A DNA stretch of 64,000 nt from Zestosphaera sp. (GCA_038843015.1 JAWBSH010000006.1:1-64000), one strand, 5' to 3'; shown: positions 1 through 64,000, counted from the stretch's first letter. The notes: generated by a model from the letters alone, not told the origin. Made by a program: numbers and translations.

Positions 1-202
1 CGTGGTCTGCCTTATACAGCGTTAGATAGCCGGGACCCTCTTCAGGTAGGTGACCACTCACAATACCTGAGATGATATTATTAGGGTCGTGGACCCACAC
101 CCACCAGTCCGTGTTAGGGTCTACTTGTTCAGGAAACCCCATCTCAAATTGAAAGCCTGATTCACTAAAACCAAGTAAGAAGTTCTGTGGGATCTTTACC
201 AT
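1..202 (-). CDS. beta-glycosidase, GH1 family, N-terminal part (gene runs off the window)
   Basis: Reading leftwards from an ATG at 202, 67 codons stay open to the window edge. The translation contains FLLGFSESGFQFEMG, DPNTDWWVWVHDPNN and GHLPEEGPGYLTLYK, which match the N-terminus of archaeal GH1 beta-glycosidases of the Sulfolobus LacS type (strand 1 with the sugar-binding Gln, then the DTDWW/VHD segment). The family hydrolyses beta-linked gluco- and galactosides in the cytoplasm with two catalytic glutamates, both of which would lie outside the window. Only about 14% of a usual ~490-residue protein is visible, so catalytic competence cannot be judged. Confidence 0.9.
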   Translation of the reverse strand, partial: MVKIPQNFLLGFSESGFQFEMGFPEQVDPNTDWWVWVHDPNNIISGIVSGHLPEEGPGYLTLYKADH

Positions 203-309
203 ACACTACTCACATATAATATAACAGTTATCAAGATAAAACTTTTAATGCCTCAAAAACACGAGCACGAAGTAAAGATTAACGCTAGCACTTCAGAAGC
301 TCTCAGAGA

Positions 310-672
310 TTACCCTATTGAGTCTCTTACGTTAAATTTTATACTACCGTAATCTTTAGTCGTAGCAACAAAAACTATCTCGTGTTCTCCTGGTTCAAGC
401 TTAATACCTTCTACTCTTATCGTCACGGCAGTATTCAACGAGAAATTAACAGGATTTGACTCTGATACGTCCTTGTTTAATACACTTCCCGATTCCGTGA
501 TTAACTTAATGCTACCTATAGGGATTGGCTTACTGTCAACATGTATTTCCAAGGGTTTAATTAGTATAGCATCAGCAAGAACGTTTCTAAGCATGAGTTC
601 AAAGCCTTCTTCGGTGTTCTTAAGGCTCTTCTTAACATAGAGTCTCCTAAGAAAAATTGAGGGTATAATCAC
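310..672 (-). CDS. conserved hypothetical protein, small beta-rich
   Basis: About 120 residues. I do not recognise a named family. A short hydrophobic N-terminus (VIIPSIFLRRLYVKKSLKN) is followed by an alternating hydrophobic/polar pattern (IEGFELMLRN-like strands, LEPGEHEIVFVATTKDYG), suggesting an immunoglobulin-like beta sandwich. An upstream GTG at 705 is open, but the GTG at 672 has a GAGGTG ribosome site 7-8 bases before it and is preferred. It is divergent from the MFS gene and points towards the GH1 gene. No function is proposed. Confidence 0.6.
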   Translation of the reverse strand: MIIPSIFLRRLYVKKSLKNTEEGFELMLRNVLADAILIKPLEIHVDSKPIPIGSIKLITESGSVLNKDVSESNPVNFSLNTAVTIRVEGIKLEPGEHEIVFVATTKDYGSIKFNVRDSIG

Positions 673-802
673 TAGATACACCTCACAACTACTCACATAA
701 ACCAAGTTAATAAGCCTTCATGAAGGAACTCCTTATTATAAGCGAGAGTGAGTTATTGACGGCTTTTAATCTTAACTTTATTCATGTGGTTTTGGTGGTC
801 TC

Positions 803-2053
803 GTGAATAGCGACTCACTTAAAGGTTTGTTCAGGCGTGTGTTTAGTGAGTTTAGGTTCATGCTTAAAGGTAATGTCGGGATCATGGCTATCTCATGGTT
901 CCTATTCAGTCTTAGTGGTGCTCTTGTTCAGCCCTTTTTTACGCTCTATGCTAAGAGCCTCGGAGCTGACGAGTTCTCAATAGCTTTAGTTAAGTCAGCA
1001 GGTCTCTTAGCGCTTTCCATAGCTTTGATTCCTGGAGGCCTGCTCACAGACTACATTGGTAGAGTTAAGATGATAGTAGCCGGCACTATAGGGATAACGG
1101 TTATTCAATTTCTTTACGCTCTAGCGGATAGCTGGAGGTTTCTAGCTCTTATATGGATTTTAGACGAGTTACTTCACTTTTATCAACCAGCACTCTCAGC
1201 AATAGTTATGGACTCACTACCTAAGGATAAGACTCTAAAAGGCTTCATAATCCTTCAAGTATTCCCAAACTTGCCGTGGCTATTCATGCCTTTAGTAGGT
1301 GGCTACCTGTACGACACGTACGGGTTGATAGGTATTAGAGCAGGCTTTATACTTTCTGGAATAATCAGTGCCATAGTAACTATCTTGAGGATTAAAGGAT
1401 TTAAAGAAACCTACAGCTACAGACAAAACAACTCAAGTCCGAGAAATATAGTTTATAACTTAGTAAAGAACAGGAATAAAGTTTTCAATGCTTTAAGAGT
1501 TTACGTCTATACTGCTTTGTTATTCCCGATAGCTACGGGAGTTTCAAGCACCTACAGCTCTATCTACGTAGTTGACGAGCTCGGCATGAGCAAAGTTGAT
1601 TTAGGAGAGATTACGAGCTTCTCCATCGCCTTAAGCATAGCGTTTTCCTCGATATTCTCGACCTTCAAGAACGTTGATAAACATCTGCGTGAGCTGGGAG
1701 TGCTGGGGTCACTCTCCGTAGCTCTCTCACAGGCCGCATTGGGGCTTGCAGGAAAGACAGCCACCAACTTTGTTTTTCTTGCCGCACTCTCTTTTGTATT
1801 GAGTCAAGTAGGCTCTACACTGACAGGACCCGTAATCTCAGCAACACTCACTAGAATCATACCCATTGAACTCAGAGGCACTATGACAGGAATTCAGCGA
1901 ACGTTAGAAACTCTAGGCAGTTCTCTAGGTTCTTTTATAGCAGGAGTGCTCTACATCGTATTAGGCCCCTCAGACTCCCTACTGATCAGCTCGCTACTTG
2001 GATTAACAGCCACTTACTACTTACTAATGCTTCTAACTAAACTCACTACTTAG
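803..2053 (+). CDS. major facilitator superfamily transporter
   Basis: A 416-residue integral membrane protein with about 12 hydrophobic segments. The loop between helices 2 and 3 carries the MFS signature (GGLLTDYIGRVKMIV, residues ~75-90), and the same topology repeats in the second half (PIELRGTMTGIQRTLETLG). Substrate cannot be deduced; MFS proteins of this length are usually proton-coupled symporters or exporters of sugars, drugs or metabolites. The GTG start follows GGTGGT. It is a single gene, with the M55 peptidase 98 bases downstream and no obvious functional link. Confidence 0.85.
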   Translation: MNSDSLKGLFRRVFSEFRFMLKGNVGIMAISWFLFSLSGALVQPFFTLYAKSLGADEFSIALVKSAGLLALSIALIPGGLLTDYIGRVKMIVAGTIGITVIQFLYALADSWRFLALIWILDELLHFYQPALSAIVMDSLPKDKTLKGFIILQVFPNLPWLFMPLVGGYLYDTYGLIGIRAGFILSGIISAIVTILRIKGFKETYSYRQNNSSPRNIVYNLVKNRNKVFNALRVYVYTALLFPIATGVSSTYSSIYVVDELGMSKVDLGEITSFSIALSIAFSSIFSTFKNVDKHLRELGVLGSLSVALSQAALGLAGKTATNFVFLAALSFVLSQVGSTLTGPVISATLTRIIPIELRGTMTGIQRTLETLGSSLGSFIAGVLYIVLGPSDSLLISSLLGLTATYYLLMLLTKLTT

Positions 2054-2150
2054 TCAGTGTTCCACTTCTTGAAGTATGTGATTCCTGAAGATCTGACTCG
2101 CGCTATTTTTAACGTTTCAGTTAAGAATATATCTGACAGGTGTTTTAATC

Positions 2151-3008
2151 GTGCCGTGGAGGAGAGCCTTCCTCTCAGTGGATTTGGAGGGACTACCTCA
2201 CGTCGTAAGTCGTCTTCATTTAGTTCCTGGAAGACCTCTCTGGGAAGAGGCTAGAGAAATAGCTACTAAGGTCGTTGTGAGGGCGTGTGAGGTCTTGAGA
2301 GATAGCGGGTTCGAGGAAGTAGTTGTTGCTGACAGCCATGGGGATATGGTCAACCTAGAAGTGAGTAAGTTTTCAGACTATGTGGTGTTAGTCAGAGGTT
2401 ACCCCAGACCCACTTCTATGATAGCTGGTGCTGAAGGGAGTGACGTTGCTTTAATGATAGGATATCACTCGGGCTTCGGCACTCGTAAGGCAGTTTTTGA
2501 TCATACGTTCAGCGGGGCAGTAGTGAGAAGTCTTGAGTTCAACGGAGTCAGGTTCAGCGAGTATCTAGTGAATTCTTCTGCTTTAGGACATTTAGGAATT
2601 CCCGTAGTATTCTTGGCAGGCGACGAGAATTTAAGGACAGAGGTAGCTAAACACACTCCTTGGGTAGTATTCACTCCTTTAAAAGAATCACTAAGTAGGT
2701 ATTCAGCAAAAAGTCCATCACTAAGTAGAGTGTTGAAGGACCTAGAATTAGGTATTAGAGAAGGATTAAGAAAACATGCTGAGGGCTTAACAAAGCCGTT
2801 CAAGATAGAGACACCGGTTACTGTCAGAGTGAGTTTTCACGAGAGTGGGTTTGCTGACGTAGCAGAACTCCTACCGATAGTAAAGAGGGTTGACAGCTTG
2901 ACTGTAGAGTATGAGGCGCGCAATCCCGTAGAAGCCTACAAGATCTTAGAAGCGTTGATAATGGCTTCTCACGGCATTAGACTAATAACTGAGATTCAGT
3001 TAAGGTAG
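2151..3008 (+). CDS. M55 family D-aminopeptidase (DppA-like)
   Basis: 285 residues. Metal-binding motifs of the DppA family appear in order: SVDLEG (residues 9-14), DSHGDM (~64-69), GYHSGFG (~104-110) and FDHTFSG (~116-122). DppA-type enzymes are zinc-dependent, form decameric rings and hydrolyse D-Ala-containing dipeptides; archaeal members have been poorly characterised, so the substrate is open. The start is a GTG preceded by AGGTG; the protein begins close to the first beta strand as in relatives. The next gene starts 17 bases later on the same strand, so the two may be cotranscribed. Confidence 0.85.
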   Translation: MPWRRAFLSVDLEGLPHVVSRLHLVPGRPLWEEAREIATKVVVRACEVLRDSGFEEVVVADSHGDMVNLEVSKFSDYVVLVRGYPRPTSMIAGAEGSDVALMIGYHSGFGTRKAVFDHTFSGAVVRSLEFNGVRFSEYLVNSSALGHLGIPVVFLAGDENLRTEVAKHTPWVVFTPLKESLSRYSAKSPSLSRVLKDLELGIREGLRKHAEGLTKPFKIETPVTVRVSFHESGFADVAELLPIVKRVDSLTVEYEARNPVEAYKILEALIMASHGIRLITEIQLR

Positions 3009-3025
3009 TTGCTACAGGTTTTCTC

Positions 3026-3994
3026 ATGTTTAGGTCTCTCCTTAAACTAATAGAGAGTCCTGAAAAAATCGACTTCTTCAGGCTTTTCTATCCTTCTTTC
3101 TCGCTACCGCTAGTTTCTATATCTAGTGACGGCTTAAAGGCAGTTAAAGAATACGGACACTGTAGAGGGACTCAGCTAGTTATCGAGAATAACGGGTTAT
3201 ACGCTTTAAGCGACTTTAATGAGTGTCTCCAGTACTCGCAGTACTTGAGTGGCTCGTGGTTCAACGCAAGAGATTACCTAAGTAGCGTATCTGAGAACTT
3301 CAGGAACTTGATAGAAAGAATGCTGACTCTGTACACTGACTTAGGAATTCCGACGTCACCGCTAGACGATCTAGAACTCTTCACTTCCATAATACTCTCA
3401 CGCAATACTGACTACCATAGAAACACTGTAGGTTGGGTTAAGAAACTCCTTAAAACTTTCCCCTCTCTAGAATCACTAATCAACGCTGAGTCAGACTTCT
3501 TGGTCTCTAGGGTTAGCAGTAGCTACCAAGTACTTGAGTTACCGAAAATCTTGGATTGCTACTTGAGAGTGAGGAACTTGCTGAAGGGACCCTCAGAAAA
3601 CTCGCGAGCTCTCTTAAGATGTCCTGGAGTAGGTCCTAAGACGCTGTACGCCTACATACTCTTCGTGAAACTAGATTCTAGGTATGCTCCAATAGACACT
3701 AACTTGCTAAGCTTCTTGAGCAGACTAAGAGATTTAAGAAGAATAATCAGCAAGTCGGCGCTCCCTATCAAAGAATATTGCTTTAAGTACGTCTGTGATT
3801 CATGTCCGAAGAACGGCGTGTGCATTGAAGCATTGCTGAGGAATAAGTTAGGACCTCTAAATGGTTGGTTCCAGACTGTCGCTTTCTTACACAACAAGAC
3901 ATACTGCGCAACTAGAAAATGTCTTGTGTGCCCACTATCTACGGAATGCCTATCCTTCATAGGGAGAGGCGACCTGACCTCCTCCCCGCCCTAA
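3026..3994 (+). CDS. HhH-GPD DNA glycosylase/AP lyase with two Cys4 motifs
   Basis: 322 residues. Residues 197-209 (LLRCPGVGPKTLY) form the helix-hairpin-helix; K205 and D224 (APIDTN) align with the catalytic Lys and Asp of endonuclease III, so a bifunctional base-excision glycosylase/AP lyase is likely. Unusually there are two C-x4-C-x2-C-x5-C clusters, C252/257/260/266 and C294/299/302/308, where endonuclease III has one [4Fe-4S] site. The ~100-residue N-terminal part has no match I can name. The last six residues and stop codon lie inside an inserted IS605-like element, so the original C-terminus was slightly altered or lost. Family call firm; lesion specificity unknown. Confidence 0.8.
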   Translation: MFRSLLKLIESPEKIDFFRLFYPSFSLPLVSISSDGLKAVKEYGHCRGTQLVIENNGLYALSDFNECLQYSQYLSGSWFNARDYLSSVSENFRNLIERMLTLYTDLGIPTSPLDDLELFTSIILSRNTDYHRNTVGWVKKLLKTFPSLESLINAESDFLVSRVSSSYQVLELPKILDCYLRVRNLLKGPSENSRALLRCPGVGPKTLYAYILFVKLDSRYAPIDTNLLSFLSRLRDLRRIISKSALPIKEYCFKYVCDSCPKNGVCIEALLRNKLGPLNGWFQTVAFLHNKTYCATRKCLVCPLSTECLSFIGRGDLTSSPP

Positions 3995-4190
3995 AGTGCG
4001 GGGGTTCTGGGGAGGTTTGGAGCTACATTCCCGGCTATCGCCGGGTTCAGCTCCGCGCCCGGTCTCAGGCGCATTACCCCTACCCCGTGTAGAGCGGGGC
4101 TCAGGGATATGGCTTCCCAATACCTAAAGAATACAGAGCTTAAAACCTTACCACACCATCCCCGCCCTAAAGAACGAGGCTTTCGGGATT
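3974..4190 (-). mobile_element. IS605/IS1341-like mini-element, copy 1 (tnpB remnant with both ends)
   Basis: A 217-base unit, oriented on the minus strand. Its left end sits directly after TTAC (plus-strand GTAA at 4191-4194), the target used by IS608-type single-strand transposons. The left-end foot has a CCCCGCCCTAAAG-type half-hairpin, then a tnpB C-terminal fragment reading MRLRPGAELNPAIAGNV with its stop codon inside the right-end hairpin (CCCCGCCCTAAAGTGCGGGG), and it ends at GGAGGAGGTCAG. Neither tnpA nor the TnpB catalytic domain is present. The same internal deletion is seen in the copy at 31011, so this looks like a non-autonomous family. The tnpB 3' end plus right end is also the usual source of omega RNA. 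Confidence 0.75.
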
Positions 4191-4238
4191 GTAAGAACTT
4201 AATAACATGCTTAACGGATTATGTAGAGGGTTAGGTAA

Positions 4239-4787
4239 TTGAGTAGTGACTTGACTTACTGTGAGATGTGCGGCAGACCCATAAAGAAGAGAGAAGCTAG
4301 AGTAGTTTATGTTGAGGGGAGTAAGCTAGTTCTGTGTTTTTCTTGCTATTCTAAAGTCTCTAAGAGAGCCGTGAGCGCTGAGCTGAGAGAAATCGCTCAA
4401 AAGCCTGCATCAACACACTCACACAGACCCAGTCTCACCACTCGAGCAACTAGCAAGACACCGCAGAAAAGTAGTAAAGTGGTAGATGAGTACGAAGTGG
4501 TTCCAGACTATCATGAGAGAATAAAGAAAGCTAGAGAGAAGCTAGGATGGTCGCAGAAAGTGCTTGCTAACGCAGTTAGAGAGAGCGAGAATGTTATTAA
4601 GAGAATAGAAGCCGGACGTCTAGTCCCCTCAATAGACCTAGCACGCAGGTTAGAGAACGTACTTAAAATACAGCTGTTAGAGCCGGTAGTCGACACAAGC
4701 GTCAGTACCTCAAAAACCGTGAGTAAGGGTATTACGGGCCTCACAATAGGTGACGTAATGGTTTTAAGGAAGGAAGAGAAGGAGTAG
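4239..4787 (+). CDS. mbf1: archaeal MBF1 (multiprotein bridging factor 1 homologue)
   Basis: 182 residues. An N-terminal zinc ribbon (CEMCGRPI at residues 8-15, then CFSCYS) is followed by a flexible Ser/Thr-rich linker and a Cro/C1-type helix-turn-helix (IKKAREKLGWSQKVLANAV ... IKRIEAGRLVPS). This is the domain order of archaeal MBF1, reported to associate with the small ribosomal subunit and thought to act in translation. A TTG start follows a GAGGGTTAGG leader. Three bases separate it from hflX, another ribosome-associated protein, which suggests cotranscription and a shared translational role. Confidence 0.92.
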   Translation: MSSDLTYCEMCGRPIKKREARVVYVEGSKLVLCFSCYSKVSKRAVSAELREIAQKPASTHSHRPSLTTRATSKTPQKSSKVVDEYEVVPDYHERIKKAREKLGWSQKVLANAVRESENVIKRIEAGRLVPSIDLARRLENVLKIQLLEPVVDTSVSTSKTVSKGITGLTIGDVMVLRKEEKE

Positions 4788-4790
4788 CTG

Positions 4791-5924
4791 ATGAGTAAGA
4801 AATCAATACTAGTAGCTAGAGAAAGCGATTTAAGTGAGGCGCTTTCTCTAGCTGACACAATACGTTTAAATATAGTTAAGAAACTCATACTACGAAATAA
4901 CTACAGACCAGACAGAAACTACTTCCTCAACTCAAGACTACTAGACGAAGTCAAGAGTCTCCTTAACACTCTCAACTCGAACAAAACAATAATAGACTCA
5001 ATCTACATCTATGAAGTCCTACACCCACGTCAGGTAGTCAATTTAATAAAAGAGCTAAAGTTAGAAGTTAGAGACAAGATACTAATGGTTCTTGAAATAT
5101 TCGCTGGCCACGCAGGCTCTAAAGAAGCTAAGTTGCAGATAGAGATGGCTGAGATAACATATCAACTACCCATCGTTAAAGAGTGGATTAGGAAAGCTAA
5201 GTTAGGTGAGCTCCCGGGTTTCATGGGTCCTGGAGAATACGCTACCGAGACCTACTATAACCACATGAGAAGAAGACTCGCTAAAATAAGAAAAGACTTG
5301 AATGAGTTGAGAATCAGGAGAAGAAAAGAAAGAGAACTTAGAGTCTCTAAAGGTTTCCCACACATAGCTATTTCAGGCTACGCCAACGCAGGAAAAACAA
5401 CTCTATTTAATTCCCTAACTAAACTAAGCAAGCCTACAGGTCCAGAAATGTTCACAACTATTTCTCCTAAAGTGGCGTTAGCGTTAATAGACTGCTCTGA
5501 GGTAGTGTTTGTCGACACTGTAGGTTTCATAAGAGACTTACCTCCGGAAGTTATAGAGGCTTTCTACGCTACACTAGAAGAAATCTCATTCTCAGACTTG
5601 GCAGTCTTAGTTCTAGACTCTTCTGAACCCTCAAACATGATTGAGTCGAAACTAAAGACTTCACTAGATATACTATCGAAGATAGGATACTTTGGGAAAC
5701 CTCTCATCGTAGCTCTAAATAAAATCGACTTAAGTAACGACCTAGAAAACATAGAGAGTCTAGTCAGAGACTACATGTCTTCTAACTACTTATGGAGTTG
5801 GCGTCTAGTTAAAGTTTCTGCTCTGAAGGGTAAGGGTTTGAGCGAGCTTAAGAAGGTATTATGTGAGTTTCTCTCACCGAAAACTAGCGAGGGTCTTAAA
5901 ACAAGTAGTTTCAGACATAATTAG
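4791..5924 (+). CDS. hflX: HflX-family ribosome-associated GTPase
   Basis: 377 residues. The N-terminal HflX domain ([20 protein letters not shown] is its conserved core region, ~78-98) contains the glycine-rich GFMGPGEY segment (143-150) and a coiled coil (154-185). The G domain shows G1 GYANAGKTT (196-204), G3 DTVGF (242-246) and G4 NKID (310-313). HflX binds the 50S subunit or 70S ribosome and in bacteria splits stalled or heat-damaged ribosomes. The ATG start follows immediately after mbf1. The downstream Trm56 gene begins ~37 bases after the stop if its TTG start is used. Confidence 0.95.
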
Positions 5925-5961
5925 AGGTCTGAGCCCTAAATATATTTTTAGGGGGACCGCT

Positions 5962-6510
5962 TTGCTCCATAAGGGAATTAAAGTTTGCGTTTTAAGGATA
6001 GGTCATAGACCTGAGAGAGATAAGAGGGTGACTACGCACGTAGCGCTTACCGCGAGAGCTTTTGGTGCGTCGTGTTTTGTATTAGGCGATGTAGAAGATC
6101 AGAGTGTTTCTGAGAGTTTAAGGAAAGTCTGCGAGAGGTGGGGCTGCGGAGACTTTAAGTATCTCTCGGGCGTTTCTAGTATTAAGTTTATTAATGAGTG
6201 GAAAAATTCCGGAGGTTCTGTAGTGCACCTCACGATGTACGGCTTACACCTCGACGAGGTCATCAACACTATAAGGTCGTCATCTAAAGATTTACTGGTT
6301 GTAGTAGGCGCATCGAAAGTTCCGAGAATCTTCTACGAGTTAGCAGACTTTAACGTAGCGATAGGGCATCAACCACACTCGGAAGTTGCTGCCTTAGCAA
6401 TCTTCTTAGACAGGCTTTTTGAAGGAAAAGAACTTCACCTTATTTTCTCTGATGCTAAATATTATATAGAGCCGTCGATTAAGGGAAAGAAGGTGGTTAG
6501 AGTTGGGTAA
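5962..6510 (+). CDS. tRNA (cytidine(56)-2'-O)-methyltransferase Trm56
   Basis: 183 residues from the chosen start. The conserved archaeal Trm56 blocks are all present: [20 protein letters not shown] near the N-terminus, VHLTMYGL in the middle and [19 protein letters not shown] near the end. This SPOUT-fold enzyme uses S-adenosylmethionine to methylate the ribose of C56 in the T-loop, found almost throughout archaea. An ATG at 5863 is open but overlaps hflX by 62 bases and adds a tail absent from relatives; the TTG at 5962 has AGGGGGA seven bases upstream and places the first strand right at the N-terminus. The stop overlaps the TTG start of tfe. Confidence 0.93.
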
Positions 6511-7036
6511 GTCTAGAAAGTTAGACGAGCTATCTAAATTTATTGAAGAATATATCGGGGAAGCGGGCAAGGCAGTTTTCGAAGTCTTAGTTAAGCGTAA
6601 TAAAGAGTTAACAGACTCAGAAATAGTTTCAGAGACGGGCATTAACGAGCAGGAAGTTAGAAGAGCTCTATACGAGCTACACTCATTAGGCATTGTTGCT
6701 TACAAGAAAAAGCAGAGTCCTGAAGATGGAAAGTTTATTTATACGTGGTTCATAGACGGAGGCAGACTTAATCAAGTCCTCCTCCAGAGAAAGAAAGAAA
6801 CATTAAGTAAACTTAAGGCTAGGCTAAATTTCGAGTCTAACAATACTTTCTTCGTGTGTGACGTTGACGGTGTTAGACTAACTTTTGATGAGGCTTTCGA
6901 GAATGACTTTAAGTGTCCTAAGTGTGGGGCTGATTTAAGGCCTGAAGACAATACGACTACTAAAGAATTCCTGAAGAAAATGATCGCCAAACTCGAAGAG
7001 GAAATATCTAATGAGGAGAAGGAAGTCACTAGTTGA
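6503..7036 (+). CDS. tfe: transcription initiation factor TFE, alpha subunit
   Basis: 177 residues. A winged helix (residues ~15-85, [20 protein letters not shown] as recognition region) is followed by a coiled linker and a C-terminal zinc ribbon. TFE-alpha stabilises the open promoter complex with RNA polymerase. The ribbon is atypical: C119 is followed by D122 where the second cysteine is expected, while C138/C141 (CPKCG) are intact. The TTG start overlaps the end of the Trm56 gene by eight bases, and its own 3' end overlaps the cytosine methyltransferase by 26 bases, so the three genes are very likely one transcript. Confidence 0.93.
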
Positions 7037-7979
7037 TTTATTTGCTGGTGGCGGAGGCTTTAGCAGGGGATTCTATGAAGCGGGCTTTGAGCCCGTCCTA
7101 GCTGTAGAGATAGATGAAGCCTCAACTAAGACATACGTATCTAACTTCCCTAAATCGCTAATTATATCGGAAGACATACGCGACCTCGAGTGCTGGAGGT
7201 TACGTGACCTTCTAAGTTATGAGAAAGTAGACGTAGTGATAGGCTCCCCACCTTGCGAGCCTTTCACAGGGTCCAACCCTAACAGAATGAAAGACCCTCT
7301 AGACAGACTGTATAGAGACGAGACAGGCAGACTAGTCTTAGAATTCATAAGGATTCTTGAATGTCTAGAGCCTGAGTACTTCGTCATGGAGAACGTTCCG
7401 GCAATACTAGACGGAGACCTGAGTTCAGCACTTAAGGAAGAATTTAGTAGGGTTGGGTATGACGTCTACTTCAACCTTCTCAGAGCAGAAGATTATGGAA
7501 CTCCCTCAAGAAGACTTAGAGTGTTCATATCTAATGTTCGTATAGACCCTCCTAAGTCAAGTAGGCTAATTACTGTGTTAGAAGCAATTTCAGACCTTCC
7601 GGAACCTTCGGCAGACCCTCAGATACCTAATCACGAGCCGCCGCCAAGTCTCAGTAAGTCTAAGCTGAAGAAAGTGCTTAGGCTTAGGTGGGGTGATTCA
7701 GTAGTTAAGTATGAAGGTGCTGAAGGACGATTCTTACCTAATCTTATTAGGTTGCATCCCTACAAGACAGCGCCGACGGTGTTAGGCTCTTCAAGATTCA
7801 TACATCCTTTCGAGAACAGGCTACTTACTGTCAGAGAGCAGGCTAGACTGATGGGGTTCCCTGACAACCACGTATTTCTGGGAGGTAGAGACCAACAATA
7901 TAATCAAGTGGGGGAGGCTGTTCCGCCACCAATAGCTAGAGCGATAGCTCTTGAGTTACTTAAGCGTTTAGGTACTTGA
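7011..7979 (+). CDS. C5 cytosine-specific methyltransferase (Dcm/Dnmt2 class)
   Basis: 322 residues with motifs in canonical order: [11 protein letters not shown] (9-18), IV SPPCEPF with catalytic C82, VI ENV (127-129), VIII PSRRLRVF, then target-recognition region (~185-265) and X QVGEAVPPPIARAI. The family transfers methyl from S-adenosylmethionine to cytosine C5, normally in DNA. The PPCEPFTG version differs from the common PPCQxFS and recalls the PPCxPF of Dnmt2-like enzymes, so a tRNA target is a real alternative. No restriction endonuclease is adjacent; it overlaps tfe, suggesting a solitary, housekeeping role rather than a restriction system. ATG start preceded by GAGGAA. Confidence 0.9.
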   Translation: MRRRKSLVDLFAGGGGFSRGFYEAGFEPVLAVEIDEASTKTYVSNFPKSLIISEDIRDLECWRLRDLLSYEKVDVVIGSPPCEPFTGSNPNRMKDPLDRLYRDETGRLVLEFIRILECLEPEYFVMENVPAILDGDLSSALKEEFSRVGYDVYFNLLRAEDYGTPSRRLRVFISNVRIDPPKSSRLITVLEAISDLPEPSADPQIPNHEPPPSLSKSKLKKVLRLRWGDSVVKYEGAEGRFLPNLIRLHPYKTAPTVLGSSRFIHPFENRLLTVREQARLMGFPDNHVFLGGRDQQYNQVGEAVPPPIARAIALELLKRLGT

Positions 7980-8095
7980 AAATCTAACCATCATTTTTAA
8001 GCCTCTTTTATGAAATAGTTGTTGTGAGAACTCAAGACGAGAAGAGGTAGTCTTGATAACAAAGCTCGTATTGCTGAGTAGGTTGGTGAACAGAG

Positions 8096-8626
8096 GTGTT
8101 GGGTCAAAGTCCTGTGAACACTGAGCAGACACTAAGAACTAGAGACGGTGATGACAGCTTAGAACTAATAGTAGTAGTCAGTAATGTTTCGTCTCCTCAG
8201 AGACTAATTGATTTCGCTAAGCTAGTCTATGGTCTAAGCAACTTAAGAAGTAGCCTAGTCTTCACTAGGGTTTCTGGCATGGCGGCCCAGTCAGGAGTGC
8301 CTGAAGTAAGTAAGTATCTGTATAGGTTAGGTAAACCATTACTTCTCCTGCCATCACCTCAGGATGTCATCGACTTGCTAAAGCCTGACAGAATTCTAGT
8401 ATTAGCTAAAACTGATGTTTCTAAAGACATCGAAGAAATAGCTGACAGCTTGAAAGGTCGAGTAGCTCTGTTAGTCAACGGCGGCGATACACCTCCACCT
8501 AAAACAGAGCTTAGCTTAGGGGATCACGTTATGGTGAGAGAGCTTGACCCATCTACACCACCCCAAGCACTACTAGCTATAACACTCTACGTGATTATGA
8601 AGAAGCACGCAGAGAAAAACATTTAA
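8096..8626 (+). CDS. SPOUT-like protein of the COG4080 type (sometimes labelled RecB-family nuclease)
   Basis: 176 residues. The central motifs (SSPQRLIDFAKLVYGL, VSGMAAQSGVPEVSKYLYRL, LLLLPSPQDVIDLLKPD, RVALLVNGGDTPPPKTELSL) match from memory a conserved archaeal family annotated both as a SpoU-related methylase and as a RecB-like nuclease. The alternating strand/helix pattern and the glycine-rich C-terminal knot-like region favour a SPOUT fold, which would mean RNA methylation. The start is uncertain: GTG at 8096 gives an N-terminal extension of about 25 residues before the first strand ELIVVVSNV. The tRNA-Gln gene follows 26 bases after the stop. Confidence 0.65.
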   Translation: MLGQSPVNTEQTLRTRDGDDSLELIVVVSNVSSPQRLIDFAKLVYGLSNLRSSLVFTRVSGMAAQSGVPEVSKYLYRLGKPLLLLPSPQDVIDLLKPDRILVLAKTDVSKDIEEIADSLKGRVALLVNGGDTPPPKTELSLGDHVMVRELDPSTPPQALLAITLYVIMKKHAEKNI

Positions 8627-8652
8627 GCTGAGTTACTATAAGAAAATCGTGG

Positions 8653-8740
8653 AGCCGGGTCGTCTAGCGGCCAAGGATGCGGGGCTTTGGACCTAACAGG
8701 AGGAACCCCCGTGACCGGGGTTCGAATCCCCGCCCGGCTA
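8653..8740 (+). tRNA. tRNA-Gln (anticodon TTG) with a short intron
   Basis: Cloverleaf: acceptor AGCCGGG/CCCGGCT, anticodon stem CGGGG/CCCCG with loop CTTTGGA (anticodon TTG at 34-36), T-arm CGGGG-TTCGAAT-CCCCG, discriminator A at 8740 and genomic CCA at 8741-8743. A 15-base insert next to position 37/38, about 8692-8706, must be removed to close the anticodon stem; its exact edge can slide by one base because of the flanking A/C. Short introns at 37/38 are cut by the archaeal tRNA splicing endonuclease. Confidence 0.92.
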
Positions 8741-8794
8741 CCACGTCATTTTCTACTTAAAATCGTGCGGCTCGTATAATACTTCGGGATTTTC

Positions 8795-9124
8795 GTGGAG
8801 TGCCGGGTCTCTAGTCCCGAAGCGCTCGCACCTAAAGGGATTAAGCTCGTCCTAACATGTGATCACGCACCTAAAGAAGCTTTTTTTATTGAGGAACTAC
8901 ATAAACATGCTTCCGCGGTCAAAGATTTCCTGAGTAATATGCTAAATCTAAAAGACCTTGAGATAATATTTAGTGAGAATGAAGTTATAGGTACAGACTA
9001 CATACTATACTCTTACAAAATTTTTCGTCAAGGGAGCTACGTAGGCACGTGCAGATTTATAGCATACAACAATAAATTAATTAAGTCTCTGTGCACTATT
9101 AGTGGAGGGATCGCTTTTGAGTAA
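8795..9124 (+). CDS. hypothetical protein, 109 residues, upstream of the molybdopterin enzyme
   Basis: Not recognised. Residues ~18-60 look like a helix pair (AFFIEELHKHASAVKDFLSNM) and 65-109 like a beta meander (DYILYSYKIFRQGSYVGTCR). There are four cysteines but no paired metal motif. It starts at a GTG and its 3' end overlaps the likely TTG start of the molybdopterin oxidoreductase gene by a few bases, indicating translational coupling. A role linked to that enzyme (partner or accessory) is inference from position only. Confidence 0.55.
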   Translation: MECRVSSPEALAPKGIKLVLTCDHAPKEAFFIEELHKHASAVKDFLSNMLNLKDLEIIFSENEVIGTDYILYSYKIFRQGSYVGTCRFIAYNNKLIKSLCTISGGIAFE

Positions 9125-9680
9125 GCCTGACTCATTACCTCCTGGACAAAGAGCTATACCTAACTTCATAATCTACAGGATTCTTGGTCAGCCCCAAGTA
9201 GACCTTACTTCATGGAGGTTAAGGGTAGGGGGCGATGTGAGCAACCCCCTAACATACACATACAACGAATTGCTTGAAATGATTGACACGTCTTATGTCT
9301 CAGATTTCCACTGCGTCACTGGATGGTCTGTAAGAAACGTCATGTGGGAAGGCGTCTCACTAAGAAAACTCTCCATGAGAGCACAGCCGTCAAAAGATGT
9401 CAAGTGGGTTTACATAGTGAGTCTAGATAGGTACACGACCGTAATACCATACGAAGATTTTCTCGATGAAAGAAGTCTCCTTGCATTAAGAATGAATGGA
9501 AGGACTTTAAGTTTAGAACAAGGCTTTCCAGCAAGGATCTTCATACCACATTTATATGGCTGGAAGAGTGCTAAATGGGTGACTGAGATCACCCTAACTA
9601 AAGAATATAAAGATGGATATTGGGAGGCTTTAGGCTATCATCATAGAGGAAACGTATGGAGAGAAGAGAGGTTTAAGTAA
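9117..9680 (+). CDS. molybdopterin-dependent oxidoreductase, sulfite oxidase/YedY fold
   Basis: About 187 residues. It consists almost only of the oxidoreductase molybdopterin-binding domain: LRVGGDVSNPLTYTYNELLEM, the cofactor segment SDFHCVTGWSVRNVMWEG whose cysteine should ligate molybdenum, and FPARIFIPHLYGWKSAKWV. The family includes sulfite oxidase and the protein-methionine-sulfoxide reductase MsrP. There is no signal peptide or Tat motif, and no dimerisation domain, so a small cytoplasmic enzyme is predicted. A GTG at 9102 is open, but the TTG at 9117 has GGAGGG seven bases upstream. The physiological substrate cannot be read from the sequence. Confidence 0.85.
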   Translation: MSKPDSLPPGQRAIPNFIIYRILGQPQVDLTSWRLRVGGDVSNPLTYTYNELLEMIDTSYVSDFHCVTGWSVRNVMWEGVSLRKLSMRAQPSKDVKWVYIVSLDRYTTVIPYEDFLDERSLLALRMNGRTLSLEQGFPARIFIPHLYGWKSAKWVTEITLTKEYKDGYWEALGYHHRGNVWREERFK

Positions 9681-9860
9681 TTAATTTCTTCATCTTAATT
9701 CACCAGCAAGAGATTTCACTAACACTTAAATCAAACTAAGTAACACTTTTAACGTAATATAAAAATATTTAAATAAAATTGATTGACATATTATAATATT
9801 TTAGTTTCAATGATTAATCTTTATTAGCTTCAAACCAGTAGATATATTGGTGTATCTTAA

Positions 9861-10235
9861 ATGAAGAGCTTCAGCGAACTAATATATAGTCAGGAGAGAG
9901 CGCCAGGCGAAGCAATAACTAAAGTTGAAACCCACACACCAAAAATAGAAGCACCCGATACCGTAAAAACTAACGAAGCTTTTGAGGTTAAAGTTTTTGT
10001 AGGACCTCACCCAAACACCGTAGAACACTCTATCAGAAGGATAGAACTCTACTTCTACGAAGAAGGTAGACCTTTTAACCCGATAAGACTAGCTACTACA
10101 GAGTTAGAGCCTGTATATAGTGAGCCAGAAATAAGGTTGAAAATAAAACTGAAAAAGAGTGGAGTCATATACGCTGTAGAGTACTGCAACTTACACGGAT
10201 TGTGGGAAGCTAGGAAAGAAATTAAGGTTGAGTAA
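9861..10235 (+). CDS. sor: superoxide reductase (neelaredoxin type)
   Basis: 124 residues, single domain without the desulforedoxin extension. Iron-centre ligands are visible: His in VETHTPKIEAPD, two His in VGPHPNTVEHSIRRIELY and the Cys/His pair in EYCNLHGLWE, giving the Fe(His4)Cys site that reduces superoxide to peroxide without making oxygen. The 180-base AT-rich stretch upstream includes a perfect ATATTATAATAT palindrome near 9787 and TATA-like sequence, so it has its own promoter. It converges on the rubrerythrin-VIT1, flavodiiron and peroxiredoxin genes, forming an oxygen/ROS defence island. Confidence 0.93.
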   Translation: MKSFSELIYSQERAPGEAITKVETHTPKIEAPDTVKTNEAFEVKVFVGPHPNTVEHSIRRIELYFYEEGRPFNPIRLATTELEPVYSEPEIRLKIKLKKSGVIYAVEYCNLHGLWEARKEIKVE

Positions 10236-10254
10236 ACTTATTCTACTTTATTTT

Positions 10255-11289
10255 TCATATCTCAATACCTAAGAGAATGTTAGCTATTCTACCAATAAAG
10301 TAAGTTATGGTTGCGGCGATCATTCCCAGAGCTATTAGTTCTAGGATTTTGCGCTTGGCTTCAAGACCTCCTAAAATGGATATTATGAAGCCCGTCAGCC
10401 CTAAGGCCGCCGCAGAAAACACGAAAGACAAAACTACTGAGATTGGTGGAGGGATAAGCAACACGTAGGGGAGTAAAGGTACTAGAGACCCTGACAAGTA
10501 AGAGAGCCCCGTGAATAGTCCTGCTTTTTTGGGGTCTCTTGATGCCTCCTCATTTCCTATGTGAATGTCTAAAGCAGTTAGACTAGTTCCAAGTTCTCCA
10601 GAACTATAGCCAGACTTTACCGCAGACAGTAACTGTAAGTACTTCATTTTTTCGTTAGCTATTTGTGTACTAGTCTTTGAACTAATATATGCTCCTATAC
10701 CCATAGAAAGAGCTCCCCCAATACCCACTAGCGTGCCGCCAATAAAGACGTATAGTGGGAGTACAAAAGTTCCTGCAAGCCCTGCAGAGACTGAGAGAAC
10801 CTCGACTAAGCCGTCATTCATTCCCAAAACTATTTCCCTAACGTGTTCTAGGAAAGTCTTATACAGCTCTTCTTCCTTCTTCAAAACATTCTCGTGAAGT
10901 ACTTCGTCTTTAGCGATACTTACGAGTAACTTTACCTCATGATCATCTAGCTCGCCTGACTCAACCACACTTAAGTATTCTCTAACAGCTCTCACTTCGT
11001 CATGCTCTAATAACTTGATAACGAAGCCTAAACCAAAAACCCTATATGCAAACTTCAACAACATTAAATTCAGTACTTTTTTAAACCTGCGTGCTTTGGG
11101 TTCTACTTCCTTCCTCTTAAGGAAATTCTTCCAGAAAGCGACGTGCGAAGCTTCCATGGAAGCAAGCTCTTTAAGTTTTTTGCTAAGTGCCTCATCAGAG
11201 ACTCTAGCAGCTAAGTACTCATAAGATGCTTGAGCAAGTTCCTCGTCCTCTAAAGACTTAAGGGCTATCCTTATTATGTCATGACTCAT
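10255..11289 (-). CDS. rubrerythrin-like domain fused to VIT1/CCC1 metal transporter
   Basis: 344 residues. The N-terminal ~145 form a four-helix ferritin-like domain with diiron ligands (EDEELAQASYEYL, SMEASHVAFW, KDEVLHENVLKKEEELY). Residues ~150-344 are the VIT1/CCC1 membrane domain, starting VREIVLGMNDGLVEVLSVSAGLAG and containing about five membrane segments with the conserved SMGIGAYISSK loop. Fusions of this order act as ferrous iron or manganese exporters (bacterial MbfA type) and would lower Fenton chemistry. It lies four bases downstream of the flavodiiron gene on the same strand, so both are probably one transcript. Confidence 0.9.
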   Translation of the reverse strand: MSHDIIRIALKSLEDEELAQASYEYLAARVSDEALSKKLKELASMEASHVAFWKNFLKRKEVEPKARRFKKVLNLMLLKFAYRVFGLGFVIKLLEHDEVRAVREYLSVVESGELDDHEVKLLVSIAKDEVLHENVLKKEEELYKTFLEHVREIVLGMNDGLVEVLSVSAGLAGTFVLPLYVFIGGTLVGIGGALSMGIGAYISSKTSTQIANEKMKYLQLLSAVKSGYSSGELGTSLTALDIHIGNEEASRDPKKAGLFTGLSYLSGSLVPLLPYVLLIPPPISVVLSFVFSAAALGLTGFIISILGGLEAKRKILELIALGMIAATITYFIGRIANILLGIEI

Positions 11290-11292
11290 GTC

Positions 11293-12516
11293 TTAAGAAA
11301 CCTCTAAAGAAGCCAAGATTTCTCTCGCTAGACTACTTAATTTCTGGAAGTCTGTCTCTGTGAGTAGGCTGTTAACTGATAACTCGCCAGAGAGCTTAAA
11401 CTTAGATCTCGTGAGTAAGTTCCTTATCTCTCTTGATGCCGCGTCGTTCCAGCCGTAAGTAGTTATGATGTAGAGCGGCTTTTCGGAATCCGTCTTACTT
11501 AGTAGGAGTTCTAATACGTACTTAGTTAGAGGGAAGACAGCGTTGTCATATGTTGAGGTTACTAATACAATCACCTTAGCATCAATAGCTTCTCCTAGAA
11601 AATCTGAGACGTTATCTCTATAATCTGAGGTAAACTTGAATACCTCAATATGCACGTCATCTCTTTTGATCATGCTTAATAGTTTCTCAACTATTTTCTC
11701 GTTATAGCCGTACATAGACGTATACAGAATAACTAGCTTCTTATTTTCTGGTCTAGCTTCAGCCCATAAACGATAAAGCTTAATCGCCTCATTAATTGTG
11801 TCAGTTCCTAGCAATACAGCCCCGTGTGAGGGTGCTACTAACTCCACCTTTAGATTATGTGTAGTAAGCTTATTTAGCGCCTTAATGACGTTATCTCTGT
11901 AATGTCCTATTATGTTAACAAAGTATTTTTTCATGAACCTAGAGTACCGCGTCTTCAAATCAGTTAAATCACTTACTATGATGGGAGACACAGAGTAAGC
12001 GCCGAACGCGTCGCAAGTCATCAGAGCTCTAAACTCATCAACATAAGTGAAAATTGTTTCCGGCCAGTGCAACCACGGGACATGGAAAAACCTCAACGTA
12101 GTGTCGCCAAGCCTCAACTCTTCGCCATCTCTTACAGGCCTAAATTTAACTTCTATACCTAGAAGAGACTTTATGAGTTTAGCTGTGAGAGGGTGTCCTA
12201 AGACCTCAGCTCCGAACTCATTTAAAGCACTCAAAGCTTTCAAGGAACTACTGTGATCAGGCTCCATGTGATGAAGGACTACATACTTAATATCTCTTAA
12301 ATCAACTACTCTTCTAAGAGCATCAATGTATTCTTCTGAGAATACGTGTTTTACAGTGTCAAAGAGGACAGATCCTTCTTTAGTCTTCAGGACGTACGAG
12401 TTGTACGTGATCCCCTCAGGTATCTCCCAGAGAGACTCAAAGTACATTATTTTCCTGTCAAAAACTCTCAAGACAACCAGGTCTTTTAGAAGTTCTTTTA
12501 CTTCAACTAGCTCCAA
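11293..12516 (-). CDS. flavodiiron protein (oxygen or NO reductase, FprA-like)
   Basis: 407 residues. The N-terminal metallo-beta-lactamase-like domain holds the diiron ligands HHMEPDHSS, HVPWLHWPET, CDAFGAYS and PSHGAVL. The C-terminal ~150 residues are a flavodoxin domain beginning ILYTSMYGYNEK with a later VTSTYDNAVFP loop. Such enzymes reduce oxygen to water (or NO to nitrous oxide) using rubredoxin, F420H2 or other donors; no rubredoxin gene is adjacent. A promoter-like AT-rich tract with TATAATATAGG lies just upstream of the ATG. Its neighbours support an oxygen-scavenging role. Confidence 0.94.
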   Translation of the reverse strand: MELVEVKELLKDLVVLRVFDRKIMYFESLWEIPEGITYNSYVLKTKEGSVLFDTVKHVFSEEYIDALRRVVDLRDIKYVVLHHMEPDHSSSLKALSALNEFGAEVLGHPLTAKLIKSLLGIEVKFRPVRDGEELRLGDTTLRFFHVPWLHWPETIFTYVDEFRALMTCDAFGAYSVSPIIVSDLTDLKTRYSRFMKKYFVNIIGHYRDNVIKALNKLTTHNLKVELVAPSHGAVLLGTDTINEAIKLYRLWAEARPENKKLVILYTSMYGYNEKIVEKLLSMIKRDDVHIEVFKFTSDYRDNVSDFLGEAIDAKVIVLVTSTYDNAVFPLTKYVLELLLSKTDSEKPLYIITTYGWNDAASREIRNLLTRSKFKLSGELSVNSLLTETDFQKLSSLAREILASLEVS

Positions 12517-12607
12517 TGTAAGACCCCTATAATATAGGTAATAATACTTAAAATCGTGTATTAGTTAGGTTCCCTCAAAAAACGTTGTACTTTAGGGACT
12601 TCTTAAA

Positions 12608-13309
12608 TTACTTGCGAGCTTCTGCTACTCTCTTTAAGAAAGCTCTTGCTTCTGCAGCGTCTTCTGCAGGTACTTCTTTATGACAGAACCACCAGTCAAA
12701 GCACGTATATTTCTTTAATCTTTCGGACGCTTCACTCATGGTTGATGGTGGCGGTATTATAGCTCTTTCACCTATTAATTCGTTGTTAGGCCAGTTCGCA
12801 GGTATGGCTACACCGTGTTCTTCATGTACTTGCAGAGCTTTTAGTATCCTGAGTATTTCGTCAATATTTCTACCTAATTCTAGAGGGTAATACAGGATAA
12901 CTCTTATTACGCCTTCAGGATCTACAATGAATACTGCCCTAACAGTTGCCGTAGTAGATTCTGCATGAAGTAATCCAAGCTTCTCAGCTACTTGCCCTCT
13001 AGGATCAGCTATTATAGGAAACGGAATCTCATAACCTAGTTTCTCTTTTATCCACTCAACCCACTTAATATGGCTATAGTTGCTGTCTATACTAAGTCCT
13101 ATAAGCTCTGTGTTTAATTTTTTGAAGTCTTCATACCTTACAGAGAAAGCAACGAATTCAGTCGTACACACTGGAGTGAAGTCTGCTGGGTGACTAAAGA
13201 GGACAAACCACTTACCTTTATAGTCGTCTGGCAAGACCTTCTTACCGTAATTAGTGAGTACCTCGAGCTTTGGGAAGGGCTCACCTATTAAAGGTATTAA
13301 ACCGGGCAT
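12608..13309 (-). CDS. peroxiredoxin, archaeal Prx6-like
   Basis: 233 residues. Peroxidatic C48 lies in [12 protein letters not shown], with the expected upstream Thr/Pro environment; the C-terminal arm carries C203 and C209 ([12 protein letters not shown]), the arrangement known from Aeropyrum pernix thioredoxin peroxidase, which forms a decamer. It reduces hydrogen peroxide and organic peroxides using thioredoxin-like donors, consistent with detoxifying the product of the nearby superoxide reductase. The ATG start is preceded by an AT-rich 190-base region with TATTTAAAC-like elements near 13335-13350; nothing else was seen there. Confidence 0.95.
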
Positions 13310-13498
13310 TTTTGTTTCACCAATTTATATTTAAAATTGAGGTATTTAAACTTTATCATTGGATAAATTAATGAAAGCATTTAACTTTATGAACAGACTG
13401 AAATATACGCTAGGTTACTCTACGGGTTTGATTAGAGTAAATACTTCTCTAGAGTGAATACTTAAAGAAAGAAAAATCGTTCGCTACAGACGCGCTAG

Positions 13499-14218
13499 TT
13501 AAGGCTCTACTGTATAGTATATTCTCTTTCTCTTCTTACCTCTATTTTCTGTTTTTAAGAGGACAAACTTGCCTATCTCTGCTGTGTTCTTAACGTGAGG
13601 TCCTCCGTCAGCTTGTATATCAACACCGGGGATCTCTACTATCCTTAAAGTTTCTATGTTTGGCGGCATCCTAGCGGCTAGCTTTACTATACCTGGTATT
13701 TTCATAGCCTCTTCTCTGCTAAGCCAGTAGATTCTAACTTCTATACTCTTCTTTATGATCTCGTTAACTTCTTCTGCTGCCTTACTGAAGACTTCTTTTT
13801 CGTCACCCTGCACATCATAGTCTTCTTTCGCTTTATCTGGTTCTACACTACCCCCAGTAACTAGAGAGCCGTATCTAGAGTACATGACTGCAGATAGTAT
13901 GTGTGCTGCGGTATGTAACCTCATCAACTTATACCTCCTCTCCCAATTCAACTCACCAATAATTGAGGAACCGGGCTTCAAACCCTCGACACTATCAAGC
14001 ACGTGTATGACCTCGCCAGAGTTCTTATCGATTATTACGTCTCTGACCTCGTACTTCTTCTCGCCAGAGTAGAGCCAGCCAGTATCATTAGCTACACCCC
14101 CAGACGTGGGATGAAAAGCAGTCTTATCTAAGACTACACCATCTCTAGCTACTTCAATCACAACAGCCTCAAATCTCCTTAAGTAGCTGTCTTTCTGAAA
14201 CAGCAACTCAGTAACCAC
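13499..14218 (-). CDS. alaX: AlaX-type alanyl-tRNA editing protein
   Basis: 239 residues. The zinc-binding editing domain motifs are present: HPTSGGVANDTGWL (near residue 38), HTAAHILSAVM (~101) and DGGPHVKNTAEIG (near 208). AlaX proteins hydrolyse Ser or Gly mischarged on tRNA-Ala in trans. Length and the N-terminal beta-barrel before the HTAAH motif correspond to the AlaX-M class. The gene stands alone, divergent from the FAD synthase gene. Confidence 0.93.
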   Translation of the reverse strand: MVTELLFQKDSYLRRFEAVVIEVARDGVVLDKTAFHPTSGGVANDTGWLYSGEKKYEVRDVIIDKNSGEVIHVLDSVEGLKPGSSIIGELNWERRYKLMRLHTAAHILSAVMYSRYGSLVTGGSVEPDKAKEDYDVQGDEKEVFSKAAEEVNEIIKKSIEVRIYWLSREEAMKIPGIVKLAARMPPNIETLRIVEIPGVDIQADGGPHVKNTAEIGKFVLLKTENRGKKRKRIYYTVEP

Positions 14219-14316
14219 TCAAACCACCGAATAGTATTAAGAAAAACAATAAAAATAACTAGAACACTAGCAACCACTGCATCTCCTGCCTGAACAGCTA
14301 GAAAAAGGTTAGGTTA

Positions 14317-14324
14317 TTTATAAT
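14317..14324 (+). promoter_or_regulatory. TATA box of the FAD synthase gene
   Basis: TTTATAAT at 14317-14324 would place transcription start near 14347, downstream of the first in-frame ATG (14325) and about 14 bases before the ATG at 14361, which has a GGGG ribosome-site core. This decides the start. Confidence 0.6.
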
Positions 14325-14360
14325 ATGCTGCATACGAAGTTTATTCTCCGGGGTAACGTA

Positions 14361-15062
14361 ATGGCGTTAGAAGACATTCACACTAGGTTAAAGACCTACA
14401 TAGACATGGTTGAAAAAGCACTGAAGACCTTGAGAATATTAAATGACAGTAAAGAAGTAAACGAGGTAATAAGACTAGCGTCACTTTACTTGAATGACTC
14501 GAAGTACTACTTCAGCATCGGTGATTACGTAACTTCATTGTCTTGCGTAGCATACAGTGAGGGCTTGTTAGACGCCTTAAGACTTACAAGCAACGTCGAG
14601 TTTGAGTGGGTGAGAGAAAAGCCTAAAAAAGTCCTCATAGGAGGGACTTTCGACTTGCTACATCCGGGTCACGTACATTACGTGAGAGAGGCTCATAAGA
14701 GAGGACTAGTATATGCCGTAGTAGCTAGAGACTCTGTAGTCAAGAAAATAAAAGGAAGAGAACCAGTATTTGACGAAAAATCAAGACTCACTCTAGTTTC
14801 TTCTCTTAAATACGTTTATGAGGCAATACTAGGTGATGAAGAAGACTTTATGAAGCCAGTGATTAAAGTGAGGCCAGACATAATACTGTTGGGTCCTGAC
14901 CAACCCATAGACGAGCATACTCTCACCCGGAATAGCGAGAAACTAGGTCTAAACGTGACTGTAGAGAGACTGAGAGAGAGGGTGGGAGGACAGCTGATGT
15001 CAACTACAGACATAATAAAAGAAGTCCTCCGCAGATACTGCGTAAATCAATACAACAAATAA
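14361..15062 (+). CDS. FAD synthase (RibL-like cytidylyltransferase) with N-terminal DUF357 domain
   Basis: About 233 residues. Residues ~1-85 are a helical DUF357 module (TRLKTYIDMVEKALKTLRI ... DYVTSLSCVAYSEGLLDALR). The nucleotidyltransferase follows with GGTFDLLHPGHVHYV (HxGH motif), VVARD, KKIKGREP and ultimately RVGGQLMSTTDIIK (the ISSTxI-like motif). RibL adenylates FMN to FAD; the same fold also occurs in other cytidylyl/adenylyltransferases, so the exact substrate is by homology. An ATG at 14325 is open but lies upstream of the probable transcription start. Confidence 0.85.
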   Translation: MALEDIHTRLKTYIDMVEKALKTLRILNDSKEVNEVIRLASLYLNDSKYYFSIGDYVTSLSCVAYSEGLLDALRLTSNVEFEWVREKPKKVLIGGTFDLLHPGHVHYVREAHKRGLVYAVVARDSVVKKIKGREPVFDEKSRLTLVSSLKYVYEAILGDEEDFMKPVIKVRPDIILLGPDQPIDEHTLTRNSEKLGLNVTVERLRERVGGQLMSTTDIIKEVLRRYCVNQYNK

Positions 15063-15126
15063 AACCAGAAAAATTAAAGGATGTAAGGTTCACAACGGAA
15101 ATACGCTTCAAGACTTTAAAGAACTC

Positions 15127-15843
15127 TTACCTCTTTCTGAGACCTGTTCTCCTAGCGGCTATATGGCCTACCTTCCTGCCTGGCGGCGCGTTTCTAGATA
15201 CTGTGGACGGATGTGACTTCCTCTGGTGGTGTCCACCACCAAATTTATGACTGACCGCATTCATTGCTACGCCCCTGACTCTAGGCCATTTATGCGCTTT
15301 CACTTTCCACTTATGGTAAGCAGCACCAGCTTTAAGTAAGGGCTTCTCAGGTCTTCCAGCACCCGCCGGAACACCTATAGTTGCCCTAGCCGTACTCAAA
15401 ATACTTTTCTGTCTTTTGCTGGGTAGAAGAACTATAGTGTACTTGTCAGACCTGCCGAGAACTATGGCGTAACTGCCGGCCTGCCTAGCTAGCTTACCGC
15501 CATCACCTGGTCTCAACTCTATGTTATAGATTTTAGTTCCTTCAGGTATCTTACCTAACGGGAGAGTACATCCTAGGTTTGCCGGCGCGTCAGGACCTAT
15601 AAAGACTTCCTGCCCCACATACATGCCCTCAGACGCAGGTATGTAATATTCACCGCCATTCTCTAACACTATCCTAGCTAGGGGGACCCACCTACCCGGA
15701 TCATGTAACAATTCAGCAACAACTCCCTTATATGTGGCGTCAGTTAGTGGGGGGTACCTAGCTTCAGCAACTCTAGTGTGTGAGGGGCTCCTGAAGTTTT
15801 GCCCGCCGCGACCAGCTCTCTGCTGAAGTATTTTCTTACCCAC
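15127..15843 (-). CDS. rpl2: 50S ribosomal protein uL2
   Basis: 238 residues, full length for archaeal uL2. Contains VAMNAVSHKFGGGHHQ, the conserved His-containing loop near the peptidyl transferase centre, and the RNA-binding core GDGGKLARQAGSYA. Last gene of the uL3-uL4-uL23-uL2 run on the minus strand; a 15-base gap follows uL23. The start is a GTG (MGKKILQQRAGRGG). Confidence 0.97.
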   Translation of the reverse strand: MGKKILQQRAGRGGQNFRSPSHTRVAEARYPPLTDATYKGVVAELLHDPGRWVPLARIVLENGGEYYIPASEGMYVGQEVFIGPDAPANLGCTLPLGKIPEGTKIYNIELRPGDGGKLARQAGSYAIVLGRSDKYTIVLLPSKRQKSILSTARATIGVPAGAGRPEKPLLKAGAAYHKWKVKAHKWPRVRGVAMNAVSHKFGGGHHQRKSHPSTVSRNAPPGRKVGHIAARRTGLRKR

Positions 15844-15858
15844 CCAACATCACCCTAC

Positions 15859-16122
15859 CTAAATAAGACCTAACCTAGTCGCTACCTCGCTAGCTTTATA
15901 CTCTGGCTTAAGCTTAACATAAGCTTTCTTCTCTCCCTTCATAGTTATCAGAACGTTTACTTTCTCTACCTTAACACCAAAGAGTTTCTCTACAGCCTCT
16001 TTTATATCGCCTTTAGTGGCTTTTAGGTCAACTACAAAGACTAAAGTATTATTCTTCTCTATCAGTGAGAGAGTTTTCTCAGTAGCTAAAGATCTCTTAA
16101 TTATTGACGCAGGGTCCTTCAA
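15859..16122 (-). CDS. rpl23: 50S ribosomal protein uL23
   Basis: 87 residues. The motifs [22 protein letters not shown] and KKAYVKL are typical; it binds 23S rRNA domain III at the polypeptide exit, near the SRP docking site. Its start overlaps the end of the uL4 gene by four bases, which indicates translational coupling. Confidence 0.97.
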
Positions 16123-16934
16123 AAGCTCATCACCTCAAACCTCTTCCTGAGTACTTCTAAAGCAGACTTAGTGTATATAGTTAGCCTTCCCGGAACACCC
16201 CCAGGAGCTAAGTGTATCACACTCAACATACTAGCAGGAACTACGTCAACCCCGGGTAAGTTTCTGAAAGCTTTGTATGTGTCGAGATTCTCCTCATGCA
16301 CTACAATCAAGAGAGACTTAGGCCTCACGTACCTCCTGCCCCTCATCTTACCCTTACCAGCCCTAATCCTAGTCTTATTGTGTGCTCTCTCGACATCCAC
16401 GAAAACACCCAGGCCCTTAAGCAACTTCTTAGCATCACTAGTCTTAACGACACTCAGCGCCTGATCATCAACTACTATTGGTAAGACTTCTTTTTCGAAT
16501 AAGTGACCTCTCAGCCTAACTAATTCAGGATGACTAGTAGCGGCTATAGCTGAAGCAATAGCCCTGACCTTCTCTTTCTTATTTATCCTCTCCCTAACAA
16601 CTTTCTCGACTCTAGGTGGGTGAGCTAGCCTGCCACCCCTAGTCATAGGAGCTAAGACCGCACGACCGTTATCAAGCCTGGGCACCCTAGCTACACTATG
16701 CCCTATACCCCACGATTCACCAACTCTTCTCTTACCAGCTAAGGGGTCTCTCCCTTTAGGCTGCAACCTAGCAGTAAAGGAAGCTAAGAAAGCCCTCCTA
16801 ATTAAGTCTTTCCTTACCGGAAAAGAAAAAACGTTAGGAAGAACCACCTCACCGATTACGTTACCACTAGCATCATACACAGGAACCTTCTTCTCCACTA
16901 TTTTCTCACTCACGAGTAGTTTCTCAGACATCAC
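16119..16934 (-). CDS. rpl4: 50S ribosomal protein uL4
   Basis: 271 residues, archaeal/eukaryotic length. The conserved internal loop region around [19 protein letters not shown] and [10 protein letters not shown] lines the exit tunnel; [19 protein letters not shown] is the classic C-terminal block. Two adjacent ATG codons can serve as start. Thirteen bases separate it from uL3. Confidence 0.97.
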
Positions 16935-16947
16935 TCAACACCTAGAC

Positions 16948-17967
16948 TCAAATCTTACTCTCAAGACTTATATAAACAATCTTAGGAGCCTTATCCGGCA
17001 CCCAGCTAGGAGGTCTGATAGGCCATCTAAGAACTAAGGGTCTCTTGGGAGTTCCCTGAACAGAACCTGCAAGCACTATGTAATCAGTTCTTACTTGACC
17101 GTAGTGCGGGAAGCTACCCACGGGAGTTATTTTGCTACCGTCATCGCCTATAATGAGTATCCTCTTATTATATTCTGTCCTTCTGTGAAATCCCATCTGG
17201 CCTGGCTGAGGGACCGGACTTATAGCACCGAATGCAGGGCTCCTAGCACCGATCCTTCTATGACCTTTCCTATGTTTATGCCACTTAGGCAACTCCCTAA
17301 CACCAAACCTCTTTATCACCCCCTGAAAGCCCTTCCCCTTAGTAACTCCAATAACGTCTATGAACTGCCCAACACTAAAGACATCAGAAACTCTTAAAGG
17401 CTTTCCGAGAACACTCACGGCATACTCTATCTGAGTTTTCAAGTCCCCACCGCCTAACTTAACCTCAATGACGTCAGGAACTTTCTTACTAAGACCACCA
17501 GTCAGCTTAGGTTGAGAGGCCATTATTAGGGACACTCTAGCAATACTGTCTCTCATTTCTTCAAGCTTCTTAAGAGTTTCCTCGGAAGCGCCTGCTGTCA
17601 CAGAGAGAGTCTTAATCCTCCTATGAATCTCTAACTCCTCAGGAGGTCTAGTCCAGACCTCAGTTAAAGTTTTGAGGCCTGCTACAGTAGCTTCATAAAA
17701 TCTAGCCGCAAGCGGTATCATAGGGGGAGTCTCAACAACAGTTACTGGAACGAAAATTTCTTGTCCGTAAGTTGGTCTTCCAGGACGGTCATCTACTAAT
17801 ATTACGTGAGTCATTCCCACTTTATAGCCTAAGAAAGCGAGCGGCTTAGGACTACCTAACGTTACTTCAGGCCACGCCCTCACAGACGGCACAAACTCGG
17901 CAGCTCTTTTCCTAGGCCTAACACCTAGAGAGCCTCTTCGCGGAGCACTCCATTTCCTTCTAGCCAT
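16948..17967 (-). CDS. rpl3: 50S ribosomal protein uL3
   Basis: 339 residues. FLGYKVGMTHVILVDDRPGR near the N-terminus and GVTKGKGFQGVIKRFGV in the core identify archaeal uL3, which organises the 3' end of 23S rRNA. First gene of the ribosomal operon; ATG start. Confidence 0.97.
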   Translation of the reverse strand: MARRKWSAPRRGSLGVRPRKRAAEFVPSVRAWPEVTLGSPKPLAFLGYKVGMTHVILVDDRPGRPTYGQEIFVPVTVVETPPMIPLAARFYEATVAGLKTLTEVWTRPPEELEIHRRIKTLSVTAGASEETLKKLEEMRDSIARVSLIMASQPKLTGGLSKKVPDVIEVKLGGGDLKTQIEYAVSVLGKPLRVSDVFSVGQFIDVIGVTKGKGFQGVIKRFGVRELPKWHKHRKGHRRIGARSPAFGAISPVPQPGQMGFHRRTEYNKRILIIGDDGSKITPVGSFPHYGQVRTDYIVLAGSVQGTPKRPLVLRWPIRPPSWVPDKAPKIVYISLESKI

Positions 17968-18013
17968 CAGCTACACCCAACCTTCTATGATCCTAAATGT
18001 TTTGGTGATAAGT

Positions 18014-18023
18014 GCTTAAATAC
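18014..18023 (-). promoter_or_regulatory. TATA box of the uL3 ribosomal operon
   Basis: Minus-strand GTATTTAAGC, preceded by an A-rich BRE-like AAAA stretch, lies about 50 bases before the uL3 start; transcription should begin near 17992, leaving a ~25-base leader. Confidence 0.55.
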
Positions 18024-18054
18024 TTTTACCTAGATAACTAAATCTACGTTAAGT

Positions 18055-20895
18055 CTACTTGCCGACGTCCCAGTACCTCCTAGTCTTCACATAATTTCTT
18101 TCGAGTTCGTAAATTGACAGGTAAAACTCTTCCTCACTACTGGAACTCAGCGCCTTCACGGCGTTGTGAGGACCTACGCCCCTAGCAGCTAAAGCAATCA
18201 CGGCTTTCTTACCAAAAGCTAAGACGAGTCTTGCAGAAGCTACTAACTCCTTATATTTCCTCTTCTCTTCTTCGCTGACTAAAAACTCATATTTAGCGCC
18301 ATACCTAATGACCTTCTTTACTAAACTACTTAGGTCTTCATTACCAAAATATGTGCCTACTACCGAGTAACCACACCTGTTACAGGTTACCCTCTCTGGT
18401 AAGTTCTTGACGACGTCGCGCCAGCTGTTACCGCACTTAAGACAGTAGAGTCTTACTTCTTTCTCAAGCAATCTCTTCTTGAGTAACTCAACTACCACAT
18501 TCCTAGGAAGCTTCTCTACCTCTACTCTACCGTATCCACCAGCAACTTTAAGTCCTTCCAACGCTATTGGGGACAGCTCACTACTTACCACGATATTCTT
18601 AGTTAAGTGACCTGACTTAAAACCTCTGAAAAAACTTTCAAGAACTTCAGAATCGACGTAGCGAGTTAAGATCTCATTAAGTACTTCTTTACTGACTATT
18701 TCGTGACTTAAGTATCTACTAATTAAGGTCTTAATAACTTGAGAAGGAGCGTCTTCAGGCATTATGCCAAGCCTTACCAAGACCTTCCTAGCCACATACT
18801 CGGCTAGAGTCGACTTAAGTAAAGACTCTCTCAAGTAACTAACTACCTCTTCGCTAGTTAAATTACTAAGTAAATTCTCTAGTAGAGTTGCCACGACAGA
18901 CTCGCTAGTGCTACTTGGGAGGAGCACGTAGACTCTGTAAGGGTCAGACTTCATTACAGGCTTTACACCGAGCATCTTACTCAAGTAATAAGACACCACG
19001 TGAGCAAGACCTAAATTACCTCTGCTCCCCAAACAAGAATGAATAACTGCTAAGACGTTGCTATTCCGACTAACCTCAACAAGCACTTCCTTCTCGGTAG
19101 GTAAGGGATAACCCTTACCTACGTGATCTCTTAACACCGTGCTCAAGTAACTTAAGACGCTGACGTCATCAACGAACCTCAAGTAATTACTTAAATCACT
19201 CCCTGAAACTATCATGCGTCTGAGAGCACAGACTTCCCTAGCCACCCTAAAATCAACAGGTATGTTCTCGCCAGACCAAGTAGGAATCAAAGCTTCCTCC
19301 TCATTACTCAACTCCACAAATATCTTCTTAGTTTCTTCATCTATGCCGAGGACCTTCCATACCCTGCCTGACAAAACAATGTTTGAGTTTTCGTCAGCTG
19401 ATATAGCAACGAACTCCTCGTCTAGCCTCCCTACATGACTACCTGTCACTACGTCTATTACGTCATACTGTGAAGACTCAACAATCATGGTTGTTTTCAA
19501 ATAATAGATCCTGCCCTTACTAGTCGCGGCGTAAGTGTTATCAGGTAGTCTCTTCAGATACTTCAAGTCAACCAGTAAGTCTATGACTTTTTGAAGATCT
19601 TCTTCTGGTAGTTCTGCGTAGGGGTAACTCTTCCTGAGAATCTTGAGTGCCTCGTCGAGAGTGAAGTTTTCTTCAAGACCTAAGCCCACTAACAAGTGAG
19701 CTAGGACGTCAAGAGACCCTTTAAATATATTCGGTTTCTCCAAGTCGTAGTTTGAAGTCCTCCTAGCAATGACTAAAGATTCTGACGCGTCATCTAGGTT
19801 CTTACTAGTTACTACATACCCTACTGCCTTCAGCCACAGCTTATGTGATGATCTACCGACCCTCTGAAGCAACTTCACAGCTTGTCTAGGAGAAGACACT
19901 TGAATAACTGCGTCTACGTGACCTACGTCAATGCCTAGTTCTAAGCTAGAAGTAGAAACAACTGCTCTTAGCAAACCTTCCTTGAGCTTCTTCTCTACTT
20001 CTTCCCTGACTTTCTTTGATAGAGAGCCGTGGTGCACCTCAACCGAGAGTCCGCGCTTACAAAGCATTGTTCCAAGCCACTCAGCTTCGTCTCTGGTATT
20101 AGTGAACACTATAACACTCCTAAACCTAGTTAATAGCTCTAAAACCTTGTCGACTACGGCATTTCTGGACTCGCTACTTGTTGGTGAGCTGGATTGCGCG
20201 ACAGCTACCCTAATCTCAGATTCTCTAGACATAGGTATTGAGACATCGATAACTAGTCTGCCGGGAGCTAGAAGACTCTTAACTTTGTTTAAGTCGCCTA
20301 TGCTAGCTGAAAGAGCTACACGCTGGTATCTTCCCGCAATCTTCTCAAGTCTTTCTAAATCAGCTAGTAGGTGAACCCCTCTCTTGCTATTAATCAGCTC
20401 GTGAAACTCGTCTATCACTACCCACTTAACGTTCTTTAAGTAATTTCTTAAGTCTTTGTTGACTAGAACGTAAGCTAAAGTCTCAGGAGTAGTTATCAGG
20501 ATGTGGGGTGGTGAGAGACTCATTAACTTTCTGGCAGTACTCGGCGTGTCGCCATGTCTGACAGCTACTTTAAACCCTAACATATCGCCTAAGATGCCTA
20601 ACCTGCGTAGCATGTCTCTGTTAAGAGCTCTCAGAGGAGTCACGTAAATAACTGTTATGGGTGAGACCTCACTTCTCTTCTTACACATCATAGTAAGTAT
20701 TGGCAACATTGCTGCTTCAGTCTTGCCGCTACCTGTTGGCGCTACTACGAGTACGTGATGTCCTGATAAAATAGCGGGAATAGCTTTTTCTTGTATGGGG
20801 GTTAACTCAGCTAGACCTACTTTCTTAGCTAACTCAGCAACCTCCGCATTCAGCAGTCTTGCCGCGTCTTCCAGCATCTCACTCACTAGTCTCAA
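18055..20895 (-). CDS. Lhr-type superfamily 2 helicase (archaeal aLhr class)
   Basis: 946 residues. Helicase motifs in order: Q-like LTPIQEKAIPAIL, Walker A APTGSGKTEAA, Ia TPLRAL, II DEFHEL, III SASIGD, then the second RecA lobe with VVSTSSLELGIDVG and QRVGRSSH. The Lhr winged-helix and beta-barrel region follows. The C-terminus adds a Cys4 zinc ribbon (CLKCGNSW ... CNRCGYSV, ~853-878), which matches one archaeal Lhr subgroup. Lhr helicases unwind RNA:DNA hybrids and branched DNA and are linked to repair or RNA processing. The start is ATG; the 20979 gene diverges from it. Confidence 0.92.
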   Translation of the reverse strand: MRLVSEMLEDAARLLNAEVAELAKKVGLAELTPIQEKAIPAILSGHHVLVVAPTGSGKTEAAMLPILTMMCKKRSEVSPITVIYVTPLRALNRDMLRRLGILGDMLGFKVAVRHGDTPSTARKLMSLSPPHILITTPETLAYVLVNKDLRNYLKNVKWVVIDEFHELINSKRGVHLLADLERLEKIAGRYQRVALSASIGDLNKVKSLLAPGRLVIDVSIPMSRESEIRVAVAQSSSPTSSESRNAVVDKVLELLTRFRSVIVFTNTRDEAEWLGTMLCKRGLSVEVHHGSLSKKVREEVEKKLKEGLLRAVVSTSSLELGIDVGHVDAVIQVSSPRQAVKLLQRVGRSSHKLWLKAVGYVVTSKNLDDASESLVIARRTSNYDLEKPNIFKGSLDVLAHLLVGLGLEENFTLDEALKILRKSYPYAELPEEDLQKVIDLLVDLKYLKRLPDNTYAATSKGRIYYLKTTMIVESSQYDVIDVVTGSHVGRLDEEFVAISADENSNIVLSGRVWKVLGIDEETKKIFVELSNEEEALIPTWSGENIPVDFRVAREVCALRRMIVSGSDLSNYLRFVDDVSVLSYLSTVLRDHVGKGYPLPTEKEVLVEVSRNSNVLAVIHSCLGSRGNLGLAHVVSYYLSKMLGVKPVMKSDPYRVYVLLPSSTSESVVATLLENLLSNLTSEEVVSYLRESLLKSTLAEYVARKVLVRLGIMPEDAPSQVIKTLISRYLSHEIVSKEVLNEILTRYVDSEVLESFFRGFKSGHLTKNIVVSSELSPIALEGLKVAGGYGRVEVEKLPRNVVVELLKKRLLEKEVRLYCLKCGNSWRDVVKNLPERVTCNRCGYSVVGTYFGNEDLSSLVKKVIRYGAKYEFLVSEEEKRKYKELVASARLVLAFGKKAVIALAARGVGPHNAVKALSSSSEEEFYLSIYELERNYVKTRRYWDVGK

Positions 20896-20978
20896 ATATA
20901 TAAGTATTAACTACTCTGATAAGCTGGTGGGGGGTATAATTTATAAATATCCACAAAGATGTCTTCTAAGGTGTTAGA

Positions 20979-21323
20979 ATGTCAGAAGAAGAAAAAAGAA
21001 AGGAAGAAGAGGGGGAAGAGGCAGAAGAAGAGAGCTTCGAGAAAATTATTAATCTAGAGACTACAGAGGAAGAAACTAGCTGGAGTGCCGAAGAAGTTGA
21101 GGTACCGAGAATCTCGTTTAGTATAAATTCTTTAGAGACTATGATAAGCGTTGAAGAACTACTTCTGAAAGCGCTTAATAACCCTGAGACCGCGGACGAG
21201 GTAGTAAGGAGTATAAGAAGGTTGAGAGAGAACTTCTCATTGAGGCAGAAGAAAGCAGAACAGAAACCAAAAACAAGGAAGCTTCAGAAAAAGAGAGCTT
21301 CTGAAAGCAGGAGTAAGAAGTAA
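20979..21323 (+). CDS. hypothetical charged protein, 114 residues
   Basis: Not recognised. Residues 1-40 are mostly Glu/Lys and probably disordered; 45-90 form a hydrophobic helical core (ISVEELLLKALNNPETADEV, then VRSIRRLREN); the tail is Lys/Arg-rich and probably binds nucleic acid. It has its own promoter (TTATAAATAT at 20941-20950) and an AGGTG ribosome site six bases before the ATG, so it is expressed. It diverges from the Lhr helicase, but a functional link is only a guess. Confidence 0.6.
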   Translation: MSEEEKRKEEEGEEAEEESFEKIINLETTEEETSWSAEEVEVPRISFSINSLETMISVEELLLKALNNPETADEVVRSIRRLRENFSLRQKKAEQKPKTRKLQKKRASESRSKK

Positions 21324-21337
21324 TTTTGTGTTTCCTG

Positions 21338-21661
21338 TCAGCTCATTAACTTAAGTATATATTCTTGATTTACTCTCTTATCAAACACCACAGTAACTAT
21401 TTTTTGATTGTTCTCCACTCTTAACTTAATCTTATCTACGATAACTTTCCCTAAGAGCAAGTCTCTCTCACTCTTACGTGGTGTTATATACTCCTTGAAC
21501 TTCTTTCTTAACGAGCTGTAATGAGCGTCGAAATTCCTCAAGATTCTTAAAGTATCTTCAATATCCTCAGTTGAGCCTAGTTCCCTAGCTATCTTCTCTA
21601 GAACATCGTAAACGTCTGTGAGAACTCCTTCAATTACTACGTACCCTAACTCCCTAAACAC
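21338..21661 (-). CDS. hypothetical protein, 107 residues
   Basis: Not recognised. Helix-rich first half (VYDVLEKIARELGSTEDIED, LRILRNFDAHYSSLRKKFKE) and a beta-rich end (KIVTVVFDKRVNQEYILKLM). It converges with the 20979 gene with a 14-base gap and lies 116 bases downstream of arlJ on the same strand, so it could be read through from the archaellum operon, but it does not resemble a known archaellum component. Confidence 0.5.
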   Translation of the reverse strand: MFRELGYVVIEGVLTDVYDVLEKIARELGSTEDIEDTLRILRNFDAHYSSLRKKFKEYITPRKSERDLLLGKVIVDKIKLRVENNQKIVTVVFDKRVNQEYILKLMS

Positions 21662-21776
21662 TTTAACTCCTAAATCACACCACCTAATCTAAACCTAACT
21701 AGAACTAGTTTTTATTTCTAGATTGAAACTGGTTAAGCTCTCGATTTAGAGATTTAAAGAAGCCTTCAAGCATTGT

Positions 21777-23426
21777 TTAAGTTAGTGGTATCATAGGTTG
21801 TGATATCATCTCTGCCACAGGTTGAAGCAAATTCACTACCAGCACATCTGATATAAGGCCGCCGAAGCCCCCCAACATTAAGAGGACTGCTAGGTAGTAG
21901 ATTGAGGAGTGTTTAAGTCCCCCATTAGTTATGGTTAGTGCGACGGTATTCATTGAGGTGATAGCTACTATTACTGACAAGTTTATCGAGTTTATGAAGG
22001 CTTCTGGGAGAGGATAGAAAGGCATTATGGTTTGTATCTGAGATAATACTGAGGCGAAGATCTTCATTAAAGAAGTGATGAAAGTTATTAATAACACGTT
22101 AGTCAAGTATATCGCGTAGGTTGAAGTCTCGAAAGTCTTATGGACCTGGTATCTACGTAATCTCAGCCTACTTATCATTAAGGAAACTTCAGAGAGATTA
22201 AGTCCTGTTCTAGAAGTGTCTCCGCCAAACCTTAAAGTGTCTTCAAGAATCCTTGACATGCGGTGAGCGAGTTCTGAGCGAGTGCTAAGTACGAATTCCT
22301 TCAAGCTCACAGAGAAACTTATGTTATTGCTTAGCAGGCTGTTGAGTCTCTGGAGAGACTTAGCGATTTTACCAAACAAGACACTCAGTAGAGGTTCCAG
22401 AGCTTTAAGAGGTGATGGAACTATAGAGAGATTACTGCCGTACATCCTTATAAAAACCGTTAAATCTTTATCTACCTCTTTCACGAACTTCTCTATCCTC
22501 ACGTACGCGTAGCCCGGAATGAAGAGAGCAGCCCCCACTAGAATTAACAACACATACAGACTTAAAGAAAGAAGACCTGTTAAACAGGAAACGATTAGTA
22601 TAGAGCATATAGCACTACTAAAAACCAGAATTAAGTTAGGGACCTTTAAAACTTCTTTTCTGAGAGCCCCACTCACGACGATGATATCTCTAGGCGAGAC
22701 CATCCATATAGGCACTAATATAGTGGCTGTCGCCGCAAAAACCCCTATCAACGAAATCAACACAATACTGAGATCACCGCCGAACATTATAGAGAGTACT
22801 AAGAGATTAGCAACAACGAATATAGCTGAGGTAAGTACTGCGGTGTAGGCACTTAAGAGCACGTTGACAGAGTCCATAATCCTCTGGTAAGAATACTCAT
22901 AAACACTCATATAATTTCTTAACTCAACCTCAATGAATCTCTCGGCACTCTCACCAACTCTTATAGAAGCCGCATATCTCTCCATAAAATCTCTCAAGTA
23001 CTTAAGCTTAGTTACCTCAGAACTAACAATATAGAGAGACTTAGCTAAATCATACCCGAAATTCTTAGAAAGATTAACTACCTTCCTCATATACTTAGCT
23101 ATCTTAGAATAACTTTCTGAATCAGCCACAGAAGAAATTACGTTGAGATTAGAGGTGCCGCCAGTAGACACTGAATACGCGTGAGCAAGCATAAATATAA
23201 AGTCTATGTCAGGTATAGTAACACTCAAATACTTAACTTTAACTATGCCGTAAGCGTAAGTAAAGAAAACAGAAACAAACGATACTAGCAGAATGATAAC
23301 CACGTTGAGAGGATAACCTAAGCCGGCATACTCAACTATTAGGTAAGCCAATATTAGAGAAGCAACAATTACAGAACTCTTAATTAAGTTCTTTAAAAGC
23401 ACCCTACTACTGAGCCCGAGAATCAA
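21777..23426 (-). CDS. arlJ: archaellum membrane platform protein ArlJ
   Basis: 549 residues with about nine hydrophobic segments and two large cytoplasmic regions containing GspF/TadC-type helices (AHAYSVSTGGTSNLNVISSV and LSEVSLMISRLRLRRYQVHK). ArlJ is the polytopic platform that works with ArlI. Position directly after arlI, overlapping it by four bases, fixes the assignment; by sequence alone a type IV pilus platform would also fit. Confidence 0.88.
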   Translation of the reverse strand: MILGLSSRVLLKNLIKSSVIVASLILAYLIVEYAGLGYPLNVVIILLVSFVSVFFTYAYGIVKVKYLSVTIPDIDFIFMLAHAYSVSTGGTSNLNVISSVADSESYSKIAKYMRKVVNLSKNFGYDLAKSLYIVSSEVTKLKYLRDFMERYAASIRVGESAERFIEVELRNYMSVYEYSYQRIMDSVNVLLSAYTAVLTSAIFVVANLLVLSIMFGGDLSIVLISLIGVFAATATILVPIWMVSPRDIIVVSGALRKEVLKVPNLILVFSSAICSILIVSCLTGLLSLSLYVLLILVGAALFIPGYAYVRIEKFVKEVDKDLTVFIRMYGSNLSIVPSPLKALEPLLSVLFGKIAKSLQRLNSLLSNNISFSVSLKEFVLSTRSELAHRMSRILEDTLRFGGDTSRTGLNLSEVSLMISRLRLRRYQVHKTFETSTYAIYLTNVLLITFITSLMKIFASVLSQIQTIMPFYPLPEAFINSINLSVIVAITSMNTVALTITNGGLKHSSIYYLAVLLMLGGFGGLISDVLVVNLLQPVAEMISQPMIPLT

Positions 23427-26143
23427 ATCAGAGCACCTTTTCTTAGAAGGTCAATAGCTTTCTCGATACCTACTTCCCTAGACTTAATAATAGCTCTCCA
23501 CACATCCCAATAATCAAAAACTTTCTTCTCAACTAATTCTTTGATAAATAAAGTTCTTAACTCGAGCTCGTCGTAAATCTCACTAACTCTGCTTCTAGGT
23601 ATGCCTCTCATCACAGCTATCTTCTCTTCTAGCAGGTAGCTAGTTCCCCTACCGCTAAAAACAAATTTGTCATTTACAGGATCCCACACAAACACGGGTA
23701 TGGCTATGATGCTGTCATTTTGCGGGTAGTAACCAATTACCTCGTAGAGCTTAACCATCTTCCTAGCTAAGAAGCCCTCCTTAGTATAGACAGCTGACTG
23801 AAACCAGGCGAAGTTGAGAGCACCTATGTTAGTTTTAGGAATATTTATTGGGTTGTTAGTTAGTCTCTGTGTTAACGTGTCGATGTCTGACGCGTGGAAC
23901 GTTGATAAGACTGGGTGACCGGTATTGTGGAGAGCTGTAGGAAGGAAACCACCTAGGAATAACTCAGACTCGGGGACCGATATGTCGTAAACAAATCCGT
24001 CATACCTAGATTTACTAATTCTGAGAACCTTTAGGAAGACTAAATCACTTCTTAGGAGTGTTTTGATCCTGCCTAAGAGAGTTGCGTCGCTTTCGTTAAG
24101 GAGGCTTAAGTCTTCTTTAAAGGATTCAATTACGTCTTCAACTACCTTCTTAGAAACGAATTCTCTTGAATTATTGCCTGACTTCCTCAAAAGTCTGTGC
24201 TCGTTAAGAGAGATACTTGAGTTTTGAATGACGTGTCGTAAAGCATCCAATATGCGCACCGGGACCTCTTCTCTTGGCAGACACACTACAACCTCGTAAG
24301 ATTGTTCATTGCCCTTTAAGACAGACATATAAGACTCAAAACCTAGCAACCTAGCAAACCAAGTCGCCGCGGTAGCAACCTTCTCATCACTTACGTAGTA
24401 AATAATTGATTCTTTTGAAGCTTTAAGTGATTCAAGCGTCTTAAAAGCTTGAGTGTTGAGAAGACTAGTAATCATCAACCATAAAGTCATCGGACGTGAG
24501 AAGAGTTCTCTTAAGTTAAGATTACCAAACGAGGCATTCTGCTTGCTACCTGCTCTATCAAAGTTCTTAACGAAAGAGACTAGGAAATCGCCTTCTTCAA
24601 GTTGTGAGACGAGCTTAGGTACAACCTTCATAGACTTCATGTCAAGAACGAAAACGCTGTGCGAGCCCGTGACTCTTAAACGTCCCCCACCCTCATAAAT
24701 TATCTCGTAAATCGTGTTAGTCTTATGTCTCAGGACGTAGTTTATGGGAGACCAAATAACCTTGCCTGACTTGCTGAGTGACAAGACCTCATAACCACTA
24801 ACATATCTCTTTCCTTCAGCGTCGTCACTAAAGAACTTATCCACGAATTCACCTATAGGAACTAGCTTTACTCTGCCAGTCCTCACTTCCTTAATCAAGA
24901 CTGGAGTCTCCCAGGCAACGCTTTGAATAGCTTGAAAAGCTATCGAGCCTTCAGCACCTCTAATCTCACCAACGATTATGTAATTTGGTCTCTGCCTAAG
25001 CGCAGACTTAAGTAAATCAAACATTGACACGCTACTTTCAGGTCTTCCTGTATCTCTAGTTAATTCCCTCACCCAGTTAGGGTGTGGGACCACTACTTCC
25101 GCGGTATCCTCTATGGAGACTATCTTAGCAGAAGGTCTTATGAAGGGTATCATAGCTGTAAGCGAGGTGGTTTTGCCGCTAGCTGTCTCACCACATATGA
25201 AGCCGCTCATACCTTCACTTAACAGCATCCACATGTAGGCTGCGATTCTCGCGTCGAAAGTCCCCCAGCTAATGAGTTGCGTTACGCTAGCCGGGGTCTT
25301 CAAAACTCGCCTAATAGTGAAGTTAGAGCCTCTTAAGCTAACGTCGTTGCCGAAAACTATGTTTATTCTAGAGCCGTCAGGTAGCGTAGCATCAACTATT
25401 GGTCTAGCACTAGATAAGGGCTTACCTATCTTCTCAGCTAGCGATATTAGAAACGCGTTCAACTCATTCTCGTTCAGGAACCCCACACTGCTCTCCATAC
25501 TGCCGAAGTACTTGTGCACGACGTATATGCTTCCCAACCCACTGCATGAGATGTCTTCTAAGTACGGGTCACGTAAGAAAGGCTCTATAACTCCTACACC
25601 TACCTTATCCCTCACCACGTGATAAGCTACTACACTCTTAAGCTCTTCGCGAGAGACTCCATCACTCAAGTAACGTAATAATTCTCCAGACCACTTACTA
25701 TAAACTTCGTCAATTAGTCTAAGCAACAAACACACTTTATCATCTGGAGACTTAGGCACGTACTCTTCTGGGATAAGCCTCGCTACCTTCTCCTCAACGA
25801 AGTAAAGGATTTTCTCTGGTGGTCTGGGAGGTTCTATGACTACATAGCTTGGGTAACCTCTACTCAATTTCCTGCTAGAGACGTGAATGAAAACGCCGCC
25901 ACCGACAGGATAAATAAGACTGTAGTTTTTCAGGAACTTATGCTCGCTACCAAGTTTATCAACTACTTTAATGTCATCGGACTCGGAAGTCTTTCTAGAT
26001 ATGTATTGTCTGAGATACCACGGCTCTACATCACTGTAGTAAGGAATATGGCAGGCAGTACTCTCAGTCACAGCCCTCTTTTTACGTAAACTCCTCGTTA
26101 TGTTGAAGGACTTAGCGAGTAGAGGTAGTTTTGAGGAAATCAT
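23423..26143 (-). CDS. arlI: archaellum motor/secretion ATPase ArlI, interrupted by an in-frame intein
   Basis: 906 codons, of which about 573 belong to the mature ATPase. Walker A is GETASGKTT (318-326), Walker B region VGEIRGAEG (391-399), His box TGHPVLSTFHASD (741-753). The GspE-type N-terminal region (IEPFLRDPYLEDISCSGLG) precedes it. ArlI powers both assembly and rotation of the archaellum. Between Q407 and T741 sits a 333-residue intein, listed separately; removal rejoins the family sequence FQAIQ-TGHPV exactly. The operon order arlG-arlF-arlH-arlI-arlJ is typical of crenarchaea. The start is an ATG 7 bases after the arlH stop. Confidence 0.93.
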   Translation of the reverse strand: MISSKLPLLAKSFNITRSLRKKRAVTESTACHIPYYSDVEPWYLRQYISRKTSESDDIKVVDKLGSEHKFLKNYSLIYPVGGGVFIHVSSRKLSRGYPSYVVIEPPRPPEKILYFVEEKVARLIPEEYVPKSPDDKVCLLLRLIDEVYSKWSGELLRYLSDGVSREELKSVVAYHVVRDKVGVGVIEPFLRDPYLEDISCSGLGSIYVVHKYFGSMESSVGFLNENELNAFLISLAEKIGKPLSSARPIVDATLPDGSRINIVFGNDVSLRGSNFTIRRVLKTPASVTQLISWGTFDARIAAYMWMLLSEGMSGFICGETASGKTTSLTAMIPFIRPSAKIVSIEDTAEVVVPHPNWVRELTRDTGRPESSVSMFDLLKSALRQRPNYIIVGEIRGAEGSIAFQAIQSVAWETPVLIKEVRTGRVKLVPIGEFVDKFFSDDAEGKRYVSGYEVLSLSKSGKVIWSPINYVLRHKTNTIYEIIYEGGGRLRVTGSHSVFVLDMKSMKVVPKLVSQLEEGDFLVSFVKNFDRAGSKQNASFGNLNLRELFSRPMTLWLMITSLLNTQAFKTLESLKASKESIIYYVSDEKVATAATWFARLLGFESYMSVLKGNEQSYEVVVCLPREEVPVRILDALRHVIQNSSISLNEHRLLRKSGNNSREFVSKKVVEDVIESFKEDLSLLNESDATLLGRIKTLLRSDLVFLKVLRISKSRYDGFVYDISVPESELFLGGFLPTALHNTGHPVLSTFHASDIDTLTQRLTNNPINIPKTNIGALNFAWFQSAVYTKEGFLARKMVKLYEVIGYYPQNDSIIAIPVFVWDPVNDKFVFSGRGTSYLLEEKIAVMRGIPRSRVSEIYDELELRTLFIKELVEKKVFDYWDVWRAIIKSREVGIEKAIDLLRKGALI
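23924..24922 (-). other. intein within ArlI (S408 to N740)
   Basis: 333 residues. Block A is SVAWETPVLIKEV (first residue Ser), block B RVTGSHSVFVLD (Thr-x-x-His), block F YDGFVYDISVPESELFLGG, block G ALHN followed by extein Thr. These are the residues for class 1 protein splicing (Ser1, penultimate His, terminal Asn, Thr+1). About 190 residues between splicing halves resemble a LAGLIDADG region (LWLMITSLLNTQAF, then AATWFARLLGFESYMS), but the catalytic acidic residues of the first motif are missing, so the homing endonuclease looks decayed. Confidence 0.9.
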
Positions 26144-26149
26144 GCCTCG

Positions 26150-26860
26150 TCACACTTTAGTAGCTTTAAGCGGAACTATCTTTATTCCTATAGCAGGATC
26201 AATATCGAAGATTATTGAGGAGTCAGCACCAGCATTAAATCCCTTCATCTTAATTAAATTAAGCGCCTTGTAATTCTTGCCGCCGAAATCTATGTTGCTT
26301 AAGCTAATATACACGTCGGAAACGCCTACTACCTTAGCTCTCATATCTTCTGGTAGGACCCTGGGATGTAGCGTGAGTATTAGAGTATTGCCTCTCCTAA
26401 CTAGGAGCCTTAAGTTCTTGAAAAAATTCAAGACTTTACCTAGCCAAACACCGTGAATTAAGTGAGTAAGACTATCAACTGCGATTAGGTCGTAATCAGT
26501 TGAGCGTTCCTCGAAGAAACTACTCAGTATGTCGAGAATCTTAGAGTTAGTTAGCCTACCCCACCTCAAGCCTCTTAAGTTAGCCGTGTAGACTCTCAGC
26601 GAGCCTTTTATGAAGTACCTACTCAGATCTAACCGTATCTCGGCCGCGTCACTGAGAAACTCTCTAGTAGTTCTCTCAGTAATTATCACCAAAGAACTCA
26701 AATTCTCTGATAAGGCACCATAAATAATCTGCTGAATCAACGCGGTCTTTCCAGAACCATTATCACCCTCAACCACTATGTAGGAAGGGTGGGGAAACCC
26801 CCCACCCAACCTTAAATCTAGAACTTCATTATGTGTCGGCACACACCTATGCATCATCAA
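26150..26860 (-). CDS. arlH: archaellum regulatory ATPase-like protein ArlH
   Basis: 236 residues, single RecA/KaiC-like domain. Walker A is EGDNGSGKTALIQQ (32-45) and Walker B YDLIAVDSLTHL (~128-139). ArlH binds ATP and docks onto ArlI-ArlJ, regulating the switch between assembly and rotation. The start overlaps arlF by 14 bases, and arlI begins 7 bases after its stop. Several ATG codons occur at the very N-terminus, so the exact start may move by two codons. Confidence 0.92.
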   Translation of the reverse strand: MMMHRCVPTHNEVLDLRLGGGFPHPSYIVVEGDNGSGKTALIQQIIYGALSENLSSLVIITERTTREFLSDAAEIRLDLSRYFIKGSLRVYTANLRGLRWGRLTNSKILDILSSFFEERSTDYDLIAVDSLTHLIHGVWLGKVLNFFKNLRLLVRRGNTLILTLHPRVLPEDMRAKVVGVSDVYISLSNIDFGGKNYKALNLIKMKGFNAGADSSIIFDIDPAIGIKIVPLKATKV

Positions 26861-27365
26861 TCACCCAACTACTCTTACTACCGCCAGGACTCACTACAAC
26901 TACAACAACAGGACCCTCACTAGATTTAGGAATCGGTAGTCTAAGCCTGGCTATGACTATTTCTCCGGGAATCAAGTAATTGTTTCCCTCTAGGCTCCTC
27001 ACAACTCTGCCAGAATGTATCGCGTAAATACTCCATCCAGGACCCTCATCATTTGAATACTTGAGTAAGTACGTGAACACGTGCTCGTTTAATCCCTTAT
27101 AACACACGATGAACTGAACGCTAGTTAGGGGCGCGACAGTGTCTTCTAATGCTGTTAACTTAACCTCTAGCGTAGTCTCATCTATTAAGTGGCCCTCAAT
27201 TATCTTCAGACGATCGTTCCTAACGAGAGACTCACTCATCCTCCTCGCCTCTCTAAAGACTATCAAAACGTAATTCAAGTTCATGATAACGCTCGCTACT
27301 ATCATCACAAGCATAAATACCGCGACAATGATTGAAGGAATCGTTACTTCGCTTGGCAGAATCAA
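26847..27365 (-). CDS. arlF: archaellum stator protein ArlF
   Basis: 172 residues. One N-terminal membrane helix (IPSIIVAVFMLVMIVASVIM, ~9-28) is followed by a beta-sandwich ectodomain (VVVVVSPGG near the C-terminus). ArlF anchors the motor to the S-layer in Sulfolobus. Identified mainly by order: directly between arlG and arlH. ArlF and ArlG are distant relatives, so the two names could be swapped. Confidence 0.78.
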   Translation of the reverse strand: MILPSEVTIPSIIVAVFMLVMIVASVIMNLNYVLIVFREARRMSESLVRNDRLKIIEGHLIDETTLEVKLTALEDTVAPLTSVQFIVCYKGLNEHVFTYLLKYSNDEGPGWSIYAIHSGRVVRSLEGNNYLIPGEIVIARLRLPIPKSSEGPVVVVVVSPGGSKSSWVIDDA

Positions 27366-27374
27366 CCACCTCTC

Positions 27375-27863
27375 TCATCCCGGGACTATCCCCTCCGTGT
27401 AAGCTCCTGAAGGCAGGACTAGCTTAACCTTAACGGGCTCAGAGGGCTTGTTCTGGAAGCTTAGCTTAATAATTATGGTTTCTCCAGAACTCCAAATACC
27501 GTCTCTCTCTAGCTCTAATATAAGAGACTTACTCGTCTCGCTCTCACTACTCAATACGAAGAAGTAGTTTTGACCGTCGTAAGTACTTAAATAAAGTTCT
27601 GTTCTGCCGTAAAGTTGACTCAACGGTATGTTTAGCGTACCGACATTCTTCACGTATATGACGTACATAGACTCGCTAGAGTTATAAAAACCTGTTATTA
27701 TCTTGACGTCTACCTGAAGTTCTTGCAACTTGGAATTCAGGATTGACGAGAGAGCGTTATTCACGTAGTTTATTCTAGTAACTATGAACGCGCCGAATAC
27801 CGTGGCTAGGATGACGCCGACGATCGTGAGCAACCCATGCACTATTACTGCGGAGGACCCCAT
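27375..27863 (-). CDS. arlG: archaellum stator protein ArlG
   Basis: 162 residues. N-terminal hydrophobic helix (VIVHGLLTIVGVILATVFGA) resembling an archaellin-like helix without a cleavage site, followed by a beta-rich ectodomain (MYVIYVKNVGTLNIPLSQL). In Sulfolobus ArlG forms a filament capped by ArlF. Nine bases precede arlF. Assigned by position and architecture. Confidence 0.78.
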   Translation of the reverse strand: MGSSAVIVHGLLTIVGVILATVFGAFIVTRINYVNNALSSILNSKLQELQVDVKIITGFYNSSESMYVIYVKNVGTLNIPLSQLYGRTELYLSTYDGQNYFFVLSSESETSKSLILELERDGIWSSGETIIIKLSFQNKPSEPVKVKLVLPSGAYTEGIVPG

Positions 27864-27907
27864 GCTCTGGCATCCCGCGACTCAAGCTCTATGATGCCTC
27901 GCTAAGA

Positions 27908-28624
27908 CTACCTACTAACTATCAGCTTCAGCACGTAAGTCATTAACTCGCTGTCTACTACCTCATCTCTAAAACCAAAGTTTTCAGCTATCACACTAAA
28001 CAGAGCTATTTGCTCCTCAACACTTAAACTCCTTTTCCTAGCCTCATCTACTAAGTCTATGACGGCCTTCAGCAGTTCTAGTTCCTCGTTTTTCACGAGC
28101 TTGAGCTTATTCATGAACGTTATGTAGTACATCAGCATATCTTTGTCAATTTTGTCCAGCATTAGATTAACTAGGCGCATGAACTTGACGAGATTCTTCA
28201 TATTCGCTTGCTTACCTTCAACACCGGCCTTCTTAACAGCTCCCCTAACCTCGAGAAGACTCGGAACAGACTTCTCTTTCTCAGTAGGGACGTTCTCCCT
28301 CACGTCATCCCCTTCAGCACTACCTTCAGTCTTGCCTGAAGCACTAATCACTTCTTCAGAATTGCTGGCAGTGACGGCTTGAGTCAGAGGATTACCTAGC
28401 TCTCCTAAAGTCTCTCTCAACTCTATAACTGCCTCTCTTAAAGCCTTGACTAGCTGAGATAACTCTTTCTTAGAATCTTCTTCTAACACCCTATTATCTA
28501 CTCCTGACTCAACCACGGGCCTCACCCCACCTCGACAAAACTTCTTAAGTATAGGCTTAACAAAGACCCTACACAGAAAGCAATCACATAACCACATGGA
28601 GTCAACACACCCAATCACGACCAC
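27908..28624 (-). CDS. archaellum cytoplasmic component, ArlX/ArlD-like (tentative)
   Basis: 238 residues. The middle has a coiled coil (KKELSQLVKALREAVIELRE, ~53-72), an acidic Ser/Glu-rich linker, and a C-terminal helical domain (NLVKFMRLVNLMLDKIDKDM ... MYYITFMNKLKLVKNEELEL) that resembles the C-terminal domain of euryarchaeal ArlD/E. It occupies the arlX slot between arlB and arlG, but lacks a clear transmembrane helix, which crenarchaeal ArlX has. The preceding small two-helix membrane gene overlaps it by 10 bases. The first ~30 residues, Cys-rich, may be outside the true start. Confidence 0.6.
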   Translation of the reverse strand: MVVIGCVDSMWLCDCFLCRVFVKPILKKFCRGGVRPVVESGVDNRVLEEDSKKELSQLVKALREAVIELRETLGELGNPLTQAVTASNSEEVISASGKTEGSAEGDDVRENVPTEKEKSVPSLLEVRGAVKKAGVEGKQANMKNLVKFMRLVNLMLDKIDKDMLMYYITFMNKLKLVKNEELELLKAVIDLVDEARKRSLSVEEQIALFSVIAENFGFRDEVVDSELMTYVLKLIVSR

Positions 28625-28860
28625 CCCTTGAGAAGAGACTTAACGCCTACGAGGAAAAAATGAGTAGATATGTAGAGAGGTATTAACAAGTAGAGAGAGT
28701 AGTAGAAGCCCTCGTTAAACAAAACCCAAATCAAGTAGACGATGAAAACAACTGAAGCAAGCGAAATGAGCGTGATTACGAGAACAGGATACGGGAGAGT
28801 ATTATGACGAGAAGACTTTCTACCAAAAAAGAAAGATTGAACTTCAAGGTATTGAACCAA
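28615..28860 (-). CDS. small membrane protein in the archaellum operon
   Basis: 81 residues with two hydrophobic helices (YPVLVITLISLASVVFIVYL and YYSLYLLIPLYISTHFFLVG). Not recognised. It lies 10 bases after the archaellin gene and overlaps the next gene by 10 bases, so it is translated as part of the operon. One reading is that it supplies the membrane anchor missing from the ArlX-like protein; this is inference from position. Confidence 0.6.
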   Translation of the reverse strand: MVQYLEVQSFFFGRKSSRHNTLPYPVLVITLISLASVVFIVYLIWVLFNEGFYYSLYLLIPLYISTHFFLVGVKSLLKGWS

Positions 28861-28870
28861 TTAAAACACC

Positions 28871-29455
28871 TCACCCTAGACTTACTGCCTGTCCTGAGGG
28901 CAGTATAGCTGGGACAACTCTCTCAACAGTCAGTGGAGCACCATCAGGAGTTCTAATCTCGACTCTTATGTTGTCGTATGGTGCTGGGTGTGAGCCCTCG
29001 GGGAACTTGATAATCAAGAGGACTTTTTCACCATAAGATAATACGGTGTCCTCAACCCTCTCTATGACGAATACCATGGTTGCATTTGGACTGCTACCGG
29101 CTTCAATCGTCGTGTTAAGACTACTTAGGCTGAAGTCACTTCCGCTCATCACCTTAGAGTATATGTTTTCATAAGCTAAGCTTGTGGTGCCAGTTACGAA
29201 GAGTGCTACAGTTAGCTTCTCTGGGTTTAAGTCTATGTTGTCTTTTCCTGGCGCTAGTCTTAAAGGTATGCTGATTAGTTCTACACCGTTCCCGTTGCTG
29301 TTAACTAGCGCGGTTATTGAGCCGTCTACTTCTAGTACTGAGGAGGCATGTGCTAGTCCTGTGTTTATTGTTTCTCTTGCTCTCTGGGTTGTGAACATGC
29401 CCATGTTTAGTACTACAAAGGCTAGTGCTGCCGCGACTACTACGAAGGCTATCAT
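28871..29455 (-). CDS. arlB: archaellin ArlB (first standard start codon lies inside the conserved N-terminal helix)
   Basis: 194 residues from the ATG at 29455, but the reading frame continues upstream with the class III signal peptide: RKTKKG then ITGIEAAIV runs directly into MIAFVVVAAALAFVVLNMG. Cleavage after Gly (codon 29485-29483) gives a mature start at 29482. The frame is closed by TGA at 29130-plus-398 (29528-29530), and no ATG, GTG or TTG exists between. Candidates are ACG at 29121-plus-400 (29519-29521), six bases after a GAGGTGA ribosome site, or a +1 shift from GTG at 29531. The ectodomain is a beta-rich archaellin fold. First gene of the archaellum operon. Confidence 0.88.
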   Translation of the reverse strand: MIAFVVVAAALAFVVLNMGMFTTQRARETINTGLAHASSVLEVDGSITALVNSNGNGVELISIPLRLAPGKDNIDLNPEKLTVALFVTGTTSLAYENIYSKVMSGSDFSLSSLNTTIEAGSSPNATMVFVIERVEDTVLSYGEKVLLIIKFPEGSHPAPYDNIRVEIRTPDGAPLTVERVVPAILPSGQAVSLG

Positions 29456-29555
29456 GACTATAGCTGCTTCTATCCCGGTTATTCCTTTCTTGGTTTTCCT
29501 GGAGTTTCGGACTAGGCGCGTTTTGAGTCACCTCGTGATTGAGGGCGGCGACGTC

Positions 29556-29564
29556 TTTTTAAAA
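29556..29564 (-). promoter_or_regulatory. TATA box of the archaellum operon
   Basis: Minus-strand TTTTAAAAA. Transcription should start about 26 bases downstream, near the GAGGTGA at 29533-29527, so the archaellin mRNA would have an extremely short leader or none. Confidence 0.55.
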
Positions 29565-29727
29565 GGTTTGTTTCTTATACTGCGGTTCTCCGATCTTCTC
29601 TTTTGAGGTGTGTTTTCAGTGTTCTGTCACTTGCTTCTCTATTGTTTTGTTTCGGAGTGTCGACTAGTCGTCGAGTCTTCGCTTATTACTTAAAAAGAAT
29701 CAAGTATCTGTCTTACTTGGTGTCTGG

Positions 29728-30111
29728 ATGGATGTTGTGAGAGAGTTGCTGAGTCTCCTCGTTGACGGGAGGGTTTTCGTTGACGCTTGTCTCGCTTCAA
29801 GAGGTTATGTTCTTGGGTTTATTGAGGGTAGTAAAGACCTCCTCTCTTTTACTGAGCACGTCTCGCTAATTCCTTCTAGAGCAGGGTTTATTATGTTGAT
29901 GTATAAGAGCGGGTTTAGGTGGGTGTATGTTGGCGTCCCCTTGGTCGAGGGCGGTTTCTTGTGGCTCACACTCAAGATTTCTCAGGCATACGTTGCTGAA
30001 CCGGCTAAACTCAAGATTCTCTTAAGACATCTTTCTAAGACTTCCTTAAGATTAAGTGATCTTTTAGGGAAGTCTTTATCGGTCGCAGGAGACTTAACAG
30101 ACCATAATTAG
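29728..30111 (+). CDS. hypothetical protein divergent from the archaellum operon
   Basis: 127 residues, not recognised. Alternating hydrophobic segments (GFIMLMYKSGFRWVYVGVPL, GGFLWLTLKISQAYVAEPA) suggest a compact alpha/beta domain without membrane helices. It starts with ATG and stops 9 bases before the ArnR-like regulator, so the two form a likely operon facing away from arlB. The 195-base gap to arlB holds the archaellum promoter; I see nothing else there. A role in archaellum control is inference from position. Confidence 0.6.
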   Translation: MDVVRELLSLLVDGRVFVDACLASRGYVLGFIEGSKDLLSFTEHVSLIPSRAGFIMLMYKSGFRWVYVGVPLVEGGFLWLTLKISQAYVAEPAKLKILLRHLSKTSLRLSDLLGKSLSVAGDLTDHN

Positions 30112-30120
30112 GTGGTTTAG

Positions 30121-30972
30121 ATGTATTCTACTTACGTGAGTGACAGAGAGCTAATGCATAAGAAGATAGAGCTCATAAAAGAACTAGATACTATGCTAGA
30201 CTTTGCTAAGTCTACGGCTCAGTTAGAGATCATATTATACTTGAGTAGCTCTAGAAAAAATCTTACAGCCAGAGAAATCGCGCAAGCTCTCAACATGAAG
30301 CTCAAGACTGTTTATGACGCACTCAACAAGCTGACTAGTAAAGAACTCGTTGAGAGAACAAATGATGGCGGGTATAAACTCACTCCGTTAGGTAGTGAGT
30401 TTATTGAGAAGTTGCTGAAGATCATAACAGATAGTGAGTTTAGGGGACTCCAGCAGACTAGTCTAAGCACGAACAACTTCAACGCTATGGCGAGGAACTT
30501 AGTTACTTTCAAATACGTTCACGACGTCATGTTAATTCTAGCACTCACAGATTCTGATAAGGTAGATGTTAGGAAGCTCGCAAAGATCCTTAAGACTTCT
30601 GAGCAGACACTCTCTGAACACTTAGAACTCTTCTGTTGTAAGAAAGAAGGGTGTCTCGGACTACTAAAGAAGTCTGCAGGGAGCGACACCACATACTATT
30701 CACTTACCGAGTTAGGCAAGCAAGAAGTAAGTAAATTCGTGAGTTATAGGAGGTTAAAGAATAATAAGCTACTGAGAGCCTTAATGAAGGTGACGAGAAG
30801 CTTAACACCTAAGCAAGCAGTATTGAGAATAGCTATAATGAGCTACGCACTCTCTATAACCGGCATGTACACGATACTGCTTAACACATACATCGGAATA
30901 ATAATATTCTCAACGATACTAGCTTACTTGCTAGCCGTAATGACTGCAGCACTATATTACGACTTATCATAA
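30121..30972 (+). CDS. membrane-anchored winged-helix regulator, ArnR-like
   Basis: 283 residues. A first winged helix (~30-95, NLTAREIAQALNMKLKTVYD as recognition helix), a second one (~138-205, VDVRKLAKILKTSEQTLSEH), and two C-terminal membrane helices (AVLRIAIMSYALSITGMYTI, GIIIFSTILAYLLAVMTAAL). In Sulfolobus, ArnR and ArnR1 are DNA-binding proteins with two C-terminal membrane helices that activate arlB; the architecture and the location next to the archaellum operon make this a good functional analogue, although the tandem winged helices differ in detail. No sensor domain is visible outside the membrane. Confidence 0.75.
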   Translation: MYSTYVSDRELMHKKIELIKELDTMLDFAKSTAQLEIILYLSSSRKNLTAREIAQALNMKLKTVYDALNKLTSKELVERTNDGGYKLTPLGSEFIEKLLKIITDSEFRGLQQTSLSTNNFNAMARNLVTFKYVHDVMLILALTDSDKVDVRKLAKILKTSEQTLSEHLELFCCKKEGCLGLLKKSAGSDTTYYSLTELGKQEVSKFVSYRRLKNNKLLRALMKVTRSLTPKQAVLRIAIMSYALSITGMYTILLNTYIGIIIFSTILAYLLAVMTAALYYDLS

Positions 30973-31010
30973 TATAATCTTTAATTGGTTTCGAAGAAAG
31001 ACTCCTAGAT

Positions 31011-31229
31011 CTGACCTCCTCCCCGCTCTGAAGTGCGAGGGTTTCGGGGAGGTTTAGAGCTACATTCCCGGCTTCTGCTGGGTTCAGCTCCGCGCCCGGT
31101 CTCAGGCGCGTTACCCCTATCCCGCATAGTGTGGGATTCGGGAATATGGTTCTCGTTTTCTCGATATATAGAGGATAGCTTATAAACCTTACCATACCAT
31201 CCCCCGCCTAAAGAACAGGCTTTCAGGTT
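31011..31229 (-). mobile_element. IS605/IS1341-like mini-element, copy 2
   Basis: 219 bases with the same plan as the copy at 3974: TTAC target on the minus strand (plus GTAA 31230-31233), left-end half-hairpin, tnpB C-terminal fragment reading RLRPGAELNPAEAGNV, right-end hairpin with the stop region, and end at GGAGGAGGTCAG. The two copies differ at many positions but keep the hairpins CCCGGC-type and the small CCCCG/CGGGG stem by paired changes, and keep the peptide. It sits 38 bases after the ArnR-like gene. A longer open frame crosses it (30881-31195) but is only the remnant read through. Confidence 0.75.
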
Positions 31230-31380
31230 GTAAAGACATTAATTAACCTTCTGAAATACTAGAAATATTGAGATCATGCTTTACAAGTTTAAAAGCTAAT
31301 TAATTAAATTAAAAATAAACTAGTTAATTGATCAGGTAGATGAAGTTAACATAGCAAAAATCAAAAACTCGATCTTTAAA

Positions 31381-31413
31381 TATTATGTATACCTAATACA
31401 TAATATTTATAAG
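31381..31413 (+). promoter_or_regulatory. perfect palindromic operator plus TATA box
   Basis: Ten-base inverted repeat TATTATGTAT (31381-31390) and ATACATAATA (31396-31405), spacer ACCTA, directly followed by TATA box TTTATAAG (31406-31413). The start codon is ~30 bases downstream, so the leader is very short. A protein on the palindrome would cover the BRE and block TFB/TBP, which is the expected layout for autorepression by the winged-helix protein encoded immediately downstream. The 200 bases between the mini-element and this site are AT-rich with no gene. Confidence 0.7.
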
Positions 31414-31439
31414 TTTTGTAAGTACATACTAATAGTGGT

Positions 31440-32087
31440 TTGACAATGTCTGCTTATAATGAGGATAGAGAGAGTTTAGTATCTTATGAGATAATCTACA
31501 GGATCCTCAATCATATGGAAAGTAAGGGTAGGTCTTTGAAGACTAGGATTCTCTATGCTTCAAACCTAAACTCAAAGTCTCTAGAGAAGTACTTAGATTT
31601 TCTATTAAAAAAGAACTTAATATCTGAGGTTTGCATTAATGGGAAGAAGTTTTACGTACTCACAGCTAGAGGGAGAGAATTCCTTTATAAGTTGAGGAAA
31701 ATTAGGGAAGATATAAATAATCATCGCCCTAAGAGGCTCTCAGACTTAGTTAAGAATATGTATTTAGAAAAACGAGTGACTGTAAACACTTATGAATTGA
31801 ATAATAAGAGATTACACGTAGTAATAGTTGATAGTGATTCAACAACTAAGGAGACTCTGTCTGAGTTAATACTTAGTTACGTTAACGCGAGAATAGATGG
31901 TGATGAAGTGCTAGGCGTTATTCCCTCAAGACTATATGATAGAGTAATAGAGATACTTAACGATTTAGGGAGAGCTGCTTCGTTAAGACTCTACACATAT
32001 AATGAACGCGAAGATTTAGAAGACTTAACTCTTAGGATAGTTAGCTTATTAAGAAGTTTAGACACTCAGTATAGGATAATTATTTAA
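31440..32087 (+). CDS. winged-helix transcriptional regulator (HTH_45-like)
   Basis: 215 residues. The N-terminal ~90 form a winged helix of the archaeal type with LKTRILYASNLNSKSLEKYL and YVLTARGREFLYKLRKI, as in PF14947-like repressors. Residues ~105-215 form an alpha/beta domain (RLHVVIVDSDSTTKETLSEL ... DEVLGVIPSRLYDRVIEIL) that could be a ligand-binding or dimerisation module; no family recognised. TTG at 31440 or ATG at 31446 can start it. It converges, with a 23-base gap, on the DUF5305/signal-peptidase/TasA-like operon, which makes it a candidate regulator of that locus as well as of itself. Confidence 0.8.
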   Translation: MTMSAYNEDRESLVSYEIIYRILNHMESKGRSLKTRILYASNLNSKSLEKYLDFLLKKNLISEVCINGKKFYVLTARGREFLYKLRKIREDINNHRPKRLSDLVKNMYLEKRVTVNTYELNNKRLHVVIVDSDSTTKETLSELILSYVNARIDGDEVLGVIPSRLYDRVIEILNDLGRAASLRLYTYNEREDLEDLTLRIVSLLRSLDTQYRIII

Positions 32088-32110
32088 TCGTGTGTTTTTA
32101 TCGAAATAAT

Positions 32111-33160
32111 TCATTTAGTTGATTTATCAATTTCCTCGTACAGGTAAGTCACGTCTCCATCTACTACAGCGAATTTAGTCTTACTACTTAGTCTTACTAT
32201 AGGTTTTCTCCTCATAGTAGCTACTTTAACTAAGTCTGTAAAATTCTTAACACGAATTACTACAGCGACGTGCCTGATTTGCTCTAGTTCCCCAGTAATT
32301 ATTAGGTCTCTATACTTGCTCTCAAGTAACGCCGGTATTCTCTTACTTGAGCTACTTCGGGTAATCACTATTATCGCGATGGCTAACCCGCCCGCAGAAG
32401 TTATTGAAGTGATTACAGTTAAGACCCTATACGTTATGATGTCTACGCTAACCCACAATAGAGCTACTTCAGCAACTCTAGTTTGTTTATAGCTGTCTAC
32501 ATACTTAGACTCTGGACTACTGACGCGGACGTCAATGAAAGGCTTTCCAGTATCGTAGTATACTTCTAACTTAGAAGTTGACGTTAGTGTGTAAGACTTA
32601 CTAACATTCACTAATTTGACGTCTGTACGAGCACGAAAAACTATGACTATCGTGTATGCTCTACTACTACCTACCTCTCTCTCGACCCTACTTATGTAAT
32701 CTCTCAGGTAAGTGAAGTTCAGGTAGAGACTCCTAGTCCTCAGTAATTCTCTCACATCACCTGAATCAACTAATATCTCTTTAAACCAGATCGGTGAAGA
32801 TATGTTAACGTATACCTCGTACGTACCCCCAACATTCTGTAACTCCTTACTAGAACTTAACTTAAGCTCATGCGTGATATTGAGGCCCTCAAAGAATTTA
32901 GTATATATTGTCTCACCCGGCTTAAGAACTGTTCTGTTGTCGTAAATGATTGAACTCTTAACGAAGACTACGTAATTCAAGTCTATCTTTTGAGCAACTG
33001 TAGCTATGACTATCTCCTCAACAATCTTGTCAGGAATGCTATACGAGACAACTAAACCGTTCAAGGAGAGTAATAAGGTGATGCTTAAGATAGTGATTAA
33101 GAAATATGTGAAGGCCCTACTCTGCTTCTCGATAAGAGATTTAATCTTCAACAAATACAA
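32111..33160 (-). CDS. DUF5305-family membrane protein of the filament locus
   Basis: 349 residues. One N-terminal membrane helix (FTYFLITILSITLLLSLNGL, ~18-37), a ~200-residue extracellular beta-rich region with many N-glycosylation sites, a second helix (ITSAGGLAIAIIVITR, ~255-270) and a cytoplasmic C-terminal domain ending in a DUF5305-like strand pattern (KTKFAVVDGDVTYLYEE). DUF5305 proteins often accompany archaeal signal peptidases and TasA-like secreted proteins. The start overlaps the signal-peptidase gene by 20 bases. It may anchor or cap the filament; that is inference. Confidence 0.75.
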   Translation of the reverse strand: MYLLKIKSLIEKQSRAFTYFLITILSITLLLSLNGLVVSYSIPDKIVEEIVIATVAQKIDLNYVVFVKSSIIYDNRTVLKPGETIYTKFFEGLNITHELKLSSSKELQNVGGTYEVYVNISSPIWFKEILVDSGDVRELLRTRSLYLNFTYLRDYISRVEREVGSSRAYTIVIVFRARTDVKLVNVSKSYTLTSTSKLEVYYDTGKPFIDVRVSSPESKYVDSYKQTRVAEVALLWVSVDIITYRVLTVITSITSAGGLAIAIIVITRSSSSKRIPALLESKYRDLIITGELEQIRHVAVVIRVKNFTDLVKVATMRRKPIVRLSSKTKFAVVDGDVTYLYEEIDKSTK

Positions 33161-34370
33161 ACCACCTAAGCGAATTTCTTAATAAGCCAGCAGTCATGAG
33201 TAACGTCACCGTAATTATCAAGTTCTGATAATTTATTAATATTTGCATTAAGTATATCCATAAATACCCTACTAAAGGTATCTTAAAGACGTACTTCCCC
33301 AGTAATGCGCTCTGCGATACTCTGAATGGATCTGGATTCTCGTTAGCGTCTCCCTTAGTTAAGTACTTTATTCCTGAGCTAGTGTTAAGCACTCTTACAA
33401 CCCTATGTATGATTATGTCCCTGCTCAGGTAGAACGCTATCACGTCACCCTCTACCACGTCCGACGGACTGACTCTCGTGTTAATCACTGCCACGTCACC
33501 CACGTTTAATGCGGGACTCATACTACCACTAACAACTACGAGAGCCCTATAACCGATTATCATAGATACCAAGACTGCAAGCAGTAAAGAAAAGAACACG
33601 AAACTCAGTAACTTAGAAGAGAGTGTGATCTTCTTTGTCTCGCTCTCTCCCGAGTACGTTATCTCAAGAATAACGAAAAATACGAACACCTGAACAACGT
33701 TTACGACGGCTAACATACCGCTTGATACGTTCGGGAGCAAGGGCATTAAGTAGATATATAGTCTCGTGAACATAGAGTAAATAAGGCTATTCTTTATACC
33801 TCCTAAAATAAACAAGTAACCAACTAGCAAGTTACTGAGGAAGAGAGGCACAAAGCTCCTCATGATGAAATTAACAGAGCTAGAGTAACTAGACGTAATC
33901 ATATTCAAGTACCTGGTATAAGTGAAACTCAAGAAAGTAAAAAAGAGTGAAGTTAATACAAGTGATGTCCTAACTCTCCTTGAATTCCCTAGAAGATAAC
34001 CTCTGAGAAACTCTACTCCAAGAACTCTCGGAACCTCCCTAACTAAGTTGAGTACAACAAGAGATTGAGTAAGTGTTAACGGGTTTCGTCCAAAACCATT
34101 TAACAATCCCAAAACAACATCACTCGCTATACTCACAGCTAAAAACAGCAAAACAATTGGCGTGAGACTCTCTCCAAATAAGGTCTTAATACTTAAAACC
34201 TCGTTAAAGAGAAGCCCTACCAAAAGTAAACCAACTACTGATGGTATCACGTAGTAGAGTAACCCACCCCAAGGCAGGAAAAGAGGATAAAAATAAGCAA
34301 ATAAGATAAGAGCCAGAGAAAAAACTAGTAAAAAATACCGATTAAACATCAATTGACACCATAGATTCAT
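33141..34370 (-). CDS. dedicated signal peptidase I with a long multi-pass N-terminal domain
   Basis: 409 residues. The S26 catalytic domain occupies ~275-370: Ser283 in SGSMSPALNVGD, His322 in IIIHRVVRV and Asp341 in TKGDANENPDP, the Ser/His(/Asp) set of archaeal and SipW-type signal peptidases. Residues 1-275 hold about seven membrane helices; the segment EFLRGYLLG (~120-128) faintly recalls CPBP intramembrane proteases, but key residues are not complete. Ordinary archaeal signal peptidase I (see 37703) lacks this region. Linked to the TasA-like genes just upstream, it probably processes them, as SipW does for TasA in Bacillus. Confidence 0.87.
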   Translation of the reverse strand: MNLWCQLMFNRYFLLVFSLALILFAYFYPLFLPWGGLLYYVIPSVVGLLLVGLLFNEVLSIKTLFGESLTPIVLLFLAVSIASDVVLGLLNGFGRNPLTLTQSLVVLNLVREVPRVLGVEFLRGYLLGNSRRVRTSLVLTSLFFTFLSFTYTRYLNMITSSYSSSVNFIMRSFVPLFLSNLLVGYLFILGGIKNSLIYSMFTRLYIYLMPLLPNVSSGMLAVVNVVQVFVFFVILEITYSGESETKKITLSSKLLSFVFFSLLLAVLVSMIIGYRALVVVSGSMSPALNVGDVAVINTRVSPSDVVEGDVIAFYLSRDIIIHRVVRVLNTSSGIKYLTKGDANENPDPFRVSQSALLGKYVFKIPLVGYLWIYLMQILINYQNLIITVTLLMTAGLLRNSLRWFVFVED

Positions 34371-34440
34371 TACTATAATTATATAGTTTTCAAATAAAAA
34401 ACTTTTACTCTTTCATCACGCCTTAACTAATGCTTACTTG

Positions 34441-35130
34441 CTAACTAACAGGAGTAGTAGGTGTTGGATAGCTCTCGGAATACTCGTTCCACTGGATCGC
34501 TTCGAAACTTATGTATATAGTTAGTGAAGCACTTTCAGGGGCTGGCTGAAGCACTGTTAAGTCAAAGCTTATATCTGCTGACTGGCAAGGATGTAACTGT
34601 ACTCCGAAGTTATCACCCCACCAGACAGTAACGTCAGGCTCTCCATCATCGTTAAGATCTAGCTCAACTCCTTGTTGTAGTTCTTGCTCGTTTAACTCGT
34701 AGTATGCTACACCATTTATCACTACTCTCCAGATTTTAAGAGGTATCGTGCCGTCATTATGTACTTTAAACGCTATATGTGTGTAATACCAGGGATAAAC
34801 GTTGTTTAAGGTTACTTCCATAGTGTCAAGATCTCCATCCCCGTCAGTATCTAGTAGAGTTACGTTAGTGCATCCTACATCCTTATCTAGCTGCAGGGCT
34901 CCAGGCATTGGATAATAAGATGCGTTCCAGTCATTGCCTTTGAAAACTCCGTAACCTGGCTCCAGACCGCACGCGTCTAAGTATATCACTGAACCTGGAA
35001 CGAATTCCCAGTCGAGTTCGCCTGTGTTGACTGTTGTGTTTATCATTAGTGTCTCAGACCACATAGCTAACGCTACTAGAGCCACGCCGATTAAAGCCAC
35101 AATCCCTAACTGCTTAATAATTCCTTTCAT
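34441..35130 (-). CDS. secreted TasA/AbpA-like filament subunit, paralogue 1 (calcium-motif type)
   Basis: 229 residues. Signal peptide of ~22 residues ending VALVALA, then the invariant segment MWSETLMINTTVNTGE and a beta-rich domain. Two Asp-rich loops, DTDGDGDLDT and DLNDDGEPDV, look like calcium-binding loops; two or three cysteines (DACGL, DVGCT, HPCQS) could form a disulfide. The C-terminus (SYPTPTTPVS) is Thr/Pro-rich. The start is ATG at 35130, seven bases after AGGTG. The N-terminal sequence and locus composition match TasA/camelysin and the archaeal bundling pilus subunit AbpA. Homology is inferred from signal-peptide type and context, not overall identity. Confidence 0.78.
   Translation of the reverse strand: MKGIIKQLGIVALIGVALVALAMWSETLMINTTVNTGELDWEFVPGSVIYLDACGLEPGYGVFKGNDWNASYYPMPGALQLDKDVGCTNVTLLDTDGDGDLDTMEVTLNNVYPWYYTHIAFKVHNDGTIPLKIWRVVINGVAYYELNEQELQQGVELDLNDDGEPDVTVWWGDNFGVQLHPCQSADISFDLTVLQPAPESASLTIYISFEAIQWNEYSESYPTPTTPVS
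35017..35074 (-). repeat. 58-bp exact repeat, copy A (within paralogue 1)
   Basis: Identical at every base to 35587-35644, including all synonymous positions. It encodes LAMWSETLMINTTVNTGE across the signal-peptide cleavage site. Flanking DNA of the two genes is much more diverged. Confidence 0.95.
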
Positions 35131-35151
35131 TATCAGCACCTTTAGCTATCG

Positions 35152-35706
35152 TTAGTCACTCATTACTTCATTCCACTGAGCGAATACTAAAGTCACTTCG
35201 AATCCGTACGTAGAGTTTTCTTCAGCTTCTTGAAGAACCTCAATATGTAGAATATATTCACCATAACCTTCAGGGTCTATTTGAGTATCTTCTGGTATTA
35301 GTAAATTCACGTATAGTGGCGTGTCCTCCGGAATATCAATCATATAATTATAGAGCTTAACTGGAATAGTACCTACGTTGTCTACGTATAGATACACGTC
35401 AACCGCGTATCCAGGATAAGCATTATCAATCGTTACGAGTAATTTAATAGCGTCTCCTTCCTCATCTACTACTTCTACCTCAACGTTGCATGAAGCCACG
35501 TCTTTGCCCTCCTCGTTACTATAGCCTTCTCCCTGAGGGTCTGCCCCCTCGTCACTACACCACCATTCCGACCACTTAACATCTACTTCGCCTGTGTTGA
35601 CTGTTGTGTTTATCATTAGTGTCTCAGACCACATAGCTAACGCTGTCCCTAAAGCAAGCACTAATATTGTTAAGGCACCTATAGTTAGTAACTTACGTGT
35701 TTCCAT
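35152..35706 (-). CDS. secreted TasA/AbpA-like filament subunit, paralogue 2
   Basis: 184 residues. A 24-residue signal peptide (KLLTIGALTILVLALGTALA) is followed by MWSETLMINTTVNTGEVDVKW and a beta-sandwich pattern (VTIDNAYPGYAVDVYLYVDN, YGEYILHIEVLQEA, YGFEVTLVFAQWNE). The C-terminal FAQWNE echoes FEAIQWNE of paralogue 1, so the two share the fold from end to end. Acidic, without the calcium-like loops. First gene of the operon; a TATA box (ATATATTAAA, plus 35741-35750) and AGGT ribosome site precede the ATG. The product is predicted to be exported and polymerise on the cell surface. Confidence 0.8.
   Translation of the reverse strand: METRKLLTIGALTILVLALGTALAMWSETLMINTTVNTGEVDVKWSEWWCSDEGADPQGEGYSNEEGKDVASCNVEVEVVDEEGDAIKLLVTIDNAYPGYAVDVYLYVDNVGTIPVKLYNYMIDIPEDTPLYVNLLIPEDTQIDPEGYGEYILHIEVLQEAEENSTYGFEVTLVFAQWNEVMSD
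35587..35644 (-). repeat. 58-bp exact repeat, copy B (within paralogue 2)
   Basis: Same 58 bases as 35017-35074, starting at the equivalent codon of the second subunit gene; distance between copies 570 bases, both minus strand. Confidence 0.95.
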
Positions 35707-35740
35707 ATTACATTACCTGCAAATTAGAGAGGGTTTTCTG

Positions 35741-35812
35741 ATATATTAAAGGTTGTGCATAGAGAGTACTTACACTATGTAAGTAGTGTATGTATGTACT
35801 GAAAGTACACTA
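35741..35812. promoter_or_regulatory. divergent promoter region with TATA box and two inverted repeats
   Basis: Minus-strand TATA box of the TasA-like operon at 35741-35750. Upstream of it are TACTTAC-ACTAT-GTAAGTA (35767-35785) and a nested repeat with outer arms TAGTGTA/TACACTA (35784-35790, 35806-35812) and inner arms GTACT-GAA-AGTAC (35796-35808). The first has the same five-base spacer as the operator at 31381. Position upstream of the TATA box suits an activator or a shared operator for both divergent genes. Confidence 0.55.
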
Positions 35813-35862
35813 GCATATTATCTTGTGTTAGAGCTCTATCTACGTTTATTTACCTCAACTAA

Positions 35863-35869
35863 TATATAT
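35863..35869 (+). promoter_or_regulatory. TATA box of the KaiC-like gene
   Basis: TATATAT at 35863-35869 places transcription start near 35892, leaving a ~17-base leader that contains GGTGAGGT just before the ATT codon at 35909. This supports translation starting there. Confidence 0.5.
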
Positions 35870-35908
35870 GTCTTGAAGCATAGGGAAGAAAATAAGTGGT
35901 GAGGTCCT

Positions 35909-37321
35909 ATTTCAGAAAATCCTAAGTTTGTTTTAGGTGTTGAAAGTCTAGACATTCTCTTAGGAAAACTCTTAGAGTATGGAGCTTTAATACTTATCGC
36001 CGGAAATCCTGGCGCTGGCAAGACTCTACTCGCTTCAACTATCTGCTACTCTAACGCTGTTAGGGGCGTTCCATGTCTTTACATCTCTCTACAAGAAACT
36101 AAGGAGGTCTTTTTCAGGCATATGAAAGACTTTAACATGGACTTCAGTGAGTTAGAGTCTAAAGACTTATTCAAGTATTACAGAGTACCGATAATAATAG
36201 ATCCTGAGTTAATTAATACGCTTATTAATGAATTAAGCACTTACTCAAGCAAGTATAAAGTGTTAGTAGTAGATAGCTTCACACCCTTAAGCAAGTTGAT
36301 AGAGAAGAATTCTGAAACCAGGGCACTACTCCAGAACTTCTTCTATAACCTCGCGAAACTCGAGAAATCTCTAGTTGTTTTAGTAGCTGAGATCCCTATA
36401 GGTAAAGAAACCTTAGACTTAGGTGATGTGGAGTTCGTGTCAGACGTAGTGCTACTTCTGAAGCAATACATGGAGAGAGGCCTGATAACAAGGTTTATGG
36501 AGGTAAGGAAAGCCAGGGAAGCACCAGTAAGTATCGGTGAGGTGCCCTTCAAAGTAGTTGAGGGATTAGGCATACGTTCTTTTCTCCCACCACAACTTGA
36601 GGAACCCCCACCAGTAGTGCGTGGAGTAAGTTACGAGTATCCTTGTAGAGAACTTAACGAGATGTTAGGGCCTGTAAACGCTGGGTCAACAATGTACGTA
36701 GTAATGCCTGCTGACGCTCGCTCAACCGAAGCTTACATACCTGGATTAATAAGTCTGTCTTTAGCACTAAAACACAAGCTCAAGACTCTGATAATAGATT
36801 ATGCTAAACCAACTTACACATTCATAGACTCACTAGCAGATTACGCGGCAAAAAGACTGCTGAAAAGCCGCGAAATAATCGAGAAATTAACTAAAGAGTT
36901 AGTTAGCGTCAAGTACGTCAACCCAGCCACGATGAGTCTAGAAGAACTATATACGTACGAGATAGAGTTAGTGAGACTATACCAGCCTAAAATCCTCATC
37001 CTTAATAGGATAGACATACCTTCACGCATCCATGGCGCTGAGAAACCTGGAAAATACTTCACACACTTGTGGAACGAGCTACTCTGGTTCAGGAAGCACG
37101 GAGTAACAGTGATCAGGACTAGCACCTATATTGGTAGGGAAGCATACTTACAGAACGCGTCTATATCCGAGACAGTAGTACGTCTCTACAAAACTAGAAA
37201 AGAACCAAACCTAAAGATATACTTGTGGACTGAAAGAAAAGACCCTAAAATAATAGACTTTCAAGTCTTGAGTAAGTGTCTCGACGAGTTTATCTATAGT
37301 GTATGCAGCGAGAAGCAATAA
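35909..37321 (+). CDS. KaiC/ArlH-like ATPase with degenerate second domain; probable ATT start
   Basis: 470 residues if translation begins at ATT 35909. Domain 1: KFVLGVESLDILLG, Walker A AGNPGAGKT (31-39) and Walker B VLVVDSFTPL (~118-127). Domain 2 (~190-470) keeps the fold (TMYVVMPADARSTEAYIPG, LKTLIIDYAKP) but its P-loop lacks the GxxGxGKT residues. The first standard start codon, ATG 36122, would delete Walker A. The frame opens after TGA at 35900-35902; ATT at 35909 follows GGTGA by six bases. It is divergent from the TasA-like operon and may couple filament production to a regulatory ATPase; that link is inference. Confidence 0.82.
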   Translation: MSENPKFVLGVESLDILLGKLLEYGALILIAGNPGAGKTLLASTICYSNAVRGVPCLYISLQETKEVFFRHMKDFNMDFSELESKDLFKYYRVPIIIDPELINTLINELSTYSSKYKVLVVDSFTPLSKLIEKNSETRALLQNFFYNLAKLEKSLVVLVAEIPIGKETLDLGDVEFVSDVVLLLKQYMERGLITRFMEVRKAREAPVSIGEVPFKVVEGLGIRSFLPPQLEEPPPVVRGVSYEYPCRELNEMLGPVNAGSTMYVVMPADARSTEAYIPGLISLSLALKHKLKTLIIDYAKPTYTFIDSLADYAAKRLLKSREIIEKLTKELVSVKYVNPATMSLEELYTYEIELVRLYQPKILILNRIDIPSRIHGAEKPGKYFTHLWNELLWFRKHGVTVIRTSTYIGREAYLQNASISETVVRLYKTRKEPNLKIYLWTERKDPKIIDFQVLSKCLDEFIYSVCSEKQ

Positions 37322-37400
37322 TCAAGAGGCGAGAATCTAAATAGCACCTACGACAAGCACTTACCTCAAATATATAAATATTAAGAGATTCATGACTTAG

Positions 37401-37703
37401 GTGTTTAAAGTGGTTAAGTGTCCCAACTGCGGAGCTGACGTAAGTCCTGAGAGAACTTGGCAAGTCATAAGTCCTTTGCCAGACGCTTACGGGAGGATAA
37501 CCATAACTGTCTTAGGAAGTTTTAAGTGCTCATCATGTGGTCATAGCTGGAAAGGTAAGGTGTCAGCTATTAAGGTAGGTCCTGAGGGCGAGGTATCTTT
37601 TGGCGAAGGAAAGAAAACTAAGAAGAGAGATGAGGTTCCTCGCGAGAAAAGAGAAGGTAAGGTAATAGAAGTAGATATCTCCGACATACTGGAGGAAGAA
37701 TAA
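37401..37703 (+). CDS. zinc-ribbon protein, crenarchaeal conserved
   Basis: 100 residues. CPNCG (8-12) and CSSCG (~43-47) form a Cys4 zinc ribbon with a long intervening strand pair; the C-terminal half is Lys/Glu-rich and ends DISDILEEE. It probably binds nucleic acid or a protein partner; no precise function is recognised. A TATA tract (AAATATATAAATAT, ~37367-37380) lies 26 bases before the GTG, so the transcript is probably leaderless. The stop overlaps the start of the signal peptidase gene by one base. Confidence 0.7.
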   Translation: MFKVVKCPNCGADVSPERTWQVISPLPDAYGRITITVLGSFKCSSCGHSWKGKVSAIKVGPEGEVSFGEGKKTKKRDEVPREKREGKVIEVDISDILEEE

Positions 37704-38095
37704 TGAGACTCAGCCAAGTTGTCGACATAACTATAGCACTAGCTTTCATAGTTGTCTTGACGCTAACACTGACCGGCACGCTCACGCTGGCGGTGGTAGA
37801 AGGTAAATCTATGGAGCCTCTGCTCTGGACCGGGGACGTAGTGGTAGTCTATAAGTCTAGCGAGATAAGAGTAGGTGACGTAGTAATATATGAGAGTAGA
37901 GGGAGTTACGTAATACATAGAGTAATAGAAGTCCGCAGTAACTGTTACCTCATTAAGGGCGACAACAACCCGATACCTGACGGGTGCATTCCCAAAGAAC
38001 TAATAGCAGGTAAGGTATTAAGTATTGGGAACTCAGTCATCAAAATACCTGGAGTCGGGTATCTAACTCTCTTAATGAGGGGCTGGACAAAATAG
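37703..38095 (+). CDS. signal peptidase I, general type
   Basis: 130 residues. An N-terminal membrane helix (VDITIALAFIVVLTLTLTG) leads into the S26 domain: catalytic Ser in EGKSMEPLL, His in YVIHRVIEV and Asp in IKGDNNPIPDG. The short length and single anchor are typical of the general archaeal Sec signal peptidase. It is encoded with the zinc-ribbon protein. This second enzyme in the window argues that the 409-residue one at 33141 has a special substrate. Confidence 0.9.
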   Translation: MRLSQVVDITIALAFIVVLTLTLTGTLTLAVVEGKSMEPLLWTGDVVVVYKSSEIRVGDVVIYESRGSYVIHRVIEVRSNCYLIKGDNNPIPDGCIPKELIAGKVLSIGNSVIKIPGVGYLTLLMRGWTK

Positions 38096-38114
38096 ACATT
38101 AGTAGATCAAGAAC

Positions 38115-40130
38115 TCACTTCTTAGTCAGCAAGAATTCAGCTACTTCCTTGACGTACCTACCGCTAGACCTGAGTGTTAAGACCTTATTAAGGAACTCGA
38201 TAAAAGAAATCTTTGTTTTCCTGCTCCACAACTTATAGGCATTCTTTAGTTCTTCGTATGCTCTTCCGTGAAACCTGCATAATCTTAAGCCATCGTAGGC
38301 AAATTCCCCAAGCCTCTGACAGAGAACACACACGGAGTTACCGTCATTGAGGCCTGCTAACCTCCTTAGCTCGCTAATAGACTCATTGCTTTCTAGAAGT
38401 TTCTTAACATTAACTAATTTAGGTCTCAACACTGATATAACTTCTTTTACCACTTCCTCTCTGGTGGTCTCACCTACGATTATCTTATTAAGTTTTTCTT
38501 CCACCTCACGTGTTAGTTGGACACTTGAAAGCTCAGAGAATAGATTTGCTGATATAGTAGAAACAACACTGCCTAATTCAGTAATGTCAATCCCTGAAGC
38601 TGTTTGTTTAAGGTATCCGCGCTTAAATAGAGTCTCAATTATTTCAGCTCTAGTAGCTTCAGTACCGATTCCTGACTTCTCCATCCACTCAAGCAAAGAT
38701 GATTTAGTGTAAGTAGCTGGAGGCTTACTGAAAGTCTTAACTACCCTTACGTCAAGTATCGGCACTTCCTCACCTAATCTTAAGAAAAACTTCTTTGTAG
38801 TACTCACTTTTTTGTAGTTGTATATTCTTAGCCAATTCTCTCTCACTAGTTCCTGAGAAGTGATCACTAACTCTAAATCAAGCACTTTTAAAACATAAGT
38901 TGATATTCTGAGTTGTGCTTCATCACTTAATGAGGCTAGGTACCTCCTAACTATTAAGTCATAAATTATCCGCTCCTTATCCTTAAGAGTCTCTCTAGGT
39001 AAGTACCCAGTAGGGTGTATCGCGGGATGTGCTGGGTCTTCTTTAACCCCCTCCACAGGTATCAGCGAAGGCTTCTTAAGCAGTTCACTAACGTATTCTT
39101 TGTAGGTCTGTAAAGCAGATAAGTTCTTCAGTATCGTTCTGTGGTTAAGCGTTTTAGGTAGTTTCTGTGAGTTTGTTCTAGGATAGCTTATGAGTTGATC
39201 TAAGTATAGAGACTCAGCTATGTTGAGAGTCTCAGCAGGAGAAATCTTAGCTATTCTGTAGGCCTCATACTGCAGGTCTGGCAAGTTGAAGGGAGGTGGC
39301 GGTCTCAGGACTTCAATCCTAGACTTAACGTTCACTACCCTAGCTTTGCCGGCTCTCTTAATAGCGAGCCTCAAACTATTAGCTTCTTCCTCACTAAGAT
39401 CTTTGCCGAAGTCACTTCTCACGTTCAGCTCTCCATCTCCAATCTTCAACTTCATAGAAATACTAAATCTTACCTCAGGAACAAAAGATTCTCTCTCAAC
39501 ATGCTTCTTAAAAACTTCTATCAGAGTCGGTGTCTGGACTCTGCCAGCACTCAAGACCTTAAAGCTGCTGAAGACTTTCTTGTAGAAGCTCATTAGAGCT
39601 CTACTCACGTTAATACCCCATATCCAGTCTATCTCGTGCCTGCACAAGCCCGCCTCAACCATCTTCACGTCTAGCGGCTGAAGATTCTTGAAAGCGCTCA
39701 CTAATTCTTCCTGAGTTAAAGAAGAGAACTTAGCTCTCCTGGACCTGCTTAAGTCACCGAAATTCTTGATTATTAAGTAACCTATAACTGACCCCTCAAT
39801 ATCGTAGTCGCAAGCATTAACGTACTCGCTAGCGTCTCTAGCTAGACTCTTCAAAACCTCGTAGTATTTGCGCGCGTACTTGCTCTCTTTTTCAACTAGC
39901 CACCTAGGAACCCACTTATAAGTAAAAACCGGAAAACCGCTCTCTTCAGTATCAAGAGAGAATAAGTGACCTACTGCAGGAGCTACTAGAAACCTACGAC
40001 CGTTAAAGAAACCACTCCAAACCCTAACACCGTTTATCACCTTCTTAATACTCAGGTTTAGAGCTGCAGCTATTTTATCAGCAGCCTTAGGTTTCTCAGC
40101 AATTACCAAAACGTACTCGCTATCTCTCAA
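38115..40130 (-). CDS. topA: DNA topoisomerase I (type IA)
   Basis: 671 residues. Toprim domain starts VIAEKPKAADKIAAAL and contains the acidic DYDIEG (CDYDIEGSVIGYL, ~125-137). The catalytic tyrosine lies in LISYPRTNSQKLP, and GRVQTPTLIEVF marks domain IV. A C-terminal Cys/His cluster (CVLCQRLGEF ... LCRFHG, ~600-630) forms a zinc-like motif. Type IA enzymes relax negative supercoils; no helicase domain is present, so this is not reverse gyrase. It converges with the signal peptidase gene. Confidence 0.95.
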   Translation of the reverse strand: MRDSEYVLVIAEKPKAADKIAAALNLSIKKVINGVRVWSGFFNGRRFLVAPAVGHLFSLDTEESGFPVFTYKWVPRWLVEKESKYARKYYEVLKSLARDASEYVNACDYDIEGSVIGYLIIKNFGDLSRSRRAKFSSLTQEELVSAFKNLQPLDVKMVEAGLCRHEIDWIWGINVSRALMSFYKKVFSSFKVLSAGRVQTPTLIEVFKKHVERESFVPEVRFSISMKLKIGDGELNVRSDFGKDLSEEEANSLRLAIKRAGKARVVNVKSRIEVLRPPPPFNLPDLQYEAYRIAKISPAETLNIAESLYLDQLISYPRTNSQKLPKTLNHRTILKNLSALQTYKEYVSELLKKPSLIPVEGVKEDPAHPAIHPTGYLPRETLKDKERIIYDLIVRRYLASLSDEAQLRISTYVLKVLDLELVITSQELVRENWLRIYNYKKVSTTKKFFLRLGEEVPILDVRVVKTFSKPPATYTKSSLLEWMEKSGIGTEATRAEIIETLFKRGYLKQTASGIDITELGSVVSTISANLFSELSSVQLTREVEEKLNKIIVGETTREEVVKEVISVLRPKLVNVKKLLESNESISELRRLAGLNDGNSVCVLCQRLGEFAYDGLRLCRFHGRAYEELKNAYKLWSRKTKISFIEFLNKVLTLRSSGRYVKEVAEFLLTKK

Positions 40131-40174
40131 CTCTATCCTGAACTATAATCTAAAACCAAGAGAAATTTATAGGA

Positions 40175-40315
40175 ATGAAGGCTTACCTAATGCTCCTAGA
40201 GGAGGGCTACTACAACTCACTAGTTCACAAACCTAAACAAGCTATAACGCGAGAACATAAAATAAGACTTACAGGCAGCAGTTCAGAGCGAATTCTTTTA
40301 GGCTACTACTGGTAG
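40175..40315 (+). CDS. possible small protein, 46 residues
   Basis: ATG at 40175 opens 46 codons (MKAYLMLLEEGYYNSLVHKP ... LLGYYW). A TTTATAGG motif lies just upstream. The end overlaps the 3' end of the antisense M50 gene by 18 bases. No family recognised and no clear ribosome site; it fills an otherwise empty 167-base gap. Kept as a weak candidate. Confidence 0.2.
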   Translation: MKAYLMLLEEGYYNSLVHKPKQAITREHKIRLTGSSSERILLGYYW

Positions 40316-41416
40316 GGTAAGCAAGAGTAAGAAGGCATACAAAAAACTAAAAAACCATTTATCTCTCAATTCTAGTCTTGAGTTTAAGTTGGCTACCCCG
40401 TAGTGTGGGTTCCTACCAGAGATAAGCCACGCTAACACACTGAAAATACCTAGCCAGAGTAAGTTGGGCTGAATAAAAGATATGAGTATGCTTACAGCTA
40501 TGATCATGTGAGACAGTATTGAGTGTGTTTTGACGTTCGTTAATGAACGAACAACATGCCCACCATCTAACTGCCCTATAGGCAACAAATTAGCGAAATG
40601 AACTAGTAGAAGAAACCAAGCAGCCATAGCAATAGGATTTAAAAGAACTACTTCCTTAGTTCCTACGAGACTATCTATGAATAAGGTTATCAGAGGTATA
40701 ACTCTGATCTCACTAATTAAGTCAGCCTTTAAAGCACTTAACGCGATCTCTTGCGGGATTCTCGGGGATGTGAGATAAGAGAAAATATAGAGGGTTGCAG
40801 AAAGTGTGACTCCTGCTAGAGGACCTGAAACACCTACTAGAGCAAGCCTCTTTAAGTCTTTAGGCGGGTGATGCGATCTTATGAAGGCTCCGAAAGTGCC
40901 TATAGGCGATATTAGCGGCGCCGGTATAGGTAGCGGGTAAGTTACTGGGATGCCGGCACGCCTACTCACTACGTAGTGACCTAACTCATGACACATTAAA
41001 GGAGCTAAAACACTTACTAAGAAACTTAAGGTCCCTATAAGAGGTTCGATTAAAGGAACTCCGGCACTAAAGCGGTTATTAAGTTCTTCAGCTATAGAGT
41101 TGAAGTTGCTTATAGTAAAGTATCCTGTCACAGCTACTGAAGCTACAGTAACTAAAAATAGAACCAAGAATTGCGTTAAGGGCTTCTTGAACTCTACAGC
41201 CTTCTTACTAACTCTAAGGAAATTCATGCCCTTACTACTAAACATTATTACCGAATAACCCCTAGGTACCAACTCATCGTATATCCTGGAAAAAGCTTCA
41301 TCTAGAGTTAAGTCAGGCAATACCTCAACCAAGTACTCAAGAATATTCTCGTCTTCGTGTGTAGGCGTGTAAGTGAAGTACTTAGAAATCAAACCCTCTA
41401 ATTCTTCTTTACTCAT
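40298..41416 (-). CDS. site-2-protease-like M50 membrane metalloprotease
   Basis: 372 residues, about six membrane helices. The zinc motif HELGHY (142-147, in PLMCHELGHYVVSR) and the third ligand in QLDGGHVVRSL are intact. An N-terminal ~60-residue soluble domain precedes the first helix. S2P-family enzymes cleave substrates inside the membrane, often releasing regulators; no adjacent anti-sigma-like substrate is visible here (archaea lack sigma factors). It lies 21 bases downstream of rpo6 on the same strand. Confidence 0.9.
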   Translation of the reverse strand: MSKEELEGLISKYFTYTPTHEDENILEYLVEVLPDLTLDEAFSRIYDELVPRGYSVIMFSSKGMNFLRVSKKAVEFKKPLTQFLVLFLVTVASVAVTGYFTISNFNSIAEELNNRFSAGVPLIEPLIGTLSFLVSVLAPLMCHELGHYVVSRRAGIPVTYPLPIPAPLISPIGTFGAFIRSHHPPKDLKRLALVGVSGPLAGVTLSATLYIFSYLTSPRIPQEIALSALKADLISEIRVIPLITLFIDSLVGTKEVVLLNPIAMAAWFLLLVHFANLLPIGQLDGGHVVRSLTNVKTHSILSHMIIAVSILISFIQPNLLWLGIFSVLAWLISGRNPHYGVANLNSRLELRDKWFFSFLYAFLLLLTLPVVA

Positions 41417-41437
41417 TATACACCACTATTCTATCGA

Positions 41438-41752
41438 CTAGTCCTCTAACCCGTGAACTCTCTTGAACAACTTCTTTTCCACTTCAATAAGTTTACTCAC
41501 AGGTATTAACTCGACCTCACCGGCAGGAGTCCTCCTGATAATTGTCATAGGCAGTAAGCCTCTCTTGAGTTCTTCTATAGCTATTACTACAGGGTCTTTC
41601 GTTATGTTGCTGACATCTATTAATGGTATAGCACCTAAACTAAGTTGCAGGGCTCTAGCAGCCACAATACGTGCTTTCTCATACCTTGTGAGTTTGTATG
41701 GCTTGGTCTTAAGGTCTATCTTTTTCAAGTAGTCAATTATCCTCTCGCTCAC
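41438..41752 (-). CDS. rpo6: DNA-directed RNA polymerase subunit Rpo6 (RpoK)
   Basis: 104 residues. LTRYEKARIVAARALQLSLGAIP and DPVVIAIEELKRGLLPMTIIRR are the conserved blocks of archaeal RpoK, homologous to eukaryotic Rpb6 and bacterial omega; it latches the largest subunit. A GTG start precedes SERIIDYLKK. An AT-rich 90-base gap separates it from the thermosome gene upstream. Confidence 0.95.
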   Translation of the reverse strand: MSERIIDYLKKIDLKTKPYKLTRYEKARIVAARALQLSLGAIPLIDVSNITKDPVVIAIEELKRGLLPMTIIRRTPAGEVELIPVSKLIEVEKKLFKRVHGLED

Positions 41753-41843
41753 GCACTCACACCTACTTGACTTAATATTATCTTAGAAAAAATCTTAATA
41801 AGGATATTTAATTTAGAGTAAAAATAATGTGAATAGTGCTTTA

Positions 41844-43553
41844 CTACTCTAGACCGCCGAACTTGCCTTCAGGACCCTCGACTCCTTCCCTGCCTTCTTT
41901 ACCTTTCTCCTCTTTCTTCATAGGAGTAGCTGCTATAACGTCATCAACCTTCAGTATCGCCGTAGCTGCTTCTGTAGCTGCCTTAATCACTTGCTTCTTG
42001 ACTATGACTGGGTCTATGATCTTAGTAGTCGTCATGTCTTCTATTATCTTACCACCCAATACTTCTATGCCTGCATTGATCTTGCCCTCACTATGCAGCC
42101 TCCTCAACTCCATTATAGTCTGTAGTGGGTCCATGCCGGCAGACTGAGCTAGTATAGAAGCTATCTCTTCTAGAGCGTCTGCGAAAGCCTGGATAGCTAG
42201 TTGCTCCTTACCACTAACTTCTTCTGCCTTCTTTCTTAGTCTGAGAGCCAGCTCTACTTCTACAGCACCACCACCGGGAACTATCTTGGGGTCTTTAAGT
42301 ATGTTGCGTAGTGAGTGTAATGCGTCATTAAACGACCTCTCTGTGTCGTCCAGTATCATGTCACTAGACCCTCTTATAAGTATAGTTACTGCCTTCGGGT
42401 TCTTGCAGCCCTCAACAAACACCATCTTCTCATTACCTACTCTCCTCTCTTCTACTAGTTCTGCGTAGCCTAAGTCGTTAGGTGTTAGGTCTCTTATGCT
42501 AGTTACTATCCTCCCTCCTGTTGCTCTCTCTAGTTTTTCCATGTCTGATCTTTTTACTCTTCTTACTGCTAGTATTCCTTTCTTTGCTAGGAAGTGCTGA
42601 GCTACGTCATCAATACCCTTCTGACAAATAACAACGTTAGCACCTGTAGCAGCAATTTTCTCAACCATGTCCTTAAGGACTCTAGTCTCTTCATCTAAGA
42701 AAGTCTTTATCTGGTCTGGAGAAGTTATGTTTATTTTAGCAGTAATGTCTGGCTTCTCGATCTCTAGTGGTGCGTCGATTAAGGCGATCTTAGCTTTCTC
42801 AACTCTCTTAGGCATGCCGGGGTGCACAACTTCCTTATCTAGCACTATACCACTAATTAGCTTGGTCTCAGCTAGTGATGCCCCCTTCTTCTTCTCTATC
42901 TTGACATTATCGAGTCTTACGTCATAAGTTCCGTCAGGCTTTTTCTCAGCTACTTTTAAGGCAGCCTCAATGCTCAAGTCTATCATGTAGTCTATGATGT
43001 CGGGAGTAGCTACATACTTAGAAGCTAGCACTGAGTAAACGACGTTCCTTAACTCACGTTTAGAGGCTTCCAAACCTTCAGGAGTTTCTAAGTCTCTTAT
43101 GCTAATTTTCACGCCAAGCTCATCAAGCACCTCGAGAGCCATGCTGGCTGCCTTCTTGTAACCCTCAATTATTATCGTCGGATGTATGTTTTGATCAAGT
43201 AATGTCTCAGCCTTACCCAACAACTCACCAGCGAGAACAACAGCTGAGGTAGTGCCGTCACCTACTTCAGCGTCAGTAGCCTTAGCTACCTCCACAAGCA
43301 ACTTAGCAGCAGGGTGCTGAACCTCCATCTCCTTAACTATAGCAGCACCATCATTGGTTACTGTCACGTCACCAAAAGAATCAACCAACATCTTATCCAT
43401 TCCTCTAGGACCTAAGCTAGTCTTTAGTATCTCGGCCAGAGCTCTAGCCGCTATTATATTGTTTCTCAGAGCCTCACGACCGTAGGTTCTCTGCGTACCC
43501 TCCTTAAGAATAACCACAGGTATACCGTAAAGAGCTGACATGTTTGATCCCAT
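41844..43553 (-). CDS. thsA: thermosome subunit (group II chaperonin)
   Basis: 569 residues. Typical motifs: [36 protein letters not shown] (ATP site) and the [14 protein letters not shown] near the C-terminal equatorial domain. The C-terminal tail ([20 protein letters not shown]) is charged and Gly-rich, ending GGLE rather than the common GGM repeats. It forms double-ring chaperonins in the cytoplasm. An internal ATG four codons later ([10 protein letters not shown]) may be the true start. The 203-base gap before the UPF0147 gene carries TATA-like elements on both strands (minus TATTTAAGC near 43575; plus ATATTTATTTAG near 43708). Confidence 0.96.
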
Positions 43554-43756
43554 TAACTCATCATTAAACGGTTCTATTTAAGCTTTTCGGTTTCTGAAAA
43601 CTATTAAAGCTTATTAACCCGAACTCCTAAACAAAGGAGAATCTTAAGTTGCCTGATTAAAGACCTCGAGAAACTATCGAGTGGAGATTCTTACACTTCC
43701 AGAATCATATTTATTTAGTTTTAGGACTCTTCATTATTAGATTGGAGGTGACGTGA

Positions 43757-44038
43757 GTGTCGAACACTACCGAGAAACAAACACTAAATGAGGCTAGAAT
43801 AAGACAAGCCATGCTAATGCTTGAAAAAATAGTTAACGACTCAAGCATACCAAGAAATATTAGGAGAGCAGCAATAAACTCACTAAACATGTTGAGAGAC
43901 CCTTCATTAACTCCGGGTGTTAAAGCAGCAAACGCCGTAAGTATTTTAGATGAGGTAACTCAAGACCCTAACATGCCGATGCACGCGAGAACCGCTATAT
44001 GGAACGTTATAGCAGTACTCTCAACTGTAAAGGACTAA
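43757..44038 (+). CDS. UPF0147 family protein
   Basis: 93 residues, all-helical; [19 protein letters not shown] and [19 protein letters not shown] define this archaea-wide family of unknown function. A TTATTAG promoter tract and GGAGGTGACGTGAGTG leader precede the GTG/TCG region, giving a strong ribosome site. It is 50 bases upstream of the FAU-1 gene. Confidence 0.92.
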
Positions 44039-44088
44039 GCCCTGAGAATAAGTAACGAAGTAATTAAGTACAGAGGTAGTTAGTCCAG

Positions 44089-45537
44089 ATGTTTTTGAGA
44101 GTTCGCGTCAGGGGAATATACTCAACTGCCATCTCTAAAATATTGAACGAGAATGGAGTAGAGTTAGTAGACGTGACTCCATCTATAGCGTCTAGACTCA
44201 AGATAAGCGAGAATAGGGGGGTGCCTGCCGACGTCACAGTCAAAACAGAAAATGATAACTTATCGCAAATAATGCTGATAGGGTTTCCTGAAGCAATAAA
44301 TAAAGTTTCAGAAATACTAGAAACCAGCATACCCGACATGCTCGTATTTAAGCCGTTGACAGGCCTCTATACGACGTTCAAGACCCGTGTAGTAGGGTAT
44401 GAAGGCAGGGAATGCATAGCTCTGAGCCCGTGGGGTAAGGCAGTACTAGTAGACTATAAAGAATGCACACAAGATAGGGAGATCCCAGTCACGACCATAA
44501 AGTTAATCACAAACAAAGATAGTAAGATAGTATTATCAGAGAATGTAAGAATAGTTGGTAAGTACGCGATAATAGGGAGAGGTTCAAACGTCACTTTCAG
44601 TCACTTCATAAGGAATAGGAGAAGAATCTCGGAATTAATAGATATTTCAGCAAAATACGTTCGAGAAGGCTATAGCATAAGATGGAGAAGTAACTCAGAC
44701 GAGGCAAACCTGCTAGACATAATGAGTGAACTAGAAGAACTTACAAGAAAATACGACGAGCTAGTAAAGAAAGTTCAGAAAGCACCGCTACTAGAGGTAG
44801 TGTATGAGGGAGAGTCTGCGAGATTCTATGAACTCACATACAACTCTAAAGTATTTTTAGATAATGTGAGGAAGGAAGTCTGTCCCACAATATTCTTACA
44901 TCACTTCTTCAAAAGCTTTGACGTGAGAGACAGTAACCTCGTGGGACTCCTAGACGTTTTATCAGCTAAGGTGTCTAAAGACGAGGAAGACAAGCTAGTC
45001 TTTAAGTGGTTCTTAAGTGAGTTGAAAGAAAGAAAAGAAGCTGTAGTAGAGCATAAGAAAACTTCTGGTAAAGTGATTTTCATGAAGGGAGTAATAAGTT
45101 GTGTACCAGAAAGTCGTGTACCGGCGCTAGTACTTAAACGCACGATAAAAACTCAAGGGATTTATGATGGACTCAATATCCCTAAAGAAGTGGGAGACAT
45201 AGCCTTAACGACTATGAGGATGGGAGACTGGCACATAAAACACGAGTATTTCAGTAAGGAGGGCAAGTTTAAAGGCGCTTACATAAGTTTCAATACTCCC
45301 ACTGAAATACTGTATACCGGCAGAATCCGCTACTTAGATCTCGAAGTAGATTTAGTGAGAGTAGGGGATTTGGGCTGTAAACTAACAGACACTAAAGCAT
45401 TCCATGAACTCCTCGCTGAAGGAATAATAACTCAAGACGTACTAGAGAAACTAATCACAGAATTTGATAAAACTTTTCAAGAAGTCTGTAGCAAGACTTT
45501 CGCCCCATCCACGCCTCACGAGACACATGAAGTATGA
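44089..45537 (+). CDS. FAU-1 RNA-binding protein / probable ribonuclease
   Basis: 482 residues. Similar to Pyrococcus FAU-1, an AU-rich RNA-binding protein with RNase activity on rRNA precursors: an S1-like RNase E/G-type N-terminal half (RVRGIYSTAISKILNENGVE ... FKPLTGLYTTFKTRVVGYEG) and a C-terminal DUF402 domain (GDWHIKHEYFSKEGKFKGAY ... RYLDLEVDLVRVGD). Residues in the DUF402 part resemble nucleotide phosphatases. Probable function: rRNA processing. ATG start. Confidence 0.85.
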   Translation: MFLRVRVRGIYSTAISKILNENGVELVDVTPSIASRLKISENRGVPADVTVKTENDNLSQIMLIGFPEAINKVSEILETSIPDMLVFKPLTGLYTTFKTRVVGYEGRECIALSPWGKAVLVDYKECTQDREIPVTTIKLITNKDSKIVLSENVRIVGKYAIIGRGSNVTFSHFIRNRRRISELIDISAKYVREGYSIRWRSNSDEANLLDIMSELEELTRKYDELVKKVQKAPLLEVVYEGESARFYELTYNSKVFLDNVRKEVCPTIFLHHFFKSFDVRDSNLVGLLDVLSAKVSKDEEDKLVFKWFLSELKERKEAVVEHKKTSGKVIFMKGVISCVPESRVPALVLKRTIKTQGIYDGLNIPKEVGDIALTTMRMGDWHIKHEYFSKEGKFKGAYISFNTPTEILYTGRIRYLDLEVDLVRVGDLGCKLTDTKAFHELLAEGIITQDVLEKLITEFDKTFQEVCSKTFAPSTPHETHEV

Positions 45538-45666
45538 GTAGCAATCACTAATAAAACAGAACGTACTACTCGCAGGTCCGCTTTACGTGAGACAGTAACA
45601 ACACACAAGACTGAATATAGGTCTTCAGTAAGGACTCTACAACTGTCAATAAATAAGGTTTACTAA

Positions 45667-45834
45667 GGTTTTCGTAGAATTGCTTATGTTGAAATATGGA
45701 ATATGGTTCCAAGGCTACATGTGAGTCCAGTGCCGTCGGGCTCGAAGGATTCCATGACTGCACGTAGAGTAGCTAGCAACCGCAGTAAACCGTGGAGCAG
45801 GGACGCAACCCGTCCTAGAAAAACCTAGAGCGGG
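45667..45834 (+). mobile_element. probable tnpB 3'-end remnant with terminal hairpin (second subfamily)
   Basis: The only structure seen in the 368-base gap 45538-45905. A 53-codon open stretch ends PSGSKDSMTARRVAS...RPRKT followed by a TAG that lies inside a stem-loop, CCCGTCCTAG (45809-45818) pairing with CTAGAGCGGG (45825-45834) with one mismatch. This is the same layout, stop codon within the right-end hairpin, as the two mini-elements elsewhere, but a different sequence family. It is GC-rich relative to its surroundings, so a structured RNA is the alternative. Confidence 0.4.
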
Positions 45835-45905
45835 AAACAGAAGCGCATATTGTCAAACTAACGAGCTTCTTAAGTAAAGGTTCTAGCTTTCAGGATAAGA
45901 GAAGG

Positions 45906-46550
45906 TCAAAAACCCGGAGCTCTAAGCTTGAAGTCATAAGTTTTTTGAGAGCAAAGTATCTTAAGTTTCTCACAGAGTATCCTAGCACACTCTTTAATCA
46001 CATCTTCTAGGTCGTTAGAAGCATCAACTTCTATCATGAGACCCCTAGCTACAAGCTCTTTGTAAATTGTTCTGACCTTGTGTAGAAAGCTCTCATCTTC
46101 TTCTAAGTACTTTATCTTAGTTGTTGAAGATTTCTTCCTTCGTAAGCCTACGCTAGGTTCAACGTCTAAATATATGGCTAGGTCGGGTTCTGGCGCGAAC
46201 TTATTTAGAGTTTTAATCCACTCGACGTTTACGCCCTTAGCTCCCTGATAAGCAAGAGATGAGTAATAATACCTGTCACTAACAACTATTAATCCCTCTC
46301 TCAGAGCAGGGGTAATGACGGAAACTACGTGATTATACCTGTCAGCGGCCATAAGGTAAGCCTCCATAACGCCACCCAGTCTCTTACCGTAGTCATTAAT
46401 CAACTTGATGAAATCCTCGCTGTATGGCTCATAGGTATACAACACTTTAAAACCTTCTCTCGCTAAAGCCTCAACAATCCTTAAAGAAACAGTGGTTTTG
46501 CCGGAACCGTCAAGTCCTTCAAAAACTATAAAATAACTCAAACAATCCAC
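45906..46550 (-). CDS. tmk: thymidylate kinase
   Basis: 214 residues. P-loop FEGLDGSGKTTVS (9-21), the dTMP-binding VSDRYYYSSLAYQGAKG segment and the LYTYEPYSEDF region identify dTMP kinase. It lies four bases after the AcnX small subunit gene, so it is likely cotranscribed with the isoprenoid genes, without an evident metabolic link. ATG start; full length. Confidence 0.94.
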   Translation of the reverse strand: MDCLSYFIVFEGLDGSGKTTVSLRIVEALAREGFKVLYTYEPYSEDFIKLINDYGKRLGGVMEAYLMAADRYNHVVSVITPALREGLIVVSDRYYYSSLAYQGAKGVNVEWIKTLNKFAPEPDLAIYLDVEPSVGLRRKKSSTTKIKYLEEDESFLHKVRTIYKELVARGLMIEVDASNDLEDVIKECARILCEKLKILCSQKTYDFKLRAPGF

Positions 46551-46946
46551 CTAAGTTAGTCCTATCTTGAGGGCATTCCCCTCAACACAGACTTTAAGTC
46601 CTTCAAATACCTTCAACTCGTTTAAGTCTATAGCACTATCTACGAACTTATATAATGACACGTCAGCTAACACACAACCAGCTACTAGAGTCGGGTCTAC
46701 AGACTTAGTTATTAATGCCTTGGGCGCTAAACCCCTCTTACTCAGTGCGTAGAGAACGTAAGGACCTACGGTACTACCTACGAGTGCTGGCGCAACCAAT
46801 ACAGACTGCGCTATGTTCCCGACGCCCTTGACCTCCGCACTCTCAATCACGACGTCTCCTAAGAAAGAGAACGGGCGAGTAGACACTCTCAATTCACCAC
46901 ACACGTTCTCAGACCCGTAAATTCTACATACCTCATACACCCTCAT
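46551..46946 (-). CDS. phosphomevalonate dehydratase small subunit (AcnX swivel domain, DUF126)
   Basis: 131 residues. ISFLGDVVIESAEVKGVGN-like and LVAPALVGSTVGPYVLYAL segments match the aconitase-X small subunit. With the large subunit it dehydrates 5-phosphomevalonate to trans-anhydromevalonate 5-phosphate in the archaeal mevalonate pathway described in Aeropyrum. Overlaps the large-subunit gene by four bases, which indicates stoichiometric production. Confidence 0.92.
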   Translation of the reverse strand: MRVYEVCRIYGSENVCGELRVSTRPFSFLGDVVIESAEVKGVGNIAQSVLVAPALVGSTVGPYVLYALSKRGLAPKALITKSVDPTLVAGCVLADVSLYKFVDSAIDLNELKVFEGLKVCVEGNALKIGLT

Positions 46947-48151
46947 CTAACCCCGCCTCCAAGAAATTCTTTAAGAATCTCTTCCCTATCTTTGATTACT
47001 ACTTTAACCCCAGCTAATTTAGGCATATAGTGAAGAGCCTTTCCCGAGTCAGTAATGACGTACTTAACACCTAACAAACTCAACTTGGTAGTAACGGGAC
47101 ACATCCCTCTAATAATTCTGACACCAACCTCACTCAAGTAATCGACAGTCTCTTTATCGAGGCTTACAGTATCGCCAACACCTAACCAGAGTTCCACCTT
47201 ACCGGAATTCCTTCTACCCCCGACTTGCAGACGTCTTAATAAGTACGTGAGCTCGTCTAGCGAAAGGTGTGGGCAACCAATAAAGTAAAGAATGCCTCCA
47301 CTCTCACTACTATCTCTTAAGTCTAGCAAGACATCCCTCAAATCACTTGAGTCTATAGAAAATCTATCCTTAATATCTGAGCTCTCTAAGAGTTCTTGAC
47401 TGTCGGGGGTTAACCTATTGAAGACTACCATGGGCGCGTTAGATGTAGAACCGAATGAAGCCAGGAAAATACGAGCTAGTTCTTCAGACACGTTTTCAAG
47501 ACCTTCCACGAAAGGTATCGAATCAGGACATAGCTCACCTACTTTGAGACCCAATAATGATATGTGTAGAAAACTAGCACTTTCTCCAGTTTTGACCCTC
47601 ACTAGACATTTTGGTTTACGCCCCTCACGTAAGTGAACACCCGCAGCATAAGTCTTTCCTAAGAGGCCTTCAAACAGTGCTAGAGGACCTCCCTCTCTAT
47701 TACTCCAAGCACCAACGAGTGAATTAGCGTATAGAACTGCGTTGGATTCAGCCCAAGCTAAGTGCTCCCCATATGAAGGTCTCCTAACATAGTAGGGAGC
47801 ACACGTGAACGCGCGAGCTCCCATGCCCTTCAAGTAATTAATTATCTTTAATTGCTTACTTCTCACGTCTTCAGGCAAGCTACCATACATAGAATCTATT
47901 ATGACTGCGTAAGGATTAGCTGTAGTGAATACGTGAAATCTAGCGCTACTAGTTGCCAAAGACTCTATGAATTCTAGTCCTGCATCACCTATGTTGAAGT
48001 ACGAGATACCTGAAACATGAGCGTGCTCTACCGGGATTAGCTTCTCAGCCCCTAGAGAAGCCCCTACAGTCGTGAGTACTTTCATGGCTAACGCATAAGG
48101 ATATCCCAGCTCACCGTTAAGTATGGCTTCTTCTTCTTTAGTTAAGTACAT
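46943..48151 (-). CDS. phosphomevalonate dehydratase large subunit (AcnX, DUF521)
   Basis: About 402 residues. Family landmarks: YLTKEEEAILNGELGYPYAL at the N-terminus, VEHAHVSGISYFNIGDAGLE, CAPYYVRRPSYGEHLAWAES and VRIIRGMCPVTT. Cysteines in these segments should hold the Fe-S cluster. An earlier in-frame start at 48184 exists, but the ATG at 48151 begins at the conserved MYLTKEEE and has GAGGG nine bases upstream inside the end of the decarboxylase gene. One operon with the small subunit and UbiD-type decarboxylase. Confidence 0.92.
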   Translation of the reverse strand: MYLTKEEEAILNGELGYPYALAMKVLTTVGASLGAEKLIPVEHAHVSGISYFNIGDAGLEFIESLATSSARFHVFTTANPYAVIIDSMYGSLPEDVRSKQLKIINYLKGMGARAFTCAPYYVRRPSYGEHLAWAESNAVLYANSLVGAWSNREGGPLALFEGLLGKTYAAGVHLREGRKPKCLVRVKTGESASFLHISLLGLKVGELCPDSIPFVEGLENVSEELARIFLASFGSTSNAPMVVFNRLTPDSQELLESSDIKDRFSIDSSDLRDVLLDLRDSSESGGILYFIGCPHLSLDELTYLLRRLQVGGRRNSGKVELWLGVGDTVSLDKETVDYLSEVGVRIIRGMCPVTTKLSLLGVKYVITDSGKALHYMPKLAGVKVVIKDREEILKEFLGGGVR

Positions 48152-48155
48152 TACG

Positions 48156-49499
48156 TTAGCCCTCAGGCAATCTTGGTTTTTCAAAGAAGCTCTTTTGCGA
48201 GAGTGGATAGGTAGCTACTACCGCTACCTTGTCTGTCAAACCATCCTCGGAACTAGGGTCTAATGTAGAGCCCCTACTCTCTCTAATCACTAAGAGCCCC
48301 CTAGACGCTTGAAACCTAGTGGCTATTGCCCACTCAACGTCTTCTGGGTTGTCAGGATCTACGTCAGAATCAACTATGACTACATGTTTTAAGCTCGGGT
48401 GTCCGGCAAAAGCAGCTAAAGCAGCGTTTTTCCCGTCCCCCTCATGATTTCTCTCTATAGATATCACAGCATGCAACCACTGTCCCCCACCACTCGTTAG
48501 CCTAACCTTGACCACCTTAGGAACAACCTTCCTAACTGAGTCCCATATTAGAGCCTCCCTAGGAAAACCCATGAAGATCTTATGCTCTCTTCCACCAGGA
48601 AGTATAACGTGAAACAGAGGGTTGTCCTTAAGCAAATATATGGACTCAACCCTAATCAGCGGTTGCTTCCTAACAACGTCATATAAGTTGAGAAGATCTA
48701 CGAATGGACCCTCATTGACTAGGTCCAACGTGATCTTGCCCTCCATGATTACTGAAGTCCCGGCAACGACAGGCAACCCGTACTTAGGAGTCCTCACGAT
48801 AGGTACTCTACTTCCGCCCAAAACAGAAGCTAGCGAAAATTCGAAGACCCCATAGGGTGGGGAGATTGAAGACGCGATGAAAACTACTGGGTGGACGCCG
48901 ACAGCTACTGCAACGGGGGTCTCAAGACCTTTCAACTTATTCTGCTCGTAGATCCTGAAGAGATGTCTTGGAACCAACCTAACTGCAAATCCTCCGTCAA
49001 CTAGCATGAGCCTGTGAACTGAAGCATTATACGAGTCCATCTCCGGCGTCTTAGCAACCAAGACTGAAGCGTCTATATAGTAACCCCCGTCTTTCTCGAA
49101 AAACTTTATTGACGGCAACTTACGATAATCTCCCTCGTATGGGATATAGAGCTCTGAAAAAGAATATTCTGAAAACCAATCACTAAACTCTCTTTCCGCA
49201 CTCATGGCAGCAACTAACTTCCTATACGCCTCAACATCGCTCTCGACATTAAGAAACTGATAAAGTCTCTGGCGTGACCCAACTAGGTTGCCTACACATG
49301 GAGGACGCTTGCCAGCTACTTGGAAAAACACCGCTTTGTTGAGTTTTTCAGCCTCCATTAAAGCTCTAGTAGGCTCGTACTCGTCTCTTAGTGGTTTCTC
49401 AATTATCATTAATTCTCCGCGGTTGCTTACGTCATCAATGACTTCTTTCAAACTCCACAGAAATTCACTCACCCCTCCTAACCTCCCTATACTCCTCAT
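48156..49499 (-). CDS. anhydromevalonate phosphate decarboxylase (UbiD family)
   Basis: 447 residues of the UbiD fold, which uses prenylated FMN. SVHRLMLVDGGFAVRLVPRH and NEGPFVDLLNLYDV match UbiD decarboxylases, with EDVEWAIATRFQASRGL near the end. The adjacent AcnX pair makes the archaeal-mevalonate-pathway decarboxylase the best call: it gives isopentenyl phosphate. A UbiX flavin prenyltransferase is needed in trans and is not in the window. ATG at 49499 overlaps the Clp1 gene by 35 bases; a GTG at 49472 is an alternative start. Confidence 0.88.
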   Translation of the reverse strand: MRSIGRLGGVSEFLWSLKEVIDDVSNRGELMIIEKPLRDEYEPTRALMEAEKLNKAVFFQVAGKRPPCVGNLVGSRQRLYQFLNVESDVEAYRKLVAAMSAEREFSDWFSEYSFSELYIPYEGDYRKLPSIKFFEKDGGYYIDASVLVAKTPEMDSYNASVHRLMLVDGGFAVRLVPRHLFRIYEQNKLKGLETPVAVAVGVHPVVFIASSISPPYGVFEFSLASVLGGSRVPIVRTPKYGLPVVAGTSVIMEGKITLDLVNEGPFVDLLNLYDVVRKQPLIRVESIYLLKDNPLFHVILPGGREHKIFMGFPREALIWDSVRKVVPKVVKVRLTSGGGQWLHAVISIERNHEGDGKNAALAAFAGHPSLKHVVIVDSDVDPDNPEDVEWAIATRFQASRGLLVIRESRGSTLDPSSEDGLTDKVAVVATYPLSQKSFFEKPRLPEG

Positions 49500-50772
49500 C
49501 TAGCCTAATATTGCTACTAATTAAGCCTTTTATGAGTCCTTCATGCGGTGTTCTAAGCTTAATTAAGATATCGTCCTCCTCAAACCTCACGTCTTCTATT
49601 ATTCCCGCAGCAACTTCATTCATGTTATCTCCTACTACACCTACTAAGCACCGCACGAGGTCTTCCACGCTGGAAACGAACAACTTAATCGAGTATTTCA
49701 GGTATATCTCATTTCTTAACGTTTCTAGCAATCCTATGTGTGGTGGGCTCTTAATTAGCAAGGCAAGCTCTTTCTCATCTCTACATGCCCTTATTATATG
49801 CGTTGCTATCGAGGAGAGTTCAGGAAACATCTCGGCTAGTTTACTAGCAGGAATCTCAACACAGTTTAAGGGAGACATACCAATCAAGCCTACCTTACTA
49901 GCTCGTAAAGTCTTCACAGAAGAATTCATGAAGTACTTCTTGTATGCTTCAGATCTTAGTCTTTGCCTTTCCTCTCTACTCCTGATTCTAGGCTGTATAG
50001 GTGGCTTAGCCCTAATTATCTTAATCATCTCACGAAATACTTTAACCATTAAATCACTTAAGTTGCTGTCAAGGACTACAAGGTGAGTGGGCTTAACCCA
50101 CCTGATTAACTCTAGCTTATACGAGACCCCGTCTCTCCCGCTGACCCACCCGTCAGTATTTACTATTACTGCGTCACAGCCCCTGAAGAGGGCTTGATTA
50201 ACTAAGTCTACTGTAGAAGCTATTATTCTAGAACTACAGTTTCGTGGGCTGATACAGCCGACAAACCTGAACTCACTAAAGCTTAGTTCCCTCTGCCATA
50301 TGAAAGGCTTATCTACTACTGCTAGAGCTATAGTGGCAGGCGTTGCTAAGTCTTCCTGACCTACATCACCCTCAATAATACAGCAATTAAGTCCTCTACC
50401 TCTAAGATAATTAGCTATGAAAGCTGTTAAGGTAGTTTTGCCTGACTCGGGAGGACCCACGACAACTACCTTAAGCTTTCTGACTAAATTGAAATCCTCA
50501 CTAATAACTTCTGCAACACGTAGCCAATCATCAATAACTTCCGTAGAAGGATCTACGACGCCGAAAAACCCTCCAGAACCTAGAGAGACTCTAAGCGTTG
50601 TCTCAACAAGAGCCTTAAGAGAGTAACTCCGTAACTCATGAACTACTAGATTGCTCCCCCTACCATATATGTTGCCAACAAGCAGTATCTCGCCATCAAC
50701 TACTTCAATCCTAGCAGGACCTGAAACTCTTGCTACCTCGCCTGCTTTTAAGGCGTGTGTAGCAACACTCAT
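49465..50772 (-). CDS. polynucleotide 5'-kinase, Clp1/Grc3 family
   Basis: 435 residues. Walker A is VVGPPESGKTTLTAF (~106-120), followed by CCIIEGDVGQEDLATPATIAL and the lid region GCISPRN. The N-terminal ~90 residues form the beta domain typical of Clp1/Grc3. Archaeal members phosphorylate 5'-OH RNA (and DNA) and may act in tRNA intron or RNA-end processing, relevant because both tRNAs here have introns. It is the first gene of the run leading to tmk; neighbours are metabolically unrelated. Confidence 0.87.
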   Translation of the reverse strand: MSVATHALKAGEVARVSGPARIEVVDGEILLVGNIYGRGSNLVVHELRSYSLKALVETTLRVSLGSGGFFGVVDPSTEVIDDWLRVAEVISEDFNLVRKLKVVVVGPPESGKTTLTAFIANYLRGRGLNCCIIEGDVGQEDLATPATIALAVVDKPFIWQRELSFSEFRFVGCISPRNCSSRIIASTVDLVNQALFRGCDAVIVNTDGWVSGRDGVSYKLELIRWVKPTHLVVLDSNLSDLMVKVFREMIKIIRAKPPIQPRIRSREERQRLRSEAYKKYFMNSSVKTLRASKVGLIGMSPLNCVEIPASKLAEMFPELSSIATHIIRACRDEKELALLIKSPPHIGLLETLRNEIYLKYSIKLFVSSVEDLVRCLVGVVGDNMNEVAAGIIEDVRFEEDDILIKLRTPHEGLIKGLISSNIRLDEEYREVRRGE

Positions 50773-50844
50773 GAGTTACCCTACCCAAACTATATTTATG
50801 ACTTATTATTTAGTGTTTTAGAAACTTCTTAAATGGTTAAGTAA

Positions 50845-51678
50845 ATGGTGTCATCAAGGAATGACCTATGCTTATGGCTTAAGAAAGTATCTGCAGAAAT
50901 TATTAAAGAACTGCCTTTGATGAGGAGATATAGCCAACACATAATGATAGACTGTAAATTAGGATATTTGTTTAGAGAGGCGCTCCTGAAACTCAACGTG
51001 AAGTCTGCTATGGAGATAGGGGCTGGTCCAGGCCTCCTCACAAAGTTCATTAAAGACGCTGTTAAATACTTAGTAGCAGTAGAAATAGACATTAAGTTCT
51101 TAAAATTCGGCATAGAATTAGCTAGTGAAGAACCAAACATAGAATACTTGATGAGTGACGGTCTTAAACTACTTAATAATAATGCGCTGAGAGTAGATGC
51201 AGTAGTATCAAACACACCATACTCACTCACAGGCCCCCTACTAGCATCAATAGTAAAATCCAACATACCCTACGCGCTACTCACACTCCAGAAAGAAGTT
51301 AGTGAGAGACTAGTCGCTACACCAAGTAACAAGTCCTACGGCCGCGTGTCAGTCTTTATTCAAAGCTTCATGAAGCCTGAAATAATAGACTACGTGAGTC
51401 CTACTGCTTTCTACCCACCACCGAAAGTTTGGTCGGCTTTAGTACTCCTGAAAAGACGTAGAGAATGGCGTGAGGAAGACAAAATCTTCGAAGAGTTTAT
51501 TAAGTGCGTATTTAATCAGAGAAGGAAGAAAGCCCTCAAAATAGTTAGGGAATGCACAGATAAGCTCTCTCTTAAGGAGATAGGAGACAGCATATTGAGA
51601 GACTTAATAGGTGATAAGAGAGTTTATGAGTTAAATGTTGAAACATTCAATGCTCTCATGAAGCTAGCTAGTAAGTAA
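50845..51678 (+). CDS. ksgA: rRNA small subunit dimethyladenosine methyltransferase (KsgA/Dim1)
   Basis: 277 residues. The SAM-binding EIGAGPGLLTKF (57-68) and the catalytic NTPYSLTGP motif are both seen; the latter replaces the more common NLPY by NTPY. YPPPKVWSALVLL and FNQRRKKALKIV mark the C-terminal domain. It dimethylates two adjacent adenosines near the 3' end of 16S rRNA. The ATG start lies close to the divergent Clp1 gene (72 bases). Overlaps the convergent 51668 gene by 11 bases. Confidence 0.93.
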   Translation: MVSSRNDLCLWLKKVSAEIIKELPLMRRYSQHIMIDCKLGYLFREALLKLNVKSAMEIGAGPGLLTKFIKDAVKYLVAVEIDIKFLKFGIELASEEPNIEYLMSDGLKLLNNNALRVDAVVSNTPYSLTGPLLASIVKSNIPYALLTLQKEVSERLVATPSNKSYGRVSVFIQSFMKPEIIDYVSPTAFYPPPKVWSALVLLKRRREWREEDKIFEEFIKCVFNQRRKKALKIVRECTDKLSLKEIGDSILRDLIGDKRVYELNVETFNALMKLASK

Positions 51679-52315
51679 CTTTCAGTAATCCACCCCTAAG
51701 GGCTATGTTGATGCATGCTCTCAAGTCAGGGTCTTTAAGATCTTTCCTCCCAATATATGTCGTGGGGCAAGTGCCGGTAGTGCTATCCTCATCTACTAAA
51801 ACAAGAGAGTACTTGCCTTCCTCAACTATTCTCAAAACTTCAGACATGAAAGACTCCCAGAATCCCGCAGGAGATACACCAACCTTAATAACAACTCTCT
51901 CTGGACCTAGTGAGTTCTTAACCTTACTTAAGATCTCAGCCAAATCTGAAAATCTCTTGACATAGCCATAGTCGAGCAATACATTATTAGCGAATATCAC
52001 GTAGTTTACTATTGCGTTACCTAGATCCACACCTACTACTAGAGTCTCTACTTTGGTCACCCCAACCAACTCAAGGAGGCTAGTTAAAACATTATCTTCT
52101 GAAATCTTCATAACTCTAACCTTGCTAACATCGTAGTTCTTTTTAATTAGTTCGAAACATTCTTCGTCAACCAGTAATGTAGTAGCTTCACGTAAGTCAT
52201 CTTGCAACTCAAAAACCTTATAATGAAGGTCTATTAAGTTACTGAGATTCTTAAATATATTCATCAATTTAGGGTTACAGATAGCTACTACGTTTCTCCC
52301 AGTTCCAGACTTCAT
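51668..52315 (-). CDS. hypothetical protein with RNase H-like strand motif
   Basis: 215 residues. VETLVVGVDLGNAIVNYVIF followed by NNVLLDYGYVK looks like the first beta hairpin of an RNase H/RuvC-like fold, with D in VDLG as the putative first acidic ligand. Later VVIKVGVSPAGFWE and VLVDEDSTTGTCPTTY could supply further residues (D, E). The N-terminal ~95 residues are unlike that fold. I cannot name a family; nuclease activity is a hypothesis. It overlaps the KsgA gene tail-to-tail by 11 bases. Confidence 0.6.
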   Translation of the reverse strand: MKSGTGRNVVAICNPKLMNIFKNLSNLIDLHYKVFELQDDLREATTLLVDEECFELIKKNYDVSKVRVMKISEDNVLTSLLELVGVTKVETLVVGVDLGNAIVNYVIFANNVLLDYGYVKRFSDLAEILSKVKNSLGPERVVIKVGVSPAGFWESFMSEVLRIVEEGKYSLVLVDEDSTTGTCPTTYIGRKDLKDPDLRACINIALRGGLLKVTY

Positions 52316-52434
52316 ATTAACTTACGTCCACCTTAAGTAGTAAGAGTTTCAGCACATATAACCTTTAACGCTAGACCGTATAATTGAAGGTCAGTCTTTT
52401 AAGCGTAAACGGGGGGTTATTCTTAAGGGTATGT

Positions 52435-52983
52435 GTGTTGAATGAGGTGCTAGAGCATCTGCTGAAAGTGATAATGGTGTACTTGCCGGCAATGGTAGCT
52501 AACGCAACGCCTCTAATATGCCGTAGGTACTTCTTCAGAAATCCGCACCCAGTAGATTTCGGGAAGAGCTTCTACGATGGTAAGAGGTTATTCGGTGATA
52601 ATAAGTCAATTGAAGGTCTCGTGTCAGGAGTCGTAGCAGGAGTATTGATTGGCTTAGCTTACGGCTCTTACATGCGTTCACAACTTTACGAGTGGACTGT
52701 TTACGGTTTTCTTTCAGGTGCGGGAGCGATGAGCGGCGACCTCCTCAACTCGTTCATTAAGAGAAGACTAGGTATGAGACCTGGTCAATCGTTCATACCT
52801 CTTGATCAAATATCATTTGTTGTTGGTGCTTCCGTATTTATTAAGGTGTCTAGAATAGACCTAGCAGTTAATCAAGAATTGAGTGTCATTGATTTCTTAT
52901 TAGGTCTTTTATTAGCCGGAATACTACACCCACTAACGAACTACATAGCCTACCTAGCCAAAATAAAAGAAACCCCGCTCTAG
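52435..52983 (+). CDS. carS: CDP-archaeol synthase
   Basis: About 182 residues, with four or five membrane helices. LPAMVANATPLICRR, DFGKSFYDGKRLFGDNKSIEG and SGAGAMSGDLLNSFIKRRLG are the conserved CarS (DUF46) blocks; Mg-binding acidic residues lie in FGDNK and SGDLL. It condenses CTP with archaetidic ether phosphate (DGGGP) to give CDP-archaeol for phospholipid synthesis. A TTG at 52384 is open but overlaps the promoter TATAATT; GTG at 52435 follows AAGGG and is preferred. The stop overlaps nop10 by four bases. Confidence 0.9.
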   Translation: MLNEVLEHLLKVIMVYLPAMVANATPLICRRYFFRNPHPVDFGKSFYDGKRLFGDNKSIEGLVSGVVAGVLIGLAYGSYMRSQLYEWTVYGFLSGAGAMSGDLLNSFIKRRLGMRPGQSFIPLDQISFVVGASVFIKVSRIDLAVNQELSVIDFLLGLLLAGILHPLTNYIAYLAKIKETPL

Positions 52984-53150
52984 CTACTCTCTGAAGATTC
53001 TCCACTACTTGAATACTTGGCAAGAACTCTGTAACTCACGTATTTGTCTCTAGGAGAGAACCTGGGAGGATGCGGACAAGTAGTCTGTGACCCGCACACA
53101 GGACACACTTCTTTTAAAGTATACCTACCGCAATTAAGGCATTTCCTCAT
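52980..53150 (-). CDS. nop10: H/ACA RNP protein Nop10
   Basis: 56 residues. MRKCLNCGRYTLKEVCPVCG is a compact zinc ribbon, then PPRFSPRDKYVSYRVLAKY, the Nop10 helix that contacts Cbf5. ATG at 53150 has GAGGT six bases upstream and matches the family start; an ATG four codons earlier overlaps the aIF2-alpha gene. It belongs to the H/ACA pseudouridylation complex whose Gar1 is encoded at 61622. Confidence 0.94.
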   Translation of the reverse strand: MRKCLNCGRYTLKEVCPVCGSQTTCPHPPRFSPRDKYVSYRVLAKYSSSGESSESS

Positions 53151-53158
53151 TAAAAACC

Positions 53159-53962
53159 TCACTTTGTTTTTTCCCTCTCGGAAATCAACTCAATACCGTA
53201 CTTGCTGGCTATATTCCTGGCGCTACTCAGCGCTTCTGCTAAGACCTTCTCAGCTGTTTTGTAGTCTTCGGCTGAAACTTCCACGGCATATCTAGGAGCA
53301 CCGACAGTGTATATCCTTACTGAGAGATTCCCTGAGCTCTTGACGTAATTCATGATAGACTCTAGAATCTCCTTAATCTTATCAATACCGTCTGACGCTG
53401 TAGTACTCAGAGTTACTATATTACGTATCCTAATACTCTTAGGCTTTATCCTCTTCTTAACTTCCTCAACTACTACAGGAATCCACTCGTCCGGGATCTC
53501 TATTTCAGCTAAGAGCTCTTCACCTCTAGTAGCTATCTCCTCAAATGCTGTCATGAGGTCGCCGAAGTAGTCTTCAAGCTTCCACCCTACTTCCCTGTAG
53601 GCGTCTTCAAGTGATTTACCTAATCTCTGAGCCATCACCTCAAGCATTTTCTCAGCCTTCTGCATTCTCTTAAACTCTATAAGCTTACTCCTCTGCTCAC
53701 TCTCAGTGACTCTCTTAAGCGAAACGTCTATTTGATTCTTCCTAGTATCAACTCTTATTACCTTAACTACTACTTTCTGATTCTCTCTAAGAACTTCGCG
53801 GATGTCCTTAACGTACTTAGAACTGACTTCAGACCACGGCAAGTAAGCTTCTATGCCGCTATACTCGTCTAACTTTAAGTAAGCACCATACTCAAAAATT
53901 CTGTTCACAGTACCTATGACTAACTCTCCAGCTGATGGAATCGGTCGCCTCTTTTTAACCAA
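53159..53962 (-). CDS. translation initiation factor aIF2, alpha subunit
   Basis: About 267 residues. S1/OB domain with GTVNRIFEYGAYLKLDEYSGIEAYLPWSEVS-type pattern (N-terminal, ~12-85), a helical middle (ENQKVVVKVIRVD, then RLGKSLEDAYREVGWKLEDYF) and an alpha/beta C-terminal domain (VRIYTVGAPRYAVEVSAEDY). Part of the aIF2 heterotrimer that brings Met-tRNAi. A GTG at 53980 is open, but the TTG at 53962 has AAGGGG seven bases ahead and gives the family N-terminus VKKRRPIPS. Confidence 0.93.
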   Translation of the reverse strand: MVKKRRPIPSAGELVIGTVNRIFEYGAYLKLDEYSGIEAYLPWSEVSSKYVKDIREVLRENQKVVVKVIRVDTRKNQIDVSLKRVTESEQRSKLIEFKRMQKAEKMLEVMAQRLGKSLEDAYREVGWKLEDYFGDLMTAFEEIATRGEELLAEIEIPDEWIPVVVEEVKKRIKPKSIRIRNIVTLSTTASDGIDKIKEILESIMNYVKSSGNLSVRIYTVGAPRYAVEVSAEDYKTAEKVLAEALSSARNIASKYGIELISEREKTK

Positions 53963-53979
53963 TACACATCCCCTTAACA

Positions 53980-54180
53980 CTAACTAAGTATCTTGACTAC
54001 ATCACCTAGCAACTTAGCTTTAGCACCTGTAGGCTGGACCAACTGAGTACCGCAAATAAGGCATCTTACAGGAAATGAAGCGTGATCAAAAACTATTTGC
54101 TCATTACCGCAGGAGGGACACTTAATCTTGAGAAACTTGCTCTTAGGCATAGGTATTAAGACCTTTCTCTTCTTGCTCAT
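53980..54180 (-). CDS. rps27e: 30S ribosomal protein eS27
   Basis: 66 residues. Zinc ribbon with [20 protein letters not shown] and [17 protein letters not shown]-like tail, typical of eS27. Overlaps the eL42 gene by four bases upstream and the aIF2-alpha frame downstream. Confidence 0.95.
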
Positions 54181-54470
54181 GCCTTACTCAACACCTCACC
54201 TAACTCTGCTTTCTTTAATCTAATACCTTCTCTGTGGCTAATGTAGCCACACACACTACACTTAAGTTTAAGAACAACCTTCTTAGTTGTTTTAGCAAAT
54301 CTCTTCTGTTCAGGTTTTCTCTTACTTCCATAACCCACATTCTTTCTATCATATCTTCTCTGACCCTCAGCAAGAGACCTCCTCTTACCTGACTTATAGA
54401 TCGTTACGGAGTGCTGTGTGTGCTTCTTACACCTCGGGCAGTAGGTATTGAGTGATTTAGGTATCTTCAC
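54177..54470 (-). CDS. rpl44e: 50S ribosomal protein eL42 (L44e)
   Basis: 97 residues. [34 protein letters not shown] and [17 protein letters not shown] form the expected Cys4 protein at the ribosomal E site. GTG start; head of an eL42-eS27-aIF2alpha-Nop10 operon. Confidence 0.96.
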
Positions 54471-54540
54471 GTCCTAGCACCTCACTCACTACTAAATCAT
54501 GTGATTACCAGACAATTTAAGTTTTGCTTAAAGCTCGATA

Positions 54541-54822
54541 CTACGCTTTCGTACTCTTTCTCTCTTCTTCAGCTCTAACCTTAATTATGCCTAAGAACAC
54601 AGCACAACTAACACAGTAACATTTAGTCACAGGATACCTAGCTATTATAGCCCCCTTCTTCTCTAGCTCGTCAGCCAATTGTGGGTCAACAGGCGAGTAC
54701 CACCTCGTAACACAAACAGCCTTGTCTTCAGGAACTAGCCTACCACACTGGTCACAGTGGATCAGCTCTACAGAACCCTTACTACCCTTACGCCTACCCC
54801 TGCTCTCACGCTTCTTCGGCAA
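54541..54822 (-). CDS. rps26e: 30S ribosomal protein eS26
   Basis: About 93 residues. Zn-binding IHCDQCGRLVPEDKAVCV and KCYCVSCAVFLGI match eS26, a protein restricted among archaea mostly to Thermoproteota. Start TTG at 54822 gives the family sequence PKKRESRGRRKG and has AGGTG seven bases ahead; a GTG three codons earlier is possible. Confidence 0.94.
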   Translation of the reverse strand: MPKKRESRGRRKGSKGSVELIHCDQCGRLVPEDKAVCVTRWYSPVDPQLADELEKKGAIIARYPVTKCYCVSCAVFLGIIKVRAEEERKSTKA

Positions 54823-54936
54823 ACCCAACACCTATAGCTATTGACTCAAGACTTTATAAATTACTTGAACAGACAGAGACGAGAATATCCTGAGCTGTTA
54901 TCAAGGCAATATACAGGAGTGAATAGACTTACTCTC

Positions 54937-56394
54937 CTAGTACTTTCTAGCGTATCTCATGTGAGTCACTGCTCTCTTACCACAGACAGGGCACTTGATC
55001 TCACTAGTCTTAACCTCCTCTCTTACTTTGAGGGGGGTCCCTAGAGCCTCTAGGCCGTACTTGCTCGTTATAAAGTCAGCACACTCTTTAAGACCACACC
55101 AAGGAACTTCAATCAAGTATTTCTGTTTTTTCAGAGCTTCTTCTAGAGCATTTAAGTCACTCACTTCAGCTACGTGAGTCCTGAACGTGTCCCAAGCCCT
55201 CCTACTCAAGTTAGCGTCTATCTCCTTACCCAACTCCCTCAAAGTATCAGGGAGCCTCTCCAGCGGAGTCTTTAATCTAGTTAAAGTATCTCTCCTGAAG
55301 ATCGTGGCTCTTCCCTCACTAAGCTCTCTAGGGCCTAAGTCAATCCTGAGAGGAACACCCTTAAGTTCCCAATACGCGAACTTTTCGCTCGGAGCCTTCT
55401 CCGTGTCTAGGTCTGCGAGAACTCTGAAACCCTCCTTCTTAAGATACTCAGAGAGTTTGCTTGCTTCAAGAAACACTCTCTCTTTCTCCTCATTACTGCC
55501 GGCAGGTATGGGGACTATAATTACCTGGATTGGAGCTACCTTAAAAGGAAGTATTAGGCCTTTCTCATCGCCGTGTGTGCTTATGAGAGTAGCTATGACT
55601 CTCTCAGAAATCCCGTAAGAAGTTTGCCACGCGTAATCGATAGATTCGTCTCTTTTTTGGATCTTAACTTCAAAGACTTTAGTAAAGTTCTGTCCTAAGT
55701 TATGCACAGTACCTATCTGAAGTGCTCTCCCATCAGGCATTAAAGTGTCGAAGGCTATCGTGTAGATAGCTCCAGGGAACTTATCCCAGTCAGGTCTTCT
55801 CGACACCACGTAAGGAATACCCAGCAAATCAAAAAACCTACTGTAAATCTCCACAGCTTCTGAAACTTGCCTCTCCGAATCTCTGAAGTCTTCGTGAACT
55901 GTATGTGCTTCTTTAAAAGTAGTGACTTCCCTGACACGCAACATAGCTCTAGTAGCTCTTGTCTCGTACCTGAAGATACTGACTACCTGGTAGTACTTCT
56001 TAGGTAACTGCTTATAGCTCTTAATCCAAAAAGACTCCATGTAAGTTAAGGAAGTCTCGCTAGTAGGTCTTAAAGCTAGCTTGATTTCTAGAGGGTCTAG
56101 ACCCCCATGAGTAACCCAGAAAACCTGGTCTTCAAACCCCCTCACGTGCTCCGACTCCTTAGCAAGTAAATCTTCTGGTATCAAGAGAGGCAACAGTATC
56201 TCCTCATGACCTGTAGAATCAAGTAAAGAACGCATTAAGTCTATAATGTGCTTCCTAAGTTTGAAACCGTAAGGCATCCAAACACCAAAACCTTTGACGG
56301 GGTATCTGCCGTAGTCGTAAAGTTCAGCTTCTCTTAAAACCCAATCAAACCACTCACTGAAACCCATATTCCTCAAGTCCTCCTCTTTAACCAT
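54937..56394 (-). CDS. proS: prolyl-tRNA synthetase, archaeal type
   Basis: 485 residues. Class II motifs: motif 2 [20 protein letters not shown] (residues ~141-160) and motif 3-like [12 protein letters not shown] in the C-terminal part, with [14 protein letters not shown] before them. The C-terminal extension contains a zinc site ([10 protein letters not shown] ... [11 protein letters not shown]) as in archaeal/eukaryal ProRS. It ligates proline to tRNA-Pro. ATG start; full length. It ends 100 bases upstream (in transcription sense downstream) of the eS26 gene. Confidence 0.95.
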
Positions 56395-56455
56395 GACACA
56401 CCACTTGACCTAAAACTAACTTGAATTACTTCTTTAATATTTTCTCTCATATTAT

Positions 56456-56494
56456 CTGACCTCTTCCACGCACTGAAGAACAAGGCTTTCAGGT
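56456..56494 (-). mobile_element. solo end/scar of the IS605-like mini-element
   Basis: About 39 bases matching the outer edges of the 217-219-base mini-elements joined directly: the right-end boundary CTGACCTC-TTCCACGCACT followed by the left-end arm GAAGAACAAGGCTTTCAGG, flanked by plus-strand GTAA (56495-56498), the TTAC target. It lacks the tnpB fragment. Located five bases from the 3' CCA of tRNA-Asp. Confidence 0.55.
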
Positions 56495-56506
56495 GTAAGA
56501 AGCTGG

Positions 56507-56623
56507 CGCCGCGGCCGGGATTTGAACCCGGGTCACGGGCTCTCTGTACGCCCGAACTCTTTCTGCCTTCTGTGTGAGAGGTTCGACAGGCCCGCATACT
56601 AGGCCGGGCTATACTACCGCGGC
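56507..56623 (-). tRNA. tRNA-Asp (anticodon GTC) with a 42-base intron
   Basis: Acceptor GCCGCGG/CCGCGGC, anticodon stem CGGGC/GCCCG with loop CTGTCGA (anticodon complement at plus 56585-56587), T-arm CCGGG-TTCAAAT-CCCGG, discriminator G, genomic CCA at 56504-56506. The intron at 37/38 covers plus 56542-56583 (42 bases). The intron contains a GGGC that can mis-pair with the anticodon stem unless removed. Confidence 0.93.
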
Positions 56624-56734
56624 GCCAATCATTTTTTAGGTGTGGAGCTTATAAGCTTTTACCGCGCAAGAACATGCTCTCACTAAATAAAATATATTAG
56701 GGCTGTTTAGTGGATTAGTTAAGGTGCTATAGTA

Positions 56735-57139
56735 ATGAGTACTACATACGCTGAGTTAGGAGAGTTGCGTGAGGGTAGCTTCATAGTAATTGACGGCGAG
56801 CCTTGTAGGATAGTTGAGATAAGCAAGGCCAAGACAGGTAAGCATGGGAGTGCTAAAGCACACGTAGTTGCTGTAGGCATATTCTCCGGGTCTAAGAAAA
56901 CGTTGGTAGCTCCGGTAGACCAGAGAGTAGAAGTCCCGATAATTGAGAAGAGGTCTGGCCACGTCATAGCCGTTATAGGGTCAAGCGCTCAAGTCATGGA
57001 CCTAGAGACTTACGAGACCGTAGAGATAGAGTTACCTACAGAAGAAGAATTGAAGAGCAAGATAGTTGTTGGTGCTGAGGTAGAGTACTGGAACGTCTTG
57101 GGAAAAAGAAAAATCATGAGAGTCTTAAAGGGAGCTTGA
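56735..57139 (+). CDS. translation factor aIF5A (hypusine-containing)
   Basis: 134 residues. The modified lysine lies in [13 protein letters not shown] (~33-45); the N-terminal SH3-like barrel and C-terminal OB fold are complete. aIF5A helps ribosomes through difficult peptide-bond formation. A TATA tract AAAATATATTAG near 56688-56699 and an AAGGTG ribosome site precede the ATG. The TGA overlaps the ATG of srp54. Confidence 0.97.
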
Positions 57140-58485
57140 TGAGCTACTTAGGAAGACTAAAAGACTTAGTATCTGATTTTGTAAGGGGTAAGGGACCTTA
57201 CGAAGAAAGCGTCAACGAGTTTATAAAAGAACTCCAGAAAGAACTGATTAAAGCTGACGTAAACCTCAAGTTAGTAATTGATTTAACTAAGAACATAAAA
57301 GAACAAGCTCTAGAGTCTGAGCCACCACCTGGAGTCCTGAGGCGCGAGTGGTTTATTAAGATAGTTTATGACAACTTAGTAAAGTTCTTTGGCGGGGAAG
57401 TAGTTGAGGTACTGCCTAGGAAGATCCCGTGGGTCTTAATGTTAGTCGGCATACAAGGTAGCGGAAAAACAACTACTGCGGGGAAACTTGCATACTACTA
57501 TAAGAAGCTTGGCTACAAACCCTGCTTAATAACTACGGATACTTATAGACCAGCTGCTTACGATCAGTTAAAACAAATAGCTGAGAAACTCAACGTCCCG
57601 TTCTACGGCGAGAAAAACAGCGATAATCCTGTCGAGATAGGTGTGCGCGGATTAAGCAAGATGCTTAGAGAAGGGTGTAGCTTAGTAGTAATTGATACTG
57701 CAGGGAGACACGGGTACGGCGAGGAAGAGTACCTCCTTAAAGAAATGGAGGATTTAGCTAAGGCTTTAAAACCTGATGAGATCATGTTAGTTATTGACGC
57801 GTATATAGGTCAGAAAGCGTATGATATAGCGAGGAGATTTCATGAAAGAACTCCTGTGGGCTCCATCTTCATAACAAAACTTGATGGGACTGCTAAAGGC
57901 GGTGGCGCGCTCTCAGCAGTTGCTGCTACAGGAGCTAAAATAAAGTTTATTGGCGATGGTGAAAAACTTGAAGATATAGAGTCCTTTAACCCTAGGAAAT
58001 TCGTTGCTCGGTTGCTGGGTCTTGGAGACCTAGAAACTCTCTTAGAGAAGTTTAAAGCTCTAGAAGAGAGCGAGGAAGTTCAGAAGAGACTCGAGAAAGC
58101 AGTTCTCACTGGAAAACTGACTTTGAGAGATGTCTACGCTCAAGTCAAGTCTCTGAAGAGACTGGGACCTCTAAGAAAGGTTCTCCAGATGATTCCGGGC
58201 TTTAGTATGGCACTGCAAGTAGATGATGAGAAACTACGTATTTCTGAAAAGAATATGGAGAAATGGCTACACATAATGGATTCAATGACATACGAAGAAC
58301 TTGATCATCCAGCAATAATAGATAAGAACAGAATAAACAGGATAGCTAGAGGTGCCGGAGTGACCCCTAACGACGTGAAAGAACTACTGAAATATTACGA
58401 GACTTTAGTAAAGATGATAAAGACTTTGAGGAGCAGGAAAGACCTACTGAAGAGGTTTGGATTAAAAGATGTCTCGCTTGAATAA
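57139..58485 (+). CDS. srp54: signal recognition particle protein SRP54
   Basis: 448 residues. N domain helical (1-90), G domain with VGIQGSGKTTTAGKL (~104-118), DTYRPAA, DTAGRHGYGEEE and TKLDGTAKGGGALS, then the Met-poor M domain (GPLRKVLQMIPGFSMALQVD ...). SRP54 recognises signal peptides and interacts with 7S RNA and FtsY; SRP19 is encoded at 61216. ATG at 57139 overlaps the aIF5A stop by one base. Confidence 0.97.
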   Translation: MSYLGRLKDLVSDFVRGKGPYEESVNEFIKELQKELIKADVNLKLVIDLTKNIKEQALESEPPPGVLRREWFIKIVYDNLVKFFGGEVVEVLPRKIPWVLMLVGIQGSGKTTTAGKLAYYYKKLGYKPCLITTDTYRPAAYDQLKQIAEKLNVPFYGEKNSDNPVEIGVRGLSKMLREGCSLVVIDTAGRHGYGEEEYLLKEMEDLAKALKPDEIMLVIDAYIGQKAYDIARRFHERTPVGSIFITKLDGTAKGGGALSAVAATGAKIKFIGDGEKLEDIESFNPRKFVARLLGLGDLETLLEKFKALEESEEVQKRLEKAVLTGKLTLRDVYAQVKSLKRLGPLRKVLQMIPGFSMALQVDDEKLRISEKNMEKWLHIMDSMTYEELDHPAIIDKNRINRIARGAGVTPNDVKELLKYYETLVKMIKTLRSRKDLLKRFGLKDVSLE

Positions 58486-59758
58486 CGAGTTACTCGATAA
58501 AGCTCTTAAAGCACTCCTTAACTACCCACTCTGCGACAGATGTTTAGGAAGACTCTTCGCTAAGTATGGGCTAGAATTAAGTAATTCTGAGAGAGGTAAG
58601 GCTCTTAAAATACTACTAGGGATGAACATACATAGAGCATTGAGTAGCAGTAGTAGCGCATTAAGTGAGGAAGACCTCTTGAAAGTTGCTGAGAACGGAG
58701 GCAACCCTATCTCAGATATAGTGCAGTATTACGTAGGGCCTGTTAACGTCAAGAAGTGCTACATTTGCGGTAATAAGCTAGATATCCTAATAAACGAGTT
58801 AACTGTTAAGTGTCTCGACCTACTTAAAGACAGGGAATTCAAGTCTTTGTTAGTTGGTGTAGAGAAAAGTTCTACGTATGAGGAGAGAGAAAAAGAAGTT
58901 GTGTCCATGTTAGGTGTGGATTCTTGGGAGTCGATTAGGAGAGAAATCAAGAGAGAAGTAGGTAAGAGACTTCACCTAATCACTAACACAGAACCTGATT
59001 TTAGAGAGCCTGACGTCTTACTAGTTCTTAACCTAGATACACAAGAAGTAAAGATTAGGTCTTCTCAGATATTTCTTAAAGGGTACTACCTCAAGCTAGG
59101 TAGGTATATATCTCAGAGATGGTGGTACTCTAAAGACAGTGGTTTAAGATATAAGGCATCGGTTGAGGGTGTAGCAGAGAGATTAACGAGTGTGTTCTTA
59201 AGTGATAGTATTCTAATACACGCAGCAGGTCGTGAAGACTCCGACGCAAGGATGTTAGGCAGTGGGAGACCCTTGATCATCGAGGTCGTGAACCCTCGTA
59301 AGCGGGAGTTAAAGGTGGAGGAAGTAAATGATGTTCTGCGTGACGAATGGGTCAAAATAAAAATACACACAACCTCGTCTTTTGAAGAGCTCGAGGAAGT
59401 CAAGAAAGCCAGAAAGCCTAAGATATATAGGGTGGTTGCTTATGTGTCAGAGGGGCTTGAAGAAGAAGAACTCAAAAAAGTTGAGGAAGAACTAAGTAAC
59501 GTCATAGTGTACCAGAAAACCCCTAAGAGGATACTTAAGAGGAAGAAAGATGTTTTGAGGAAGCGAAGAATACATAAGTTGGTTGCTAAGATGCTCTCTA
59601 AACACTTAATAGAGTTAGTGATTATGTGCGAGAGCGGGCTCTACGTGAAGGAAGTCATTACCGGTGATGAGGGTCGCACGAACCCATCAGTTAGTGCTTT
59701 GCTAGGTAAGGAATCACTTCCAGTATTTCTGGACGTTTTAGAGTATGTTAGAGACTGA
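58469..59758 (+). CDS. pus10: tRNA pseudouridine synthase Pus10
   Basis: 429 residues. N-terminal THUMP-like zinc region (CDRCLGRLF at ~22-30, CYICGNK later) and C-terminal catalytic domain with GREDSDARMLGSGRPLIIEV, the Asp being the nucleophile, and DEGRTNPSVSALL. Pus10 forms pseudouridine 54/55 in archaeal tRNAs. Overlaps srp54 by 17 bases. ATG start (start codon at 58469). Confidence 0.94.
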   Translation: MSRLNNELLDKALKALLNYPLCDRCLGRLFAKYGLELSNSERGKALKILLGMNIHRALSSSSSALSEEDLLKVAENGGNPISDIVQYYVGPVNVKKCYICGNKLDILINELTVKCLDLLKDREFKSLLVGVEKSSTYEEREKEVVSMLGVDSWESIRREIKREVGKRLHLITNTEPDFREPDVLLVLNLDTQEVKIRSSQIFLKGYYLKLGRYISQRWWYSKDSGLRYKASVEGVAERLTSVFLSDSILIHAAGREDSDARMLGSGRPLIIEVVNPRKRELKVEEVNDVLRDEWVKIKIHTTSSFEELEEVKKARKPKIYRVVAYVSEGLEEEELKKVEEELSNVIVYQKTPKRILKRKKDVLRKRRIHKLVAKMLSKHLIELVIMCESGLYVKEVITGDEGRTNPSVSALLGKESLPVFLDVLEYVRD

Positions 59759-59771
59759 AAATGCTTGAGTA

Positions 59772-60653
59772 TCAAGCTCCGAATCTTCTCTGCCTCTTCT
59801 GATAAGCCCTGATAGCTCTCAATAAATCAATGCGCCTGAACTCAGGCCAGAAAACATCGCAGAAGTAGAGCTCACTATAAGCTATATGCCATAAGAGGAA
59901 GTTGCTTATCCGTAACTCACCCGAGGTTCTTATTACTAAGTCAGGCTCCGACAAGTCTAGTGTAGGGAGATCTGATGCGAGAGGGAGGTACTTTATGAAC
60001 AAATCCTCGCCTATCTCATCTACACCTACCTTGCCTTCCTTCACGTCTCTCATTAATACTCTTACAGCATCTATTATTTCCTGCCTACCACCGTAGCAGA
60101 GAGCCACGTTAAGGATTTTCTCACCGTATTGAGAACTTAATTCTTCAATTTTTCTTATCTCAGCTCTTAAGTTTTCAGGTATTATGTCTAGTCTTCCCAA
60201 AAACCTCACGCGAACTTTATATCTCTCAAGTATTCGCTCACTAATGAACTTATCTACTCCTCTCTTCATCAAATTAAATAAATGAGCTTTCTCTTCTTCA
60301 GGTCTCCTAACACAGTTCTCGTAAGACATAGCATACACAGTTACTACCTTAACTCCGAGATCCCAGAGCCAGCTAAGAACTTCTTCTAATCTCTCATAAC
60401 CGACTTCGTGACCTACGTTCGCGTCAAGACCTTGATTCCTCGCCCACCTTCTATTCCCGTCCGGAATTATAGCTATGTGTTTAGGTATAGGACCCTCAGA
60501 AACCTGAGTATATAGCCAGTTCTCGTAGAATTCATAAACTAGCTTACCTAAAGGCCTAGAAATAAACTTAAGTCTTCTGCTTAAGCTCCTCGCCAACTTA
60601 GCAAGAGACAGCATCAAATCCGACAATACCCTCCAAACAAAATATTGTGTCAA
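59772..60653 (-). CDS. uppS: cis-prenyltransferase (polyprenyl diphosphate synthase, UppS family)
   Basis: 293 residues. HIAIIPDGNRRWARNQGLD holds the Asp and Arg of the diphosphate site; LDLSEPDLVIRTSGELRISNFLL is the conserved C-terminal block. In archaea it makes the long polyprenyl carrier for N-glycans (archaellin, TasA-like subunits and S-layer are likely glycosylated). The ~45-residue N-terminal extension is hydrophobic/basic. It converges with pus10. Confidence 0.92.
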   Translation of the reverse strand: MTQYFVWRVLSDLMLSLAKLARSLSRRLKFISRPLGKLVYEFYENWLYTQVSEGPIPKHIAIIPDGNRRWARNQGLDANVGHEVGYERLEEVLSWLWDLGVKVVTVYAMSYENCVRRPEEEKAHLFNLMKRGVDKFISERILERYKVRVRFLGRLDIIPENLRAEIRKIEELSSQYGEKILNVALCYGGRQEIIDAVRVLMRDVKEGKVGVDEIGEDLFIKYLPLASDLPTLDLSEPDLVIRTSGELRISNFLLWHIAYSELYFCDVFWPEFRRIDLLRAIRAYQKRQRRFGA

Positions 60654-60773
60654 GCCGTAATAATCGTTTCTTTTTGTAGCTGAGAACTCCTAACCTGAAG
60701 GTTAGAGAGGGGTTAGAGCACTTATTAACCTTAGACTTATGATAGTTTTAGTCGTGAGGAAGGGTGGTGTTAG

Positions 60774-61160
60774 ATGGGTGTGTATCAGGGAAACGACTTT
60801 AGGAAAGTAACGGGAGGTAGGAGAAGACCACATAGAATGAATAGAAAGTATGAGTTAGGAAGATTTCCTACGATGACCGTGGTTAGTGAGAAGGAAGAAA
60901 TAGAAACCTTACGTGTGAGAGGTGGCAACCTCAAAGTACGCCGTAAGAGAACCTTATACGCTAACGTAGCAGACCCGAAAACCAACGCAATTAAGAAAGT
61001 AAAGATAATTAAAGTTGTTGAAACCCCAGCTAATAGAGAATTGGCTAGACTCTCGGTAATCACTAAAGGCACCATAATCGAAACAGAGCTGGGCTTAGCT
61101 AGAGTGACTTCAAGACCTGGTCAAGATGGGGTAGTCAACGCAGTCTTAATTAAAGACTAG
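60774..61160 (+). CDS. rps8e: 30S ribosomal protein eS8
   Basis: 128 residues. YQGNDFRKVTGGRRRPHRMN at the N-terminus and KTNAIKKVKIIKVVETPANRE are conserved. ATG start preceded by AAGGGTGGTG. Small and highly basic. Confidence 0.96.
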   Translation: MGVYQGNDFRKVTGGRRRPHRMNRKYELGRFPTMTVVSEKEEIETLRVRGGNLKVRRKRTLYANVADPKTNAIKKVKIIKVVETPANRELARLSVITKGTIIETELGLARVTSRPGQDGVVNAVLIKD

Positions 61161-61215
61161 CAACTCTACAGCTTTTAGCAATAGGTAAAGTAAGATTCAC
61201 TCATGGTGTAATTAA

Positions 61216-61509
61216 GTGAAGGAATACGTCATATGGCCAGAATACTTCTCAGCAAATCTTAGCAGAAAACAAGGGAGGAGAGTTAGTAAGTTATTAGCAG
61301 TGGATAAAGTAAGACCAGAAACATTCCTTAAGGCCTGTGCAGAATTAAGCTGGAAATGCAGGATTGAGGAGGGTAAGTACCCGCGTGCATGGTTTGAGTC
61401 TTACGGTTTTAAAATAATTGTCGTGTTAGAGAATAAAATCGAGAGTAAACACACATTAATCAAAACTTTAGCGAGTAAGTTAAAAGAAGTTAGTAGCAAA
61501 CAAGCTTAA
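61216..61509 (+). CDS. srp19: signal recognition particle protein SRP19
   Basis: 97 residues. EYVIWPEYFSANLSRKQGRR is the RNA-binding start of SRP19, which binds helices 6 and 8 of 7S RNA so that SRP54 can load. GTG start with GGTG just upstream. The 111-base gap to gar1 is AT-rich with nothing else. Confidence 0.93.
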   Translation: MKEYVIWPEYFSANLSRKQGRRVSKLLAVDKVRPETFLKACAELSWKCRIEEGKYPRAWFESYGFKIIVVLENKIESKHTLIKTLASKLKEVSSKQA

Positions 61510-61621
61510 TTCACTTAAGATAGTTACTAGCGTATTACGTGAGTATCTCGAAATACAGCTTACAAATAAAATCAAGTATTACATTAATTATTACTTTTAA
61601 GTCCGAACACGATATAAAGTC

Positions 61622-61882
61622 TTGGCTCAGGGACCTCCCTTGATCAAGTTAGGATACTACCTTCACAAAACTCCCTCAGGGAAACTCATAGTTAAAATCA
61701 GCGGTAAGAATCCGCCCAAACTCGGGAGTAAAGTAGTTGATAGTAGGGGAAATCTATTAGGTATTGTAACTGACGTAATAGGTCCTGTGAGTTCGCCGTA
61801 CGCAGTAATTAAGCCACTCACTACTAACTTAAGTCTTAGCCAACTTGAAGAAGTCTACATAAAGTCTGTGAGAGGTAGGTAA
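61622..61882 (+). CDS. gar1: H/ACA RNP protein Gar1
   Basis: 86 residues, a six-stranded beta barrel (SKVVDSRGNLLGIVTDVIGP) typical of archaeal Gar1, which binds Cbf5 and helps product release. A TATA box CTTTTAAG (61594-61601) sits 25 bases before the TTG, so the mRNA is probably leaderless at a TTG. Overlaps/adjoins tfb at its end (2-base gap). Confidence 0.92.
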   Translation: MAQGPPLIKLGYYLHKTPSGKLIVKISGKNPPKLGSKVVDSRGNLLGIVTDVIGPVSSPYAVIKPLTTNLSLSQLEEVYIKSVRGR

Positions 61883-61884
61883 TT

Positions 61885-62748
61885 ATGTCTTCATGTCCTC
61901 AATCATCGATAATATATGACGAAGTTAGAGGAGAGTACATATGTACTGAGACAGGCGAAGTATTAGAAGAAAGAATGGTTGACGTAGGTCCTGAATGGAG
62001 ATTCTTCGAAATAGCTAATGAGACGAGCAGAGTGAGAGGTAGTGAGCCAGTAACTAGTAAGGTTCATGATTATGGCTTGTCTACCGTGATAGATAACCAC
62101 TCTTATGAAGGGAAAAAACTTAACGAACTTAATAAGTCTTCAAGAGTGCATAGCAGAGAGAAGAGATTGGTAAAAGCTCTTCAGTTAATGAACTCAATAA
62201 TAAACAGGCTGAGTCTTCCTAACTCAGACCTAGTAAAAAATGACGCCGGCTTGATAGTGAACAGACTCTACCGTAAAGGCATTATAAAGAAAAAGAATAT
62301 GCGTGCAATAATAGCCGCAGTAGTAATCACTACACTTAAAAACTATAGCATCCCAATCGATACTAGAGAGATCCTTAACTTATGTCAAGTAACTCAGAGA
62401 GAAGTCTGGAAAGCACTCCTTAAAATTCACAGAGACTCTGGAGAGAAGATACGTGTAGGCGTAATAGACCCCTTAAGTTACGTAAGACAGTACTCATGCA
62501 TTCTAAAAGTCTCTCCAGAAGCAGAGTCTCTAGCTATGAAGTTAGTTGCTACAGCTAAGAACTCAGGAATAACTTCCGGTAAAGGACCTCAAGGAATTGC
62601 GGCAGCTGCACTATACATAGCCTCAATACTCATGAACGAGAAACAAACACAGCAAAACATCTCTGAAAAACTAAACGTAACCGAAGTAACGCTGAGGAAT
62701 AGATACAGAGACTTAGTCAATGAACTAGATATAATAGTGGAACTTTGA
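61885..62748 (+). CDS. tfb: transcription initiation factor TFB with degenerate zinc ribbon
   Basis: 287 residues. Two cyclin-like repeats: first ~95-190 (RLVKALQLMNSIINRLSLPN, IAAVVITTLKNYSIPIDTRE), second ~195-287 (GKGPQGIAAAALYIASILMN, EKLNVTEVTLRNRYRDL). B-finger region GPEWRFFE is present. The N-terminal ribbon is damaged: C4-x2-S7 and C20-x2-T23 in place of two CxxC pairs. TFB recruits RNA polymerase via this ribbon, so this may be an alternative factor rather than the main TFB. Cotranscribed with gar1, which is also common for canonical TFB. Confidence 0.9.
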   Translation: MSSCPQSSIIYDEVRGEYICTETGEVLEERMVDVGPEWRFFEIANETSRVRGSEPVTSKVHDYGLSTVIDNHSYEGKKLNELNKSSRVHSREKRLVKALQLMNSIINRLSLPNSDLVKNDAGLIVNRLYRKGIIKKKNMRAIIAAVVITTLKNYSIPIDTREILNLCQVTQREVWKALLKIHRDSGEKIRVGVIDPLSYVRQYSCILKVSPEAESLAMKLVATAKNSGITSGKGPQGIAAAALYIASILMNEKQTQQNISEKLNVTEVTLRNRYRDLVNELDIIVEL

Positions 62749-62797
62749 CTTTCCTACACAGCAAGTATTGACCGCCCTTGCAAGAAGACTGAGTTAC

Positions 62798-63139
62798 TTA
62801 TGTTAAGTCAAGACCCAGCAACCTAAACTTGATTAACTTAACCTCAGTATCGTCTCTTATTCTGTGTTTGCCGTATATCTTCCTTAACTCACTGAGTAGA
62901 TCTTCCCTACTCTTAAAACCATCGTCCCTCGCGTCAGCATCAGTTAACTCGCTTATCTTTTTCGTAATAACGTCTTCGATGACAGCTCTACCCACATGTA
63001 CACTCCCTACTCTTACATCCACTATATCGCCTTTCCTGACGTTAGAGCGGAGCCTTATAGTTGATGTTTTCTTACCTAGTACTATGCTCCTCCCGTACTC
63101 TTTCTTGAAGACCAGAGTCTTCCTCATTAATTTCACCAA
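62798..63139 (-). CDS. ASCH-domain protein (COG2411 type)
   Basis: 113 residues. LVFKKEYGRSIVLGKKTSTIRL and KGDIVDVRVGSVHVGRAVIEDVI are ASCH/PUA-like beta-barrel motifs. Members bind RNA or nucleotides; some are amidohydrolases for modified cytidines. No tighter assignment possible. Converges with tfb (49-base gap). ATG or GTG near the start are possible. Confidence 0.8.
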   Translation of the reverse strand: MVKLMRKTLVFKKEYGRSIVLGKKTSTIRLRSNVRKGDIVDVRVGSVHVGRAVIEDVITKKISELTDADARDDGFKSREDLLSELRKIYGKHRIRDDTEVKLIKFRLLGLDLT

Positions 63140-63168
63140 ACTCTAAATTATTGATTTAGCTCTCTACT

Positions 63169-64000
63169 TTAAAACTCTCTGCTCTTCCTATACTCCTCGA
63201 TTAACGTACTGAGATCCTCGTACGTTAGTCCGTACTTCTTTTTCCTCCTTTCTTCAGAGAGTTGAGGAACTAGTGCAATGACCCTGTCAAAAGAGTTTTT
63301 ATCAACTACTACGATACACTCATTAACTTCAAAAAACTCTTCTGCTGAGACTGCGGGTATTAGCTCTTCTTCTATTAGGTGTCTGCTCAACCCTAACGCA
63401 GTAGGAGGTAATAGAAAGCCTAGTCTAGCACTCTCAACGAGTTCTCGCGCCTCTTTAAGAGCTTCAGTCACGTCATACGTGAAGGCTACTGCAATCTTCT
63501 CTCTATCAAGCTTTAGAAACTTAAAGCACTTGCTACTATATACTGGGACTAGCACGTGTGTTCTTGTGTAGAGTTTCATGAACACGTTTTCATAGTTGAT
63601 TACTCTAGACTTCAAAACATTGTTTTCGTTTTCTAGTATTCTTAGATGAGCTTCAAGATTCCTCACTCTTTGCATAAGCTCACTTACTTTTCTATCTTTG
63701 AGGATCTTCTCGCTGAGCTCTGAAGACATGCTGTCTAGACGTGACGACAAATCTCGCACAGATTTCTCTAGCTCAAGCATCCTCTGCTTATAGAATTCTT
63801 TTTCTTTCTCAAGAGTATTTATCCTCTCTTTAAGTACTTCCTCTGCTTTGCGAGCTTGAGATGCGACATCACTCTTCAAAATAATTTGAGGCTCCTTCTT
63901 CTCCTCCCTCACGTAATCGTTAATCACTTCTTCAATTATACTAGAGAGGTCTTCGTTCGTTAATACCTTGACTTTGTATTTTTGTAGGTTGATGTCGTAG
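63169..64000 (-). CDS. DUF460-like protein, C-terminal part (gene continues beyond the window)
   Basis: The frame stays open from the stop at 63169 to the window edge, 277 codons. Upstream of the first GTG (63927) it reads YDINLQKYKVKVLTNEDLSS, which belongs to the protein, so that GTG is not the start. A long coiled coil (~LKERINTLEKEKEFYKQRML, SVRDLSSRLDSMSSELSEKI, RVRNLEAHLRILENENNVLK) is followed by an alpha/beta C-terminal domain. This arrangement fits archaeal DUF460 (COG2433) proteins, whose N-terminal RNase H-like domain would lie outside. ASCH gene lies 29 bases downstream. Confidence 0.7.
   Translation of the reverse strand, partial: YDINLQKYKVKVLTNEDLSSIIEEVINDYVREEKKEPQIILKSDVASQARKAEEVLKERINTLEKEKEFYKQRMLELEKSVRDLSSRLDSMSSELSEKILKDRKVSELMQRVRNLEAHLRILENENNVLKSRVINYENVFMKLYTRTHVLVPVYSSKCFKFLKLDREKIAVAFTYDVTEALKEARELVESARLGFLLPPTALGLSRHLIEEELIPAVSAEEFFEVNECIVVVDKNSFDRVIALVPQLSEERRKKKYGLTYEDLSTLIEEYRKSREF

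Follow-up and report, generated by a model that had tools for sequence, protein, structure and literature searches.

The window, a 64,000-nt stretch of DNA from an archaeal genome of 1.55 Mb in 20 contigs, carries on its minus strand, between 32111 and 35706, four co-directional ORFs that encode, in this order, two putative subunits (A and B), a signal peptidase I and a DUF5305 protein (Table 1). All four members of the cluster set out in a preliminary description were found, as was the second, general signal peptidase that it had placed at 37703, which matches TIGR02228 at 83.1 bits. The gap between A and B is 12 nt and that between B and the peptidase 70 nt, and the peptidase and DUF5305 genes overlap by 20 nt; B has an additional in-frame ATG at 35130. 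A peptidase 68% identical to that of the window is found on a contig from an uncultured Sulfolobales archaeon. A T-run between B and the peptidase (TTTTTT, 34396-34401) was considered as a terminator controlling dosage but is not claimed as such because runs of 5-7 Ts are present at most, not all, loci and the AT content is high.

Table 1. Features of the putative fibre locus (positions are those of the window)
Feature	Position	Strand	Description
Subunit A	35152..35706	-	184 aa; residues 1-24 signal peptide, 25-40 donor-strand segment MWSETLMINTTVNTGE, followed by eight-strand beta domain; end FAQWNEV
Subunit B	34441..35139	-	232 aa from GTG; paralogue of A; donor-strand segment same as that of A
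Signal peptidase I, archaeal/SipW type, Ser-His-Asp	33141..34370	-	409 aa; ~7 N-terminal hydrophobic segments preceding the catalytic domain
Peptidase N-terminal membrane extension	33636..34370	-	aa 1-245; family present in 59/214 genomes of the order
DUF5305 protein	32111..33160	-	349 aa; PF17231 match
58-nt stretch, A copy	35587..35644	-	A coding nt 63-120; covers the donor-strand codons; identical in B
58-nt stretch, B copy	35017..35074	-	nt 48-105 counted from 35121; probable recent gene conversion
Winged-helix gene (HTH_45), convergent	31440..32087	+	neighbour kept at many related loci; candidate regulator

A and B are overall homologues, with a profile-profile E of 4.8e-45. The signal peptide of A is predicted to be cleaved at ALA/MW (the slash marks the cleavage point here and below). 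The mature N-terminus that the preliminary description had noted as common to both proteins is shared more strongly than claimed, ALAMWSETLMINTTVNTGE being encoded within 58 nt that are identical in the two genes. B contains two acidic loops, DTDGDGD and DLNDDGEPD, that look like calcium-binding loops, and relatives give weak FG-GAP-like matches. An AF2 model of A (mean pLDDT 83) shows no secondary structure over residues 28-42 and eight strands from residue 43 onwards, which is weak evidence for a subunit that would lack its partner in the model.

A PDB-wide sequence search was carried out with two profiles, one built from 21 loci for A and the other from 20 loci for B. The best match of both was AbpX, with E-values of 1.4e-14 (A) and 1.6e-9 (B) for 9sj2 and of 2.6e-11 (A) and 2.1e-6 (B) for 9rhp, the latter entry bearing the name 'Archaeal bundling protein X'. 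According to a preprint, the ABPx fibre from Pyrodictium abyssi is donor-strand exchanged (PMC11952670). The AbpX precursor, of which genome G065 holds a 100% identical copy, reads TYA/QWSETLSLSATISTG (longer stretch ...TYA/QWSETLSLSATISTGSLDVD), and A (...ALA/MWSETLMINTTVNTGEVDV) and B (...ALA/MWSETLMINTTVNTGELDW) align with it at the cleavage point. The solved 9sj2 chain starts directly after the AbpX signal peptide, at the WSETL...TG segment that AbpX shares with A and B. In 9rhp a WSETL...STG segment lies near residues 159-174, its C-terminus, and we take this to be a donor strand provided in cis. The homology of A and B to AbpX spans the donor strand and the core, and their mature chains, as judged by alignment and predicted cleavage, start with the donor strand. 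By these comparisons, A and B are assigned to the AbpX-type group.

The earlier view of the locus as encoding a TasA/AbpA-like fibre is supported in part by this homology to an archaeal fibre protein, while TasA itself is reached through intermediates only and AbpA of Pyrobaculum is absent from the sequence matches of A and B. The TasA donor strand consists of the first mature residues, 28-38, and the nucleator TapA shares the TasA N-terminal sequence (PMC9674648). A and B of the window gave no match to the TasA/camelysin models PF12389 and NF046066, and 2 of 21 A relatives and 3 of 20 B relatives matched at E about 0.04. With the SipW-type signal peptide model TIGR04088, window A scores 12.2 bits, below the cut-off of 19, and 10 of the 21 relatives reach E<=1, the lowest value being 0.0023. 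Having failed the cut-offs, A and B fall, as judged from these sequence models, outside the curated TasA/camelysin family. Elsewhere, subunits that adjoin DUF5305 and a peptidase (L181 and L183) score 48.9 and 44.6 bits against PF12389 (cut-off 22.5), and that of L181 matches the TasA fibre 8aur at 2.8e-4. Because the profiles of A and B, when compared directly with these two TasA-like subunits, did no better than a decoy, the link to TasA rests on AbpX, on the weaker hmmsearch matches and on a mixed profile (A7), which includes L181 and matches TasA alone. Foldseek searches of the PDB with AlphaFold monomer models of A and B gave no match at E<=0.001; for B, the TasA fibre 8aur came fourth (E 0.018, TM 0.27), and for A it was absent from the top 50. 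We use these results neither for nor against the relation, since a monomer that lacks its complementing strand serves poorly as a query.

The peptidase scores 91.1 bits against TIGR02228 (cut-off 51.85) and 74.7 bits (E 6.6e-21) against the SipW equivalog NF046067, below the cut-off of 190. The catalytic Ser/His/Asp recognised earlier is borne out by 16 relatives, in which Ser283, His322, Asp341 and Asp347 are invariant, and the seven extra helices agree with seven peaks ahead of the catalytic-domain helix (~25, 46, 81, 113, 142, 177 and 228), a count taken from alignment-averaged hydropathy only. No Pfam match was obtained for the extension (16 members). Its GxExxRG motif, which resembles EExxRG, prompted a comparison with the CPBP/Rce1 proteases (PF02517), of which the extension might have been a degenerate form; hhalign returned an E of 0.034 and a probability of 0.8%, and the idea was dropped. 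Firmicutes loci of the first genome scan, which resemble SipW-linked pilus loci and in which the catalytic domain alone matches, were set aside; a regular-expression search found no TasA-like proteins in them.

Among the 214 genomes of the order, 59 have the peptidase extension, 66 have DUF5305 and 49 have both (Fisher p 8e-24, the genomes not being independent). In 47 of the 49 the two genes lie on the same strand within 3.5 kb, and DUF5305 is downstream in all linked cases (50 pairs); 10 genomes hold the extension without a detectable DUF5305 and 17 hold DUF5305 without the extension. Loci of relatives chosen by the peptidase nearly always contain A, B and DUF5305, and none of these partners is present at two loci of the general short peptidase (L083, L084). 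A, B, peptidase and DUF5305 thus occur together across the order, which is the linkage in other genomes on which the preliminary description had made its reading depend, and its notion of a locus with its own signal peptidase gains good support from the linkage to A and B, the predicted substrates. The AbpX gene is directly followed by a long-type peptidase (A4 profile, 6e-48); no DUF5305 was seen adjoining that peptidase, and the locus has a single subunit gene. In a separate search of 300 genomes of the phylum for DUF5305 only, 27 regions were read, the majority from outside the order. A signal peptidase lay within 6 kb of every full-length DUF5305 flanked on each side by 1.9 kb or more (14/14; two of these, L194 and L196, were recognised through the general peptidase only), and none was found near the truncated DUF5305 genes of L185, L200 and L201.

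The DUF5305 protein of the window matches PF17231 at 50.3 bits (cut-off 29). It has a hydrophobic segment near the N-terminus, a middle part of ~200 residues, a second hydrophobic segment at ~245 and a tail; the middle part is presumed to be extracellular and the tail cytoplasmic. At two loci, L193 and L203, peptidase and DUF5305 are a single protein, with the peptidase at residues about 10-150 and DUF5305 at about 185-515. Profile comparison with the subunits detected no homology, and DUF5305 is therefore, by sequence, not simply one more fibre subunit. Our literature search on the family found no paper.

A and B were compared over their first 16 mature residues at 24 loci, one per genus where possible, by a permutation test. 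Identity over this stretch is 0.698 within genomes and 0.493 between genomes (p 2e-5; the test treats genomes as independent, and kinship lowers the effective number), with a large within-genome excess at residues 10 and 11. Beyond the strand no such excess is seen, either at residues 17-20 (0.219 vs 0.205) or in the following 20 (0.108 vs 0.103). An earlier 20-genome set agrees, the aligned core giving a much weaker effect (0.326 vs 0.306); in that set the signal-peptide region shows an intermediate effect (0.342 within vs 0.237 between genomes). Gene conversion is at work in some genomes, with exact A/B nucleotide matches of 58 nt in the window and 107 nt in L076. In the sister genome G001 the two strands have diverged, with 12/20 residues identical and 3/10 shared codons, and because B reads MWSES and A reads MWSET in the sisters G001 and G003, these sequences suggest A as the probable source of the window's conversion. 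The within-genome matching points to a donor strand shared by A and B and to a fibre that is mixed or coupled.

We consider it probable that this locus builds a TasA/AbpX-type surface fibre held together by donor-strand complementation, in a joint model that includes the peptidase, the mixing of A and B and a role for DUF5305. Sec would export A and B, and the dedicated peptidase, embedded in the membrane, would cut after ALA. This would free the N-terminal strand MWSETLMINTTVNTG, which would insert into the next subunit's open groove. Since A and B bear the same donor strand, each could feed either groove, and the most likely product would be a single fibre, either mixed or made of two segments. 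Beside the peptidase, on the outer face of the membrane, DUF5305 would most likely take freshly cut subunits and start or feed polymerisation. The two-subunit surface fibre of the preliminary description thus gains from the AbpX homology, the donor-strand alignment and the linkage; its assignment of DUF5305 as anchor or cap does not.

Several other readings of A and B bear on this model. That both are secreted to the cell surface but stay unpolymerised would agree with the lack of a confident match in the monomer structure searches, but is highly improbable given that the homology to AbpX extends over donor strand and core. A and B might also form separate fibres, or one of them might be a minor starter, the N-termini matching for recognition by a common peptidase and not for shared grooves. 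The matched stretch does lie directly after the cleavage site, within-genome matching is seen in the signal-peptide region as well, and the AbpX locus manages with one subunit gene, and we regard this as a possibility, albeit a doubtful one. The matching, with its large excess at residues 10 and 11, reaches 16 residues beyond the predicted cut, however, whereas signal peptidases are usually assumed to recognise just a few positions there, and this counts against recognition by the peptidase. Neutral gene conversion between adjacent paralogues, with the shared strand as its by-product, would account for the exact matches in the window and L076. However, with converted-looking genomes removed the matching stays (0.628 vs 0.518, p 5e-5) in genomes where the codons differ, and it ends where the strand ends, which leaves this explanation unlikely. 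As most genomes match with different codons, the data suggest that strand matching is kept by selection on the protein.

For DUF5305, two hydrophobic segments and a large middle part would suit a membrane-held fibre anchor or terminal cap, the role that it had been given at first. Positive evidence for that role was not found, and the fusion to the peptidase in two genomes favours one coupled to processing; where linked, moreover, the DUF5305 gene always comes after the peptidase gene, usually overlapping it, and its product has no profile homology to the subunits. We therefore deem an anchor or cap rather unlikely. The fusion, together with the co-travel of DUF5305 with signal peptidases and SipW-type subunits elsewhere in the phylum, suggests that DUF5305 is a partner of the peptidase, not a passive anchor or cap. 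It is not strictly needed, since none was seen beside AbpX and 10 genomes have the extension without a detectable copy. More tentatively, DUF5305 might be the missing assembly factor for donor-strand fibres in archaea, a membrane-held receiver tied to the peptidase, such that signal cleavage and strand hand-over become one coupled step.

The proposed fibre can be set beside several known systems. The AbpX fibre of Pyrodictium abyssi (9sj2, 9rhp) has a homologous subunit, the same post-signal donor segment and an adjoining long multi-helix peptidase, but one subunit gene and no DUF5305 seen, whereas the window has two strand-matched paralogues and DUF5305. The TasA-SipW-TapA system of Bacillus subtilis likewise combines a subunit, a dedicated archaeal-type peptidase and an accessory protein in one operon, with an N-terminal donor strand whose sequence is shared by the nucleator (PMC9674648); unlike it, the window has subunits below the TasA/camelysin cut-offs, a peptidase with ~7 extra hydrophobic segments and DUF5305 in place of TapA. 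In Bacillus cereus, TasA and CalY reportedly form heterofilaments and one SipW processes both, and the TasA/CalY/CapP/SipW system resembles the window in its two paralogous subunits and single peptidase (PMC13082335); however, the CapP described there, with a DUF4047 motif and repeats, differs from DUF5305, and the system belongs to another domain of life. Because these heterofilaments are known, the use of two subunits is not in itself a novelty. The AbpA bundling pili of Pyrobaculum calidifontis are presented in two reports as an archaeal donor-strand fibre related to TasA (PMC9674648, PMC9715654). The threads of Sulfolobus acidocaldarius (Saci_0406) use donor-strand complementation by an N-terminal tail and a signal peptidase I signal (PMC9715654), but are absent from the A/B sequence matches and have no dedicated peptidase reported. 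As far as our literature search reached, the original AbpA and AbpX papers apart, the link and fusion of DUF5305 to the peptidase, the conserved polytopic extension and the strand matching between partners are new.

Related loci contain optional parts. A third protein, longer than A and B but with their N-terminal strand, is encoded at L062, L076, L080, L110, L114 and L115, with none at the window locus; in L110 and L114 it bears an SdrD_B-like domain, which would suit a tip adhesin, and in L110 it stands in the place of B. A divergent class, in which the strand is without the TG motif, is unlinked in the host genome (L088:5892-6491) and is also encoded close to the regulator gene in L077, L118 and L197; the profile built from this class picks up A at 4.8e-12.

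These findings touch on the question of how donor-strand fibres are assembled in archaea and Gram-positive bacteria without a chaperone and usher. The dedicated peptidase and DUF5305 are a compact and widely conserved candidate answer and, if DUF5305 does couple cleavage to strand hand-over, would constitute a cleavage-driven counterpart of the chaperone-usher pathway. The matching of strands between A and B may in turn provide a sequence readout for subunits that share a fibre.

The extension of the long signal peptidase I, its N-terminal membrane region, contains a conserved GxExxR motif (E120 and R123) that resembles motif 1 of the CPBP/Rce1 intramembrane proteases; a profile comparison between the extension and CPBP revealed no significant similarity. 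The same-genus genome G003 harbors two ORFs in place of the single peptidase, reflecting either a frameshift or an assembly error. At two loci of the family f11 genomes (2-3 Mb), L194 and L196, DUF5305 is accompanied by a different peptidase that lacks the long N-terminal extension, and the gene lying between these two encodes a protein of 142 aa whose N-terminus is hydrophobic.

Coordinates of the features described
Feature	Location	Strand	Remarks
Archaellum cluster	23423-29455	-	adjoins fibre cluster
ArlI-type ATPase	within 23423-29455	-	NF058587, 596.5 bits
ArlH-like	26150-26860	-	archaellum cluster
ArlG/F-like	27375-27863	-	archaellum cluster
Archaellin-like	28871-29455	-	archaellum cluster
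ArnR-like regulator	30121-30972	+	NF041016, 96 bits, below cut-off
Peptidase extension	33636-34370	-	
Subunit B	34441-35139	-	
KaiC/ArlH-like ATPase	35900-37321	+	ORF start at 36122
Split peptidase, G003	L061:5217-6450		
Donor-strand paralogue, 199 aa	L088:5892-6491 (own genome, contig C15)		unlinked to fibre cluster

The ArlI-type ATPase gene is split by an intein (TIGR01445 score above its cut-off). The ArnR-like regulator, which carries hydrophobic segments at its C-terminus, is encoded between the archaellum and fibre clusters. The Walker A region of the KaiC/ArlH-like ATPase (GALILIAGNPGAGKT) lies upstream of the ORF start in the same frame, where no ATG, GTG or TTG occurs between the preceding stop and this region, and the sister genome encodes a 455-aa protein that includes it. 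Either translation begins at an unusual codon or the gene is broken at its 5´ end.

The unlinked paralogue retains the donor-strand motif ALWSETLKVNVSV and lacks the TG; its minor class is conserved, with members also at loci L077, L118 and L197. Two acidic DxDxDG-like loops are conserved between subunit B and its relatives, and the fibre may be calcium-dependent.
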